From: a virus
IMG/VR virus record: IMGVR_UViG_3300028581_001523
Location: 1 to 48,328 of that record
Length of the DNA stretch: 48,328 bases
Reading direction: 5' to 3' (one strand)
Shown: piece by piece, positions 1 to 48,328 of the stretch
How positions within the stretch are numbered: position 1 is the stretch's first letter
Layout of the letters: the number at the start of each line of letters is the position of its first letter
Notes under the pieces: generated by a model
Database searches by the model: none
The model's input: the letters and a program-made list of their open reading frames with translations, nothing else
Told to the model about the DNA's origin: nothing
Program-made: the position numbers and the translations under genes

Positions 1-24
1 TAGTAGTAGTTCATTAATTATTCA

Positions 25-267
25 TTGGCTATGTGGACTTTTCCAGGTGTAAGTAAGAAAAAATCTCAGCATCCGGCTGCTTTTCCAGAAGAACTCCCAT
101 ATAGATGCATTAAGATGTTCAGTTATATTGATGATATAATTTATGATCCATTTGCAGGCGTAGGCACAACTCTACTTGTTGCTGAAAAGTTAAGAAGAAA
201 TTGTATTGGTAGTGAGATAAGTGAACAATATTGTAAAATTTATGAATCAAGAAAAGATAATCTCTGA
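25..267 (+). CDS. C-terminal part of a beta-class DNA methyltransferase
   Basis: The reading frame carries the C-terminal signature of a site-specific DNA methyltransferase (N6-adenine or N4-cytosine): a HPAAFPEELPYR segment followed by the SAM-binding motif DPFAGVGTTLLVAEKL and a final IGSEISEQYC segment. In this enzyme class the catalytic DPPY motif lies N-terminal to these parts, and it is not present here. Three tandem TAG codons at positions 1-9 close this frame, so the N-terminal half is not in the same frame inside the window; it may lie upstream in another frame, across an intron, or be lost. The start (TTG at 25 or ATG at 31) is only the first possible one. It overlaps the primase by 26 bases. 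The family is clear; whether it is functional is not. Confidence 0.7.
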   Translation: MAMWTFPGVSKKKSQHPAAFPEELPYRCIKMFSYIDDIIYDPFAGVGTTLLVAEKLRRNCIGSEISEQYCKIYESRKDNL

Positions 268-1216
268 ACTAAGACTGAAACCATTTGGTAGTAAGGGGTG
301 GCAGCGAGGCCAACTTTCTTGCCCAGAGTGTAATAGGTCGGATAAGTTCGCTGTTTTATTCTCAGATAGAGGTGGTGTGTGTCATTGTTTTTATTGCTCT
401 CTATCACTACCATTATTCAAAGTACTGAGAGATATTGGGAGAACCGATTTACTAGATAGTGACTATGAATTTAAGGGTAAGATTGAACTTCAGCCATTGA
501 AAAAAGAAAAGAAACAAGAAGAAGAGAAACAGACACAACTTCCACTAGGGTTTGTGAGGATAGATAGTGATCAGTATTTAGAAGATAGAGACTTCACACC
601 CTATCAGTATGAACAGTTTAAAGTAGGGGTGGCAGAACTTGATCCCAGAACCTGTGATAAACTTGTATTTCAGATCTATCAACATGGTAAGTTATCAGGG
701 TGGATAGCACGATCAAGAAAGAGTAAAGAGTGGCATCATGAGAATCTTAAACGATATAAAGAACTTGGTGAACCGTTGGTACTAAGATACAGAAATTCAG
801 AAAACGATTTCTCAAAGATGCTTGGGGGACTAGATGAAATTACACACCATACACATACTCTAATACTAGTTGAGGGATTGTTTGATAAAGCCAATATTGA
901 TCGATTGATGAATCTTAATGATCAAGAGGAGATAAAGTGCTGTTTTACTTTTGGTAGTGATCTAAACGTTGCACAAGCTGATTTGATACCTTCAACTGTT
1001 GAGAAAGTTATATTGATGTATGATGCTGAAACAATCAGTAATACTAGAGAGGCTGGTATGAGACTCTTATCCCTATTTGATGTTAAGGTGGCTTTGATTA
1101 CTGACCCAAATGTTGACCCAGGGAATATAACAGAACATGCACTATGTAATTTGTTTTTAAATATGAAAGATTTCCTTTATTTTTACAGGTCGATACACCT
1201 TCCTAAAGTTTCTTAA
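242..1216 (+). CDS. DnaG-type phage DNA primase (zinc finger plus TOPRIM)
   Basis: The protein would make RNA primers for phage replication. It has an N-terminal zinc-binding region with CPEC and CFYC pairs (about residues 28-52) and a TOPRIM region with LILVEGLFDKANIDRL followed by VILMYDAE, the acidic motifs that bind metal. At about 324 residues it is short compared with bacterial DnaG and matches compact phage primases without a long helicase-binding tail. The ATG at 242 was preferred to the GTG at 221 because it overlaps the methyltransferase less. The gene lies upstream of the modification block and on the same strand as dnaE, ssb-like and ligase genes. The primase fold is well supported; a primase-like TOPRIM accessory protein remains possible. 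Confidence 0.78.
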   Translation: MNQEKIISELRLKPFGSKGWQRGQLSCPECNRSDKFAVLFSDRGGVCHCFYCSLSLPLFKVLRDIGRTDLLDSDYEFKGKIELQPLKKEKKQEEEKQTQLPLGFVRIDSDQYLEDRDFTPYQYEQFKVGVAELDPRTCDKLVFQIYQHGKLSGWIARSRKSKEWHHENLKRYKELGEPLVLRYRNSENDFSKMLGGLDEITHHTHTLILVEGLFDKANIDRLMNLNDQEEIKCCFTFGSDLNVAQADLIPSTVEKVILMYDAETISNTREAGMRLLSLFDVKVALITDPNVDPGNITEHALCNLFLNMKDFLYFYRSIHLPKVS

Positions 1217-1217
1217 C

Positions 1218-1709
1218 ATGGAGATAGTAACTAAATCGAGAGATCTTTCACTTACAGATTTCTATTCTATTCTACAACGTGAGTATATTTCATACTTTAT
1301 TCGTTCCCAAATCTACCCACCAGAGTATGCTAAAAAGTATACTAACTATTGTATCTGTAAAAAAGATAAGATTGAGAAGATTGGTATAAAGAACTGTCTT
1401 CCCTCTATCTTCAACATGTGTACTTTGAAAGAGAGATACGTTGATAGTTTCTTCAATGAATATGGACTCCCTAATTTTGAGTATAGAGATGAGAATAGTG
1501 TCAAGATAATGGGAAGATACGATAAAGAGTATTTCTTTTCGGAGGGAACTAGTATCAAGGTTAAAACTGATAAAGGAGTAGAAATCACTGTGGTCTTAAA
1601 GAATCTATTTAACATCAATAAGGTGATTACAGAGATCAATGGGGAGACACGTCAATACAACTATGAGTTCATTTCAAGGATCATTTCTGAAAGTCTAATT
1701 AATTTTTGA
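1218..1709 (+). CDS. Hypothetical protein next to primase
   Basis: This 163-residue protein starts one base after the primase stop and is probably cotranscribed with it. It is rich in Tyr, Ile, Lys and Asn with scattered cysteines (a YCICKK segment near residue 45 and an FNMCTL segment near residue 67) but no motif I recognise. The C-terminal half looks beta-rich. No signal peptide or membrane segment is visible. The position suggests a replication role, but the sequence does not show one. Confidence 0.6.
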   Translation: MEIVTKSRDLSLTDFYSILQREYISYFIRSQIYPPEYAKKYTNYCICKKDKIEKIGIKNCLPSIFNMCTLKERYVDSFFNEYGLPNFEYRDENSVKIMGRYDKEYFFSEGTSIKVKTDKGVEITVVLKNLFNINKVITEINGETRQYNYEFISRIISESLINF

Positions 1710-1731
1710 AAAAACATAACTTTTATATTTT

Positions 1732-1758
1732 TCGTATCGATATTTTTATTATTTTTAC
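1732..1758 (+). promoter_or_regulatory. Putative promoter upstream of small gene and queD
   Basis: The 74-base gap after the stop at 1709 is almost pure A+T. It contains TATTATTTTTAC at 1747-1758, which resembles the TATTAATTTTAC boxes found before other transcription units in this window. It would start the unit running into queD, queE and folE. No clear -33 TTTG is seen at the usual distance, so this is tentative. Confidence 0.35.
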
Positions 1759-1783
1759 TTCATGAATTTAAAAATTTAAAACA

Positions 1784-2020
1784 ATGACGGACAAGAAAAT
1801 GGAGAAGATAAGTAAACAGATGTGTAAACTTATCCACAGTGAACCAGAAGAAGAATGGGCCGATATCACTTTATTCATTACTGTTGAGGCTGTTATCACT
1901 GGAGCAAGAGATACTTTTCAAGGCGTAGGCATTCTAGATGTGGCTAAGAAGCAGTATCTTGACCTTGCTGTACAAGTAGCAGAAGAAGAAACATATGGTC
2001 CAGACCCTGATAGAAGTTAA
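1784..2020 (+). CDS. Small acidic hypothetical protein upstream of queD
   Basis: This 78-residue acidic protein is encoded three bases before queD. Its N-terminus is Lys-rich (MTDKKMEKISKQM), followed by an amphipathic helical middle (AVITGARDTFQGVGILDVAKK) and an acidic tail. No enzyme motif is visible. The placement as first gene of the queD-queE-folE unit suggests it is expressed with the 7-deazaguanine genes, but nothing shows that it acts in that pathway. Confidence 0.55.
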   Translation: MTDKKMEKISKQMCKLIHSEPEEEWADITLFITVEAVITGARDTFQGVGILDVAKKQYLDLAVQVAEEETYGPDPDRS

Positions 2021-2023
2021 GAT

Positions 2024-2572
2024 ATGCAACTAATCACAAGAAAGTTCGAATTTGATGCAGGACATCGTGTAATGAATGAGAGAGTTAAGTGTTTCTCAAA
2101 TCATGGACATAGATACTATGGTGATTTAGTTTTCGAGTTCACTACTACTGAAGAGATTGGTTACAATATTGACTTTAAAGAGATTAAGAGAGTGGGATGT
2201 CAATGGATTGATGATTATTGGGATCATGGTACATTACTTAATCCACATGACACAAAACTTATCGATGTATTGAGAGAAATCAATACTAAAGTATGGCTAA
2301 TGTCTCTTAATGGAGAGGGAAATTATTGTAACCCTACTGTTGAGAATCTTTCGAGGGAACTATTTCTTGCACAACAGTTATTGTTTCAATCTGTTAAGGG
2401 TCTATCATTACATCAGATTCGGATGTATGAAACCCCTAATTGTTGGACTGATTGTTTCAATGAATCTATTTCAGATAGTGAACGTATCAATTTTCTAGAC
2501 GTACATAAGTCTGAGTTAGTACATTATGGTATTGATAAGGGAGTGTTTGAATATGATGATCGTAAGTTATAA
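2024..2572 (+). CDS. queD: 6-carboxy-5,6,7,8-tetrahydropterin synthase
   Basis: QueD converts 7,8-dihydroneopterin triphosphate to 6-carboxytetrahydropterin, the second step of 7-deazaguanine synthesis. The zinc histidines are visible as FDAGHR (His14) and FSNHGH (His27, His29), with the catalytic Cys23 just ahead of the second motif. A WDHGTLLNPHD segment and a late PTVENLSREL segment carry the other conserved His and Glu of the PTPS/QueD fold. At 182 residues it is longer than a typical 120-150 residue QueD, with extra sequence in the middle and at the C-terminus. It stands just before queE and folE. The fold is firm; a PTPS-like side activity cannot be excluded from sequence alone. Confidence 0.9.
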   Translation: MQLITRKFEFDAGHRVMNERVKCFSNHGHRYYGDLVFEFTTTEEIGYNIDFKEIKRVGCQWIDDYWDHGTLLNPHDTKLIDVLREINTKVWLMSLNGEGNYCNPTVENLSRELFLAQQLLFQSVKGLSLHQIRMYETPNCWTDCFNESISDSERINFLDVHKSELVHYGIDKGVFEYDDRKL

Positions 2573-2590
2573 ACTAAATCTACACAATAT

Positions 2591-3349
2591 ATGTTTACAG
2601 ATTTTGATAAAGTAAGACAAATTATTGACCTCCATACCTGCATACAGGGTGAAGGTAAGTTTACTGGAGTACCACATCTATTAATAAGACTGAGTGGGTG
2701 TAATCTTGGGTGCATGTTCTCTGAGTGGTTATGTGATACTGCTTATGCTTCTTGGAAACCAGAGTCGGGGAAGTATAATCTCAATGATGTTTTAAAACTC
2801 ATTTCTGATAATACACAGATTAATCATACATTTATTACAGGTGGTGAACCTACTATTCACCCTGTAATACTGAGAGAAATTGTAAATATATTGAAGGCTA
2901 ATGGCCATTTTGTTGCAATTGAAACTAATGGTACTAGTTACGTTGATTGTAATATTGATTTTGTTACAATGAGCCCTAAGTTAAGTAATTCAATCCCAAT
3001 CCCTGGTACTATGATCAAGAATGATATAGTTGATCGATTAGCAACTATTGAAGATCGTGATAAACAGAGCAATGGACGATATAGACCAGATTCACTTTTA
3101 TTGTGGATGGAACATAAAGATTACCAGTTTAAGTTTGTTTGTACTACTGATGAACAACTTAATGAAATTGAACAGATTAAAACTAGACTTAACATCCCTA
3201 AAGATCATATATACTTAATGCCTGAGGGAGTGACAGCTGAACAATTACAGAGACGTAGACCTTGGTTAATTGAGAAGTGTATAGAACGTGGATACAATTA
3301 TACCGATCGTCTTCATATAGTGGCTTATGATAATAAAAGAATAGCATGA
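2591..3349 (+). CDS. queE: 7-carboxy-7-deazaguanine synthase (radical SAM)
   Basis: QueE rearranges 6-carboxytetrahydropterin to 7-carboxy-7-deazaguanine using SAM and a 4Fe-4S cluster. The N-terminus has the substrate loop IQGEGKFTGVPHLLIRLSG, then the cluster cysteines Cys37, Cys41 and Cys48 and CDTAYASWKPE. The spacing C-x3-C-x6-C differs from the usual CxxxCxxC by a four-residue enlargement; I believe similar insertions occur in other phage and archaeal QueE proteins. The SAM-binding GGEP motif is at residues 84-87. The end overlaps the folE start by four bases, indicating coupled translation. The call is firm from motif and context. Confidence 0.92.
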   Translation: MFTDFDKVRQIIDLHTCIQGEGKFTGVPHLLIRLSGCNLGCMFSEWLCDTAYASWKPESGKYNLNDVLKLISDNTQINHTFITGGEPTIHPVILREIVNILKANGHFVAIETNGTSYVDCNIDFVTMSPKLSNSIPIPGTMIKNDIVDRLATIEDRDKQSNGRYRPDSLLLWMEHKDYQFKFVCTTDEQLNEIEQIKTRLNIPKDHIYLMPEGVTAEQLQRRRPWLIEKCIERGYNYTDRLHIVAYDNKRIA

Positions 3350-3936
3350 TAACAAACCAGAAACTAAAGTCAGCTGAACTAGCTTATGCTAGATTTATGG
3401 ATGTAATACTCCCTGGCTGGAGAACAGACCCAAACTCAATGGATACACCCAAGAGAGTGGCTAAGATGTATCTGAAAGAACTTTTTTCTGGCATTCATGA
3501 AGAGAAACCTAGAATAACAGTCTTTGAGAATGTCGATGTCTACGATGGTATGGTTTTTCAAGGCAATATCGAAATTAAGTCAGTGTGCAGTCACCACCAT
3601 GCATCTATTTATGGAGTCTGTCATGCAGCTTACTTACCAGGTCCATCTAATCGTATTATAGGTCTTTCAAAACTGAATCGAATCGTTGAGTACTATTCTC
3701 GTAGACCTCAGGTTCAGGAGAATCTTACTATGCAGATACATAACGCGCTGAGAGATATTTTCGAAGATAGTTTAGGTATTGCTATTGTGATTGAAGCTAA
3801 GCACTTATGTGTATCACATCGTGGTATTAGACAGAATTCAACAATGAAGACATCAAAACTAAGTGGGTGCTTTATTGATGACAATAGTAAGTCAAGAGAT
3901 GAGTTTTATAGGTTTGTAAGTGACTTAAAAAAGTAA
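3346..3936 (+). CDS. folE: GTP cyclohydrolase I
   Basis: FolE opens GTP to 7,8-dihydroneopterin triphosphate, the entry step for 7-deazaguanine synthesis. The zinc ligands are Cys81 and His84 in SVCSHHHA and Cys155 in KHLCVSHRGIRQ. The family segment RIIGLSKLNRIVEYYSRRPQVQE is also present. It is 196 residues, the usual bacterial size. The more common SLCEHH motif is SVCSHHH here, which still supplies both ligands. It overlaps queE by four bases and is followed after two bases by a MazG-like gene. A phage folE beside queD, queE, queC and queF makes a DNA modification role more likely than folate synthesis. Confidence 0.92.
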   Translation: MITNQKLKSAELAYARFMDVILPGWRTDPNSMDTPKRVAKMYLKELFSGIHEEKPRITVFENVDVYDGMVFQGNIEIKSVCSHHHASIYGVCHAAYLPGPSNRIIGLSKLNRIVEYYSRRPQVQENLTMQIHNALRDIFEDSLGIAIVIEAKHLCVSHRGIRQNSTMKTSKLSGCFIDDNSKSRDEFYRFVSDLKK

Positions 3937-3938
3937 TT

Positions 3939-4265
3939 ATGGATTTCAACGAATATAGTATTAAGTCTGGTAAAGTTCTTCTCTACCCAAAGGCAATAGC
4001 ACCTCTCTATCTAGCACTTGGTGTTAATGGTGAAGCTGGTGAGGTTGGTGAAAAAGTAAAGAAGGTGTATCGTGACAAAGAAGGTATCTTTAGTAGTCAA
4101 TCTACAGAAGAGATCAAGAAGGAGATTGGAGATGTGTTGTGGTACTTGAACAGACTGAGTGTTGAATTGGGATTCACGTTGGAAGAAGCTGCTATATTGA
4201 ATCTTCTTAAGATTGAAGATCGAATTAATCGTGAAGTAGTACAAAGTAAGGGTGATAACCGCTAA
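3939..4265 (+). CDS. MazG-like nucleotide pyrophosphohydrolase
   Basis: This 108-residue protein matches the single-domain MazG/dUTPase-2-like fold: the acidic helix GVNGEAGEVGEKVKKV and a second IKKEIGDVLWYLNRL give the ExxE and ExxD metal-binding pattern. Such enzymes hydrolyse nucleoside triphosphates to monophosphates and pyrophosphate. It sits between folE and dut, so it probably acts in nucleotide pool control, for example removing a non-canonical or host nucleotide. Substrate cannot be read from the sequence. Confidence 0.8.
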   Translation: MDFNEYSIKSGKVLLYPKAIAPLYLALGVNGEAGEVGEKVKKVYRDKEGIFSSQSTEEIKKEIGDVLWYLNRLSVELGFTLEEAAILNLLKIEDRINREVVQSKGDNR

Positions 4266-4275
4266 AAACTGATAT

Positions 4276-4707
4276 ATGATCGTAAAATTTCAACCATTAG
4301 ATGTACTCTTTACACTCCCTGAGAAGAGTTTTGAATCAGATGCTTGTTTTGATATTAAAGCAAGACGTATTGAATATAAAGACAACCTTGTAATCTGTTA
4401 TCTTGGGTTCAAGACTGAAATACCAGAGGGATGGAAGGGTGTTATTATTCCAAGAAGCAGTATCACAAAGACTGATTGGGTTATCCAAAACTCACCTGGA
4501 ACTGTTGATAGCCACTATCGTGGGGAGTGGCAAGTACGCTTTAAATATATTGGTGATTCTAGTTGTATGTGTCTTTTTCCATATAATGTTGGAGACAGGG
4601 TTGCACAGATTTATTTTGAAAAAGTACAAGAAGTAATTTTTGAAATTGTTGGAGAACTAGAAGAGACACAGAGAGGACAAGGTGGCTTTGGTTCAACTGG
4701 TAAGTAG
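4276..4707 (+). CDS. dut: dUTP pyrophosphatase
   Basis: This is a trimeric-type dUTPase, which turns dUTP into dUMP and limits uracil in DNA. All five family motifs are visible in order: SDACFDIKA, PRSSI, a SPGTVDSHYRGEW segment, GDRVAQIYF and the C-terminal arm GQGGFGSTGK. Length (143 residues) is normal for the family. It ends the transcription unit that began with queD: the TAG stop is followed by a dyad promoter for the next genes. Confidence 0.92.
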   Translation: MIVKFQPLDVLFTLPEKSFESDACFDIKARRIEYKDNLVICYLGFKTEIPEGWKGVIIPRSSITKTDWVIQNSPGTVDSHYRGEWQVRFKYIGDSSCMCLFPYNVGDRVAQIYFEKVQEVIFEIVGELEETQRGQGGFGSTGK

Positions 4708-4725
4708 TTCTATTACATTTCTTAT

Positions 4726-4808
4726 TTATAATCACTATAAATTAAGTCTTTTTTCAAAAATAGTCGGTAAAAAAATTAGGTTTGAGACGACTAATGTATT
4801 AATTTTAC
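4726..4808 (+). promoter_or_regulatory. Dyad promoter P1 (long form)
   Basis: An imperfect dyad TTATAATCACTATAA at 4726-4740 is followed by AAATTAAGTC-like sequence, an AAAAATAGT element, an ATTAGGTTTG element and the box TATTAATTTTAC at 4797-4808. The same order of elements recurs at 24913 and 42930. The box contains TAATTTTA, close to the Bacteroidota -7 consensus TAnnTTTG, and TTTG at 4781-4784 may be the -33 element though the spacing is short (15). The dyad may bind a phage regulator. Confidence 0.7.
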
Positions 4809-4853
4809 CACTTGATACAACAAACAAAAGTTCAACAACTTAAAAACGACAAA

Positions 4854-5558
4854 ATGAAAACACAGATTGAATTACAGGGAATGACTTCCAAAGAACTTCA
4901 TAACGAAGCACAGACTTTGAAAGTGAAGAATTACAGTAAAATGGGTAAGGCAGTATTGGTTACTGCTATCTTAGAAGCACAGAATCTTCTTGAGAATCCT
5001 ATCACAGACTACACTGATCTTAATGAACAAGTGATTGAGGTTGGTAATACTGTTGATGTACGTATTGGTGCAAAACACTTTATAGGTGTTATTACAAGTC
5101 TTAAGACTGTTGAGACTGATCAGTATGCATTTGTTCTTCTTAATGGCTTAGACAAGTCAAAGATGTTTCATACTGGTGATATAAAGTTGAGTCCAAGTAC
5201 CACTGAAAAAACAGAAAAAGTGATCAAAACAAGACCTGGTGGCCACACCACTTATATTGCCCCTGAAGTATCAGGTGAGAAAGAAGAAAAGACTGAAGTT
5301 GAGATCAAAACTCCGAAACCAGTCGCAGTAAAACCAGTTACGGTGTCCAAGAGGGTTATCACACCATTCACCCCTGAACAACAGGAGGTGGTTAACACCG
5401 AAATTAAGAGATATCAGGACAGTGTAATCTCGAAGAAGGAGTTGGTTGTAACTCTGATGGAGAATGGGATTGCAAAACAACAGATTGATCGTTATGTAGA
5501 CCCCAAGATTCTGAACTGGAGTTATGTATATGACATCTATCGTGCACATGGCAAATAA
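4854..5558 (+). CDS. Hypothetical protein with SAP/Rho-N-like N-terminal domain
   Basis: The first gene after promoter P1. The ATG at 4854 was chosen; a TTG at 4812 in the same frame is too close to the -7 box. Residues about 8-42 (MTSKELHNEAQTLKVKNYSK onward) resemble the helix-extended-loop-helix of SAP or Rho N-terminal nucleic-acid-binding domains. The middle is beta-rich and the segment around residues 120-175 is Lys/Glu/Thr/Pro-rich and probably disordered. The C-terminal 60 residues look helical. A DNA- or RNA-binding role is plausible, but the job is unknown. Confidence 0.6.
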   Translation: MKTQIELQGMTSKELHNEAQTLKVKNYSKMGKAVLVTAILEAQNLLENPITDYTDLNEQVIEVGNTVDVRIGAKHFIGVITSLKTVETDQYAFVLLNGLDKSKMFHTGDIKLSPSTTEKTEKVIKTRPGGHTTYIAPEVSGEKEEKTEVEIKTPKPVAVKPVTVSKRVITPFTPEQQEVVNTEIKRYQDSVISKKELVVTLMENGIAKQQIDRYVDPKILNWSYVYDIYRAHGK

Positions 5559-5736
5559 TTTCGAAATCGGTCAGAAGGTGAGCTGGTCTGTTGGTCAGCT
5601 CACCCTTAAGGGTATCTTCTACGATGAACTTGACTCTGAGTACTCCACAGTACAGTGTACAGAGAGAAATAACAGTCCTTATATTTGTAAGTTGAAGGTT
5701 TTATCTAGTTTACTCCTACCTTGTGCAAACAGTTGA
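5548..5736 (+). CDS. Small hypothetical protein
   Basis: A 62-residue protein starting with MANNFEIGQKVSWSVGQL overlaps the end of the preceding gene by 11 bases. The in-frame ATG at 5524 would overlap more and is less likely. The sequence looks like a small beta-barrel of the kind that opens with a ...GQKVSW... strand, but no family is certain. The end overlaps the next gene by 14 bases. Confidence 0.5.
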   Translation: MANNFEIGQKVSWSVGQLTLKGIFYDELDSEYSTVQCTERNNSPYICKLKVLSSLLLPCANS

Positions 5737-6667
5737 AAATTTTCTCGAAGTACATAAGCCACTAGAAAGTGACTATAGTACCTTTAAGGAGAACTATATT
5801 AATCAGAATAGACTCCACAATCACACACTTGAGAATCTCTTTCTTTACTTCTCACTAGAAGATCATATCAAGAAGGGAAGAACACACTTTTATTATTCTA
5901 TGGTGTTTATCAACGATCGTAGAAGATTCAAGTGGTTTATCAATCAATCAGATTTGGACATTGATCATATTTTTGATTTCTCATTACTTCCTATTGAGGT
6001 GAAGAACAAGATGTCATTTTATTCAGATTCAGAACTGATTAGTGAACAGTTGGTGAAGTCAAAGTTTAAAGAGACTGTCTATGATCTAGAGAAAGTATTT
6101 GATCCCAATACTTACCGTGAGAAATATAAGAGTGAGTCTGGGTTAGTGATTCGTAAGAAAATCTATAATCGAATTGAGTACCCGTTTAAGTATCTATTGA
6201 GACCTGAGTTGGAGTTTAGAGTGGTAGAGATCACTCCCATACTACTATCTTCAATTGAACAGTTACATAAAGATTGGTGTGAATATAAACTTGCTGATCC
6301 GAAGACCTTTAAGATGATGTTTTCATCGAATCGTTATTATCGCTGTTTAGTTCAATCATTCACATCTGAGTTTTTAAACAAATCAAATTGGTATCGTAAA
6401 GCATTTTATCTTGGAGATAAATTGGTGGCTGTTCGACAGTGTCTGATTCAAGATGATACTTCATATGATATTGGGTTCTTTTCCCGTTTCTGGGATGCTC
6501 CAAGTAATATTGTAAACTACATCAACACCTATTGTATGAAAGATCTTCAGAATTTAGGTGTGAAGTATCATAATTGTGGTGCGGAAATGGATAAGAATCT
6601 TGGTGTTTTCAAGAATCATTTTCCGAATGAACCTCGTTATGGATTCAAGTACAATTTCAAAAAATGA
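5723..6667 (+). CDS. GNAT-like acyltransferase (DUF2156/FemAB-type fold)
   Basis: The C-terminal half (about residues 170-314) resembles the acyl-CoA-type GNAT fold seen in DUF2156 and FemAB proteins: ITPILLSSIEQLHKDW, then FYLGDKLVAVRQCLIQ followed by a SYDIGFFSRFWD strand, a long helix and a KYHNCGAEMDKNLGVFK segment. The N-terminal half is unassigned. The start is a GTG at 5723, overlapping the previous gene. It ends four bases into the DpdA-like gene, so both are translated together. A reasonable inference is that it acts on the modified base or a precursor, for example acylating the amine of preQ1. That is not shown by the sequence. Confidence 0.5.
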   Translation: MQTVENFLEVHKPLESDYSTFKENYINQNRLHNHTLENLFLYFSLEDHIKKGRTHFYYSMVFINDRRRFKWFINQSDLDIDHIFDFSLLPIEVKNKMSFYSDSELISEQLVKSKFKETVYDLEKVFDPNTYREKYKSESGLVIRKKIYNRIEYPFKYLLRPELEFRVVEITPILLSSIEQLHKDWCEYKLADPKTFKMMFSSNRYYRCLVQSFTSEFLNKSNWYRKAFYLGDKLVAVRQCLIQDDTSYDIGFFSRFWDAPSNIVNYINTYCMKDLQNLGVKYHNCGAEMDKNLGVFKNHFPNEPRYGFKYNFKK

Positions 6668-7455
6668 AAAAGATATCACATGAAGTTCCAATTAGTCTTC
6701 TAGAAGAGAGTCGATCGTTCAATCATTATGAATACTGTCTCTGTCACCTACTAGAAAGTTACCCACAGTATTCTCAGTTCTTTAGAGACTCACTAAAAAT
6801 GGGTCGTGAAGTAGTGCTCGACAATAGTATCTTTGAATTAGGGGTTTCTTTTGATGCAGAAAAGTTTGCATCTATCGTTTCTGATCTTCAACCAACCTAC
6901 TATATCATCCCTGATGTACTTGAAGATTGTGAAGGTACTGTTAAGAATCTTCGTAGTTGGGTTACAAAATATAGTGATCTTCCAGGCAAGAAGATTGGAG
7001 TAGTACAAGGGAAGACATATGAAGAACTTGTATATTGTTATGAAGAGGTGGATAAGTTCTGTGATATGATTGCAATCAGTTTTGACTATTCTTGTTATGA
7101 AAAACTATCTCCGAGTAAGAGTAAATTTGTAAGTTGGATGTATGGGAGACAGAAGCTCCTATCACGACTGTTATCTGATGGAGTGATCAATGAACATAAG
7201 CAACATCATCTTCTAGGTTGTGCTTCAATAAATGAATATAAAGCTTACAAATCGAAGTATTATAACTTCATCTATTCACTGGATACAAGTAATCCAATTG
7301 TTTATGGTTTATTAGGTATGAAATATAGTGAAGAGAACTTGTTTTTAAAGCCTAAAATTAAATTATGTGACTTGATTGAAGCCAATCCATCACCTGAACA
7401 AAGAGAATCGATCCTACATAATGTAAACCTGTTTAAAACGTATGTTAATGCATAA
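6664..7455 (+). CDS. dpdA: DpdA-like DNA 7-deazaguanine transglycosylase
   Basis: This protein resembles the TGT/DpdA superfamily, which exchanges guanine for a 7-deazaguanine base. The visible features are VVLDNSIFELG (Asp53), YIIPDVLEDCEGT (Asp84), a GKKIGVVQGKTYEE segment, IAISFDYS, HHLLGC (181-186) and IYSLDTSNPIVYG with Asp207, the likely nucleophile by position. At 263 residues it is smaller than bacterial tRNA Tgt (about 370) and lacks its zinc site, as expected for phage DpdA. It sits with a complete preQ1 gene set, which strongly supports DNA as the substrate. A tRNA-acting variant is less likely but not excluded. Confidence 0.75.
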   Translation: MKKISHEVPISLLEESRSFNHYEYCLCHLLESYPQYSQFFRDSLKMGREVVLDNSIFELGVSFDAEKFASIVSDLQPTYYIIPDVLEDCEGTVKNLRSWVTKYSDLPGKKIGVVQGKTYEELVYCYEEVDKFCDMIAISFDYSCYEKLSPSKSKFVSWMYGRQKLLSRLLSDGVINEHKQHHLLGCASINEYKAYKSKYYNFIYSLDTSNPIVYGLLGMKYSEENLFLKPKIKLCDLIEANPSPEQRESILHNVNLFKTYVNA

Positions 7456-7984
7456 AAAGATCTTATTAACAGGCTCTCATAGTACTGGGAAATCAACTCT
7501 TCTCAGAAATCTACAGAATCTGAAGCAATTTCAAGACTTTAAATTCATTGGTGGTGTGACAAGAGAGGCACATTCATATGGTCTTGATATCAATGAAAAG
7601 GGAGACAGTCTCACACAACTTTATTGTATGTGTAAGGACTTTTTGAATATTGTACAGAACCAAAATAGTAGTGTTGTTTTTGATCGTTCAATATTGGATA
7701 CATACATTTATTCTCAGTATCTGAATAAGAACTTGGAACCATGGGTATTGACTACTATGACTGAAGTTTGTAGTATGTTGATTGGAGAATTTGATTTAAT
7801 TTTATGGTTAAGACCTGAACTACCTATCACAGATGACAGAGTTAGAAGTCTGAATGTAGAGTTTCAGTTGGGAGTTGATCAGATGTTTGAAACTTATTTT
7901 AAGTATCACTCCACACTACCAGTTTATCATTTAAAGGGAAATATTCGTCAACGTATTTTACAAGTTAAAGAGCTATTAAAATGA
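7448..7984 (+). CDS. P-loop NTPase, nucleotide-kinase-like
   Basis: The Walker A motif is GSHSTGKST (from residue 9), followed by a FDRSILDTYIYSQYL segment like the lid/acceptor region of NadR- and thymidylate-kinase-like P-loop kinases, then a strand LILWLRPELP. Length 178 residues suits a small kinase. The ATG at 7448 gives a compact N-terminus; ATG at 7442 is also possible. It overlaps dpdA by eight bases and queF by four, so it belongs to the modification operon. It could phosphorylate a nucleotide, a modified base precursor or a cofactor; the acceptor is unknown. Confidence 0.68.
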   Translation: MHKKILLTGSHSTGKSTLLRNLQNLKQFQDFKFIGGVTREAHSYGLDINEKGDSLTQLYCMCKDFLNIVQNQNSSVVFDRSILDTYIYSQYLNKNLEPWVLTTMTEVCSMLIGEFDLILWLRPELPITDDRVRSLNVEFQLGVDQMFETYFKYHSTLPVYHLKGNIRQRILQVKELLK

Positions 7985-8787
7985 GTGATCTTAAATTAGG
8001 CAAACCAACTGAGTATAAGTTTGAGTATGACCCGACATTACTTGATGTATTCCCAAGACTACAGGGTCGTAGAGACTTTCCAACCACTAAGATGTCTGGT
8101 GTTGATGTTTGGACTTGTTACGAATTTTCATTTTTATTCCCAAGTGGGAAGCCCTATTCAGGTGTGATTCGTATTATAAACCCAGTAGATTCAGAAAGTA
8201 TATTTGAATCAAAGTCACTTAAACTGTACTTGAACTCGTTTAACAATACTGTTTTTGAAGATGTTAGACAGGCACTGGAGGTGATTAGAATTGATCTGAG
8301 TAATAGAGTGGTTGGGAAGATAAAAGTACAGGAGATAACACATATCAGTAAATCTCGTGTTTCACCACGTCAAAGTCTTGACAATCTTAATATTCAGACT
8401 GATATTTATGATTACACACCTGATTTATTAAAGGGAGTGGGAGTGAATAAACTTACAACGCAAGTCTTTTATTCTGACTTATTGAGGTCCAACTGTCCTC
8501 GCACACACCAACCGGACTGGGCGCGTGTAACTATTATTCAGAGTTCATTTTCAAAACTCGATAAAAAATCACTATTGAAGTATATCATATCATTCCGTAA
8601 TCATCAGGGATTTCATGAAATTGTTTGTGAACAGATCTATAATGATCTGTTTCAGAGACTCTATCAATTGTATACTTTGGTTGTATTATGTCAGTATACA
8701 CGTAGGGGTGGGATTGATATAAATCCGTATCGGTCTAATAATGATTATGTCAATTATTCAATGTTCACTAAACTCTTACAACAATGA
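7981..8787 (+). CDS. queF: NADPH-dependent 7-cyano-7-deazaguanine reductase
   Basis: QueF reduces the nitrile of preQ0 to the amine of preQ1. The two-module (long) form is recognisable: the N-terminal module has WTCYEFSFLFPSGKPYSG and ESKSLKLYLNSFNNT, and the C-terminal module has SNCPRTHQPDW with the catalytic Cys172 and Asp179, LLKYIISFRNHQGFHE, and YTRRGGIDINPYRSN. At 268 residues it is close to the usual 280. It overlaps the kinase-like gene by four bases and the next gene by four. Its presence means the pathway goes past preQ0 to preQ1. Confidence 0.93.
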   Translation: MSDLKLGKPTEYKFEYDPTLLDVFPRLQGRRDFPTTKMSGVDVWTCYEFSFLFPSGKPYSGVIRIINPVDSESIFESKSLKLYLNSFNNTVFEDVRQALEVIRIDLSNRVVGKIKVQEITHISKSRVSPRQSLDNLNIQTDIYDYTPDLLKGVGVNKLTTQVFYSDLLRSNCPRTHQPDWARVTIIQSSFSKLDKKSLLKYIISFRNHQGFHEIVCEQIYNDLFQRLYQLYTLVVLCQYTRRGGIDINPYRSNNDYVNYSMFTKLLQQ

Positions 8788-9413
8788 TAAGTAACGAGAA
8801 TTCACTGAGTAAAGTTATTGACTTTATTGATGCCTCAAATGAGGCTACAGTTATCATATCACATCTAATTCATAGAGATATAAGTGGCTGTTTTGAAACT
8901 TGTGGTGGCTGTTGTAAGAGAGTCACATTGGATTATTTTGAGAAATCAGAACGTTGGGAACGATTTAAAGAACTCTTCCCTGAAAAAGTAAAAGATTTTA
9001 CAGAATCTATTATAGGGGCTGGTACCTTCTTCTCTAACCCACAGACACAAAATAATACAGGGTTCTGTCAGTATCTAGATATGAAGACAGGTCTCTGTAC
9101 TATCCACACAGCACGACCAATGTTATGTGAACCAACTCCACTAAAGTTTAAGATGAACCCTACACGTAATAGAGTTATACTAACTTCTGAGACTTATGGT
9201 CGTAAACATGCCTTTAAACGTGTTGATGGTTGTAAGGGTGCGAAGTGTAAGATGACAGAACCTACTGAAAAGAGAAAGTTAGAAGATATTGGTCTATTAG
9301 AGGAATTAAAGGCTATTGGGAATGTATTTCAACTACCTACTAAACGTCTAGGTACCATTATTGAAATTCTTAAGAATCGTGAACTTAATTCAGAATCAAC
9401 TTCAATTTTTTAG
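8784..9413 (+). CDS. YkgJ-type CxxCxxCC cysteine-cluster protein
   Basis: The protein has a CFETCGGCCKRVTL segment near residues 36-48 and a second cysteine group in GFCQYLDMKTGLCTIHTARPMLC, the pattern of the CxxCxxCC (YkgJ/UPF0153) family thought to bind zinc or an iron-sulfur centre. A further cysteine pair (GCKGAKC) lies near residue 150. It is inserted between queF and queC with four- and two-base junctions, so it is expressed with the modification genes. A redox or metal-dependent step on the base is possible; the family has no settled biochemical role known to me. Confidence 0.7.
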   Translation: MISNENSLSKVIDFIDASNEATVIISHLIHRDISGCFETCGGCCKRVTLDYFEKSERWERFKELFPEKVKDFTESIIGAGTFFSNPQTQNNTGFCQYLDMKTGLCTIHTARPMLCEPTPLKFKMNPTRNRVILTSETYGRKHAFKRVDGCKGAKCKMTEPTEKRKLEDIGLLEELKAIGNVFQLPTKRLGTIIEILKNRELNSESTSIF

Positions 9414-9415
9414 AT

Positions 9416-10183
9416 ATGAAATATGCAATGTTGTCACTTTCAGGAGGGATGGATTCTACTTCTCTTCTTTTACATTTACTAGCTAATGATTATCAAGTAA
9501 GAGCAATTGGGTATGATTATGGTCAGAGACACAAGATTGAACTCTCTCGAGCATTAAATAATGTGAGATATTTACAGAGTCGTGGACTAAGTGTCTCTTT
9601 ACAGATAATTAATCTTAAAGATGTATTTTCTGATTCACAATCTGCCTTAACATCAAATACTGATGTACCTGAAGGACACTACCAACAATCAAACATGTCT
9701 GTGACTGTAGTTGAAAACAGAAATATGATCTTTGCAAGTATTATCTTAGGTAAGTCACAGTCCTGGGCTAACCAATTGAAAGAAGAGGTGAAAGTATGTT
9801 TGGCAATTCATAGCGGAGACCATTTTGTCTACAAAGATTGTAGGCAAGAATCAAGAGATGCTGTGGAACACGCCTTTAAAGTCAGTAATGATAACTCAGA
9901 ACTAGTTAACTACTACTCACCCTACTTGAATGGGAATAAGACAACTATTCTTGAAGATGCTATAAAAAACTGTCACAAGTTAGAACTTGACTTCAGTAAG
10001 GTTTTCAGTAATACTAATACCTGTTACAACCCAGATACAGTTGGGAGTAGTTGTGGGAAATGTGGGAGTTGTATAGAGAGAATTGAAGCCTTTGTTAATA
10101 TTGGTCGTAGAGATCCTATTTTTTATGTTAATGGTTGGCAAGTCGTAAAAGAAAATGCATTGAAAGTATTGGGACTACAGTAA
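9416..10183 (+). CDS. queC: 7-cyano-7-deazaguanine (preQ0) synthase
   Basis: QueC is an ATP-dependent amidotransferase-like enzyme that turns 7-carboxy-7-deazaguanine into preQ0. The PP-loop SGGMDST is at residues 9-15, followed by IGYDYGQRHKIEL. An ENRNMIFASI segment and IHSGDHFVYKDCR match the substrate region. The C-terminal zinc site is formed by cysteines in a CYNPDTVGSSCGKCGSC segment. It is 255 residues, about 10-15 percent larger than bacterial QueC. It starts two bases after the YkgJ-like gene. Confidence 0.93.
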   Translation: MKYAMLSLSGGMDSTSLLLHLLANDYQVRAIGYDYGQRHKIELSRALNNVRYLQSRGLSVSLQIINLKDVFSDSQSALTSNTDVPEGHYQQSNMSVTVVENRNMIFASIILGKSQSWANQLKEEVKVCLAIHSGDHFVYKDCRQESRDAVEHAFKVSNDNSELVNYYSPYLNGNKTTILEDAIKNCHKLELDFSKVFSNTNTCYNPDTVGSSCGKCGSCIERIEAFVNIGRRDPIFYVNGWQVVKENALKVLGLQ

Positions 10184-10202
10184 AAATCATTAAATTTAGA
10201 TT

Positions 10203-10529
10203 ATGAACAATAACGAATTTCTTGAGTATCATAAACAATGTTGTGAGAAGTTACACCAGATTGTAACTAAAAAGAATCATGACTATGCTGGTTTCGATCA
10301 ACAAGATGCTTTTGCTAATTTCTCAGTAGTTGAGAAGGCTGGAATTACTTCGGTAGAAATCGGTTTCTTAACGAGGATGATGGATAAGATATCTCGAGTT
10401 AATTCCTTTGTTATACAAGGTGTAACACGCGTAGAGGATGAAAAAATCGAGGATACATTACTTGATCTTGCAAATTACTCAATTTTAATGGCTGGGTACA
10501 TTAAATCTAAGAAAAAGTGCAACAGTTAG
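10203..10529 (+). CDS. DUF1599 nucleotide-modification-associated protein
   Basis: The segments HDYAGFDQQDAFANF and IEDTLLDLANYSILM match the small DUF1599 family, which has been linked to nucleotide modification genes in phages and bacteria. The N-terminal half is helical and the RMMDKISRVN stretch is typical. It closes the queC region; its end overlaps the GTG start of dnaE by 13 bases. Biochemical role is unknown; a nucleotide-binding or hydrolysing all-alpha protein is plausible because the fold resembles MazG-like proteins. Confidence 0.72.
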   Translation: MNNNEFLEYHKQCCEKLHQIVTKKNHDYAGFDQQDAFANFSVVEKAGITSVEIGFLTRMMDKISRVNSFVIQGVTRVEDEKIEDTLLDLANYSILMAGYIKSKKKCNS

Positions 10530-13500
10530 AACTATATTTACAGTCACAGAAGATAGATTACAAAGTATTGTTTGAGTCAGTTGTTGAGATTGACGGACAT
10601 ACTTATGAACTAGTGAAACCAACTGATGGGAAGTTATTTGATGAGAACTTTCATCTTCTTGCAGACTCTACAGAGAGTGATCACTACATCTTCAGTTTTG
10701 GTGGACAATGGTATTCTACACCCAGAGGGATTGAGAAGAAACCAAAACTAAATAGAGTTCGATTCTTAGGTAAGACTACTGATGGACTTCAAACTAGTTC
10801 ATTTTTAGGTGTAAGAGGTGTCTATGAAGTACTGAATGGGTCTGGACAGTACTCAGAGTGGGTTCAGAAAGCTAAGTTTCTAGGTGTCGAAGTCCTTGGG
10901 ATATGTGAAAGAAACTCGTTGGCTGGAGTCCTGAAGTTTCAGATAGAGTGTTTACAGAATAGTATTCGACCCATTATTGGAGCCACCTACACAGTATATC
11001 GTAAGAACGAAGATTATCGATATGACATAAAGTGTTATGTAAAAAATGAGAAAGGGTGGATTAACCTACTACTGATTAATAAAGAGGTGAATGTTGTCAA
11101 TAACAAGTTTATTGAAGAAGAGAAGTTGTTTGAACTCACAAATGGATTATCCATAGTACTTGACCCTAAGTCAATTTCTTACGATAAGTTATTCCCAATT
11201 GATCTTAGAGATGTAGAACTATTCTATCAACTGGACACTGTTGTGTATGATCAAGAAGATCGTGATAAAGAATATCTTCTAAATCTTAAGAAGTTTGTCT
11301 GTAGTGGGTTACAACCTATATCAATCACAGATGCTTTCTACCTTAATGTGGAAGATGCATTTATTAAAACAAAATTAAATCAAATTTCAAACATATTTGA
11401 ACATAAGTCATCAAATCAATATTTTAAGAGTAAAGAAGAGTACTTTGAAGAACTTGATAATGTGTTTAAGAATGAAGATCGTTCTTTTCTCTTTTTTCAA
11501 CGTTCAATATCTAATGAACTAAAACTTGTTAATGAATGTCGATTTCAGATCCCTCAAAAGGGGAAGTATCTTCCTGTATATAAGATGACAGAAGAGGAGA
11601 GTAAAAAATTTGAGACAAATCAAGACTTATTCTGGGATCTAATTATGAAGGGACTAGATAAGAAAGTCCCAAAACACAAACATATAGGATATCTTGAACG
11701 TATTAATACTGAGGTTGAAGTTATTGAACTTGGCCACTTAGTTGATTATTTTTTGATTCTTTGGGATATTGTAAAGTGGAGTAATGAACACGGAATATTA
11801 ACAGGAGTTGGCAGAGGTTCCGCGGGAGGGAGTCTTGTTTCGTACACACTTAATTTAACACATATAGACCCTATTGAATTTGGTTTACTATTTGAACGAT
11901 TTTTGAATAAGGGAAGAGTAGAAGGCGGATCAATGCCGGACGTGGATTTGGATTTTTCTGGTGAAAGAAGAGATGAAGTAAAGAGATATATGGAGGAGAG
12001 ATATGGTATTCATCAAGTATTTTCTGTTGGTACCTATAACACTTTGAAACTAAAGTCTGCTATTAAGGATCTTGCAAAACTTTATAATCTGGAGATTCAA
12101 GCAACCAACTATATTACAAGTATAATAGGTGAAGATTTTGAAGACATATCTTCAGGAACAGATATAGTATCAATATTTCAGACTGCCTGTAAGACAAAAC
12201 AGATTATGTCTTTTATTCAAGACAATTCGGAACTTGTTAATGATTTGGTTTCAGTTCTGAATCTCCCTAAGACACAGTCTATTCATGCCTGTGCAACTAT
12301 TATACTCCCCGACGAAAGAGATGTATTCCACTGGGTACCTGTTAAGAATATGTTGACAAAGAGTGGTGAAACATGTCTAGTATCTGAATGGGAAGGTGGT
12401 GAGTTAGAATCTATAGGACTATTGAAAGAAGATATTTTGGGTATTCAGCAACTTGACAAGTTTCAATTTATTCTCAATCTTATTAAGAAGAATCAGGGAA
12501 TTGATATCGATATCTATAATCTTGACTATACAGATGAAGTAGTATATAAGTACTTTCGTAAGGGGTGGAATCAGGATGTGTTTCACTTTGGGGCTAAGGG
12601 ATTAACACAGTATTGTAAGTTAAGTAAGCCAGAGACCCTGGGTGATCTAATAGCAGTGATTTCACTTTTTCGGCCTGGCCCTATTGAATCAAATCTTCAT
12701 AATGAGTATGTTCTCCGTAAAGAGGGACAAAAAGAAACTGAGTATCTTTGGGGGACAGAAGAAATTACAAAAGATACATGTGGAATCTTAGTTTATCAGG
12801 AACAGATTATGAAGGTCTGTGTTGATGTAGGTGGATTTTCACTTGTAGAGGCTGATGATATTCGTAAGGCTCTTGGTAAGATGAAGACAAAATATTCAGA
12901 CCCTTATAAGGTGAAGTTTATTGAAGGGGCCGTATCGAGAGGATGTCCACAATCAGAGGCTGAAAATATTTGGACTGTGATGGAGCGGTTTGCAAAGTAT
13001 GGATTTAACGCCTGTATAAGTGGAAGTGAAAGATTTTATAGAACTTCACAAACTAAATCAGGCAAATCTACTTACTGTCCTACTATTGAGGAAATGTATC
13101 GTATAAAGAATGACTATTTGTATGCAAAATCTGTAGGGAAAATCCCACTATATAATCGTTATCGTGATTCTTATGGGAACTCATTTTCACTAAATGAAAG
13201 TGGAAAACTTATTAAGAACCAGATAGTTGATATTAGATTTGTAGGGGTTAGATCTGTATATAAATTAACACTAGTAAATGGAGTATCAATTAAAGTTACA
13301 CAAAATCATAAGTTCCCAACGGATAATGGGGAGAAGAAATTAGAAAATCTAGTTATTGGTATTGATAAGATCTATTATAATTTAGGACACAAATCTGAAT
13401 TAACGGGGTTTAATTTTACTGATAAGGGAATATCATGTACTAAGTATCATCCAACAGCAAAAGTTGAGAAGTTTGTATTAAATTCACAGGGTGGACATGA

Positions 13501-14809
13501 GGGTTTTGTTAAGAAAGGTGATACAAATTTTAAGACACTTTATGATTATGAATTGAACTATAAGAAAGACTATTGTGAAAGTGAAACATGTACTGGGATA
13601 AGTAAGCGACTGGAAGTACATCATAAAGATCAAGATAATAGTAATAGTAACCACTCAAACTTAATTACTCTCTGTGCTTCTTGTCATAAAAAAGAACACT
13701 ATCGACTAGGTCGTACAAAGATGGGAATGAAGGGTCTTGAAACAGAGTTGGTTGATATTCGTGATATCATTTATGATGGTGAAGAAAATGTCTATGATGT
13801 TGAGATGTTAGACCCATATCATACCTTCACAACAAGAGATGGGATAGTGACTAGTAACAGTCACGGGGCTGCCTATACTATTACTGGCTATATTTGTCAG
13901 TGGCTAAAAGTACATTATCCACTTGAGTTTTGGACATCGGCTTTTGAATATATTGATGAGTCAAAACGTGAAGAACGTACATCACAGTTTATTTCAGAGA
14001 TTAGTAAGACAGGTAAGATTAAGATAGTCCCAGCCGATATAAATTATTCAGAGATAGATGTTCGTTCAGATCATGATTCAAATTCAATTTATTGGTCTTT
14101 ATCATCTGTTAAACAGGTAGGTGGAGTGGCTATTGAACAGATTATGGGAGAAAGAGAGAAGAATGGGAAGTACTTTAGTTTTGATGAATTCTTGGATCGT
14201 CACACATTTACAGGCAGTAAGATTAATAAATCGCATATTGAGAACTTAGTTTATGCTGGTGCTTTTGATAAGATCGAGAATATTAACTCATCACTGGAAC
14301 GTATTAAGTTAATTACACACTATAGAACTAAGAGAAAGATTGTAGTTGATAAGTTGAAAGATAATTTTGTGATGGCTGGAGATACTATTTATGAGGACTA
14401 TTGGTGGGATCTACAACAAAAACGATTATCAGGTATTGCATTCTTTGATTATAGATCAATGGTTGAGAAATATATCAAAGGAGATTCACAGTACATAGAT
14501 CAAGATCAGTTTCAGTCATCTAACTTTACAAATCGTTATCTATCAACAGGTGGTTATATTGTAGAGTGTATTGAGAGGACTTCTTCTAAGAAGGGGAAAT
14601 ATTGTTCTTTATTAGTAGAGAGTAATTACGAGTTTTTGTTTGTATCAATCTTCCCAGACCACTATCAACAGTTATTAGAGAAGGGTATGGACTTTGTAAA
14701 TTCTAAGGGAAAGATTCTTCTACTTTCGGGACTAATTAAGACTGACGACTTTAAAAAACAACAGGTTATGAAGGTATGGGATAATTCAGAGATTGTGATA
14801 TTGGACTAG
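10517..14809 (+). CDS. dnaE: DNA polymerase III alpha subunit, intein-containing
   Basis: This is the phage replicative polymerase of the C family. It has a PHP domain (about residues 95-165), the GVGRGSAGGSLVSY fingers motif, the catalytic PDVDLDF with Asp475 and Asp477, an RPGPIESNLHNEY segment and FAKYGFNA followed after the intein by SHGAAYTI. Removing the intein leaves about 1148 residues, close to bacterial DnaE. The PHP start reads SFLGVRGVYEVLNG instead of the HxHSxYS-type motif, so its metal site appears lost. It starts at GTG 10517 inside the previous gene and is followed by dyad promoter P4. Confidence 0.93.
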   Translation: MQQLELYLQSQKIDYKVLFESVVEIDGHTYELVKPTDGKLFDENFHLLADSTESDHYIFSFGGQWYSTPRGIEKKPKLNRVRFLGKTTDGLQTSSFLGVRGVYEVLNGSGQYSEWVQKAKFLGVEVLGICERNSLAGVLKFQIECLQNSIRPIIGATYTVYRKNEDYRYDIKCYVKNEKGWINLLLINKEVNVVNNKFIEEEKLFELTNGLSIVLDPKSISYDKLFPIDLRDVELFYQLDTVVYDQEDRDKEYLLNLKKFVCSGLQPISITDAFYLNVEDAFIKTKLNQISNIFEHKSSNQYFKSKEEYFEELDNVFKNEDRSFLFFQRSISNELKLVNECRFQIPQKGKYLPVYKMTEEESKKFETNQDLFWDLIMKGLDKKVPKHKHIGYLERINTEVEVIELGHLVDYFLILWDIVKWSNEHGILTGVGRGSAGGSLVSYTLNLTHIDPIEFGLLFERFLNKGRVEGGSMPDVDLDFSGERRDEVKRYMEERYGIHQVFSVGTYNTLKLKSAIKDLAKLYNLEIQATNYITSIIGEDFEDISSGTDIVSIFQTACKTKQIMSFIQDNSELVNDLVSVLNLPKTQSIHACATIILPDERDVFHWVPVKNMLTKSGETCLVSEWEGGELESIGLLKEDILGIQQLDKFQFILNLIKKNQGIDIDIYNLDYTDEVVYKYFRKGWNQDVFHFGAKGLTQYCKLSKPETLGDLIAVISLFRPGPIESNLHNEYVLRKEGQKETEYLWGTEEITKDTCGILVYQEQIMKVCVDVGGFSLVEADDIRKALGKMKTKYSDPYKVKFIEGAVSRGCPQSEAENIWTVMERFAKYGFNACISGSERFYRTSQTKSGKSTYCPTIEEMYRIKNDYLYAKSVGKIPLYNRYRDSYGNSFSLNESGKLIKNQIVDIRFVGVRSVYKLTLVNGVSIKVTQNHKFPTDNGEKKLENLVIGIDKIYYNLGHKSELTGFNFTDKGISCTKYHPTAKVEKFVLNSQGGHEGFVKKGDTNFKTLYDYELNYKKDYCESETCTGISKRLEVHHKDQDNSNSNHSNLITLCASCHKKEHYRLGRTKMGMKGLETELVDIRDIIYDGEENVYDVEMLDPYHTFTTRDGIVTSNSHGAAYTITGYICQWLKVHYPLEFWTSAFEYIDESKREERTSQFISEISKTGKIKIVPADINYSEIDVRSDHDSNSIYWSLSSVKQVGGVAIEQIMGEREKNGKYFSFDEFLDRHTFTGSKINKSHIENLVYAGAFDKIENINSSLERIKLITHYRTKRKIVVDKLKDNFVMAGDTIYEDYWWDLQQKRLSGIAFFDYRSMVEKYIKGDSQYIDQDQFQSSNFTNRYLSTGGYIVECIERTSSKKGKYCSLLVESNYEFLFVSIFPDHYQQLLEKGMDFVNSKGKILLLSGLIKTDDFKKQQVMKVWDNSEIVILD
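13013..13858 (+). mobile_element. DnaE intein with HNH endonuclease
   Basis: A 282-residue intein interrupts dnaE at residues 833-1114. It begins with Cys1 (CISGSERFY), has the block B-like VKVTQNHKFPTDNG region, an HNH nuclease (LEVHHKDQDN, then ITLCASCHKKEH) and ends VTSN before a +1 Ser (SHGAAYT). The terminal Ser-Asn pair is also seen in the Npu DnaE intein. The extein junction reads FAKYGFNA/SHGAAY, a few residues downstream of the split-intein site of cyanobacterial DnaE, and this is the polymerase motif that must be intact for function. Splicing therefore looks required. Confidence 0.88.
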
Positions 14810-14812
14810 TGA

Positions 14813-14880
14813 ACTATATCTATAGTCATTATAAATTAAAGTCTTTTCAAATTGGTATCAGTATAATTCTTATATTTACA
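14813..14880 (+). promoter_or_regulatory. Dyad promoter P4 (short form)
   Basis: Just after the dnaE stop the sequence holds two overlapping dyads: ACTATATCTATAGT at 14813-14826 and CTATAGTCATTATAA at 14820-14834. The second matches the dyad of other promoters here. A TATATTTA box at 14871-14878 lies 15 bases before the next ATG. It would drive the gene at 14895. Confidence 0.6.
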
Positions 14881-14894
14881 TAAATTAACCCACT

Positions 14895-15455
14895 ATGATA
14901 AAGGTAGTTGTACCTGTTGGCGATAAATCAGTAGTTCTAAAGTTTAATGACTTTGAGTCTGAGATAGATGTTGATGAGTTAACCAAGGTTGACTATTCTA
15001 ATTTATTTGGTGAGATTGTTACTGTATCAGCACTGTTGAATCGTATTGGGTTATTGAAGTCAGAGGCTGAGGCCATACTTGCACATAAAACATTGGAGTG
15101 TGATATCTACAGAGCTGGTTTAGAGAGACAGTATCGTAGAGAGGCCAATATTAATTCAGGAAAGTTTACATTGGTTGATAATGGCCAACAGATGATGATT
15201 AAGTTGACTGAAGACTCCTTAAGTTCAGCTATATTATTAGATCTTGCTTTTCAGAATAAACGTAAGGGAGTTATTAATGCCAAGAAGGATCTTTCAAATC
15301 TTGACTCACTATATTGGTCTATTCAGAGTAAAGACAGAAAATTGTCTGTTTTAATGAAACAAGTAACACCAGAAGAGTTTTTTAATGAACTTATTGAAGG
15401 AGTTGTAAATGGTATCATGATTACTAAACCTGAAGATAGATGGACGAAGAAATAG
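14895..15455 (+). CDS. Hypothetical protein after dyad promoter P4
   Basis: A 186-residue acidic/mixed protein that opens with MIKVVVPVGDKSVVLKFNDF. It has a probable coiled or helical middle (SEAEAILAHKTLECDIYRAG) and a TPEEFFNELIEGV segment near the end. I do not recognise a family. Its own promoter, and the ssDNA-binding-like gene soon after, suggest a role in replication, but this is context only. Confidence 0.6.
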   Translation: MIKVVVPVGDKSVVLKFNDFESEIDVDELTKVDYSNLFGEIVTVSALLNRIGLLKSEAEAILAHKTLECDIYRAGLERQYRREANINSGKFTLVDNGQQMMIKLTEDSLSSAILLDLAFQNKRKGVINAKKDLSNLDSLYWSIQSKDRKLSVLMKQVTPEEFFNELIEGVVNGIMITKPEDRWTKK

Positions 15456-15619
15456 ATATACATGAAGTAATGGATGCTGTAAGAAGTTCTTTAGATGGTG
15501 CTAGAGTGTTTCATCTAGAGGTAGAAGTAATGGCATATGCATTAAAATATCTGAAAGAAAATCCAAGTCTATCAATCAGTCAAGCTATAGGTTGTGGATA
15601 TTTTGAATGGGTAAAATAA
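15440..15619 (+). CDS. Small hypothetical protein
   Basis: A 59-residue acidic protein overlaps the end of the previous gene by 16 bases. It starts MDEEIDIHEVMDAVRSSL, contains a helical middle and ends with a GCGYFEWVK segment. It resembles a small accessory protein such as those with a KYLKENPSLSISQAI-like helix-turn-helix pattern, but no family is certain. The overlap supports translation. Confidence 0.5.
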   Translation: MDEEIDIHEVMDAVRSSLDGARVFHLEVEVMAYALKYLKENPSLSISQAIGCGYFEWVK

Positions 15620-15676
15620 ACAAAAATAAGTTGTCAACACAATTAAACAAATCACAAACATTTAAAACAAGTAAAA

Positions 15677-17026
15677 ATGGCAGAATTCAATCGTAGTAGA
15701 TTTAAAGGGGCGACCCTTAGTTCAATTAAAGAAGAACAGGGAAGAGCTGAAAAAGCACTCCCTAAGAACGATGGTTTCAATCGTGCGGGATTTCATACAG
15801 TAGAAGATGGTAAAAACTGGAGGCGTATAGCACCAGCTCATAAACCTACTGAACCCGCTTATCGTGCAAAGAGTACAGTTATTCTTGAATGTGAAGTCCC
15901 AGAAGTTGATGGAGACGGGAAAGAGACAGGTAAGAAGGAGATCAAGAAGAAGAATATCTTCATTGCCACTCAACATTCATTGACACTGAAAGAAGATCCC
16001 ATCTTAATGTACATCTCATTTGTACAGCAGAGGGCCAATGATGAGATTCAAGATAAGGATGCTCGTTCAAAGTTTCTAGCCCCTATTAATGGTTGGAGAA
16101 GTAGAGATGGAAAGTGGAACTGGGGTATCAAACCTTCCGCCGATTATATATGTTACTGTTGGGATGATAAAGGTGTTCTTGGTAGGGAACAGTTATTTTC
16201 CTTTATGTTGGATCAGATGAAAAAGATCTCCATCGAACGTACAGATGATAATGTAGAAATTGTTCCCGATATCTTCTCTGACCCTGATGAGGGATACCCA
16301 TTGATCATTTCCAAACTGAAGAATGACAAAGGTAAGTATGAAACAACATGTAGTTGTGATCTACCCAACAAAAAAGAAACCTGGGTAGAGTTTTTTCAAC
16401 GTACTCGTGTCACTGATGAACAGTTGGCTGATTTGGTATCGAAAGAAAGTTTACGTGAACTGTATGAAGATGTATATACATCTAGAGACTTTAATATGGC
16501 TGTTGATGGTTTACGTAGATTTGATGAACTTCATAAGTATCAGATCTTTGAGAATGAAGAGTTCATTGAGAAATTGACAACATTGAAAAAACTTGTCCCT
16601 GAATACACACCAAAAGAAGAGAGTGGTATTTTTGAGGACTCCAAAGAGATCAAAAAGGAGAAAGAGATCAAGGCTCACGTTGATACACCAAAAGAATCAA
16701 AACAGGTAAGTGAACCGATTACACTTAGTACCCCTATTCCAGCAATGAAAAGAGTTCTCAGAGAATATATTAAAGAGAACTATGGTGATGACTATACATT
16801 ACCTGAACTTGAAAAAGAGGAGTTAACAAAGTGGTATACTCTTGCTCAACAGGGTGAAGAACTTCCCTTTGATACTATGGAGACAAAATCTGAACAGGTA
16901 CATGAAGAAGTAAAACCTGAAAAAAGAGAAGAACCACCTGTAACATCAGCAGCACCTATTTCTGAAGTGGATCCTGCATTGGCTGAACAGATTGCAGCCT
17001 TACGTAGAAAGCGTACTGTTAAGTAA
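15677..17026 (+). CDS. Putative single-stranded DNA-binding protein (gp32-like)
   Basis: A 449-residue protein starting MAEFNRSRFKGATL. The first 250 residues carry beta-strand-rich segments (GKNWRRIAPAHKP, NIFIATQHSLTL, LAPINGWRSRDGKWNWG, SADYICYCW) that suggest an OB-like DNA-binding core as in phage ssDNA-binding proteins. Two CSC cysteines occur near residue 235. The C-terminal 150 residues are Glu/Lys/Pro-rich and look flexible, and the very end is Arg-rich. It lies in a recombination block with sbcD, recA and sbcC. A separate small SSB gene exists at 34038, so this one may serve a special step. Function is inferred from composition and place. Confidence 0.45.
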   Translation: MAEFNRSRFKGATLSSIKEEQGRAEKALPKNDGFNRAGFHTVEDGKNWRRIAPAHKPTEPAYRAKSTVILECEVPEVDGDGKETGKKEIKKKNIFIATQHSLTLKEDPILMYISFVQQRANDEIQDKDARSKFLAPINGWRSRDGKWNWGIKPSADYICYCWDDKGVLGREQLFSFMLDQMKKISIERTDDNVEIVPDIFSDPDEGYPLIISKLKNDKGKYETTCSCDLPNKKETWVEFFQRTRVTDEQLADLVSKESLRELYEDVYTSRDFNMAVDGLRRFDELHKYQIFENEEFIEKLTTLKKLVPEYTPKEESGIFEDSKEIKKEKEIKAHVDTPKESKQVSEPITLSTPIPAMKRVLREYIKENYGDDYTLPELEKEELTKWYTLAQQGEELPFDTMETKSEQVHEEVKPEKREEPPVTSAAPISEVDPALAEQIAALRRKRTVK

Positions 17027-17043
17027 TATATTTCGTAAATCTA

Positions 17044-17074
17044 GAGAGTGGGAGTAACCAATCTTCCCTCTCTT
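17044..17074 (+). terminator. Stem-loop with TAACCAAT loop, probable terminator
   Basis: An 11-bp stem (AGAGAG, a bulged T, then GGGAG paired with CTTCCCTCTCT, including one G-T pair) closes the loop TAACCAAT, followed by TTAATTATT. It lies 18 bases after the stop at 17026 and 13 bases before the sbcD ATG. The same loop sequence occurs in the stronger terminator at 26029. The short U run makes full termination uncertain; attenuation is possible. Confidence 0.6.
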
Positions 17075-17086
17075 AATTATTCCGAT

Positions 17087-18169
17087 ATGGTAAAGAAGAA
17101 AGAGACTACTACAGATAAAAAACCAATCACTATTCTATCCACTGATTGGCATCTCAAAGAAAGTAATATTGAACAGATCAAGGGTCTTATAACTCAAAAA
17201 TGTGAACTTGCTAAGTCACTAGATATTGATACTGTATTCTGTCTTGGAGATATTTTTGATTCACGAGCAGGACAGAAGGTGAGTATACTTGTAGCCTTTA
17301 GTGAGATATTGGAGATATTCTCCAATTACCAGATTAAGTTATGGGCGATACCCGGGAACCACGATAAGCAGGGGTACCTGGGGTTTGAGAGTTTCGTAGA
17401 CCCATTTAAGTACCATCCTAATTTTAAATATATCAATAGGGCTGGCGGGGTACCTATTGGTAATATTATGTTTCAACTACTCCCCTATTTTAAAGAAACT
17501 ATGTGGTTGGAGAGATTCAGAGAACTTGAAGAGTATGTTGGAGAGTTTGGTACAGACGATTTTCCTGGTAAGAAACACGTTCTTTTATCACATATAGCTT
17601 TGAATGGTTCTACAAATAATGATGGAACCAAGGTAAATTGTAATATTTCAGTGAGTGACTTTAAGAATTGGGATCTAGTTCTTCTAGGCCACTATCATGA
17701 TCAACAGCAAGTTGGTGTAAATGTATTTCATATACCTTCTATTCAACAGAACAATTTCGGAGAAAATGATCAGAAGGGTTTTACAGTTGTATATGATGAT
17801 TGCAGTTTTGAACTTCATAAATCATCTTTCAAAGAGTATAAGAAGGTAGTTATCGACTTTGATAACACTACAAAGAAACAGTTGGAGACAATCTTGAAAG
17901 ATCAACAGTGTGTAGATAAGTTTGTTCGATTGGAGTTTGTTGGTTCATCTGATAGACTGAAAGCTCTGAATAAAGAAGAATTACAATCTCTTGGGTTTAA
18001 TATCACAGTAAAGGTAAAGGAGATCGAAGACACAATTGAGTTTGCTGAAGAAGAGATCAAGGAACACACCAAAGAGTCTATTGTAGAAGAGTTTAAACAA
18101 TTCTGTACAGAGAAATCAAAGGACTATGAAATAGGGATTATACATCTTAATAAAAAACTTGAAAAATAA
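17087..18169 (+). CDS. sbcD: SbcD/gp47-like recombination nuclease
   Basis: A calcineurin-like phosphoesterase that pairs with the SbcC-like ATPase encoded downstream. The metal motifs are visible in order: STDWHLKES, CLGDIFDSRAG, AIPGNHDKQGY, LLSHIALNG and LLGHYHDQQQ. The C-terminal part contains acidic helices that would cap the SbcC partner. The ATG at 17087 was chosen because the in-frame GTG at 17048 lies inside the stem-loop. Together the pair should process DNA ends for recombination-dependent replication. Confidence 0.88.
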   Translation: MVKKKETTTDKKPITILSTDWHLKESNIEQIKGLITQKCELAKSLDIDTVFCLGDIFDSRAGQKVSILVAFSEILEIFSNYQIKLWAIPGNHDKQGYLGFESFVDPFKYHPNFKYINRAGGVPIGNIMFQLLPYFKETMWLERFRELEEYVGEFGTDDFPGKKHVLLSHIALNGSTNNDGTKVNCNISVSDFKNWDLVLLGHYHDQQQVGVNVFHIPSIQQNNFGENDQKGFTVVYDDCSFELHKSSFKEYKKVVIDFDNTTKKQLETILKDQQCVDKFVRLEFVGSSDRLKALNKEELQSLGFNITVKVKEIEDTIEFAEEEIKEHTKESIVEEFKQFCTEKSKDYEIGIIHLNKKLEK

Positions 18170-18176
18170 TTTTTAT

Positions 18177-18202
18177 TTTGATACAGAATTTATTAATTTT
18201 AC
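18177..18202 (+). promoter_or_regulatory. Promoter of the GIY-YIG gene
   Basis: Directly after the sbcD stop, TTTG at 18177-18180 and TATTAATTTTAC at 18191-18202 form a promoter-like pair without the upstream dyad. The same layout, starting at the stop of the previous gene, precedes the decayed GIY-YIG copy (23488) and the TnpB-like gene (48205). Confidence 0.6.
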
Positions 18203-18210
18203 TTTTTATT

Positions 18211-18271
18211 CCAGGAGGACAGGGGATGCAACCCTTTCTAAAACTTCCAGCAGTTTTAGATTACTCCTTGG
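18211..18271 (+). promoter_or_regulatory. Predicted three-way-junction RNA in leader of GIY-YIG gene
   Basis: Complementary blocks fold into a compact shape. CCAGGAG (18211-18217) pairs with CTCCTTGG (18264-18271, one bulged T). Inside, AGGG (18221) pairs with CCCT (18232) and CTAAAACT (18238-18245) pairs perfectly with AGTTTTAG (18252-18259). It would begin a few bases after the transcript start. This may protect the RNA or delay translation of the nuclease whose ATG is at 18307. The pairing is seen; the function is inferred. Confidence 0.5.
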
Positions 18272-18306
18272 ATTTATTTCGGCTGGACGTTATAAATTCA
18301 CCTATC

Positions 18307-19137
18307 ATGGCAGCTTCAAAATTTTACTTTGTTTACAAAACAACCTGTATCCTAACTGGGTTAATTTATGTTGGTGCTCATAGGACTAATAAATTAGAGG
18401 ATGGCTATATTGGTCATGGAATTTATAGATCTATAAAAGATAGTGAGAATGTAATCAATGGACTTTCACTGGCTGTTAAAACTTACAATTATGTAAATTT
18501 TAAAAGAGAAATTTTAGAGTTCTGTAGTTCACTCGAAGAGATGCAAGAACGCGAAGTCTACTGGCAGAGAAAACTAGATTGTACTAATCCCTTAGTTGGT
18601 TATAATCTTAAGATAAGTAAGGCGGGTGGTCATAAAGAAGATTTTAAACATTCTGAAGAAGTAATAGAAAAGCAAAGAGAGTTTATGAAGGGAAGAGTAG
18701 TTGGTGAAAAGAACCCATTTTATAAAAAGAAACATTCAGATAAAACAATAAAATATTTACATGATATTAATATCGGTAAAAAGCACTCTAATGAAACAAA
18801 AGAGAAATATAAACTAAGACGTGGTGAGAAAAATGGTATGTTTGGTAAGTTAGGGAAAGATAGCCCTAATTATGGACAGACTAGGTCTAAAGAAACTAAA
18901 TTAAAGATGAGAGAGTCTGCAATAAATAGACCACTAATTGAATGTCCTCATTGTAATTATCAAAGTCCGCACAAAGGACTTATGATTATTAAGCACTTTG
19001 ACAATTGTCCTCAGAACCCTAATTACGTTCCAAAAGAAGATACTAGACCTTTATTGACTTGTACTCACTGTGGGTATCAGTGTAAAAATAAAGGTAGTAT
19101 GATGGCTAGTCACTTTGATAAATGTAGATATAGGTAA
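18307..19137 (+). CDS. Freestanding GIY-YIG homing endonuclease with zinc fingers
   Basis: The N-terminal nuclease domain has GLIYVGAHRT and DGYIGHG (residues 18-38), the GIY and YIG motifs. The middle has three NUMOD3-like repeats (KNPFYKKKHSDKT, GKKHSNETKEKYK, SPNYGQTRSKETK). The end has two CxxC-H-C zinc fingers, CPHC at 213-216 and CTHC at 252-255, each closed by HFDxC. The ATG at 18307 was chosen because the decayed copy at 23606 begins at the matching codon; the frame is open further up to 18178. It is inserted between sbcD and recA, and is driven by its own promoter and structured leader. It most likely moves itself into unmarked phage genomes. Confidence 0.88.
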   Translation: MAASKFYFVYKTTCILTGLIYVGAHRTNKLEDGYIGHGIYRSIKDSENVINGLSLAVKTYNYVNFKREILEFCSSLEEMQEREVYWQRKLDCTNPLVGYNLKISKAGGHKEDFKHSEEVIEKQREFMKGRVVGEKNPFYKKKHSDKTIKYLHDINIGKKHSNETKEKYKLRRGEKNGMFGKLGKDSPNYGQTRSKETKLKMRESAINRPLIECPHCNYQSPHKGLMIIKHFDNCPQNPNYVPKEDTRPLLTCTHCGYQCKNKGSMMASHFDKCRYR

Positions 19138-19154
19138 CCATATAAATTTGTACT

Positions 19155-21440
19155 ATGAACGAAAATAAACAGAAAACTATTAGTGATGCTATTTTATCAA
19201 TTGAAAAACGTTTTGGCAGAGGGTCGATACTAGATTTTGAAACAGGCATTAAAGATGTTGAGTTTATCTCTTCAGGGTCTATTGGATTGGATTATGCATT
19301 AGGTGGTGGATTCCCAAGGGGGAGAATTATTGAGGTCTATGGACCGGAATCATCAGGTAAGTGCTTAACAGAGGACTCTTATATACAAACTAGTAGAGGG
19401 TTTAAGTCAGTACAGGAAATTTTTGAAGAAACAGAAAATGATCTTACTATTTCACAAAAAGAAGTTGAGTATCAATATTCTTCACTAGTAAATCGTTTAG
19501 GGCAACTAGAGGATACATCACATCTAGTATATAATGGACGACAACCTATTTATAAAATAAGAACTCAGACTGGTTTTCTATTAAAACGTACATATAAACA
19601 CCCATTACTAGTAGTATCCAAAAATGGAAATTTTATATGGAAGTATTCAGGGGTGATACAAGAAGGTGATTACTTAGTAAATCATAGAAGTAGATTTTTT
19701 GGTATAGGAGAAAGAGATCTTGATACTTGTTATTCAATTGGTTTATTACTTGCTGATGGGTACTTAGGTGGGACTATAAGTATAAGTAATGATGATCCCT
19801 GTATTAAACAATTTATAGAGACAAAAATGTCTCAGTCACTAGATTTTAGTAGATGTGATAAGTCACCAAGTGATAGTATAAGTGGACAGTCATTTGGGTA
19901 TGATTTTAGATTAAATTTAAAAGGTCAGAGATCAAATAAAACAATTCAGAAACATTTTTATGAAAAATTTGATCTTAAAGTAGGGGTTGCAAAAACTAAG
20001 TACTTCCCTAAGTGGATTAGAGAACTTAATGAAGAGTGTATGTCTGCTGTTATACGTGGTTATATGGATTGTGAGAGTTATATTTGTGAAACAGGTTTAG
20101 AGGTATGTAGTGCTAGTTACACACTATTATATCAACTTAAATTAATGCTTTCACAGTTTGGGATTGTATCATTTTTTGGAAATTCAGGTAAGGTTAAGGG
20201 TTATGAACAGAATGACTACTATAATCTCTATATTTATGGTGAAGATTTCCAACTATATATAGATAAAATTGGGACAGATTCACTTTATAGACGTAATCAA
20301 ATACAGCAGTATGTAGATACTAGAAGTAGTGTAGTACAAATTCAGACAAATTATAAACACATACCTTTTATTGAAGAACTAGTTAAAGATTTATATTATC
20401 AACAAGAAAATCGAGGTGGATTATTAAGAGAGTTACTTGAAGATATATTTTCTAGTTTTTGTAAAGTTACTTTTACTAGACTGAAGAAGATTCTAGAACT
20501 CTGTGAAGAAAGTAGACTAAAAACTCAGTTAAGTGAATTATTAGACTATTCATTTGAGAGAGTTGTACATGTAGAGAAAGTTGAAGAAACAATAAGAACT
20601 TTTGATTTTATAATGTCTAAAACTAGTTCTTTTACTGCTGATGGGTGTATTAATCATAACTCAACTCTAGGCCTACATGCTATTGCTGAAGCCCAAAAAG
20701 AAGGTGGTGTAGCTGCTTATTTGGATAGTGAACACGCTTTCGATTCTACTTATGCAAAGAACTTAGGTGTTGATCTTTCAAAAGAGACACTTTTATTTTC
20801 ACAACCCGATAATGGTGAACAGGCTTTGGAGATTGCTGAGATACTTATAAGAACAGGAAAGATTGACATTATTGTAATTGATTCAGTAGCAGCATTAATT
20901 CCTGCTGCTGAGCTGGCTGGAGACATGGGTGATTCCAAGATGGGTCTACATGCAAGACTTATGTCACAGGCTCTTCGTAAGATTTGTGGTGCTGTGAGTA
21001 AGTCAAATACCATTGTAATTTTCATCAACCAGTTACGTGATAAGATAGGAATTCAATTCGGTTCTTCTGAAACAACTACTGGTGGAAATGCACTTAAATT
21101 CTATGCTTCACAGAGGTTGGACATACGTAAGACAGCGATGAATAAAGATGGGGAAGAGGCTGTATCAAACACTGTTAAGGTGAAGGTTGTGAAGAATAAA
21201 GTAGCTCCACCTGCCAGATTCACATCATTTGATATTGTTTATGGTAAGGGTATCAATAAGATAGCTGAAATTGTATCTCTTGGTGTTGAACTGGGAATCA
21301 TAAAGAAGAGCGGGTCGTGGTTTTCGTATGGTGAAACCAAGTTGGGACAAGGGAGTAAGGCTGTTGAAGATATCTTAAACGACAACCCTGAACTACAGGA
21401 TGAATTGACAGCATTAATCAGACACAAACTTAAAAGTTAG
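19155..21440 (+). CDS. recA: RecA recombinase, intein-containing
   Basis: RecA carries out strand exchange. The exteins total about 328 residues, a little shorter than bacterial RecA. Motifs include [10 protein letters not shown], the Walker A GPESSGK/STLG joined only after splicing, [22 protein letters not shown], the L2 region [24 protein letters not shown] and a short C-terminus. The intein splits the P-loop between Lys69 and the next Ser, so unspliced protein cannot bind ATP. The gene stands between the GIY-YIG gene and sbcC. Confidence 0.94.
19362..20660 (+). mobile_element. RecA intein with LAGLIDADG (DOD) endonuclease
   Basis: A 433-residue intein occupies residues 70-502 of the RecA precursor. 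It starts with Cys1 ([16 protein letters not shown]), has a block [10 protein letters not shown], two endonuclease motifs ([12 protein letters not shown] and [11 protein letters not shown]) and ends CINHN before a +1 Ser. Both catalytic acidic residues of the endonuclease motifs are present, so homing activity is possible. It sits inside the P-loop, a site that is strongly conserved in potential targets. Confidence 0.92.
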
Positions 21441-21445
21441 ATAAT

Positions 21446-23461
21446 ATGCATTTCGTACATCTTAGAGCCAAGAATTTTCAGTCATTCAAAGAACTCTACT
21501 ATGAATATCGTAATGGTATCCCTGTACTGATTCTTGGAGAGAATCTTACAGATGATGATCAGGAGTCAAACGGGAGTGGCAAGTCGGTGTTAATGAGTGG
21601 ACCCGAATACTGTATTCTTCACACTATGTCTAAGAAAGTCAATGATAAGGATCTTGTTTACTGGTGGGATGGGTCGGATACTGGAGAGATTGAACTCTCT
21701 ATTCATTGTCCTCTTCGTAAGGAGACTTTGTTGATTGAACGTAAAATATCAATTAAGAATGGTGGATCATCACAACTCTCTATTAACGGAATTGTTAAGT
21801 ATGCCTTTGTAGACAAGATGGTTGGGGAGATTGATAAGTTCATTATTGAGTGGATTGGGATTTCAAAAGAGGACTTACAAAACTATTTCATTATCTCCAA
21901 GTTTCGTTATATATCATTCTTCAATGCCTCTAATACTAGTCTTAATCAACTGATTGGGAGATTCTCCAATACAAGTATCATCTCAGGAATAGATAAAGAT
22001 ATCCTATTAGAATCAGAAAAAATAGAGAGTGACAGGTTAGTACTAACTGAGAAAAAGAATCGATTCTACGGCATGATTGACGTATACAAATCGAATCTAG
22101 AGACTGAACAGAAGATCGATAAAGAGAAATTGATTGAAGAACGACTTGATGCAATCGATAATGAGATAATCACTGAAGGTGAAAAAACTCTTTCAGCACA
22201 GACTCAGATTGGTATTGAAAACGACAAGATCGTCTCCTATAAAGAGGAACTGACTACACAACTTGAGAAGGTCAATCAGGCCAACAGTCAACTTAGATCA
22301 ATCAATGAAAAGGAGTCTAAGTTTGACAAACTCTACAGTAAGGTTGATTTGGAGATGGATTCTGTCAAGAAGAGTCGTGAATCGGTACTTGAGAAGTCAA
22401 ATGAATTAAGTAAGAACAAGAACGAACTCTGGCTGACTATTCAAGAGATTGAGAGAAACATAAAGGGATCAGTTAAGTGTCCCAAATGTGATTTTGAGTT
22501 TTTGGTTGGCCACACAGATATAAGTATTGAAGAAGAGAAGAACTCACTACTGGAGGCTAATAAGATTGTCTCTACTCTGGATAAGTCGATTGAAGATATT
22601 AAAGTAACTCTATCAGAATTTGATCCCAAGATAAGAGACATTAAAAGAGATCGATTGACAATTGAGGCAGAAGAGAGTGAACTTCGTACAATGAAACGTA
22701 ACATCAGTAATAGTATCTCCACAATTGAATCCAATAAGAACACTATCAATAACAACATTCTAGTTTGTGAAGGTAAGATTCAGAGATATCGTAGTGATAT
22801 ACAATTAAGTACAGACAGGTCCAAACAACTACTTGCTTCAAAATCAGAAATAACTGTAGACACATTTGACAACTCAGAGAAGATTAAGGCTATCAATGAA
22901 GAGATCGAGAATTGTAACAATCAAATCACTTCTATTGAAGAACTAGATAAGGCCTATAGTGATAAGATTTTTGATATCAAACAATGGGCCTTTACGTTTA
23001 AAGAGTTCCAACAATATCTATCCACCAAGACGATCAAAGTGTTACAGGGGTATGCCAACAAAACATTAAGTGATATTAAGTCTGATCTTAGAATACAGTT
23101 GGAGGGCTACCGCATGAAAACAGACGGAACTTTGTCTGACAAGATCACGGCCTACATAGTGAGAGATAGCGAGATTAAAGAATTCGGTAATTTCTCAGGT
23201 GGAGAAAAAGCAAGACTGGAGTCAGCAATGATTATCGCAGTACAGACAGCAGTCAATTCTACTAATAAATATGGCGGACTGAACTTTCTGAGTATGGATG
23301 AAGTGCAAGAATCAATCGACGGACTTGGGATAACTACACTTGTAAACTCTTTCATACCACTTAATCGTACAATTTTATTGACTACACATATAGCACATAG
23401 AAATTATGATTGTGAGGTACTTAAAGTAATTAAAGAAGATAAAATAAGTCGACTGTCTTAA
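21446..23461 (+). CDS. sbcC: SbcC/Rad50/gp46-like recombination ATPase
   Basis: An SMC-like ATPase that would work with SbcD. The N-terminal Walker A is NGSGKS near residues 42-47, after a GENLTDDDQE segment. Two long coiled-coil arms flank a zinc-hook-like CPKCDFEF near residue 345. The C-terminal lobe holds FSGGEKARLESA (signature) and LSMDEVQES (Walker B). Length 671 is short for SbcC and right for phage gp46-type proteins. It starts six bases after recA and ends at a leader for the decayed GIY-YIG copy. Confidence 0.9.
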   Translation: MHFVHLRAKNFQSFKELYYEYRNGIPVLILGENLTDDDQESNGSGKSVLMSGPEYCILHTMSKKVNDKDLVYWWDGSDTGEIELSIHCPLRKETLLIERKISIKNGGSSQLSINGIVKYAFVDKMVGEIDKFIIEWIGISKEDLQNYFIISKFRYISFFNASNTSLNQLIGRFSNTSIISGIDKDILLESEKIESDRLVLTEKKNRFYGMIDVYKSNLETEQKIDKEKLIEERLDAIDNEIITEGEKTLSAQTQIGIENDKIVSYKEELTTQLEKVNQANSQLRSINEKESKFDKLYSKVDLEMDSVKKSRESVLEKSNELSKNKNELWLTIQEIERNIKGSVKCPKCDFEFLVGHTDISIEEEKNSLLEANKIVSTLDKSIEDIKVTLSEFDPKIRDIKRDRLTIEAEESELRTMKRNISNSISTIESNKNTINNNILVCEGKIQRYRSDIQLSTDRSKQLLASKSEITVDTFDNSEKIKAINEEIENCNNQITSIEELDKAYSDKIFDIKQWAFTFKEFQQYLSTKTIKVLQGYANKTLSDIKSDLRIQLEGYRMKTDGTLSDKITAYIVRDSEIKEFGNFSGGEKARLESAMIIAVQTAVNSTNKYGGLNFLSMDEVQESIDGLGITTLVNSFIPLNRTILLTTHIAHRNYDCEVLKVIKEDKISRLS

Positions 23462-23469
23462 ATAAATTT

Positions 23470-23499
23470 TTATTCTAGTATAAAGTTTATTAATTTTAC
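23470..23499 (+). promoter_or_regulatory. Promoter of the decayed GIY-YIG copy
   Basis: Directly after the sbcC stop the sequence TATTAATTTTAC at 23488-23499 repeats the box before the intact GIY-YIG gene, preceded by similar ATTTTTATT sequence. It now probably drives the RuvC-like gene at 23771 or a short leader peptide. Confidence 0.55.
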
Positions 23500-23502
23500 A
23501 GT

Positions 23503-23579
23503 GCAGTTCAGTTATATGAAAAATCTAAACCCTCATTCGTTCACATTGCCTAATGATCAATCTTGATCGACTGGACTGC
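23503..23579 (+). promoter_or_regulatory. Predicted structured leader with 10-bp closing stem
   Basis: GCAGTTCAGT (23503-23512) pairs over its full length with ACTGGACTGC (23570-23579), with one U-G pair. Inside, GATCA (23555) pairs with TGATC (23564). The primary sequence differs from the leader at 18211, but both put a closed stem at the start of the transcript. The shared layout suggests that structure is what has been kept. Confidence 0.45.
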
Positions 23580-23605
23580 CTTTGTGTTCGGATGGGGTGT
23601 TTTTT

Positions 23606-23770
23606 ATGGCAACTTCAAAATTTTACTTCATCTACAAAACAACCTGCATTCCAACTGGATTAATCTACGTTGGTGCTCATCGAACTAATGATCTCAATGA
23701 TGGTTACATTGGACAAGGGATCTATTATTAAGAATCACTTTGACAACTGTAAATTAAACCCAAATAAACT
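23606..23770 (+). pseudogene. Decayed GIY-YIG endonuclease with internal deletion
   Basis: The first 41 codons (MATSKFYFIYKTTC...GYIGQGIYY) match the start of the intact gene at 18307 (MAASKFYFVYKTTC...), then a stop follows at 23729-23731. The next bases encode IIKNHFDNC in a shifted frame, matching the first zinc finger of the intact gene near residue 227. So roughly 185 codons are missing, and the second finger too. It still keeps a promoter and leader. The remaining short peptide lacks the nuclease domain beyond the GIY and YIG motifs and is unlikely to cut DNA. Confidence 0.85.
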
Positions 23771-24217
23771 ATGAATATATTATCAATTGATCAAGCATCA
23801 AATTGTGGCTGGGCCATATCCAATGAGATATATGGTGTATGGGATCTAACCACTCGTAAAGATGAATCACAAGGTATGAAACTCTTACGATTCAAATCTA
23901 AATTAAGAGAAGTTTGTGAAAGAGAACATATTGAGTTGATAGTATATGAACGCGTGGCTGGTTTACACAAAGCATCTATTATACATGCTGCAAAGTTAGT
24001 TGCAATCATCGAATCATACTGTGAAGAAGTTGGGATCCAATATCGATCTTATTCTGCTAATGAAATTAAGAAGTTTGCTACTGGGAAGGGAAATTGTGGT
24101 AAGCCATTAATGATATCTTCTGCAAAAACTAGACTTAGTTATGATGGTAATAATGATAATGAGGCTGACGCTCTATGGATGCTGAATCTGTGTAAACATG
24201 ATCTAAATATCTTCTAA
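23771..24217 (+). CDS. RuvC-like Holliday-junction resolvase
   Basis: The protein has the RNase H-like fold acid residues of phage RuvC-type nucleases: LSIDQASNCGWA (Asp7), LIVYERVA (Glu60) and DNEADALWML (Asp133). A GKGNCGK segment lies at 105-111. Length 148 is typical. It follows recA and sbcC in the same orientation, so it probably resolves branched DNA before packaging. Its ATG abuts the decayed GIY-YIG copy. Confidence 0.82.
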   Translation: MNILSIDQASNCGWAISNEIYGVWDLTTRKDESQGMKLLRFKSKLREVCEREHIELIVYERVAGLHKASIIHAAKLVAIIESYCEEVGIQYRSYSANEIKKFATGKGNCGKPLMISSAKTRLSYDGNNDNEADALWMLNLCKHDLNIF

Positions 24218-24546
24218 TGGCAACATTTATATGTGACTGTAGGTATTCAATTACTCAATCAAAAGTCAAATTTACTAGTAATAGTGGTAATCTGATACCA
24301 GATAACCCACCTATCTGTCCAATATGTAAAACAGTCATGACACTAGAACTCTACTCTACAACTATAGGTGAAGTGTCATTCACTCCTAATAAATTTGATT
24401 CACTAAATGAGTTAGGTAAGAAAGAGATGATACATAAGAGAGCCAAGAAACACTATGAACGTTTTGCAAAGGCAGATGTTGAAAGAAAACGTAATGAAAC
24501 AATTTCGAACATAAAACAGAAGTTTGAGGAGGGAACCAAATTATGA
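24217..24546 (+). CDS. Zinc-ribbon hypothetical protein
   Basis: The N-terminal 40 residues contain FICDCRYSI and PPICPICK, four cysteines in CxC and CxxC pairs that probably bind one zinc as in FmdB-like ribbon proteins. The C-terminal half is a Lys/Arg/Glu-rich helix. It overlaps the RuvC-like gene by one base (TAATG) and the next gene by four. Role unknown; a transcription or DNA-linked role is plausible from the ribbon. Confidence 0.6.
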   Translation: MATFICDCRYSITQSKVKFTSNSGNLIPDNPPICPICKTVMTLELYSTTIGEVSFTPNKFDSLNELGKKEMIHKRAKKHYERFAKADVERKRNETISNIKQKFEEGTKL

Positions 24547-24854
24547 TTATTAACAGAGAATCTTTATTGTACATCTCAACTGTTACTGGCAAACCAGTAG
24601 TGGCTGTATTCAACGATTGTGAAGAGAAATGGTACTTCTATCTATCTGATGAGTTCAAACCCGCCAATCCTGGAAATCATGTCTATGACAATTTTCTATC
24701 TGGACGTGATCTATCTGGGTTACTTACATCACTGGGCGGTTATAGTCATGGATTTGAAACATCTAATGACATATCTGTACTAACAAAAATTAATGAAATC
24801 CCTCTACAGAAGTTTACTTTCAACAGATTCAAATGGATTAAATTGCAAACATAG
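24543..24854 (+). CDS. Hypothetical protein
   Basis: A 103-residue protein beginning MIINRESLLYISTVTGKPVV. Hydrophobic and aromatic residues alternate in a beta-like pattern and a GLLTSLGGYSHGF loop is present. No family recognised. It is the last gene of the recombination unit before dyad promoter P2. Confidence 0.55.
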   Translation: MIINRESLLYISTVTGKPVVAVFNDCEEKWYFYLSDEFKPANPGNHVYDNFLSGRDLSGLLTSLGGYSHGFETSNDISVLTKINEIPLQKFTFNRFKWIKLQT

Positions 24855-24912
24855 TCTTTTCTGTTGTTTTATGTTATTGTGTGATTCTTAATAGTTTAAA
24901 GGCTGTTTTTAT

Positions 24913-24994
24913 TTATAATCATTATAAATTAAGTCTTTTTCTTAAAATAGTTGCTGAAATATTAGGTTTGTAACATCTATTATATTAATTTTAC
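24913..24994 (+). promoter_or_regulatory. Dyad promoter P2 (long form, perfect dyad)
   Basis: The dyad TTATAATCATTATAA at 24913-24927 is a perfect palindrome. It is followed by AAATTAAGTC, an AAAATAGTTGCTGAAA element, ATTAGGTTTG and TATTAATTTTAC at 24983-24994. It precedes the DUF932 gene by 31 bases and resembles P1 and P3 along its full length. Confidence 0.75.
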
Positions 24995-25024
24995 TCCATG
25001 TTACACATTTAAAAACGAAAGAAA

Positions 25025-26020
25025 ATGTCACACAATTTAGCCATCGATACAAAAACAGGCGAAGCCTCGTTGTATCTTCTGAAAGAAAAAGCTTGGCACG
25101 GATTAGGTCAGGTCGTGGAAAGTGCAAAAACTTCAGATGAAGTTATCAAAATCGCTCATCTGGATTGGGAAGTCGAAAAGATTCCAAACAAGATTGAACT
25201 CCCAAACAAAGGTTTAACTGATTCAGGTTCCTTTTCTGTTGTTCGTAAAGACACAGAAGCCATTCTCCACTCTACAGCATTAGCCAAATATACACCAGTA
25301 CAGAATCAGGAGGCTTTCAAATTTATGGATAGCCTTGTAAGATTTGCTGGTGATATTACTTATGAAACAGCTGGTGCTCTTGGACAGGGTGAAGAGGTGT
25401 TTGTAACAACCAAACTACCTGGTTATATTCGTATTGCTGGTTCAGATGATGTGATTGAAAAATACCTGATCTGGACCAACTCACATGCAGGTAAGGTGTT
25501 GGGACTCTATTTTTCAGATGTAAGAGTTGTATGTGCTAACACACTTTCAGCCTCAATGAAAGATCTCAAAAGTGGTGTATCCCTAAAACATACAGCCAAT
25601 GTAATGAACCGTATTAATGAAGCCGCACAATTACTTGGTCTTATCAAAACCTATAACGATGAATTTGGTCTAATGCTCAATAAGTTGGCTAAGTTCAGAG
25701 TTGATGAAAAAATTGAACGTAATTTTGTTAACAGTCTTCTTTTGACCCCTGAGGAATTGAAACTTGTTGGGACTTCTGATGGGATCTCAATACGTAAACA
25801 GAACACCATCAATGAAGTAATTAGTGCCATTCATTCAGCACCAGGTCAGGACATGCATCAGATGACAGCCTTCTGGTTATATAATGGTATCACATCCTAT
25901 TTTCAAAATGTCAAGTCGTACAAGTCAGTTGATCGTAAAATGACGGGTATCAATCTTGGTGGAGAAGAATCCTACCTTACACAAAGAGCTTTTGATTCGT
26001 TGGTTTCGTTAATGTCGTAA
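25025..26020 (+). CDS. DUF932 phage/plasmid-like protein
   Basis: A 331-residue protein whose start (AWHGLGQVV), YTPVQNQEAFKFMDSLV and later TNSHAG and CANTL segments match the DUF932 family of phage and plasmid proteins of unknown function. It has its own long dyad promoter and a strong terminator right after the stop, so it forms a single-gene unit and is probably well expressed. Codon use is richer in C-ending codons than in neighbours, which fits high expression. Function is not established. Confidence 0.85.
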   Translation: MSHNLAIDTKTGEASLYLLKEKAWHGLGQVVESAKTSDEVIKIAHLDWEVEKIPNKIELPNKGLTDSGSFSVVRKDTEAILHSTALAKYTPVQNQEAFKFMDSLVRFAGDITYETAGALGQGEEVFVTTKLPGYIRIAGSDDVIEKYLIWTNSHAGKVLGLYFSDVRVVCANTLSASMKDLKSGVSLKHTANVMNRINEAAQLLGLIKTYNDEFGLMLNKLAKFRVDEKIERNFVNSLLLTPEELKLVGTSDGISIRKQNTINEVISAIHSAPGQDMHQMTAFWLYNGITSYFQNVKSYKSVDRKMTGINLGGEESYLTQRAFDSLVSLMS

Positions 26021-26026
26021 CTGTAG

Positions 26027-26058
26027 AGGAGCGGGTAACCAATCCCGCTCTTTCTTTT
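26027..26058 (+). terminator. Rho-independent terminator
   Basis: GAGCGGG (26029-26035) pairs perfectly with CCCGCTC (26044-26050) around the loop TAACCAAT, followed by TTTCTTTTTC. It closes the DUF932 unit. The loop is the same as in the stem-loop at 17044. Confidence 0.88.
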
Positions 26059-26089
26059 TCGTAGTTATTAATCTTAAACCAACATTCAA

Positions 26090-26530
26090 ATGACAACTCT
26101 AGAATTTCAAGTAGAAGACTTAGTAAATCAATACGAAGAGATCACTATCTGTGATATCGTAAAGAAAATCAGTTCTGATTCGAAAGATCTTGTTCGATCA
26201 GTAATTTCACATCTTGTGATTAAAAATGGTTGGAGAATCAAACACGAGTGTGGTAAACTATTTATCCACAAACTTCCCTGTGAAAAGATAAGTTGTGTAA
26301 ATCATCGTGACAGTAGACATGTTGAATTGAAAGCAAAAACTTTACCAGATCATGGTGACTGGGTAGTAACCTGTACCAAAAGTAGTTCTTCTAGACTATT
26401 CTTTGATAGAGTGTTTACTATGGATGAAGTCAGGTGTGCCTACACTAAGATTGAGAAAGTGAACCATAGTGACACACGTGTCAAGAGGTACAAGAAAATA
26501 AAGCCAATTAAGACAATGTCAAACTTTTAA
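26090..26530 (+). CDS. Hypothetical protein, possible winged helix at N-terminus
   Basis: The first 60 residues (EEITICDIVKKISSDSKDLVRSVISHLVIKNGWRI) read like a winged-helix domain. The C-terminal part has CEKISCVNHRDSRHVE and is Lys/Arg-rich at the end. It might bind DNA near the ligase gene, but no family is recognised. It starts 30 bases after the terminator and ends four bases before ligA. Confidence 0.5.
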   Translation: MTTLEFQVEDLVNQYEEITICDIVKKISSDSKDLVRSVISHLVIKNGWRIKHECGKLFIHKLPCEKISCVNHRDSRHVELKAKTLPDHGDWVVTCTKSSSSRLFFDRVFTMDEVRCAYTKIEKVNHSDTRVKRYKKIKPIKTMSNF

Positions 26531-26533
26531 GCC

Positions 26534-28531
26534 ATGAACGAAGATTTCGAAAAGACCACTCAGATCATAGATGAACTAGTTGGTGAGATACAGTATCTGA
26601 ATGATATGTATAGAGTAGGTGACCCTCAGGTGTCGGATCTGGAATATGATCAGATGTTGGTGAGGCTCAATGAACTGGATCCAACCCACCCACTATTACA
26701 TAAGGGAGTGATTGAATCAGAACCTACTACACGTAAACGTAAACTCCCTATCAAGATGATGTCACTGAACAAAGAGAAGTCTGTTGATGATATCATTAAG
26801 TGGTTGAAGAAGGTGGGAAACAGTGAAACTGAGATAGTTGTCATTACACCTAAATATAATGGTATCTCTCTTCTGGTTAATCATTCTACAGGTGAAACCA
26901 ATACTCGTGGAGATGGTGAATATGGAAGAGATTGTGACAAACATATTCAGATAATAAATTCTGATGTAAAAATGAACTTCAACCATCTTTGTTCAGGTGA
27001 AGCCATCATAAGCCGTTATAATTGGGATACTTATTTTAGGGGTAAGTTATCACCTTCAGGTCAGCCCTATAAACTCAATAATGCAACAGTGGCTGGGTTA
27101 CTAAACTGTGATGAACCAACAGAGGAACTGAAGTATGTTGATTTTGTAAAGTATGGCATTCATAATAGTGACATGTATAAAATCGGTCAGTTACAACTTA
27201 TCAATGAGAGTAGTGATATGAGAACTGATTTTCTGGCAGTACCTATATCATCTCTTACAGAATCAATATTAGATCAGTTCTACTATGAAATAAATAAGAT
27301 CTACCCTATTGACGGATTGGTTATTGAACTGAATGATGTAAAGAAACGTAAACAGTTAGACACTGAATCTAATGGGAACCCAGCATATGCAAGAGCCTTG
27401 AAACTTGATAAGTGGGTTGAAGAGTTTGACACCACCATCACCGGCTACATTATTAACATATCAAAACAGGGAAAGATAAAGGGAGTGGTAACTTTTAACC
27501 CTGTAATGATTAATGGTACAGAAGTGAAACAGGCAACATTTTACAATATGCAGTTTCTGAGTAACTTCAATCTCTGTCCTGGGGTTCATATTACAGTAAA
27601 AAAGAGTGGGGAGATTATCCCTAAAATTACAGCAGTTGAAGGTATTCACATCCCTATCTTATCTGAGTTTAAGAAACAGTCAGAATATGATCAGGCATAT
27701 GAGGTGGCTACTGGTCTAGTTGATAAGATTATTGCTGAAAGATATGAGAAAGAAGAACTTGACTTCGACTGGAACTATTTCAATGATTGTCCTATTTGTA
27801 ACAACCCTCTATCATGGGATGAAAACAGAGTAGAACTTATCTGTACTAGTAATGATTGTTCAGGGAGATTGATCAGTAAAATTGAACACTTCTTTCTGTC
27901 TATAGGTGTTGAGGAGTTTGGGAGACCAACCATAGAATCTCTGTATAAAGATGGTTATAATACAGTTGAGAGAATCTTGAACATTACAAAGTCTGAACTC
28001 ATTCTACTAGAGGGGTTTGGAGATACTTCAGCTGATATAATTCTGGAGCAGTTTAATAGAGTGAAACAAGAGGGAGTATCACAGGCCCAGTTGATGTATG
28101 CCTGGGATGTATTTGATGGGAAGATCGGTGAAAAGACAGCACAGTTGATACTCGATAATATTCAGAAAAAGTTTTCTATTGAAGAGATGGTGAAGATTAA
28201 GGGTGTTTCTGAGATAACAGCCAAGTGTTTCCTGAAGGGACTAGAAACGTTTATAACACTTCCAAGTGTCTTAAAGGTAAAGTATATCAGTTCACCAAAG
28301 AAAATCGTTTCTAATGAGTCTTACATAGGTTTCTCAGTATGTTTCTCAGGTGTACGAGATAAAGAACTTGAAAAGAAGATAGAAGATGGTGGAGGGGTGA
28401 TAGCAAGTGGTGTTTCAAAGACGACTTCTCATCTTGTTGTGTCTGATGTAAATCAATCAACATCAAAGATGGTTAAAGCAAGAGAATTGAACATACCTAT
28501 CTTAACAATTGAACAATTTAAACAGTTATAA
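26534..28531 (+). CDS. ligA: NAD-dependent DNA ligase
   Basis: The domain order is that of LigA: the Ia-like N-terminus with DLEYDQMLVRLNELDP, the adenylation domain with TRGDGEYGRD and GEAII, an OB part, a four-cysteine zinc region (CPICNNPLSW then CTSNDC), helix-hairpin-helix repeats and a C-terminal BRCT domain (NESYIGFSVCFSGVRDKELEKK). Length 665 is normal. The catalytic KxDG motif reads KYNG (Lys107, Asn109), with Asn replacing the usual Asp. This raises doubt about activity or reflects a phage variant. It probably seals Okazaki fragments. Confidence 0.9.
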   Translation: MNEDFEKTTQIIDELVGEIQYLNDMYRVGDPQVSDLEYDQMLVRLNELDPTHPLLHKGVIESEPTTRKRKLPIKMMSLNKEKSVDDIIKWLKKVGNSETEIVVITPKYNGISLLVNHSTGETNTRGDGEYGRDCDKHIQIINSDVKMNFNHLCSGEAIISRYNWDTYFRGKLSPSGQPYKLNNATVAGLLNCDEPTEELKYVDFVKYGIHNSDMYKIGQLQLINESSDMRTDFLAVPISSLTESILDQFYYEINKIYPIDGLVIELNDVKKRKQLDTESNGNPAYARALKLDKWVEEFDTTITGYIINISKQGKIKGVVTFNPVMINGTEVKQATFYNMQFLSNFNLCPGVHITVKKSGEIIPKITAVEGIHIPILSEFKKQSEYDQAYEVATGLVDKIIAERYEKEELDFDWNYFNDCPICNNPLSWDENRVELICTSNDCSGRLISKIEHFFLSIGVEEFGRPTIESLYKDGYNTVERILNITKSELILLEGFGDTSADIILEQFNRVKQEGVSQAQLMYAWDVFDGKIGEKTAQLILDNIQKKFSIEEMVKIKGVSEITAKCFLKGLETFITLPSVLKVKYISSPKKIVSNESYIGFSVCFSGVRDKELEKKIEDGGGVIASGVSKTTSHLVVSDVNQSTSKMVKARELNIPILTIEQFKQL

Positions 28532-28532
28532 T

Positions 28533-29357
28533 ATGAAACCAATCACCTACGAAGAAGCAGCAAAGAGAGCATACAACCCGACCGCCTACAAGGACGGCTA
28601 CAACACAGCCGTTGAACTGGCAAACAGGGAAATTGAATCAGCCTATTCTGATGGATTTAACTCAATGGTAGAATGTGCTAAAGAGCAAATTATAGACCTC
28701 ACCGCAGACCGGGATTACTGGAAAGGGTTGTGTACTGTGATAGCATCAGACAAGGAAGCTGAAATTCAACGCCTAAAAGACCTGATGAAATGCAAGGCAG
28801 CTGTATCCAAACCTGACCTCACTGATGACGTTACACTCATTCAAGGATTGATTAAGCGGATTGAAAGGCTGGAACAGCAGATTAAGGTTGACGAACAGGC
28901 ACAAGACACCCTATACAAAGACATCAAAGATTTGAGGCGCAAAATCAAGAAATCCAAATCAAATAGCTGGACGCAGACAGTTGATAACGCTATTCATGAC
29001 CTGATGCCAGTCTTGTCGGAAACAATATGTGAACTGAAATTAAAGGTTGAATCACTTGAAAAACAGGTAGAGATACTCTGTGATAACGCTGAAACTGATA
29101 GTCAGCGGATTGAGAAGCTGGAAGCATATATTGATTCACTAATGTCAGAACATAATAAGAGAGTTGTAATTAATCTTTCTGATAAAAGTGAATTGTTAGG
29201 AATGATTGAGAAATTGGAATCAGAATCACATGACGAAACAACCAGATACCTTGCTTTGCTACAAAAAGTTGAGAAGCTGGAACAGGGTGCGGTTATGGAT
29301 GGGGAAAGAATAGGTATTGGTGGATTTGGACACACAAAAATCACTAAAATCAAATAA
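28533..29357 (+). CDS. Coiled-coil hypothetical protein
   Basis: A 274-residue protein, ATG at 28533 directly after the ligase stop. The start contains AYKDGYNTAVELANREIESA and later regions have long heptad-like stretches (GLIKRIERLEQQIKVDEQAQ, LKLKVESLEKQVEIL, KLESESHDE). Codon use differs from neighbours, with more GCC, CTG and GAC codons in the first half. It marks the start of an accessory stretch. Function unknown. Confidence 0.6.
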   Translation: MKPITYEEAAKRAYNPTAYKDGYNTAVELANREIESAYSDGFNSMVECAKEQIIDLTADRDYWKGLCTVIASDKEAEIQRLKDLMKCKAAVSKPDLTDDVTLIQGLIKRIERLEQQIKVDEQAQDTLYKDIKDLRRKIKKSKSNSWTQTVDNAIHDLMPVLSETICELKLKVESLEKQVEILCDNAETDSQRIEKLEAYIDSLMSEHNKRVVINLSDKSELLGMIEKLESESHDETTRYLALLQKVEKLEQGAVMDGERIGIGGFGHTKITKIK

Positions 29358-29360
29358 CAA

Positions 29361-30248
29361 GTGAAAAAACAACTACTTATTTCCTTTTCGGGTGGCAGAA
29401 CAAGTGCCTACATGACGAAGATACTTTTAGAAAACTATTCAGATGTATATGAAATGATGGTTGTGTTTGCTAACACAGGGAAGGAGAGAGAAGAAACGCT
29501 CGAATTTGTTGAGAAATGTGATAAATATTTTCGGTTTAACTGTATTTGGGTTGAAGCAATAACAAATCCAACACACGGGAAAGGAGTAACGGCAAGGGTG
29601 GTTGATTTTAATACTGCTTCAAGAAACGGCGAACCATTTGAGCAGATGATTAAAAAACACGGCATTCCATCTGTTGCGTCACCACATTGCACAAGGGAAT
29701 TAAAAAAATACACAATCATGTCTTACGCTAAATCAATCGGATGGAAGAAATATTATACCGCTATTGGAATACGGGTTGATGAAATCGACAGGGTTTCTCC
29801 AACTGCCGAAAAGCAAAGATATATTTATCCACTTGTTTCTTATCAGCACGGAGTTAGACTGCAAGATATAAATAAGTTTTGGATTCAGCAATCATTTGAT
29901 TTAGAATTGAGTTCATACGAGGGAAATTGCGACCTGTGTTTTAAAAAGTCATTCAGGAAATTAATGACCATTGTGAATGAAACACCTTCTGTTATCGAAT
30001 GGTGGGATATGATTGAGCAGAAATACAAAGACTTCATACCTCCTACAAAGAGTCACAATCCACTACTAACTACACCTATTTATCCATTTCGTCAGAATAC
30101 AAGTATCCGTAAAATAGTTGAAATAGCGAAAAAACCATTTAAACCATCCGGAAATGACGCTACGAAACTTGATATGATTACAAATCAGCTTGAGTTATTT
30201 GACCTTGACTTTAGCAACGGATGTACGGAATCATGCGAAGTTTTTTAA
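29361..30248 (+). CDS. PP-loop (PAPS-reductase-like) ATP pyrophosphatase
   Basis: The N-terminus reads KKQLLISFSGGRTSAYMTK, a PP-loop for ATP. A PHCTRELKKY segment and GNCDLCFKKSFRKL follow, as in phosphoadenosine-phosphosulfate-reductase-like proteins carried by many phages, and the last segment has paired cysteines. Such enzymes activate a substrate by adenylation. The substrate is unknown: sulfur transfer, DNA or nucleotide modification are all possible. It starts with GTG three bases after the coiled-coil gene. Confidence 0.72.
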   Translation: MKKQLLISFSGGRTSAYMTKILLENYSDVYEMMVVFANTGKEREETLEFVEKCDKYFRFNCIWVEAITNPTHGKGVTARVVDFNTASRNGEPFEQMIKKHGIPSVASPHCTRELKKYTIMSYAKSIGWKKYYTAIGIRVDEIDRVSPTAEKQRYIYPLVSYQHGVRLQDINKFWIQQSFDLELSSYEGNCDLCFKKSFRKLMTIVNETPSVIEWWDMIEQKYKDFIPPTKSHNPLLTTPIYPFRQNTSIRKIVEIAKKPFKPSGNDATKLDMITNQLELFDLDFSNGCTESCEVF

Positions 30249-30268
30249 TCATTAAAACCAAGTAAGCC

Positions 30269-30853
<585 letters not shown>

Positions 30854-30856
30854 GCC

Positions 30857-31036
30857 ATGACTAAAGAAGAACAAATCGTAAAAGACATTCGAGAATTGGT
30901 TGATAAATACTGGTCATTCGATAACAATCAAATTCATACCCATTCGTGGCACGACAAACAGGATTGTCTTGAACAGATTGACCTCTACCTTGCCTCACAT
31001 TCCACTGAGCAGGAAAATAGTATGGAAAGAATGTGA
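30857..31036 (+). CDS. Small hypothetical protein
   Basis: A 59-residue acidic protein starting MTKEEQIVKDIRELVDKYW, three bases after the previous stop. It is helical and hydrophilic, with an HTHSWHDKQDCLEQIDLYL middle. No family recognised. It is the kind of small early protein common in phages and lies in the accessory stretch. Confidence 0.5.
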   Translation: MTKEEQIVKDIRELVDKYWSFDNNQIHTHSWHDKQDCLEQIDLYLASHSTEQENSMERM

Positions 31037-31078
31037 TGGGTTATTTTATTTTGAGAAACAACCTAAATAGAAACGAGT

Positions 31079-31312
31079 ATGAAAGCCTGTAACATTAGGA
31101 AGACAACCGAAGGATTGATAAACTACATGAAAAAGCATGGATATACTGGATTAGTATGGCCCGGTGAATGTGGATGCTCGATTGATGATATTGCGCCCTG
31201 TGGATGCCCGATAAAAGAGGTTGACTGTCGATTAGGGTATGAGATTCCAAGTGACAACCCTGAATATGATTTTATGGTAACGATATTTAAACCTAAACCA
31301 GAACCAAAATGA
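31079..31312 (+). CDS. Small cysteine-rich protein
   Basis: A 77-residue protein with a helix (TTEGLINYMKKHGYTGLVW) and a Cys cluster GECGCSIDDIAPCGCP followed by DCRLGYEIP. Five cysteines in a short span suggest a zinc or other metal site. Proteins of this look are frequent in phages of Gram-negative hosts, but without a known function. Confidence 0.6.
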   Translation: MKACNIRKTTEGLINYMKKHGYTGLVWPGECGCSIDDIAPCGCPIKEVDCRLGYEIPSDNPEYDFMVTIFKPKPEPK

Positions 31313-31383
31313 ACACCGCAGACAAAATCCTAAAGAAACACGAAAGTTATGACCATAAAAACACAACAGACAAAACGTATTGA
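31309..31383 (+). CDS. Very short reading frame, possible gene remnant
   Basis: A 24-codon frame (MNTADKILKKHE then SYDHKNTTDKTY) begins with a four-base overlap with the previous stop. The start looks like that of small phage proteins, but it ends early and no downstream continuation is convincing. The remaining bases to 31430 contain no gene; TAAATTTA just before the ATG at 31431 may be a promoter box. Confidence 0.25.
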   Translation: MNTADKILKKHESYDHKNTTDKTY

Positions 31384-31430
31384 ACAACAGAACGAATATA
31401 AAGAGAGAATGAATATAAAAAAATAAATTT

Positions 31431-31817
31431 ATGGAAAAAATAGAGTCAGGACGTGGATGTACAGGTATATGGATTCCATTGGAAATTTGGGATGATAAAA
31501 ACTTATCAAGAATAGAGAGAGATGCACTAGCAGAAATTATGCACTTTAATAAAAGAGGTGGTCAGTGTTATGCATCAAATGCTTATCTAGGACAGATACT
31601 AGGAGTTACTAATGGACGTGTAAGTCAGATTATCAAGAAACTAAAAGACGATAGTTATATTACTGTCTCATACTCCTACAAAAATAATTATACAAGAGAA
31701 GTTGATAAACGTTATTTAAAGATAAATTATTCTAAAATCTATGTTGAAGGTAAGGAAGAATATGATAAACAGTTGGAGGACTTTCTATCCACTCGAACCT
31801 CCGCAAAGGCTATTTAA
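31431..31817 (+). CDS. Winged-helix DNA-binding protein (HTH_36-like)
   Basis: A helix-turn-helix region is clear: IWIPLEIWDDKNLSRIERDA, then a GQCYASNAYLGQILGV segment and RVSQIIKKLKDDSYI. This resembles HTH_36-type domains found in plasmid and phage replication initiators. The frame stops at 31817, just inside the first of four 21-bp tandem repeats. It could be an initiator binding the repeats or a transcription factor. A frameshift would add a repeated LFNKLKAVF-type tail encoded by those repeats. Confidence 0.65.
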   Translation: MEKIESGRGCTGIWIPLEIWDDKNLSRIERDALAEIMHFNKRGGQCYASNAYLGQILGVTNGRVSQIIKKLKDDSYITVSYSYKNNYTREVDKRYLKINYSKIYVEGKEEYDKQLEDFLSTRTSAKAI

Positions 31818-31893
31818 TAAATTAAAAGCGGTATTTAGAATATTAAATCGGGTATTTAATAAATTAAAAGAGGTATTTAATAAATTAACTAAG
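31810..31893 (+). repeat. Four 21-bp tandem repeats (iteron-like)
   Basis: Four consecutive 21-bp units run from 31810 to 31893, of the form GTATTTAATAAATTAAAAGAG with a few differences. The period is two helical turns. They begin inside the 3' end of the winged-helix gene. In another frame they would encode a repeated seven-residue unit (LFNKLKA, VFRILNR, VFNKLKE, VFNKLTK). They resemble iterons, but they could also be the coding repeat of a shifted gene. Confidence 0.75.
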
Positions 31894-31953
31894 TATTATT
31901 ATATATATGGTATATTAGTATATAGGTTATTAATATAAGTTATTAAAATAGAA

Positions 31954-31971
31954 CGTCACGAAAATGTGACG
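31954..31971 (+). promoter_or_regulatory. Perfect 6-bp stem-loop
   Basis: CGTCAC pairs with GTGACG around the loop GAAAAT, 28 bases before the ATG at 31999. There is no U run, so it is not a simple terminator; it may be an operator or an RNA structure. The 31818-31998 interval has otherwise only the 21-bp repeats and very AT-rich sequence. Confidence 0.5.
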
Positions 31972-31998
31972 ACCCAACTTCTCATAAAAGACTTCACA

Positions 31999-32253
31999 AT
32001 GAAAAAGACATCAACTCACCCTACTATGAAATACAAAGTGACAGCTCACTGTAATCTATTCGAAGTAAACCAATCTGGACTCTCTACAGAGAAAGTAAAA
32101 CAAGTTCTCTACCTAATCAGAAAAATGAAACGATTCTGTTGCTCTACAAAACATCTTCGTAAACGTAACGGTACTCATTATTGGGAAAGTCGATTGGATC
32201 AGAACCTGTGCAACAATTCACCTTTATCAATCACTATTGAAAGAATCAATTGA
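31999..32253 (+). CDS. Small basic hypothetical protein
   Basis: An 84-residue basic protein starting MKKTSTHPTMKYKVTAHC. It has a FEVNQSGLSTEKVKQVLYLI segment, then Lys/Arg-rich sequence. The ATG at 31999 was preferred to a GTG at 31966 inside the stem-loop. Its stop lies one base before the helicase ATG. Role unknown. Confidence 0.5.
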   Translation: MKKTSTHPTMKYKVTAHCNLFEVNQSGLSTEKVKQVLYLIRKMKRFCCSTKHLRKRNGTHYWESRLDQNLCNNSPLSITIERIN

Positions 32254-32254
32254 T

Positions 32255-33949
32255 ATGTTGGGAACATATGAAATAAAAAATGAACGTATCTACTTTAAGA
32301 CAAAGTATGATGCTGATTTCGTAACTGAGGTTAAAGAAATCGTTGGGAGAAAGTATGACCCAGAAACTAAGTCTTGGGATTGTCCTTTGAATTTTGCTAC
32401 ATCTGTACCTATTCAGAACCTGATTAACAAGTTTAAACTCGAAGATCTCAATTCTAACAGTGTTTCACCCTCAGATGATATAATCCATCAGTTCGATATA
32501 GAGAATTCAGTACAACGCATCATTCCTAGTGTAAAACAGAAAATTCAAGGTATGAAATTACCTTGGAAGGTGAGAGACTATCAGGTTCATGGTATTTCGT
32601 ATCAATTGGCATCCAAGAGATGTATAAATGCTTCAGCACCTGGTACAGGAAAAACAATGATGGCTATCTTAGCTGTTGAGATAGAAAACTTATTTCCATG
32701 TGTGGTGGTGGTTCCAGCTTCTGTTAAGTATAACTGGCAGAGACAGTGGAATATAATGAACCCAAAGAGAACAACATCTGTGATTAACAATAAAGAAGAT
32801 AATTTTGGTGCAGATGTATTGATCTTAACATATGATAGTGTAGGTAAGAAAGAAGTTATTTCAAAAGAGGGAGAAGATGAAAAAATAAAGGTGAATCTGA
32901 AATATGAACAGTTGGAGAAACTTTCTATCAAAAGTGTTATATGCGATGAATCACATGCTATTAAAACTGGTAAAGCCATTCGTACCAAAGGAGTGAAGAG
33001 ATTGACCAAAGGGGTAGAATATATTTTTATGTTAACTGGTACTCCTGTTATGAATCGTCCAGCTGAAATTATCTCACCTTTGAGTATATTGGGACAATTT
33101 GATCAGATGTTTGGAAACTGGAGAGATTTTGTGTATAAGTATTGTGGAGCCTATGAGACTCGTTTTGGACTTGACTATACTAGTGCAACCAACACAAGAG
33201 AGTTAAATGAGAAAATGAGAAAGATATGTTATTATAGAGTAGAAAAGAGAGATGTACTAAAAGATCTCCCACCTGTTCAAGAAACACTCTACTTGGTTGA
33301 TATAGACAACCGTAAGGAATATAACAGAGCCTCCAATGATCTAATAACCTATCTGAAAGAAAACTATGGACAATTGAAAGCCGATAATGCTCTCTATGCA
33401 CAATCATTAGTTCTTATTAGTACGCTATCCCAGTTATCAACAAAGGGAAAGATAGAGGGAATATGTGAATGGTTGGATAGTTTTATTGAATCATCTGATG
33501 AGAAGATAGTTGTATTTGGGATACATGTAGAGTTTCTCAAGTCACTATCTAAGAAATATAAGTGTGATGTGATTATAGGTGAAGTAGATCACAAGAAACG
33601 ACAGTTGATAATTGATAACTTCCAGAAGAATGAGAACAGAATATTGTTTATGAATATTGCTGTTGGATCAATTGGGATTGATGGGTTACAGAATGTTTGT
33701 TCAACTGTATTGTTCTATGAGTTACCTTGGAAATCTACTGATTTGGAACAGGCAATTTCACGTGTAGAGAGATCAGGACAGAAGAACAATATTGAAGTCT
33801 TCTACCTACTTGGTAAAGACACTATTGATGAAGATATGTGGGAATTGATTTTGAGTAAACAGATGGTAACTGACTCTATAAATATTGGTATTGATGTTGA
33901 GTCTCAACAGTATATGAGCCAATTTATCAAGAAAATGATTCAGAAGTAG
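32255..33949 (+). CDS. SNF2-family DNA helicase/translocase
   Basis: The ATP-binding site APGTGKT is near residue 128 and the Walker B box reads DESH near residue 231. A LTGTPVMNRPAE segment (motif III) and the C-terminal IGSIGIDGLQN then RVERSGQKN (motifs V and VI) complete the SNF2 set. The first 90 residues look like a HARP-like N-terminal region with KYDPETKSWDCP. The ATG at 32255 follows the previous stop. It probably remodels DNA forks or clears protein roadblocks. Confidence 0.85.
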   Translation: MLGTYEIKNERIYFKTKYDADFVTEVKEIVGRKYDPETKSWDCPLNFATSVPIQNLINKFKLEDLNSNSVSPSDDIIHQFDIENSVQRIIPSVKQKIQGMKLPWKVRDYQVHGISYQLASKRCINASAPGTGKTMMAILAVEIENLFPCVVVVPASVKYNWQRQWNIMNPKRTTSVINNKEDNFGADVLILTYDSVGKKEVISKEGEDEKIKVNLKYEQLEKLSIKSVICDESHAIKTGKAIRTKGVKRLTKGVEYIFMLTGTPVMNRPAEIISPLSILGQFDQMFGNWRDFVYKYCGAYETRFGLDYTSATNTRELNEKMRKICYYRVEKRDVLKDLPPVQETLYLVDIDNRKEYNRASNDLITYLKENYGQLKADNALYAQSLVLISTLSQLSTKGKIEGICEWLDSFIESSDEKIVVFGIHVEFLKSLSKKYKCDVIIGEVDHKKRQLIIDNFQKNENRILFMNIAVGSIGIDGLQNVCSTVLFYELPWKSTDLEQAISRVERSGQKNNIEVFYLLGKDTIDEDMWELILSKQMVTDSINIGIDVESQQYMSQFIKKMIQK

Positions 33950-33950
33950 T

Positions 33951-34011
33951 TTATATTCGTTATAAATTAAGGTGAAAATTTTGTTTATATGAAAAAGATT
34001 ATTAATTTTAG
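33951..34011 (+). promoter_or_regulatory. Dyad promoter P5 (short form)
   Basis: TTATATTCGTTATAA at 33951-33965 begins just after the helicase stop. TTTG at 33980-33983 and TAATTTTA near 34003 are separated by 19 bases, matching the Bacteroidota -33/-7 spacing. The promoter lies 27 bases before the ssb ATG. Confidence 0.75.
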
Positions 34012-34037
34012 AATGTTAAACGTAGGAAAGTAAGAAA

Positions 34038-34391
34038 ATGAAAACGACAAATAAAATTTTTCTATTGGGTTTTGTTGCTCAAGATCCAATAGATCATGAT
34101 TTTGAGAATGGGACAAAATGTACAAATCTTGTACTTAAAACGTTAGACCACTATGGTCCATCTGGTGAGAAGAAAATCGATAAGAACTTCCACAACCTAA
34201 TTATGTGGAATGGTAAGTGTGAGATGGCTTCTGTATTATTGAAAAAGGGAGACTTGGTGTATGTTGAAGGGTCACTGAAGAATAAGAGAACAGAGGGAAA
34301 GAATGGGTCTAAAGCAACCTTCAAAGTGGAGGTCGTGGTCAACGAATGGACCAAGATCCCTATTGTTGAACAAGAAGAAGAAAAAGAGTGA
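34038..34391 (+). CDS. ssb: Single-stranded DNA-binding protein
   Basis: An OB-fold SSB of 117 residues with MKTTNKIFLLGFVAQDP, NFHNLIMWNGKCEMASVLLKKGDLVYVEGSL and KVEVVVNEW. The acidic end (EQEEEKE) replaces the usual SSB tip. It is the first gene of the unit under P5 and overlaps the RNase H gene by four bases. Confidence 0.85.
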   Translation: MKTTNKIFLLGFVAQDPIDHDFENGTKCTNLVLKTLDHYGPSGEKKIDKNFHNLIMWNGKCEMASVLLKKGDLVYVEGSLKNKRTEGKNGSKATFKVEVVVNEWTKIPIVEQEEEKE

Positions 34392-34852
34392 TTCATATTT
34401 TTGTAGATGGATCCGCGTATTATAAATCGGGTCTAGGGGGCATTGGTGTCTATATTATTGATTCAGATAAAGAATATTTCATATCAAAAGGGTTTAGATC
34501 AACTACAATAAGTCGGATGGAGCAAATAGCACTTTTACTCGCATTACAAAGTCTAGATCGAACAATCCCAATTCAGGCAGTTATTTATTCAGACTCACAG
34601 TACGTGACTAAGTCATTCACAGAACATCGATTAGAGAGATGGGAGAAGATGAATTGGGTAGGTGTAGCCAATATTGATCTTTGGAAACTAATACTTGAGG
34701 AGATAAAGAACCACCCACTATTGAACTTTAGAATAGTTCATATAAGAGGACATCAAGAAGACGTCTCTTGTTTTAAAGCCTTTGGAAATGCTGTAGCCGA
34801 TATTTTTGCTAATTTCAAAATTCATAAAATTTATCATGCGGATTACTTATAA
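34388..34852 (+). CDS. rnhA: RNase HI
   Basis: RNase HI removes RNA from RNA-DNA hybrids such as primers. The catalytic residues are visible: HIFVDGSA (Asp7), SRMEQ (Glu45), SDSQYV (Asp69), RGHQED (His122) and AVADIFA (Asp138). It starts with GTG inside the ssb stop region. Length 154 is typical. Confidence 0.88.
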   Translation: MIHIFVDGSAYYKSGLGGIGVYIIDSDKEYFISKGFRSTTISRMEQIALLLALQSLDRTIPIQAVIYSDSQYVTKSFTEHRLERWEKMNWVGVANIDLWKLILEEIKNHPLLNFRIVHIRGHQEDVSCFKAFGNAVADIFANFKIHKIYHADYL

Positions 34853-34967
34853 TAAGGAACATGAAGCTAAGAGAAAGAGATCTTGGCAGAAGACTGTTAA
34901 GGATATGTTCTTCAAAGAAGACAAGAAAAAGTCTGAACATCAAAAACTTGTAAACCAAAAGAAATAA
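34836..34967 (+). CDS. Small basic hypothetical protein
   Basis: A 43-residue Lys-rich protein (MRITYNKEHEAKRKRSW) overlaps the RNase H gene by 17 bases and the next gene by one (TAATG). It looks helical and nucleic-acid- or membrane-binding by charge. No family recognised. Confidence 0.45.
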   Translation: MRITYNKEHEAKRKRSWQKTVKDMFFKEDKKKSEHQKLVNQKK

Positions 34968-35275
34968 TGAAAATAGTGTTATTTATTCTACTTCTTTCAT
35001 TATCTTCTTCTACACTAGCACAAAAGATTTATATAACACAGTATCGATCTGAGGCTAATCTTATAGTTTATGAGACTCAGTATAAGTCAGAAGCAACACA
35101 AATAGTTTATGAAACTCCGTACAAGGCAGAGGCATTAAAGGGATCTGGTTGTTGGTATTATACTCAGTATTCAGGAGAAGCAGACTATAAAGTCTTCTAT
35201 ACCAAGAATCGTTCAGAATCAAATTGTATAATCTATATCACTAAATATAAATCAGAAGCTAAATTTATAAGATAA
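34967..35275 (+). CDS. Secreted repeat protein of the DUF6150 type
   Basis: The start MKIVLFILLLSLSSSTLA is a signal peptide with cleavage expected after LA. The mature part repeats a YxTxYxSEA unit (YITQYRSEA, YETQYKSEA, YETPYKAEA, YTQYSGEA, YITKYKSEA). This pattern resembles the small beta-sheet DUF6150 proteins of Bacteroidota and phages. It might act on the cell envelope. It overlaps groEL by one base. Confidence 0.7.
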   Translation: MKIVLFILLLSLSSSTLAQKIYITQYRSEANLIVYETQYKSEATQIVYETPYKAEALKGSGCWYYTQYSGEADYKVFYTKNRSESNCIIYITKYKSEAKFIR

Positions 35276-36885
35276 TGACAAAAGAGATAATTTTTGATTC
35301 CGAAGCAAGAGAGAAACTAAGAACAGGTGTAAATAAGATTTCAAAGGCTGTTGCAGCAACACTTGGAGCAAAAGGACGTAATATCATTTTAGACAATGGG
35401 TTCAGTTCACCAAACATAACAAAGGACGGTGTTTCCGTAGCCAGATCTATTGAACTTGAAGACCCTATTGAGAATATGGGTGCGATGCTGGTGCGAGATG
35501 TTGCTCATAAGACAAACAGTGAAGCAGGTGACGGAACAACTACTGCAACAGTTTTGACTCAGTCCATCTTTAATCTCGGACTGAAGAATATAACAGCTGG
35601 GGCTAACCCAATGGATCTGAAAAAGGGAATTGATAAAGCCACAAAGGCAGTTGTATTAAAATTGAAAGAGATTTCACGTCCGATTGGTGATTTTGAAAAC
35701 ATAAGACGTATAGCAACAATATCAGCCAATGGAGATGAAGTGATTGGTCAGAATATTTCTGATGCTATTAAGATGGTTTCAAAAGACGGTGTAATCACTA
35801 TATCAGAATCATCATCAGCTGAGACATCTGTTGAAGTAACCGAAGGGATGCAGTTTAGTAAAGGGTACTTATCACCTTATTTTGTAACTGATCCCGCCAA
35901 GATGGAAGTTGTGTTTAATAACCCCCTGATTCTTCTAACAACTAAGAAGATTTCGTTTGCACAGGAGTTGTTAACCGTATTGGAACTTTCAGTAGAGAAG
36001 AAACGTCCCTTACTTATTATTACTGATGAATTGGAGACTCAGGCCTTACAGATTCTGATTGTAAATAAGATGCAGGGAACTATTCAGGTAGCTGCAGTCA
36101 AGGCTCCTAGTTATGGGGCCATCCGTAAGGACATGATGCAGGATATTGCTATCTTAACAGGTGGCTATGTAGTGGATGAGAATGTAGGGTTGAAACTAGA
36201 TCAGATAACTATTGATCAGTTGGGATCAGCCGATAGAGTTATTATTACATCCAACGATACTACAATCATTGGTGGGAAGGGTGAAAAATCAGAAATAGAA
36301 GAAAGAGTGGAACTAATAAGAGAACAGATCAAGAATGCCTTTAGTGAGTTTGATGGAGAAAAGATAAAAGAAAGATTGGCCAAGATGGCAGGTGGTGTTG
36401 CTATTATATCTGTTGGTGGTGGTTCAGAAGTTGAAATGAGAGAACGTAAAGATCGATTTGAGGACTCACTGAATGCAACCAGGGCAGCTATTGAAGAAGG
36501 TATTGTGCCAGGAGGAGGCATCGCATTATTGAGATGTATAGGAGTAGTTGATACAGTTCAGTATAAAAATCAGGATGAAGGTATAGGTGGATCAATTATT
36601 ATGAAAGCCATACAGGAACCATTTAGAGTGATCATGGGGAATGCTGGACTACCTATTGATGTTATCTATAACAACATTATTGATCCACCAAATAAGGAGA
36701 TGATCACTGATTATGGTTATAATGTTGATAATGATAAGTATGAATTGTTTTTTGATTCAGGTGTTATCGACCCTACAAAAGTAACAAGAGTGGCTCTAGA
36801 GAATGCATCATCTGTGGCAGGGTTATTATTGACCACTGAAGCTGTTGTTTATAATGTTAAGAAAGAGGAGAAGAGAGATGTATAG
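35275..36885 (+). CDS. groL: Phage-encoded GroEL chaperonin
   Basis: The protein has the GroEL signatures: KDGVSVARSIELEDP, DGTTTATVL, the apical domain, then TRAAIEEGIVPGGGIALLR. Length 536 compares with about 547 in bacteria. The C-terminal Gly-Met tail is absent; it ends with a KKEEKRDV segment. No groES gene is seen in the window. It may fold phage structural proteins. It is followed by a gene with an ATG inside its stop. Confidence 0.92.
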   Translation: MTKEIIFDSEAREKLRTGVNKISKAVAATLGAKGRNIILDNGFSSPNITKDGVSVARSIELEDPIENMGAMLVRDVAHKTNSEAGDGTTTATVLTQSIFNLGLKNITAGANPMDLKKGIDKATKAVVLKLKEISRPIGDFENIRRIATISANGDEVIGQNISDAIKMVSKDGVITISESSSAETSVEVTEGMQFSKGYLSPYFVTDPAKMEVVFNNPLILLTTKKISFAQELLTVLELSVEKKRPLLIITDELETQALQILIVNKMQGTIQVAAVKAPSYGAIRKDMMQDIAILTGGYVVDENVGLKLDQITIDQLGSADRVIITSNDTTIIGGKGEKSEIEERVELIREQIKNAFSEFDGEKIKERLAKMAGGVAIISVGGGSEVEMRERKDRFEDSLNATRAAIEEGIVPGGGIALLRCIGVVDTVQYKNQDEGIGGSIIMKAIQEPFRVIMGNAGLPIDVIYNNIIDPPNKEMITDYGYNVDNDKYELFFDSGVIDPTKVTRVALENASSVAGLLLTTEAVVYNVKKEEKRDV

Positions 36886-37219
36886 ATATTTTATAAAGAA
36901 TCAACGAGGCTCTGATATTGATATAAGTAAGGATGAGTTCATGAAAGAGTTTTGTCTTTCAAAAGAAGACATTGTGGAACATCTTCAGGCACAGTTACTA
37001 TATCTTAGAGATGGACATAAGAACTATAAAATTCAACCTGTGGTGATTGGTGTAACAGTTGACAAGTTTGCTTCTATTGTAAACCACCTTTGTGAAACCT
37101 ATAAAGGGTTTCTGCCTCTGAGTCTTTTCAATAAGAACTTAATTTCGATTAAATTACAGCCTAAGGGTAGCGAAATCATACGAATCGTTAATAGTGAGGC
37201 TATAAATACACAAGAATGA
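36878..37219 (+). CDS. Hypothetical protein between groEL and nrdJ
   Basis: A 113-residue protein starting MYRYFIKNQRGSD. The ATG at 36878 overlaps the groEL stop by eight bases and is preceded by a purine-rich GAGGAGAAGAGAG stretch that may serve as a ribosome-binding site. Sequence is mixed alpha/beta with no recognisable motif. It overlaps nrdJ by four bases, so it is translated between the two. Confidence 0.55.
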   Translation: MYRYFIKNQRGSDIDISKDEFMKEFCLSKEDIVEHLQAQLLYLRDGHKNYKIQPVVIGVTVDKFASIVNHLCETYKGFLPLSLFNKNLISIKLQPKGSEIIRIVNSEAINTQE

Positions 37220-39750
37220 CTAAAGAGGAACTGTTACCAGGTTGTATAGAATATTTTAATGGAGACAAATCAAGTGCTAGTATTTGGTTGGATAAATATG
37301 CACTCAAGGATAAATTTGGGTGTATCTATGAGAAGACTCCTGAAGATATGCATCATCGACTAGCCAAGGAGTTTGCAAGAATAGAGAAGAAATATCCCAA
37401 CCCCACATCAGAAGAGAAGATTTTTGAATTATTTGATAAGTTTAAGTATTTAGTTCCTCAAGGGAGTCCGATGTTTGGGATAGGGAACGATTTTTCTATC
37501 ACATCATTAAGTAATTGTTTTGTGATTGGTAATGGTGGAGACTCATACGGGTCTATAATGCGATCAGATGAGGAACAGATTCAGTTGATGAAAAGAAGAG
37601 GGGGAGTAGGACACGATCTATCACATTTACGTCCTGGTGGGTCTTTGGCTAACAATTCTGCACTAAATGATATGGCTGGGTCTGTATTATATGCACAGAG
37701 ATTCTCCAATTCAACTAAAGAAGTAAGACAGGGTGACAGAAGGGGCGCACTTATGTTGAGTATGTCCATCAACCACCCGGATGCAGAGAGATTTATTGAT
37801 TCAAAATTGGTGGATGGGGTAATAACAGATGCTAATATCTCTCTACGTATCACTGATAAATTTATGGATGCTGTGGTGAATGATTCAGATTTCATTCAAA
37901 CCTTCCCTATTGATAAACATGTGTATGTAGGTCCAACTGACTTAATGGAGTATGATAAATTGTATACATATGAGTCTGGTGTTTACGTTAAAAAAGTAAG
38001 AGCAAAGAAGTTGTGGGATAAGATTATTTTTAATGCCTGGAAGTCAGCTGAACCAGGAGTATTGTTTTGGAATAAGATTATTGAAGAGAGTCCAGCAGAT
38101 TGTTATGATGGATTTGAAACAATTGGGGTTAATCCATGTGCTGAATTGCCCCTACCGGATGGAGATTCATGTAGATTGTTGGTTCTTAACTTATATTCAT
38201 ATGTAAGAAACCCATTTACTCCAAATGCAGTATTCGATACTGATATGTTTGAATCAGATGTTAGAACAGCTCAACGATTGATGGATGATCTAGTGGATCT
38301 TGAAATAGAGAAGATAGATAAGATCATCTCTAAAGTAAAAAAAGACCCTGAATCAAAGGACATCAGAAAAGTAGAGTTGGAACTCTGGGAAAGAATTCAT
38401 TATAAAGTATCAAAAGGTCGTAGAACAGGTTTAGGTATCACAGCAGAGGGCGATATGTTGGCAGCCTTAGGTCTGACATATGGGTCAGCAGAAGCTACAG
38501 AATGTGCAGTAAGAGTTCATAAGACATTGGCCACACATAGTTACATCTCATCTATGTTTCTGGCATCTGAACGTGGATCTTTTACAGGTTGGTCACAAGA
38601 ACTAGAAAAAGATAACCCATTTATCAAGAGAATATTAGAAGAGATTAAAAATCATTACCCAGAACTTCTACCTTTATATAGTCAGTATGGAAGAAGAAAC
38701 ATTGCCAATCTTACTATAGCACCTGCTGGGACTACATCTCTAATGACTCAGACAACATCAGGGGTAGAACCCTGTTTTGCTGTTACTTATAAACGTCGTA
38801 GAAGAACTATTGATAAGTCCAAGGCTGTCTTCACAGATGATCAGGGAGAGATGTTTGAAGAGTTCTCAGTATTCCATCATAAGTTTATTGAGTGGTATGA
38901 TTTGAACTGGTTCAAGTTGGATTCAAAAATGTTTGATATAGACTTCAAAAAACCACTAGAGGACTATAGTAAAGAACAATTAGAATCGATTATCTCCCTC
39001 TCACCCTACCATAAGGCTACCGCAGGGGATATTAATTGGGTAAACAAGATAAATATGCAGGGTCAGATCCAGAGATGGGTAGACCACTCTATATCGTCAA
39101 CAACTAACGTTCCCAAGAATACACCAGTGGAGGTAGTTGATCAGATATATCGTAGAGCATATGCATCTGGGTGTAAGGGTACTACTATCTATAGAGAGGG
39201 GTCGAGATCAGGAATTCTACTTACTGAAGATAAGTTTACTTACATTGATGCTATAAAGAGACCTGAGACATTGGAGTGTGATATCTACCACAAGACGGCT
39301 CTGAAACAGGAGTGGATGATATTAGTTGGTAAGTTTGAAAATAAACCCTATGAGATATTTGCCTTTCCTGAACTACCAAATCACATTTTCCCAACTAAGA
39401 TAACAAAGGGATTGATAAAAAAGATAAAGAGTTGTGTGTATCAATTATCAGGGATAGATGAATTTGGTAAAAGCTATCATCTACCCAATATTATTGATTT
39501 GTTGGATAATGGAGATAAGGTAAGTACCAGAAAGTTCTCTATTATGTTGAGACATCATATTGATCCTAAGTGGATTGTTAAAGATATAGAAGCATATACT
39601 ATTGTGACTTCCTTTGATAAAGTTATTCAACGTGTATTACGTAATTATGTAGAGAATGATAAAAATTATTGTGAACATTGTGGAGGAGAACTAGTGAGTG
39701 AAGATGGTTGTTGGAAATGTCTTGGCTGTAATTGGAGTAAGTGTAGTTAA
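37216..39750 (+). CDS. nrdJ: Class II (B12-dependent) ribonucleotide reductase
   Basis: The enzyme reduces ribonucleotides to deoxyribonucleotides. The sequence carries PQGSPMFGIG then SLSNCFVI, RRGGVGHDLSHLRPGG, NPCAELPLPDGDSC, APAGTTSLMTQTTSGVEPCF and ASGCKGTTIYREGSRSG. The end has a four-cysteine segment (CEHCGGEL then CLGCNWSKC). The 844-residue length and lack of an NrdB partner in the window fit the class II form. It would need adenosylcobalamin from the host. Confidence 0.88.
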   Translation: MTKEELLPGCIEYFNGDKSSASIWLDKYALKDKFGCIYEKTPEDMHHRLAKEFARIEKKYPNPTSEEKIFELFDKFKYLVPQGSPMFGIGNDFSITSLSNCFVIGNGGDSYGSIMRSDEEQIQLMKRRGGVGHDLSHLRPGGSLANNSALNDMAGSVLYAQRFSNSTKEVRQGDRRGALMLSMSINHPDAERFIDSKLVDGVITDANISLRITDKFMDAVVNDSDFIQTFPIDKHVYVGPTDLMEYDKLYTYESGVYVKKVRAKKLWDKIIFNAWKSAEPGVLFWNKIIEESPADCYDGFETIGVNPCAELPLPDGDSCRLLVLNLYSYVRNPFTPNAVFDTDMFESDVRTAQRLMDDLVDLEIEKIDKIISKVKKDPESKDIRKVELELWERIHYKVSKGRRTGLGITAEGDMLAALGLTYGSAEATECAVRVHKTLATHSYISSMFLASERGSFTGWSQELEKDNPFIKRILEEIKNHYPELLPLYSQYGRRNIANLTIAPAGTTSLMTQTTSGVEPCFAVTYKRRRRTIDKSKAVFTDDQGEMFEEFSVFHHKFIEWYDLNWFKLDSKMFDIDFKKPLEDYSKEQLESIISLSPYHKATAGDINWVNKINMQGQIQRWVDHSISSTTNVPKNTPVEVVDQIYRRAYASGCKGTTIYREGSRSGILLTEDKFTYIDAIKRPETLECDIYHKTALKQEWMILVGKFENKPYEIFAFPELPNHIFPTKITKGLIKKIKSCVYQLSGIDEFGKSYHLPNIIDLLDNGDKVSTRKFSIMLRHHIDPKWIVKDIEAYTIVTSFDKVIQRVLRNYVENDKNYCEHCGGELVSEDGCWKCLGCNWSKCS

Positions 39751-39769
39751 TGTAATTAATTGATACAGA

Positions 39770-39943
39770 ATGGGGAACAATGAAATTGGCGCAAGAAAAC
39801 AGGCTTTTGATGCTAAGGTGTCAGCACAGAGAAATCTGGAGAAAATAAGAGAAAGAGAAAAGAAAATGAATAAGGAAGTAGTATTTGAAGAATTGAATGG
39901 GAAGATAGTAGTTCGTGAACGTTTCACCAGTAAAACAAAATAG
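39770..39943 (+). CDS. Small hypothetical protein
   Basis: A 57-residue Lys/Glu-rich protein (MGNNEIGARKQAFDAKVSA) starts 19 bases after nrdJ. It looks like a single long helix followed by a short strand (VVFEELNGKIVV). Its stop is one base before the next ATG, which supports translation. Confidence 0.45.
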   Translation: MGNNEIGARKQAFDAKVSAQRNLEKIREREKKMNKEVVFEELNGKIVVRERFTSKTK

Positions 39944-39944
39944 A

Positions 39945-40241
39945 ATGGAACACTTTGTTATTGACATTCCTCACGGTAAACAGGCCCTGATTGATTTACC
40001 AGTAGACATTACAGCAATGAACTTTGTTTTCAAATACTATGATGAAGACTTAAAAGAAGAGAGAGAATCACATATTGACCATTGGATGGTGGATGAAGCT
40101 GAAACAACTCCAAAGAATTTTAAGGTACCAGCAAAAGAGTTTCGTAAACTACACACAGCCATTAATTATGCTCGGTGCATCTATGTCAAGTATCTAAAGA
40201 GTGAAGTAAGAAGAGTGAAGGGTTGTGATGAAGATATGTAG
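39945..40241 (+). CDS. Hypothetical protein
   Basis: A 98-residue protein that starts MEHFVIDIPHGKQALIDLP. The ATG at 39945 was preferred to the GTG at 39915. The N-terminus looks like two beta strands and the C-terminus like a basic helix with a KSEVRRVKG segment. No family recognised. It ends the nrdJ unit; dyad promoter P6 follows. Confidence 0.5.
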   Translation: MEHFVIDIPHGKQALIDLPVDITAMNFVFKYYDEDLKEERESHIDHWMVDEAETTPKNFKVPAKEFRKLHTAINYARCIYVKYLKSEVRRVKGCDEDM

Positions 40242-40242
40242 T

Positions 40243-40303
40243 TCATAATCATTATAAATTAGAGTTAAAATTTGTTTTATTGAACAATTTAGATTATATT
40301 TAG
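40243..40303 (+). promoter_or_regulatory. Dyad promoter P6 (short form)
   Basis: TCATAATCATTATAA at 40243-40257 starts right after the stop at 40241. TTTG at 40271-40274 is separated by 20 bases from TATATTTA at 40295-40302, close to the Bacteroidota -33/-7 spacing. It drives the following run of small genes. Confidence 0.7.
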
Positions 40304-40326
40304 TATCGAATTTCAAAGAGAAGAGA

Positions 40327-40425
40327 ATGAATAATTAGAGTCAAGAGAATCTTATAAGACTTGTATATATTGTTTTTTGTGTAATGGCAGTAATTGTAAC
40401 ATTGATAACTATATTTAAGATGTAA
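40327..40425 (+). pseudogene. Small membrane reading frame broken by an in-frame TAG
   Basis: From the ATG at 40327 the frame reads Met-Asn-Asn, then TAG at 40336-40338, then SQENLIRLVYIVFCVMAV and a hydrophobic IVTLITIF end, stopping at 40423. Without the TAG this is a 32-residue one-pass membrane peptide. It ends two bases before the next gene, like other gene junctions here. The TAG may be a mutation or may be read through. Confidence 0.4.
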
Positions 40426-40427
40426 GA

Positions 40428-40646
40428 ATGACAACTCAAGAAGAGAATATTCGTTTCGGTATTCACAAGAAGACAGGTGTGGATATAGAGAAGAAAGAGA
40501 GACCAACAAAGGGAAAGTTGGTTTATATGCATGGTAGTGAAGAAAGAGTACTATTCCATGATGAACCATTTGGTTTTCTTCAATCAATGAAACAGAAACT
40601 AGTGAGAGAGGGTAACGATCCGCGTACACTAAAAATCAAATACTAG
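40428..40646 (+). CDS. Small basic hypothetical protein
   Basis: A 72-residue basic protein (MTTQEENIRFGIHKKTG) with no hydrophobic core to speak of and a VLFHDEPFGFLQSM segment near the middle. No family recognised. It follows P6 and the broken membrane frame. Confidence 0.5.
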   Translation: MTTQEENIRFGIHKKTGVDIEKKERPTKGKLVYMHGSEERVLFHDEPFGFLQSMKQKLVREGNDPRTLKIKY

Positions 40647-40652
40647 ATACTA

Positions 40653-40805
40653 ATGAAGAAATGTCTAGTAAATGCAGAAGGTGAACATTGTGACAGACCA
40701 GTTGTTGGTGGAGGTAGATGTGACTTACATCAAGTAAAGAAACATTATGGTAAGAAAGGTGAAAGAGAAATGAAGATTCATAAACCTAAAAGCAGAAAGA
40801 AATGA
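40653..40805 (+). CDS. Small zinc-finger-like protein
   Basis: A 50-residue protein with a C-x8-C-x9-C-x2-H pattern (KKCLVNAEGEHCDRPVVGG then GRCDLHQVK) as in small phage zinc fingers of the kind CxRPxxxxGxCxxH. The remainder is Lys-rich. It overlaps the next gene by four bases. Probably a nucleic-acid-binding protein. Confidence 0.55.
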   Translation: MKKCLVNAEGEHCDRPVVGGGRCDLHQVKKHYGKKGEREMKIHKPKSRKK

Positions 40806-41290
40806 GTAAGAACTATGTAGACCCAAAAGAATTGAGAGTAGGGAATTCAGTATATGTTAACTGGAATGATGCTGGACGTAAAGAAGAAATAAACTATGGT
40901 GTGTTTAATTTACCGGCTGGCTGTATGTCTGGTTGGGAAAATTCAACTGGGTGGAGAATGAATACGGCCCCTAATGGGTATGCTGTTCATATTGAGATGG
41001 TTAATCCAATTATTCTAACAAGTGAATGGTTAACTAGACTAGGGTTTGTTTGTGAAAAAGTAAATGAATTTCAAGAATATTGGTCAAGAGAAGATGACGA
41101 GGGAATGAAACTTGATTGGCTTACATTAAGTAGACACGACCCAGCTTCTTTTTATGTTTTAGGTAGAGTGACAGGAGATTATTTTTTATCATTCACTGAA
41201 AGGAGTGTCTATATATTTTATGTCCACCAATTACAAAATCTATATTACTCTCTAACAGGTGAAGAGTTATTAATTCAAGAAAAGAAGTAA
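40802..41290 (+). CDS. Conserved hypothetical protein of Bacteroidota phages
   Basis: A 162-residue protein with LRVGNSVYVN at the start and VHQLQNLYYSLTGEELLI at the end. That pair of segments is, to my knowledge, typical of a small protein family in phages and prophages of Bacteroidota. The middle is rich in Trp. Function is unknown, but the match helps place the host. Confidence 0.65.
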   Translation: MSKNYVDPKELRVGNSVYVNWNDAGRKEEINYGVFNLPAGCMSGWENSTGWRMNTAPNGYAVHIEMVNPIILTSEWLTRLGFVCEKVNEFQEYWSREDDEGMKLDWLTLSRHDPASFYVLGRVTGDYFLSFTERSVYIFYVHQLQNLYYSLTGEELLIQEKK

Positions 41291-41293
41291 TCT

Positions 41294-41440
41294 ATGAACT
41301 GGAAGTATTGGGTACCTGGTATACACTTCTTTCTAAGTCCCGAAGAAATATTATTGATGACATATAGTTGTAGAATGTATCACGCCACTATAAATATTAC
41401 TATTTTAGTTGGACTGATGTATTATGTTGTGACGATTTAA
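41294..41440 (+). CDS. Small membrane protein
   Basis: A 48-residue protein starting MNWKYWVPGIHFFLSPEEILL and ending with a hydrophobic INITILVGLMYYVVTI segment that can span a membrane. It starts three bases after the previous stop and overlaps the next gene by one. No family recognised. Confidence 0.45.
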   Translation: MNWKYWVPGIHFFLSPEEILLMTYSCRMYHATINITILVGLMYYVVTI

Positions 41441-41727
41441 TGAAAGAGGAAGAGAGAATAAGACAACTTGAGATCTTGGTTAAGGGAACAGATGCAGAAA
41501 AATTTCTTGAAAAACCAAAATTCTCCCTATCTGAGAATCAGCATCAAAAGATGTCAAAGAAAGCCTCAAAAAGAGCCACTTGTAAACATTGCGGACTGGA
41601 ATCAAACCATCACAATATCAGACAGCATCACAACGATAACTGTAAAATAAAAGGGAAAAGAGGGGATTTGGAACTAATTAAATTTCGAGAAGAACAGAGA
41701 AAGAAGAAAAAGAGGAAGAAAACATAA
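41440..41727 (+). CDS. Zinc-finger protein resembling homing-nuclease finger
   Basis: The middle reads CKHCGLESNHHNIRQHHNDNC, a C-x2-C-x10-H-C-type finger very like the two fingers at the end of the GIY-YIG nuclease at 18307 (CPHCNYQ and CTHCGYQ). The flanks are Lys/Arg/Glu-rich. It may be a DNA-binding remnant of such a nuclease or an independent small DNA-binding protein. It overlaps the genes on each side by one base. Confidence 0.6.
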   Translation: MKEEERIRQLEILVKGTDAEKFLEKPKFSLSENQHQKMSKKASKRATCKHCGLESNHHNIRQHHNDNCKIKGKRGDLELIKFREEQRKKKKRKKT

Positions 41728-42893
41728 TGGAAACACCATCAAAAGATATCGGAATAGAAGATTTAACAGAACTTGAGATCCTACCAGTGGGCACTGTTGT
41801 GGTACCGCCAGAGTTAGAAGATGCTCCGGAAGACATCCGTGAGGCCTATGTTCAGTGGATCAGTTGGGGGATGGATTCAACACGCAATGTTAGACGTTAT
41901 TTTTCTTTTATAAACACCGTCACCTCTGAGGTTGAACAGGTTGATGCATTGGGACTCAACGGTCAGGCAGTAAAGAAAGCAAAAGATAAGAATATTTCAT
42001 TGGAGGATCTTAAGAGACTACGTGATCTATGTGATGAGATGGAGTTATCAAAGAAACAAAAGAGTAGACTAAAGATGAAGTGGTTGAAATATGTAAGACC
42101 CCGAATGGGTTCTTCTGTATTTGATTGGCGTAAGGCTTTTATTATTGATATGTTTGCCAAATATGTATCCTTTGAAGAAGTGAAAAAGAATTTAGAGGAT
42201 CTAGGATACATGGTAGCTATAGTAGATGTGCATAAGTTCTTCTTAAACAACAAAGATATAATAGAGAAGAAGAGAACCGACTTTCTGAGGTCAGCAAGAG
42301 ATCATTATTTGGCCACAGACGCCGGTAGAATGGAGACGTTGGCTATCCTTCATACACGGTTCATGAATCTGTTCAATCAAGCCTATTCTGCTACCAATCA
42401 GAACAAACCTGAACTAAGAGCTTTATCACAAGAGATAAGGGCTATCATAGAACAGGCAAGAAAAGAAATAAAGGGAGAAGAGATAAAATTAACGGTGGAT
42501 GGAAAGATAGATATCAACGCAAGTCTCCAAGCAGCAGCAACCATTCAAGATATCAGTAAAAAGCTACCAATTAATATCATCCCTATCTATCTGGTGGCAG
42601 TAAAACAGGGCATCAATCCTAACAATATTCTAGCCTCGTTGGTTGGATCTTTCTATAGAGATTTCAATGGTTTCAATCGTATGAATTCAAGAGGAGTGGC
42701 ACCAACAACTATGGATCTTATTCGTAATTATGATTGGAATGAGATCCGCCAGTATCAGGAAAATAAGAAAGAGAAAGTAGAAGAGGTGGTAGACTATGAA
42801 GAGATACCATTTATAGAGGCCGAGAAGATAAAGAGTAAGAGAGAGAGATTGTTGGAAATGATAAATCGTCAGGTAGACCAAAAACCAGAGTAA
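41727..42893 (+). CDS. Hypothetical protein, possible packaging-related
   Basis: A 388-residue mostly helical protein that begins METPSKDIGIEDLTELEIL. It has a FAKYVSFEEVKKNLEDLGY segment that could be a helix-turn-helix, then AGRMETLAILHTRFMNLFNQAY and KLPINIIPIYLVAVKQG. No ATP-binding motif is present, so it is not the terminase large subunit. A small-terminase-like role is possible from its place before virion genes, but no motif proves it. It ends just before dyad promoter P3. Confidence 0.4.
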   Translation: METPSKDIGIEDLTELEILPVGTVVVPPELEDAPEDIREAYVQWISWGMDSTRNVRRYFSFINTVTSEVEQVDALGLNGQAVKKAKDKNISLEDLKRLRDLCDEMELSKKQKSRLKMKWLKYVRPRMGSSVFDWRKAFIIDMFAKYVSFEEVKKNLEDLGYMVAIVDVHKFFLNNKDIIEKKRTDFLRSARDHYLATDAGRMETLAILHTRFMNLFNQAYSATNQNKPELRALSQEIRAIIEQARKEIKGEEIKLTVDGKIDINASLQAAATIQDISKKLPINIIPIYLVAVKQGINPNNILASLVGSFYRDFNGFNRMNSRGVAPTTMDLIRNYDWNEIRQYQENKKEKVEEVVDYEEIPFIEAEKIKSKRERLLEMINRQVDQKPE

Positions 42894-42929
42894 CTATAGT
42901 GTTATCAATGGTTTGACAGATCTAGTTAT

Positions 42930-43011
42930 TTATAGTCATTATAAATTAGAGTTTTTCTTAAAAATAGTTGCAGAAAAATTAGGAGTCTGTTGGTAAAAGT
43001 ATTAATTTTAC
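42930..43011 (+). promoter_or_regulatory. Dyad promoter P3 (long form)
   Basis: TTATAGTCATTATAA at 42930-42944, then an AAAATAGTTGCAGAAA element, ATTAGG and TATTAATTTTAC at 43000-43011. The arrangement follows P1 and P2. It precedes the gene at 43044 by 32 bases, with an AAAGGAGGG stretch at 43032-43040 that is one of the few strong ribosome-binding sites in the window. Confidence 0.75.
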
Positions 43012-43043
43012 CATCTGTTACAAACAAATAAAAAGGAGGGTAT

Positions 43044-43313
43044 ATGGCAGAAGAATTATTCGAAATGTTTGGTCAGGCTTTCCAACCATCTTCAACAAAA
43101 GAAATAAAGTGGATAAAGACCAGAATCAGTAAGGGATCAATACTGGTGGAGTTAGGGACGGATCTTACCATCAACTATGTAAGAGTGACACACATGATAT
43201 ATACATGTAGAGGTACTGAAATACTTCGTACTGATGAGGTTACAGAAGATTACACAGTGGATATGTTTTTGGACCTGGTGGAACATTATCGTAAAATATT
43301 TGGTGGAAAATGA
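43044..43313 (+). CDS. Hypothetical protein with strong ribosome-binding site
   Basis: An 89-residue protein (MAEELFEMFGQAF) with several beta strands (ISKGSILVELG, NYVRVTHMIYTC). The GGAGGG just upstream is unusual for this genome and suggests high expression. It overlaps the next gene by four bases. Function not recognised. Confidence 0.55.
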   Translation: MAEELFEMFGQAFQPSSTKEIKWIKTRISKGSILVELGTDLTINYVRVTHMIYTCRGTEILRTDEVTEDYTVDMFLDLVEHYRKIFGGK

Positions 43314-43669
43314 AAGATCTAGAACAACCCCTAAAAATAGTACCAGATACTCAGTTGGTTGCTGAGTTTCAGAAAGAGTATACTTTGAAAGCTAAAATGG
43401 TAGTTCAGAGAGGGTTAATTTTATATGGAATGGATCTGGAACAGATGAAAGCAACCAAGGTGAATATCACAAAGAATGTGATGGTAGGAGTAGATGGTAA
43501 ACCTATAAAAGAGAATCGAGCACAGTTTGAACCTAATGTCATCTATGTCTGGGCCACTAACGAATACAATGCAATGAGAAAGGTACAGAGAGACCTGGAG
43601 AAGTTCATAAGAAATAACAAAGAGAAAGAGATTAGAGACAACAAGGTGTTGGACGGGCATCAAATGTGA
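43310..43669 (+). CDS. Hypothetical protein
   Basis: A 119-residue protein starting MKDLEQPLKIVPDTQLVA, then a basic helical end (AMRKVQRDLEKFIRNN). No family recognised. It is translated with the preceding gene (four-base overlap). The tRNA-like element follows it. Confidence 0.55.
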   Translation: MKDLEQPLKIVPDTQLVAEFQKEYTLKAKMVVQRGLILYGMDLEQMKATKVNITKNVMVGVDGKPIKENRAQFEPNVIYVWATNEYNAMRKVQRDLEKFIRNNKEKEIRDNKVLDGHQM

Positions 43670-43681
43670 GAAAGATTTAGT

Positions 43682-43782
43682 TGGGAAGATCGTTTAACGG
43701 TAGGACGTTCGGCCTGAAACCAGATTGAGATTGATTTAGTTTGGGGGTGCTGATCATATAGGTTCGAATCCCTCCAGGTCCA
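43682..43782 (+). tRNA. Degenerate tRNA-like element
   Basis: A D-arm (CGTTTAACGGTAGGAC at about 43691-43706), an anticodon-like hairpin (CGG, loop CCTGAAA, CC) and a T-loop (GGTTCGAATCCC at 43761-43772) occur in order, with CCA at 43780-43782. However, the 5' and 3' acceptor strands do not pair, position 33 of the loop is C instead of U, and the region between the arms is about 30 bases longer than usual. It may be a tRNA remnant, a tRNA with an insertion or a structured RNA. The anticodon would be UGA or GAA depending on the loop. Confidence 0.4.
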
Positions 43783-43802
43783 CATTCTTATAACTTATAC
43801 CA

Positions 43803-44000
43803 ATGGAAAACAAAGAGAAAGAAAAAGCCTATTATAAGGTATTGAAGACTATAGAAAGTTGTACTAACTCACTACAACTGTCTTCTGCAAGAAAGTTCAT
43901 AGATCAATATCAGATAGTATATCTTGTACCGTCAGATGAACTGTTTCATTTGAATTTGATGTTGGAAAAGAAGATAGAAGAACTATCAAATATAGAATAG
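43803..44000 (+). CDS. Small hypothetical protein
   Basis: A 65-residue helical protein, Lys/Glu-rich at both ends (MENKEKEKAYYKVLKTIE), with a VYLVPSDELFHLNLMLEKK middle. No family recognised. It follows the tRNA-like element and ends three bases before the membrane gene. Confidence 0.5.
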   Translation: MENKEKEKAYYKVLKTIESCTNSLQLSSARKFIDQYQIVYLVPSDELFHLNLMLEKKIEELSNIE

Positions 44001-44003
44001 GTT

Positions 44004-44180
44004 ATGAAATCATTTCTACAATCATTTATCTTACTTCTACAAGTGGTTCTTCTGGGGGTAATACTATTACTCATCTTGGTATTTTGGATGAGTCCTAACG
44101 CATTAGGACGCAGATGTGCTGAATTCAAATCTACCTATGATTCTGTATTAATAGTTCATAGTCACTTCTACCAAGAGTAA
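44004..44180 (+). CDS. Small membrane protein
   Basis: A 58-residue protein with one long hydrophobic stretch (FLQSFILLLQVVLLGVILLL) able to span the membrane, then a short soluble end with a Cys and several Tyr. It may act in lysis or envelope change, but the sequence shows only the membrane segment. Confidence 0.5.
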   Translation: MKSFLQSFILLLQVVLLGVILLLILVFWMSPNALGRRCAEFKSTYDSVLIVHSHFYQE

Positions 44181-44222
44181 AAATTAATTTTTTTTTTAAT
44201 CAATTCCTTTATAATTTTATAA

Positions 44223-44247
44223 CTTGATAAGTAAAGTTATAATTTTG
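44223..44247 (+). promoter_or_regulatory. Putative promoter before virion genes
   Basis: TAATTTTG at 44240-44247 matches the TAnnTTTG -7 consensus exactly. A TTG lies 13 bases upstream. It precedes the gene at 44270 by 22 bases, after a T-run at 44191-44199 that may be a weak terminator for the upstream genes. There is no dyad, so it may be read by the host sigma factor or at another time. Confidence 0.6.
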
Positions 44248-44269
44248 TCTTTATGAAAACAACAAATTA

Positions 44270-44980
44270 ATGGAAACGATCCTCAAATCAGATCTTGAGA
44301 AATCAGTAAAACTAGGTGAAGTAGAAGTATTTACAGCCGAACAGATTAAACAGTTTGCTACGGATGCATATGAAGAGATTCAGAAATCAGTAGACGGACA
44401 AGATAAGATGTATGCTGAGGTTGCTTCTGAAGTAAAGAGTTTCAAACCAATTAAGGTATGGGATGATAAGACTCTGGAGAAGTCTATTATGTTTATACGT
44501 CCAGCACAGATCAGATGGGATGAACCAGTTGGTGATGATATTTGTAAGTCACGTAGTGGTACCTATCTGAATACCCCTGAGAACCGTAAACTGGGTAGGG
44601 TTGGGAAGAAGTATGGAGTTGAAGTAACTGAAAAACCTGAGGAAGCAGATAACTATAGAGCACCTGGAGCCGTTTATACAAATAAACAACTCAATAGAAT
44701 GGCAGCTGAACAAGAAGTTACAGAAAGTGGAATAAATGATCTTAAAACAGTTTTATCAAAGAGATTTAAGGACCCAGAGAGTCAAGAGTATCATGATAAA
44801 GTTCAAGAATTAGTTAAGAGGTATCTTAAAAAGTATACCCCAAAGTCTAAACATAAGATGATTGATGAACAGTCATGGATGGAGGATGAAATGTTTGGTG
44901 GGGGTGAACACAAAAATGTAAAAGAGACTATCAACTATCTTAATGAACTTATTCAAGATATTACTAGTGAGAAAGACTAA
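44270..44980 (+). CDS. Hypothetical virion-region protein
   Basis: A 236-residue acidic and basic mixed protein (METILKSDLEKSVKLGEVEVF) with a WDDKTLEKSIMFIRPAQIRW region and a helical C-terminus (DKVQELVKRYLKKY). It opens the block that contains the Ig-like protein and portal. No motif recognised. It might be a small head or scaffold-related protein. Confidence 0.5.
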   Translation: METILKSDLEKSVKLGEVEVFTAEQIKQFATDAYEEIQKSVDGQDKMYAEVASEVKSFKPIKVWDDKTLEKSIMFIRPAQIRWDEPVGDDICKSRSGTYLNTPENRKLGRVGKKYGVEVTEKPEEADNYRAPGAVYTNKQLNRMAAEQEVTESGINDLKTVLSKRFKDPESQEYHDKVQELVKRYLKKYTPKSKHKMIDEQSWMEDEMFGGGEHKNVKETINYLNELIQDITSEKD

Positions 44981-45010
44981 TTTCGACAATAATATAAACA
45001 CCCTATAACA

Positions 45011-45565
45011 ATGAAACAGTACGTTTTTAGTCCCATAGATAACTCCTACAAGATCAGTTATCTCACAAATGGGATAGTTGATAATGATCGTTTATTTATC
45101 AACGAAATTAAGTCAGAGAAGGCTGGAGTGGTAACAACTGGTCTTATAACAGAGGCAAAGGCTTTACATTTTCCTCATGATTATGTAGAGACAACAGAAA
45201 AGATTCTGTATGCTTTTGCAGTAGCCAATGGTTTGAACCTGGAAGTGTATGAAGACCGTCACGCAATGGTGAATCTCAATGAGACACTTAGTAATTTCTT
45301 AACATTCTCAGTAGACCATCAGTCTGGTGCCGCTGTTATTGACCACACAGCCAAGACAATTGCTATCAATGTGGCTAATGGATCAACAGTGACCGATTTG
45401 AAGTCAACATTTACTGTCACCAACGGAGCAACTGTTAAGATTGGTGCAACAGCACAGGTAAGTGGTACTACAGAGAATGATTTTACAGGTGCTGTTACAT
45501 ATATTGTAACCAGTCACGATACTACTGCACATATTGACTATGTAGTTACAGTAACTGTTCTTTAA
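45011..45565 (+). CDS. Protein with C-terminal Ig-like (DUF5018-type) domain
   Basis: The last 95 residues (SNFLTFSVDHQSGAAVIDH onward, ending IDYVVTVTVL) look like one Ig-like/cadherin-like beta domain, common on phage head and tail surfaces and in Bacteroidota proteins of the DUF5018 type. The N-terminal 90 residues are a separate domain. It is probably a head decoration or other virion protein. Confidence 0.6.
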   Translation: MKQYVFSPIDNSYKISYLTNGIVDNDRLFINEIKSEKAGVVTTGLITEAKALHFPHDYVETTEKILYAFAVANGLNLEVYEDRHAMVNLNETLSNFLTFSVDHQSGAAVIDHTAKTIAINVANGSTVTDLKSTFTVTNGATVKIGATAQVSGTTENDFTGAVTYIVTSHDTTAHIDYVVTVTVL

Positions 45566-45610
45566 TCATCTCATCTATTCCGAAAATGTTTATAAAGCAA
45601 AGAAGGAGTA

Positions 45611-47323
45611 ATGGGAAACTATCAAGATGTCAAGAGGGTTGATGAAGATATTGCAAAGTTGACTATTGAGAAGAGTTTACTTCTTGAGAAACAACTACAG
45701 TCTAATGATGTTGATTCAATTTACAAAGCTCAGTCATACCTCCAAGAACTAGATAAGAACAAAAAGAAGAAGGATATTCGTTCGTTTCTGTTTGATCCAT
45801 TTGATGCCTACTATACAACAGGTGGATATAAACAACAACGTAAACGGGTATCCTTCGATGTTTTAAAGAAGGTAGGCGATACACCTATTGTTGGTTCTAT
45901 TATTAATACAAGGGTTTTTCAGATTCAGAACTTTCTTCGATTCACTGACAACGATAAAGAGGAGGGTTATATTATTCGTAAGAAGAGATCATTGTTTGAA
46001 CCAAAGAAAAAGGGTGAAGAAATAAAGAAGGAAGACCAACAGAAGATTGAGTATATTGTAAACTTTTTGGAGAATGGTGGATTAAGGGGGAAGTGGGACA
46101 TCAATGATGATCTTCACGACTTTGTTAGAAAGACGATGAGGGACTCACTATCTTATGATCAGTTGTGTGCAGAGTGTGAAAGAAACCGTAGATTTGAATT
46201 AATTGGGTTTACAGCTGTTGATGGTTCTACTATTAGGATATTGGAAACAGTAGACCCAAGATTCAAGGTACAATCTGAACAGAAGTATAAAACGGTGTTT
46301 GGTCAGTTACCACGATATGCTCAGGTGTATCAGAGTAATGTGATGAAGAATGAATTCACCAAAGAAGAGATTATCTATTACCCATGGGAGTTGATGTATG
46401 CACAACGTAACAAGACATCACAGATAGATAAGAATGGGTATGGGACATCAGAAATTGAAGTACTGCTCGATATCATAACCTGGTCACTCTGGGGCATGCA
46501 GTATAATGGGAATTTCTTTAAACAGGGATCAAATCCTAAAGGTTTTATCAACCTAAAGGATGGTGGTGCCAATATGGATATTGTTAATGATTTCCGACAG
46601 ACCTGGAGACAGATGATAGCGGGAGTTTCGAATTCTCATAAAATCCCTGTTTTCAGCGGTATTGACTTGGAGTGGATTGATTTACAGAGTAATAATAAAG
46701 ATATGGAATTCCAACAATGGATGGAGTTCTTAATTGTTATGCTTTGTTCAGTTTACACTATCGATCCATCAGAACTGGGTTATCAGTTTCAGAAGGGAGC
46801 ACAAATCTTTGGACAACAGGGACAGAAAGAAAGAGTTCAACATTCTAAGAAAAAAGGATTAAAGCCATTATTGATATTTTTAGAGAAGGTGTTGACCAAA
46901 TGGATTGTGTCCGAGATTGATAATGATTATGAACTCAAGTTCACAGGCATTGATAATGAAGACGAGGCAGAAGTAGTAGATATAACGAAAAAGAAGTTGG
47001 ATGCAGGTATTGTATCTTTTGAATCAGAATTTGAAAAAGAGATGGGAAGACCTTATAATCCAAAAACTGATACTATATTAAATAGTACTTTTCAACAGGC
47101 TCAACAGATGAAGATGTATGGTGGAGAAGGTAGTAACGGAGCAGTTGATGAGATGACAGGTGAACCAGAAACAGGACAACAGAACCCATTTGAAGAATAT
47201 AGTCCAGATCAGAATCCTATTGGTGGAGGGAAACCTGGTCCACAGATGATGAAGTCATTACAGTCCGACCCTATATTGAGTCAGGCTATGAAATATATCG
47301 ATGAAAATTTAAATGTAGACTAA
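45611..47323 (+). CDS. Portal protein
   Basis: The portal ring forms the DNA entry gate of the head. This 570-residue protein has the usual order: an acidic start, GYGTSEIEVLLDIITWSLWG and NFFKQGSNPKGFINLKDGG in the core, IPVFSGIDLEWIDLQSNNKD and YTIDPSELGYQ before the crown, and a Gln/Gly/Pro-rich C-terminus. The call relies on the typical segment patterns of HK97/SPP1-type portals. It follows the Ig-like gene by 45 bases and leads into 47325. Confidence 0.8.
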   Translation: MGNYQDVKRVDEDIAKLTIEKSLLLEKQLQSNDVDSIYKAQSYLQELDKNKKKKDIRSFLFDPFDAYYTTGGYKQQRKRVSFDVLKKVGDTPIVGSIINTRVFQIQNFLRFTDNDKEEGYIIRKKRSLFEPKKKGEEIKKEDQQKIEYIVNFLENGGLRGKWDINDDLHDFVRKTMRDSLSYDQLCAECERNRRFELIGFTAVDGSTIRILETVDPRFKVQSEQKYKTVFGQLPRYAQVYQSNVMKNEFTKEEIIYYPWELMYAQRNKTSQIDKNGYGTSEIEVLLDIITWSLWGMQYNGNFFKQGSNPKGFINLKDGGANMDIVNDFRQTWRQMIAGVSNSHKIPVFSGIDLEWIDLQSNNKDMEFQQWMEFLIVMLCSVYTIDPSELGYQFQKGAQIFGQQGQKERVQHSKKKGLKPLLIFLEKVLTKWIVSEIDNDYELKFTGIDNEDEAEVVDITKKKLDAGIVSFESEFEKEMGRPYNPKTDTILNSTFQQAQQMKMYGGEGSNGAVDEMTGEPETGQQNPFEEYSPDQNPIGGGKPGPQMMKSLQSDPILSQAMKYIDENLNVD

Positions 47324-47324
47324 A

Positions 47325-48182
47325 ATGAATATTGAAGATAAGATCAATCAGAAACGTAAAGAAGAAGAAAACTTCATCCAGAAGTCACTACCTGTAACAT
47401 TTGGTGAGATGAAAGAAGATATCATTAAAGCCAAGAAGGCCGAGATAGGTACTATATCAACTCATGGTGGTGTTAAAATGCGTAAGGAAGCAAATGGGTG
47501 GGTTCCTGTAAAAGAGGGTAGTGGAGAAAAGAAAACGCAAGATAACGAAGAGAAACCGGGTGTAACACCAGAAGAATTAGCTGAACATGCTACAAAGGTA
47601 TCAGAGGCTGCCTTAATGAATGCAACCAAACAATCTACTGATCCATCGGTACGTCAGGCAGCTCATAAGGAACTCCAACGTAGGAAGAACGAGGAGGCAC
47701 AGGAGACATTTAAGGCACCTGAGGGTGAGAAAAAGAAAGATGAAGAACCCGATATGAAAGATATGATGAAGAGGGGTCTTCATGCAGCCGATAATAAGAA
47801 GAAAGAGACTGAGTCTGGTGGATCTAAGAAACCCCCAGTTGAACCACCTAAAGTAGATGAGAAGGCCAGTGAAGATGAAAAGTCTAAGAAGAAAGAAGAA
47901 CCAAAAAAAGAGGGAAAAGAAGGGTTAGGTAAAACTAAGAGTGGTAAAGAGATAAGTATCACCCAGAATGCCAAACTGGAAGCAACCTACACTCCTCAGG
48001 ATCATATGGATGCTGCTTACACACTATTAGATGGTTTGAAGAAGATGAAACCAGAAGATGCAAAGAAAGCAAATGATAGAATTGCTGATGCATTTGATAG
48101 GCATATAGCTTCAGCCAAACATAAGGCTTTACAGAATATTGTAGAGAAAGAAAAGAAGAATAGAGAATCTAAGAAAGATTAA
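47325..48182 (+). CDS. Highly charged protein downstream of portal, possible scaffold
   Basis: A 285-residue protein that is mostly Lys/Glu and low in hydrophobic residues, with only an HGGVKMRKEANGWVPVKEG segment near residues 47-65 resembling a short folded domain. The centre (about residues 70-210) looks disordered and the end is helical. Charged proteins like this beside portal genes often act as scaffolds or head-maturation partners, but the motif does not prove it. Confidence 0.45.
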   Translation: MNIEDKINQKRKEEENFIQKSLPVTFGEMKEDIIKAKKAEIGTISTHGGVKMRKEANGWVPVKEGSGEKKTQDNEEKPGVTPEELAEHATKVSEAALMNATKQSTDPSVRQAAHKELQRRKNEEAQETFKAPEGEKKKDEEPDMKDMMKRGLHAADNKKKETESGGSKKPPVEPPKVDEKASEDEKSKKKEEPKKEGKEGLGKTKSGKEISITQNAKLEATYTPQDHMDAAYTLLDGLKKMKPEDAKKANDRIADAFDRHIASAKHKALQNIVEKEKKNRESKKD

Positions 48183-48204
48183 GTTTTTTTATTGGTACTC
48201 TATT

Positions 48205-48241
48205 TATTAATTTTATATACAATTATAGAAAATGTTGTATA
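48205..48241 (+). promoter_or_regulatory. Promoter with overlapping stem-loop before TnpB-like gene
   Basis: TATTAATTTTAT at 48205-48216 repeats the box seen before both GIY-YIG copies. TATACAA (48216-48222) pairs with TTGTATA (48235-48241), directly before the ATG at 48246. Because the stem starts at the promoter box, a transcript from this promoter would probably lack part of it, whereas a longer read-through RNA would contain it all. Confidence 0.5.
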
Positions 48242-48245
48242 AAAA

Positions 48246-48328
48246 ATGAAAACTTATCAAATAAGATTATTTCCATCAAAAGACCAGATAAATCAATTAC
48301 AGGAACTATCCGATATAAGAAAAAATAT
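48246..48328 (+). CDS. TnpB-like (IS605 OrfB) protein, N-terminal part
   Basis: The visible 27 codons read MKTYQIRLFPSKDQINQLQE then LSDIRKN. This matches the N-terminus of TnpB/OrfB proteins of IS200/IS605-type elements (a KxYxxRLxPxxxQ start followed by a leucine-rich helix). The gene runs past the window end. No TnpA is seen upstream, so it may be a freestanding RNA-guided nuclease acting like the other homing genes here. Confidence 0.65.
   Translation, partial: MKTYQIRLFPSKDQINQLQELSDIRKN

Follow-up and report, generated by a model that had tools for sequence, protein, structure and literature searches.

The TnpB locus and its neighbourhood

The window, which is the whole 48,328-base virus record, is classed as linear, and the nearest named records of its portal protein are those of Bacteroidota phages (Chryseobacterium, Bacteroides). 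The portal gene (PF04860) immediately precedes a gene of 285 amino acid residues, called as an open reading frame on the plus strand (47325..48182). Right behind the stop codon of the latter lies a T tract (48184..48190, plus strand), at which a terminator scan found no terminator-like stem. Open reading frame and homology together place the start of a TnpB-like gene on the same strand at the ATG at 48246, from which it runs for 27 codons off the end of the contig (48246..48328); these final 83 bases of the window translate to MKTYQIRLFPSKDQINQLQELSDIRKN. A sister contig (L001), which shows six differences over 9 kb, supplies 12 additional bases and then likewise ends, so that the two contigs together yield 31 full codons, MKTYQIRLFPSKDQINQLQELSDIRKNIWNR (C-terminal ...IRKNIWNR), and both stop within the first 32. 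A search of other viral contigs for continuations of the gene returned L001 alone. Since two assemblies break at the same point, the data suggest that the gene is present in several versions within the samples. In a distant relative (L002), the 285-residue gene is present (57% over residues 1-134), and TnpB does not stand behind it.

Elsewhere in the window, inteins are found in DNA polymerase III alpha (10517-14809; HNH, a weak match) and in RecA (19155-21440; LAGLIDADG). The 3′ half of a tRNA-like sequence (GGTTCGAATCCCTCCAGGTCCACA) occurs at 43690-43790, where ARAGORN makes no call.

Identity of the TnpB lineage

TnpB is the ancestor of Cas12. The 31-residue piece matches HTH_OrfB_IS605 (PF12323) with an E value of 7e-4 and 19.4 bits, just under the curated cut-off of 21. 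Relatives were collected by a degenerate-start search of viral contigs followed by protein searches, which yielded complete TnpB genes at 12 distinct phage loci, plus partial copies; the full-length proteins have 402-412 residues, and the TnpB start in the window is nearly identical to theirs. The one full relative that was scanned matches PF01385 (OrfB_IS605; 2e-9), PF07282 (Cas12f1-like TNB; 1e-8) and PF12323 (7e-7), each score exceeding its curated cut-off. Because of these domains, and because the family profile matches solved TnpB structures, the label is well founded for the lineage; the catalytic region of the window copy lies beyond the contig. The earlier note had called the gene TnpB-like, and homology supports this through the near-identical start and the TnpB domains of the relatives, the window itself showing 27 codons. 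A single scan of bacterial genomes returned no relatives; the TnpBs in public phage records all share less than 60% identity, and less than 30% among the matches listed. An AlphaFold model of one relative (L012) was poor (pLDDT 55) and was left out of use.

In the TnpB proteins of L012-L021, Gly replaces the RuvC-II Glu, and an invariant Glu327 stands just ahead of a zinc-finger region that has lost its cysteines, a pattern from which an alternative active site is possible. TnpBs with an alternative RuvC2 glutamate (Ealt) are known (PMC10711439). The relatives resemble these in that the usual RuvC-II position has no Glu and an invariant Glu comes just before a degenerate zinc finger, and differ from them in a RuvC-I motif of DLG rather than DPG and in the loss of the zinc-finger cysteines. 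As to genomic setting, a tmRNA gene carried by the phage immediately precedes TnpB in L020 (2469-2818), and a tRNA gene is found about 900 nt from TnpB in L017. The phage of L022, a relative of that in the window, has at 1450-3742 a HEARO RNA and an IscB-like HNH gene joined to the 3′ portion of a TnpB; a small palindrome marks the point of joining.

A promoter-like box shared with ordinary genes

Thirty nucleotides before the TnpB ATG lies a promoter-like box, ATTTATTAATTTTA (48202..48215, plus strand), the last 11 nucleotides of which form a core, TATTAATTTTA (48205-48215). The 14-nt box recurs exactly at 18188..18201 on the plus strand, with a similar 22-nt upstream flank, ahead of a GIY-YIG/NUMOD3 homing-endonuclease-like gene (18307..19137, plus strand; PF07460, 9e-13) related to phage GIY-YIG homing endonucleases. 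It is found again before a truncated second GIY-YIG copy with a strongly structured leader (23462-23770), there with one mismatch in the 14-mer and an exact 11-mer (23485..23498, plus strand). The sharing of the box between the TnpB gene and the GIY-YIG gene, as the earlier note had it, is therefore exact over 14 nt. Its further description as a homing-nuclease promoter is not upheld, since the box is not specific to nucleases. The core occurs at seven exact sites where 0.03 are expected, all of them on the plus strand and intergenic, with none on the minus strand, and four of the seven precede ordinary genes (4812; 25025; 34038, single-strand-binding-like; and 43044). The distance from the box to the likely ATG is 27-46 nt at the ordinary genes, and the 30 nt at TnpB are similar. 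From its repetition and position the box is most likely a general promoter element of the phage, rather than one reserved for homing nucleases.

The 22 nt upstream of the TnpB box are identical at 15 positions to those of the first GIY-YIG copy (shuffle p 0.001); the same flank has 12 matches with the second copy and 7-9 with the ordinary genes. The likeness of the flank is counted as one resemblance, because the copies of the GIY-YIG gene appear to be close duplicates of each other. A scan found neither a sigma-70 promoter nor an intrinsic terminator at the TnpB leader. The score of the site with the window's own promoter matrix was non-significant (p 0.13), significance coming from the exact box.

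A palindrome, TTTATAATCATTATAAATTA, was also noticed upstream of ordinary genes at 4725, 14819, 24912, 33950, 40242 and 42929, where 0.04 matches are expected. It is frequent at ordinary promoters and absent from those of the nuclease genes, and could possibly be an operator or a terminator.

A hairpin overlapping the box and the start codon

The TnpB leader is almost entirely A+T, with no evident Shine-Dalgarno sequence. An inverted repeat (48207-48222 and 48235-48250) is complementary at 14 of 16 positions, and the best predicted hairpin, at -7.2 kcal/mol, pairs 48210-48214 and 48216-48223 with 48234-48241 and 48243-48247. Its 5′ arm (48210..48223, plus strand) consists of ATTTT at 48210-48214, a mismatched A, and TATACAAT at 48216-48223; its 3′ arm (48234..48247, plus strand) comprises GTTGTATA at 48234-48241 and AAAAT at 48243-48247, thereby pairing the A and U of the start codon. 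Both arms fall in the portion conserved among TnpB relatives, and GTTGTATAA, from the 3′ arm, is the best conserved stretch of the family leader. The geometry that had been proposed, a stem overlapping the promoter, holds as described, the 5′ arm lying over the 3′ part of the box and its core (48205-48215).

The same proposal held that TnpB shares this hairpin architecture with the GIY-YIG genes. The leaders of the latter, of about 105 nt, are structured (z -2.1 and -2.9), and some of their predicted stems extend to the start codon; their structures sit downstream of the box, whereas the 5′ arm of TnpB overlaps it. The GIY-YIG structures would therefore be carried on direct and read-through RNA alike, and the comparison fails. 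The GIY-YIG leader at 18202-18306 reads open in frame as well, AGGAGG preceding an upstream ATG, and may be a coding extension.

The pairs are A-U or G-U save for one C-G, which makes the hairpin weak. In an 88-nt fold it is no better than chance (z -0.56); in the 51-nt leader p is about 0.04; and the window has no Rfam match. The ordinary fold and the nearly pure A+T composition would suit chance self-complementarity of an AT-rich leader, with TnpB expression then driven simply by the phage promoter or by read-through. We consider this explanation unlikely in view of the family, whose leaders exceed both shuffled sequences and other AT-rich leaders from these phages, and whose arms co-vary. 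Fourteen TnpB leaders fold better than their shuffles with a combined z of -5.25, and better than 69 other gene leaders of the same phages with p 7e-6; the leaders are mutually related, so these p-values are optimistic and overstate independence. RNAalifold on a MAFFT alignment of the leaders gave no consensus structure, probably because the arm positions shift in AT-rich sequence, after which per-leader folding and arm-swap tests were used. The 5′ arms suit their own 3′ arms better than swapped ones, permutations reaching the observed mean in 13 of 5000 cases. Arms that have changed and yet remain paired include TATACAA/TTGTATA in the window, TTTATGTAT/ATACATAAA in L042 and ACTTAT/ATAAGT in L014 and L016. 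The start-codon hairpin thus appears to belong to the TnpB lineage, and that of the window is accepted as real on account of its conservation in the family, not from its own fold.

An inverted repeat that overlaps a putative promoter could also be a DNA operator, at which TnpB or another protein binds and represses, and autorepression of I-TevI through such an operator is known (PMC2988022). Among the relatives the loop, which is not conserved, measures between 4 and about 18 nt, and the arms differ in sequence; the 3′ arm keeps its place at the start codon. Such changing arms and loops suit a folded RNA better than a site for a dimer, and an operator is in our judgement distinctly improbable.

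Nor does the hairpin look like a transposon end. A left end of an IS200/IS605-type element, that is, a TnpA recognition hairpin unrelated to expression, would accord with its place at the left margin of the family homology, and phages do carry TnpB-only IS605 elements, as passages on Campylobacter phages describe (PMC2853527). Four relatives (L017, L019, L020 and L021) nevertheless have a separate hairpin of left-end type, with a TCTTTAG or TCTTCAG loop, about 90-130 nt upstream of TnpB. That upstream hairpin resembles the type found at right ends, which in the relatives read GAAAC-stem-TCTTTAG-stem-TAGTTCAT, and no loop sequence is conserved in the start hairpin. The end hairpins lying elsewhere in the relatives, the start-codon hairpin would therefore be a second, separate structure, and we give its identity with a left end very little credence. 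A left-end hairpin of the TCTTTAG type is absent from the 63-nt gap upstream of the TnpB in the window. In G009, G010, G017 and L019-L022, two kinds of TCTTTAG-loop hairpin (right-end, with TAGTTCAT; left-end, with ATGAA) recur, repeatedly in some phages.

Predicted effect on read-through and direct transcripts

Transcripts from the upstream gene (47325..48182) would run into TnpB, and the start regions of such read-through RNA were compared by predicted openness. The TnpB leaders have a mean of 0.26 versus 0.52 in 466 control leaders (p 6e-6), and the window, at 0.11, falls in the lowest 2% of the controls. For an RNA starting 20 nt before the ATG, the predicted value in the window is 0.71. 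The predicted gain in openness is 0.36 in TnpB leaders versus 0.11 in controls (p 4e-4). Three of the 14 leaders fit poorly: that of L021 leaves the start region open even on read-through RNA, removal of the 5′ arm opens it no further in L018, and in L017 it hardly changes.

If the box is the promoter, the direct transcript would start about 6-10 nt past 48215, inside or beyond the 5′ arm. Because the putative promoter overlaps this arm, direct RNA should lack it and read-through RNA should hide the start codon. A TnpB gene of a phage-borne lineage sits directly behind the stop codon of the portal-adjacent gene, and we surmise that its leader combines two overlapping parts, the ordinary promoter box of the resident phage and a hairpin specific to the lineage, with its 5′ arm in or just behind the promoter and its 3′ arm ending at the start codon. 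Read-through RNA, holding both arms, would fold and conceal the start region; RNA initiated at the box, lacking the 5′ arm, would stay unfolded and translatable, and TnpB would be made only upon use of its own promoter. Lineage identity, the general nature of the box, conservation of the hairpin, co-variation of its arms and the predicted difference in openness are computed results; the promoter function of the box, the transcript start and the translational block are inferred. We regard the chances of this joint reading, in which TnpB is silent on read-through RNA and made from its own promoter, as evenly balanced. The hairpin has probably been kept so that TnpB stays silent on read-through RNA.

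A bolder idea is that of a swappable promoter-in-hairpin module: as the lineage moves, the promoter half would be exchanged for the box of the new phage and the start-codon hairpin retained, so that TnpB would always be silent on read-through RNA and be turned on only within the time program of its resident phage. Promoter matrices place a promoter-like motif of the relative's own phage on the 5′ arm in L014 (p<0.001), L017 (0.002), L016 (0.017), L038 (0.04) and L018 (0.061), and gave no significant motif in L012, L041 and L043. With p at or below about 0.06 in five of the eight relatives tested and not in the other three, the notion that every relative carries the promoter motif of its own phage is partly supported, and the module as a whole is offered tentatively, as rather doubtful.

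Comparison with known systems

In IS10 and IS50, folding of the read-through transposase RNA blocks its translation. Little was found in the literature on control of TnpB expression, and no published TnpB leader hairpin was found in the literature searched, most subscription journals lying outside its coverage. The Campylobacter elements ISCaje1-3 are TnpB-only IS605 elements without TnpA in lytic phages, according to passages of the paper describing them (PMC2853527); they resemble the present case in that a phage bears the TnpB gene, and those passages mention no leader hairpin.

In the homing endonucleases I-TevI and SegB of T4 and MobE of Aeh1, read-through transcripts have their start region concealed by a leader hairpin, and RNA from the gene's own promoter is without the 5′ arm (PMC2988022). 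Here too a selfish phage nuclease gene has its leader parts in the same order, the transcripts being predicted. The known cases have a very stable hairpin over the Shine-Dalgarno sequence and a T4 late promoter (PMC2988022), whereas the present hairpin is weak, nearly all A-U, and pairs the start codon, and the nuclease is an RNA-guided TnpB. By analogy, read-through silencing of the I-TevI kind is plausible for TnpB, since the 5′ arm and the putative promoter overlap; that the family has conserved the hairpin strengthens the case.

IS200 seems an equally close precedent. Its leader hairpins act against outside transcription, as a terminator of impinging transcripts, and at the ribosome site (PMC3196728). 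The likeness lies in a mobile gene of the IS200/IS605 superfamily with a leader hairpin, whose protective role is here predicted (PMC3196728); the differences are that IS200 carries tnpA and a separate terminator hairpin, whereas here the gene is tnpB, a search for a terminator hairpin was negative, and the promoter box belongs to the phage. The result is a directly testable leader of about 60 nt. If it does silence TnpB on read-through RNA, RNA-guided selfish nucleases of phages would be wired like homing endonucleases and insertion sequences.
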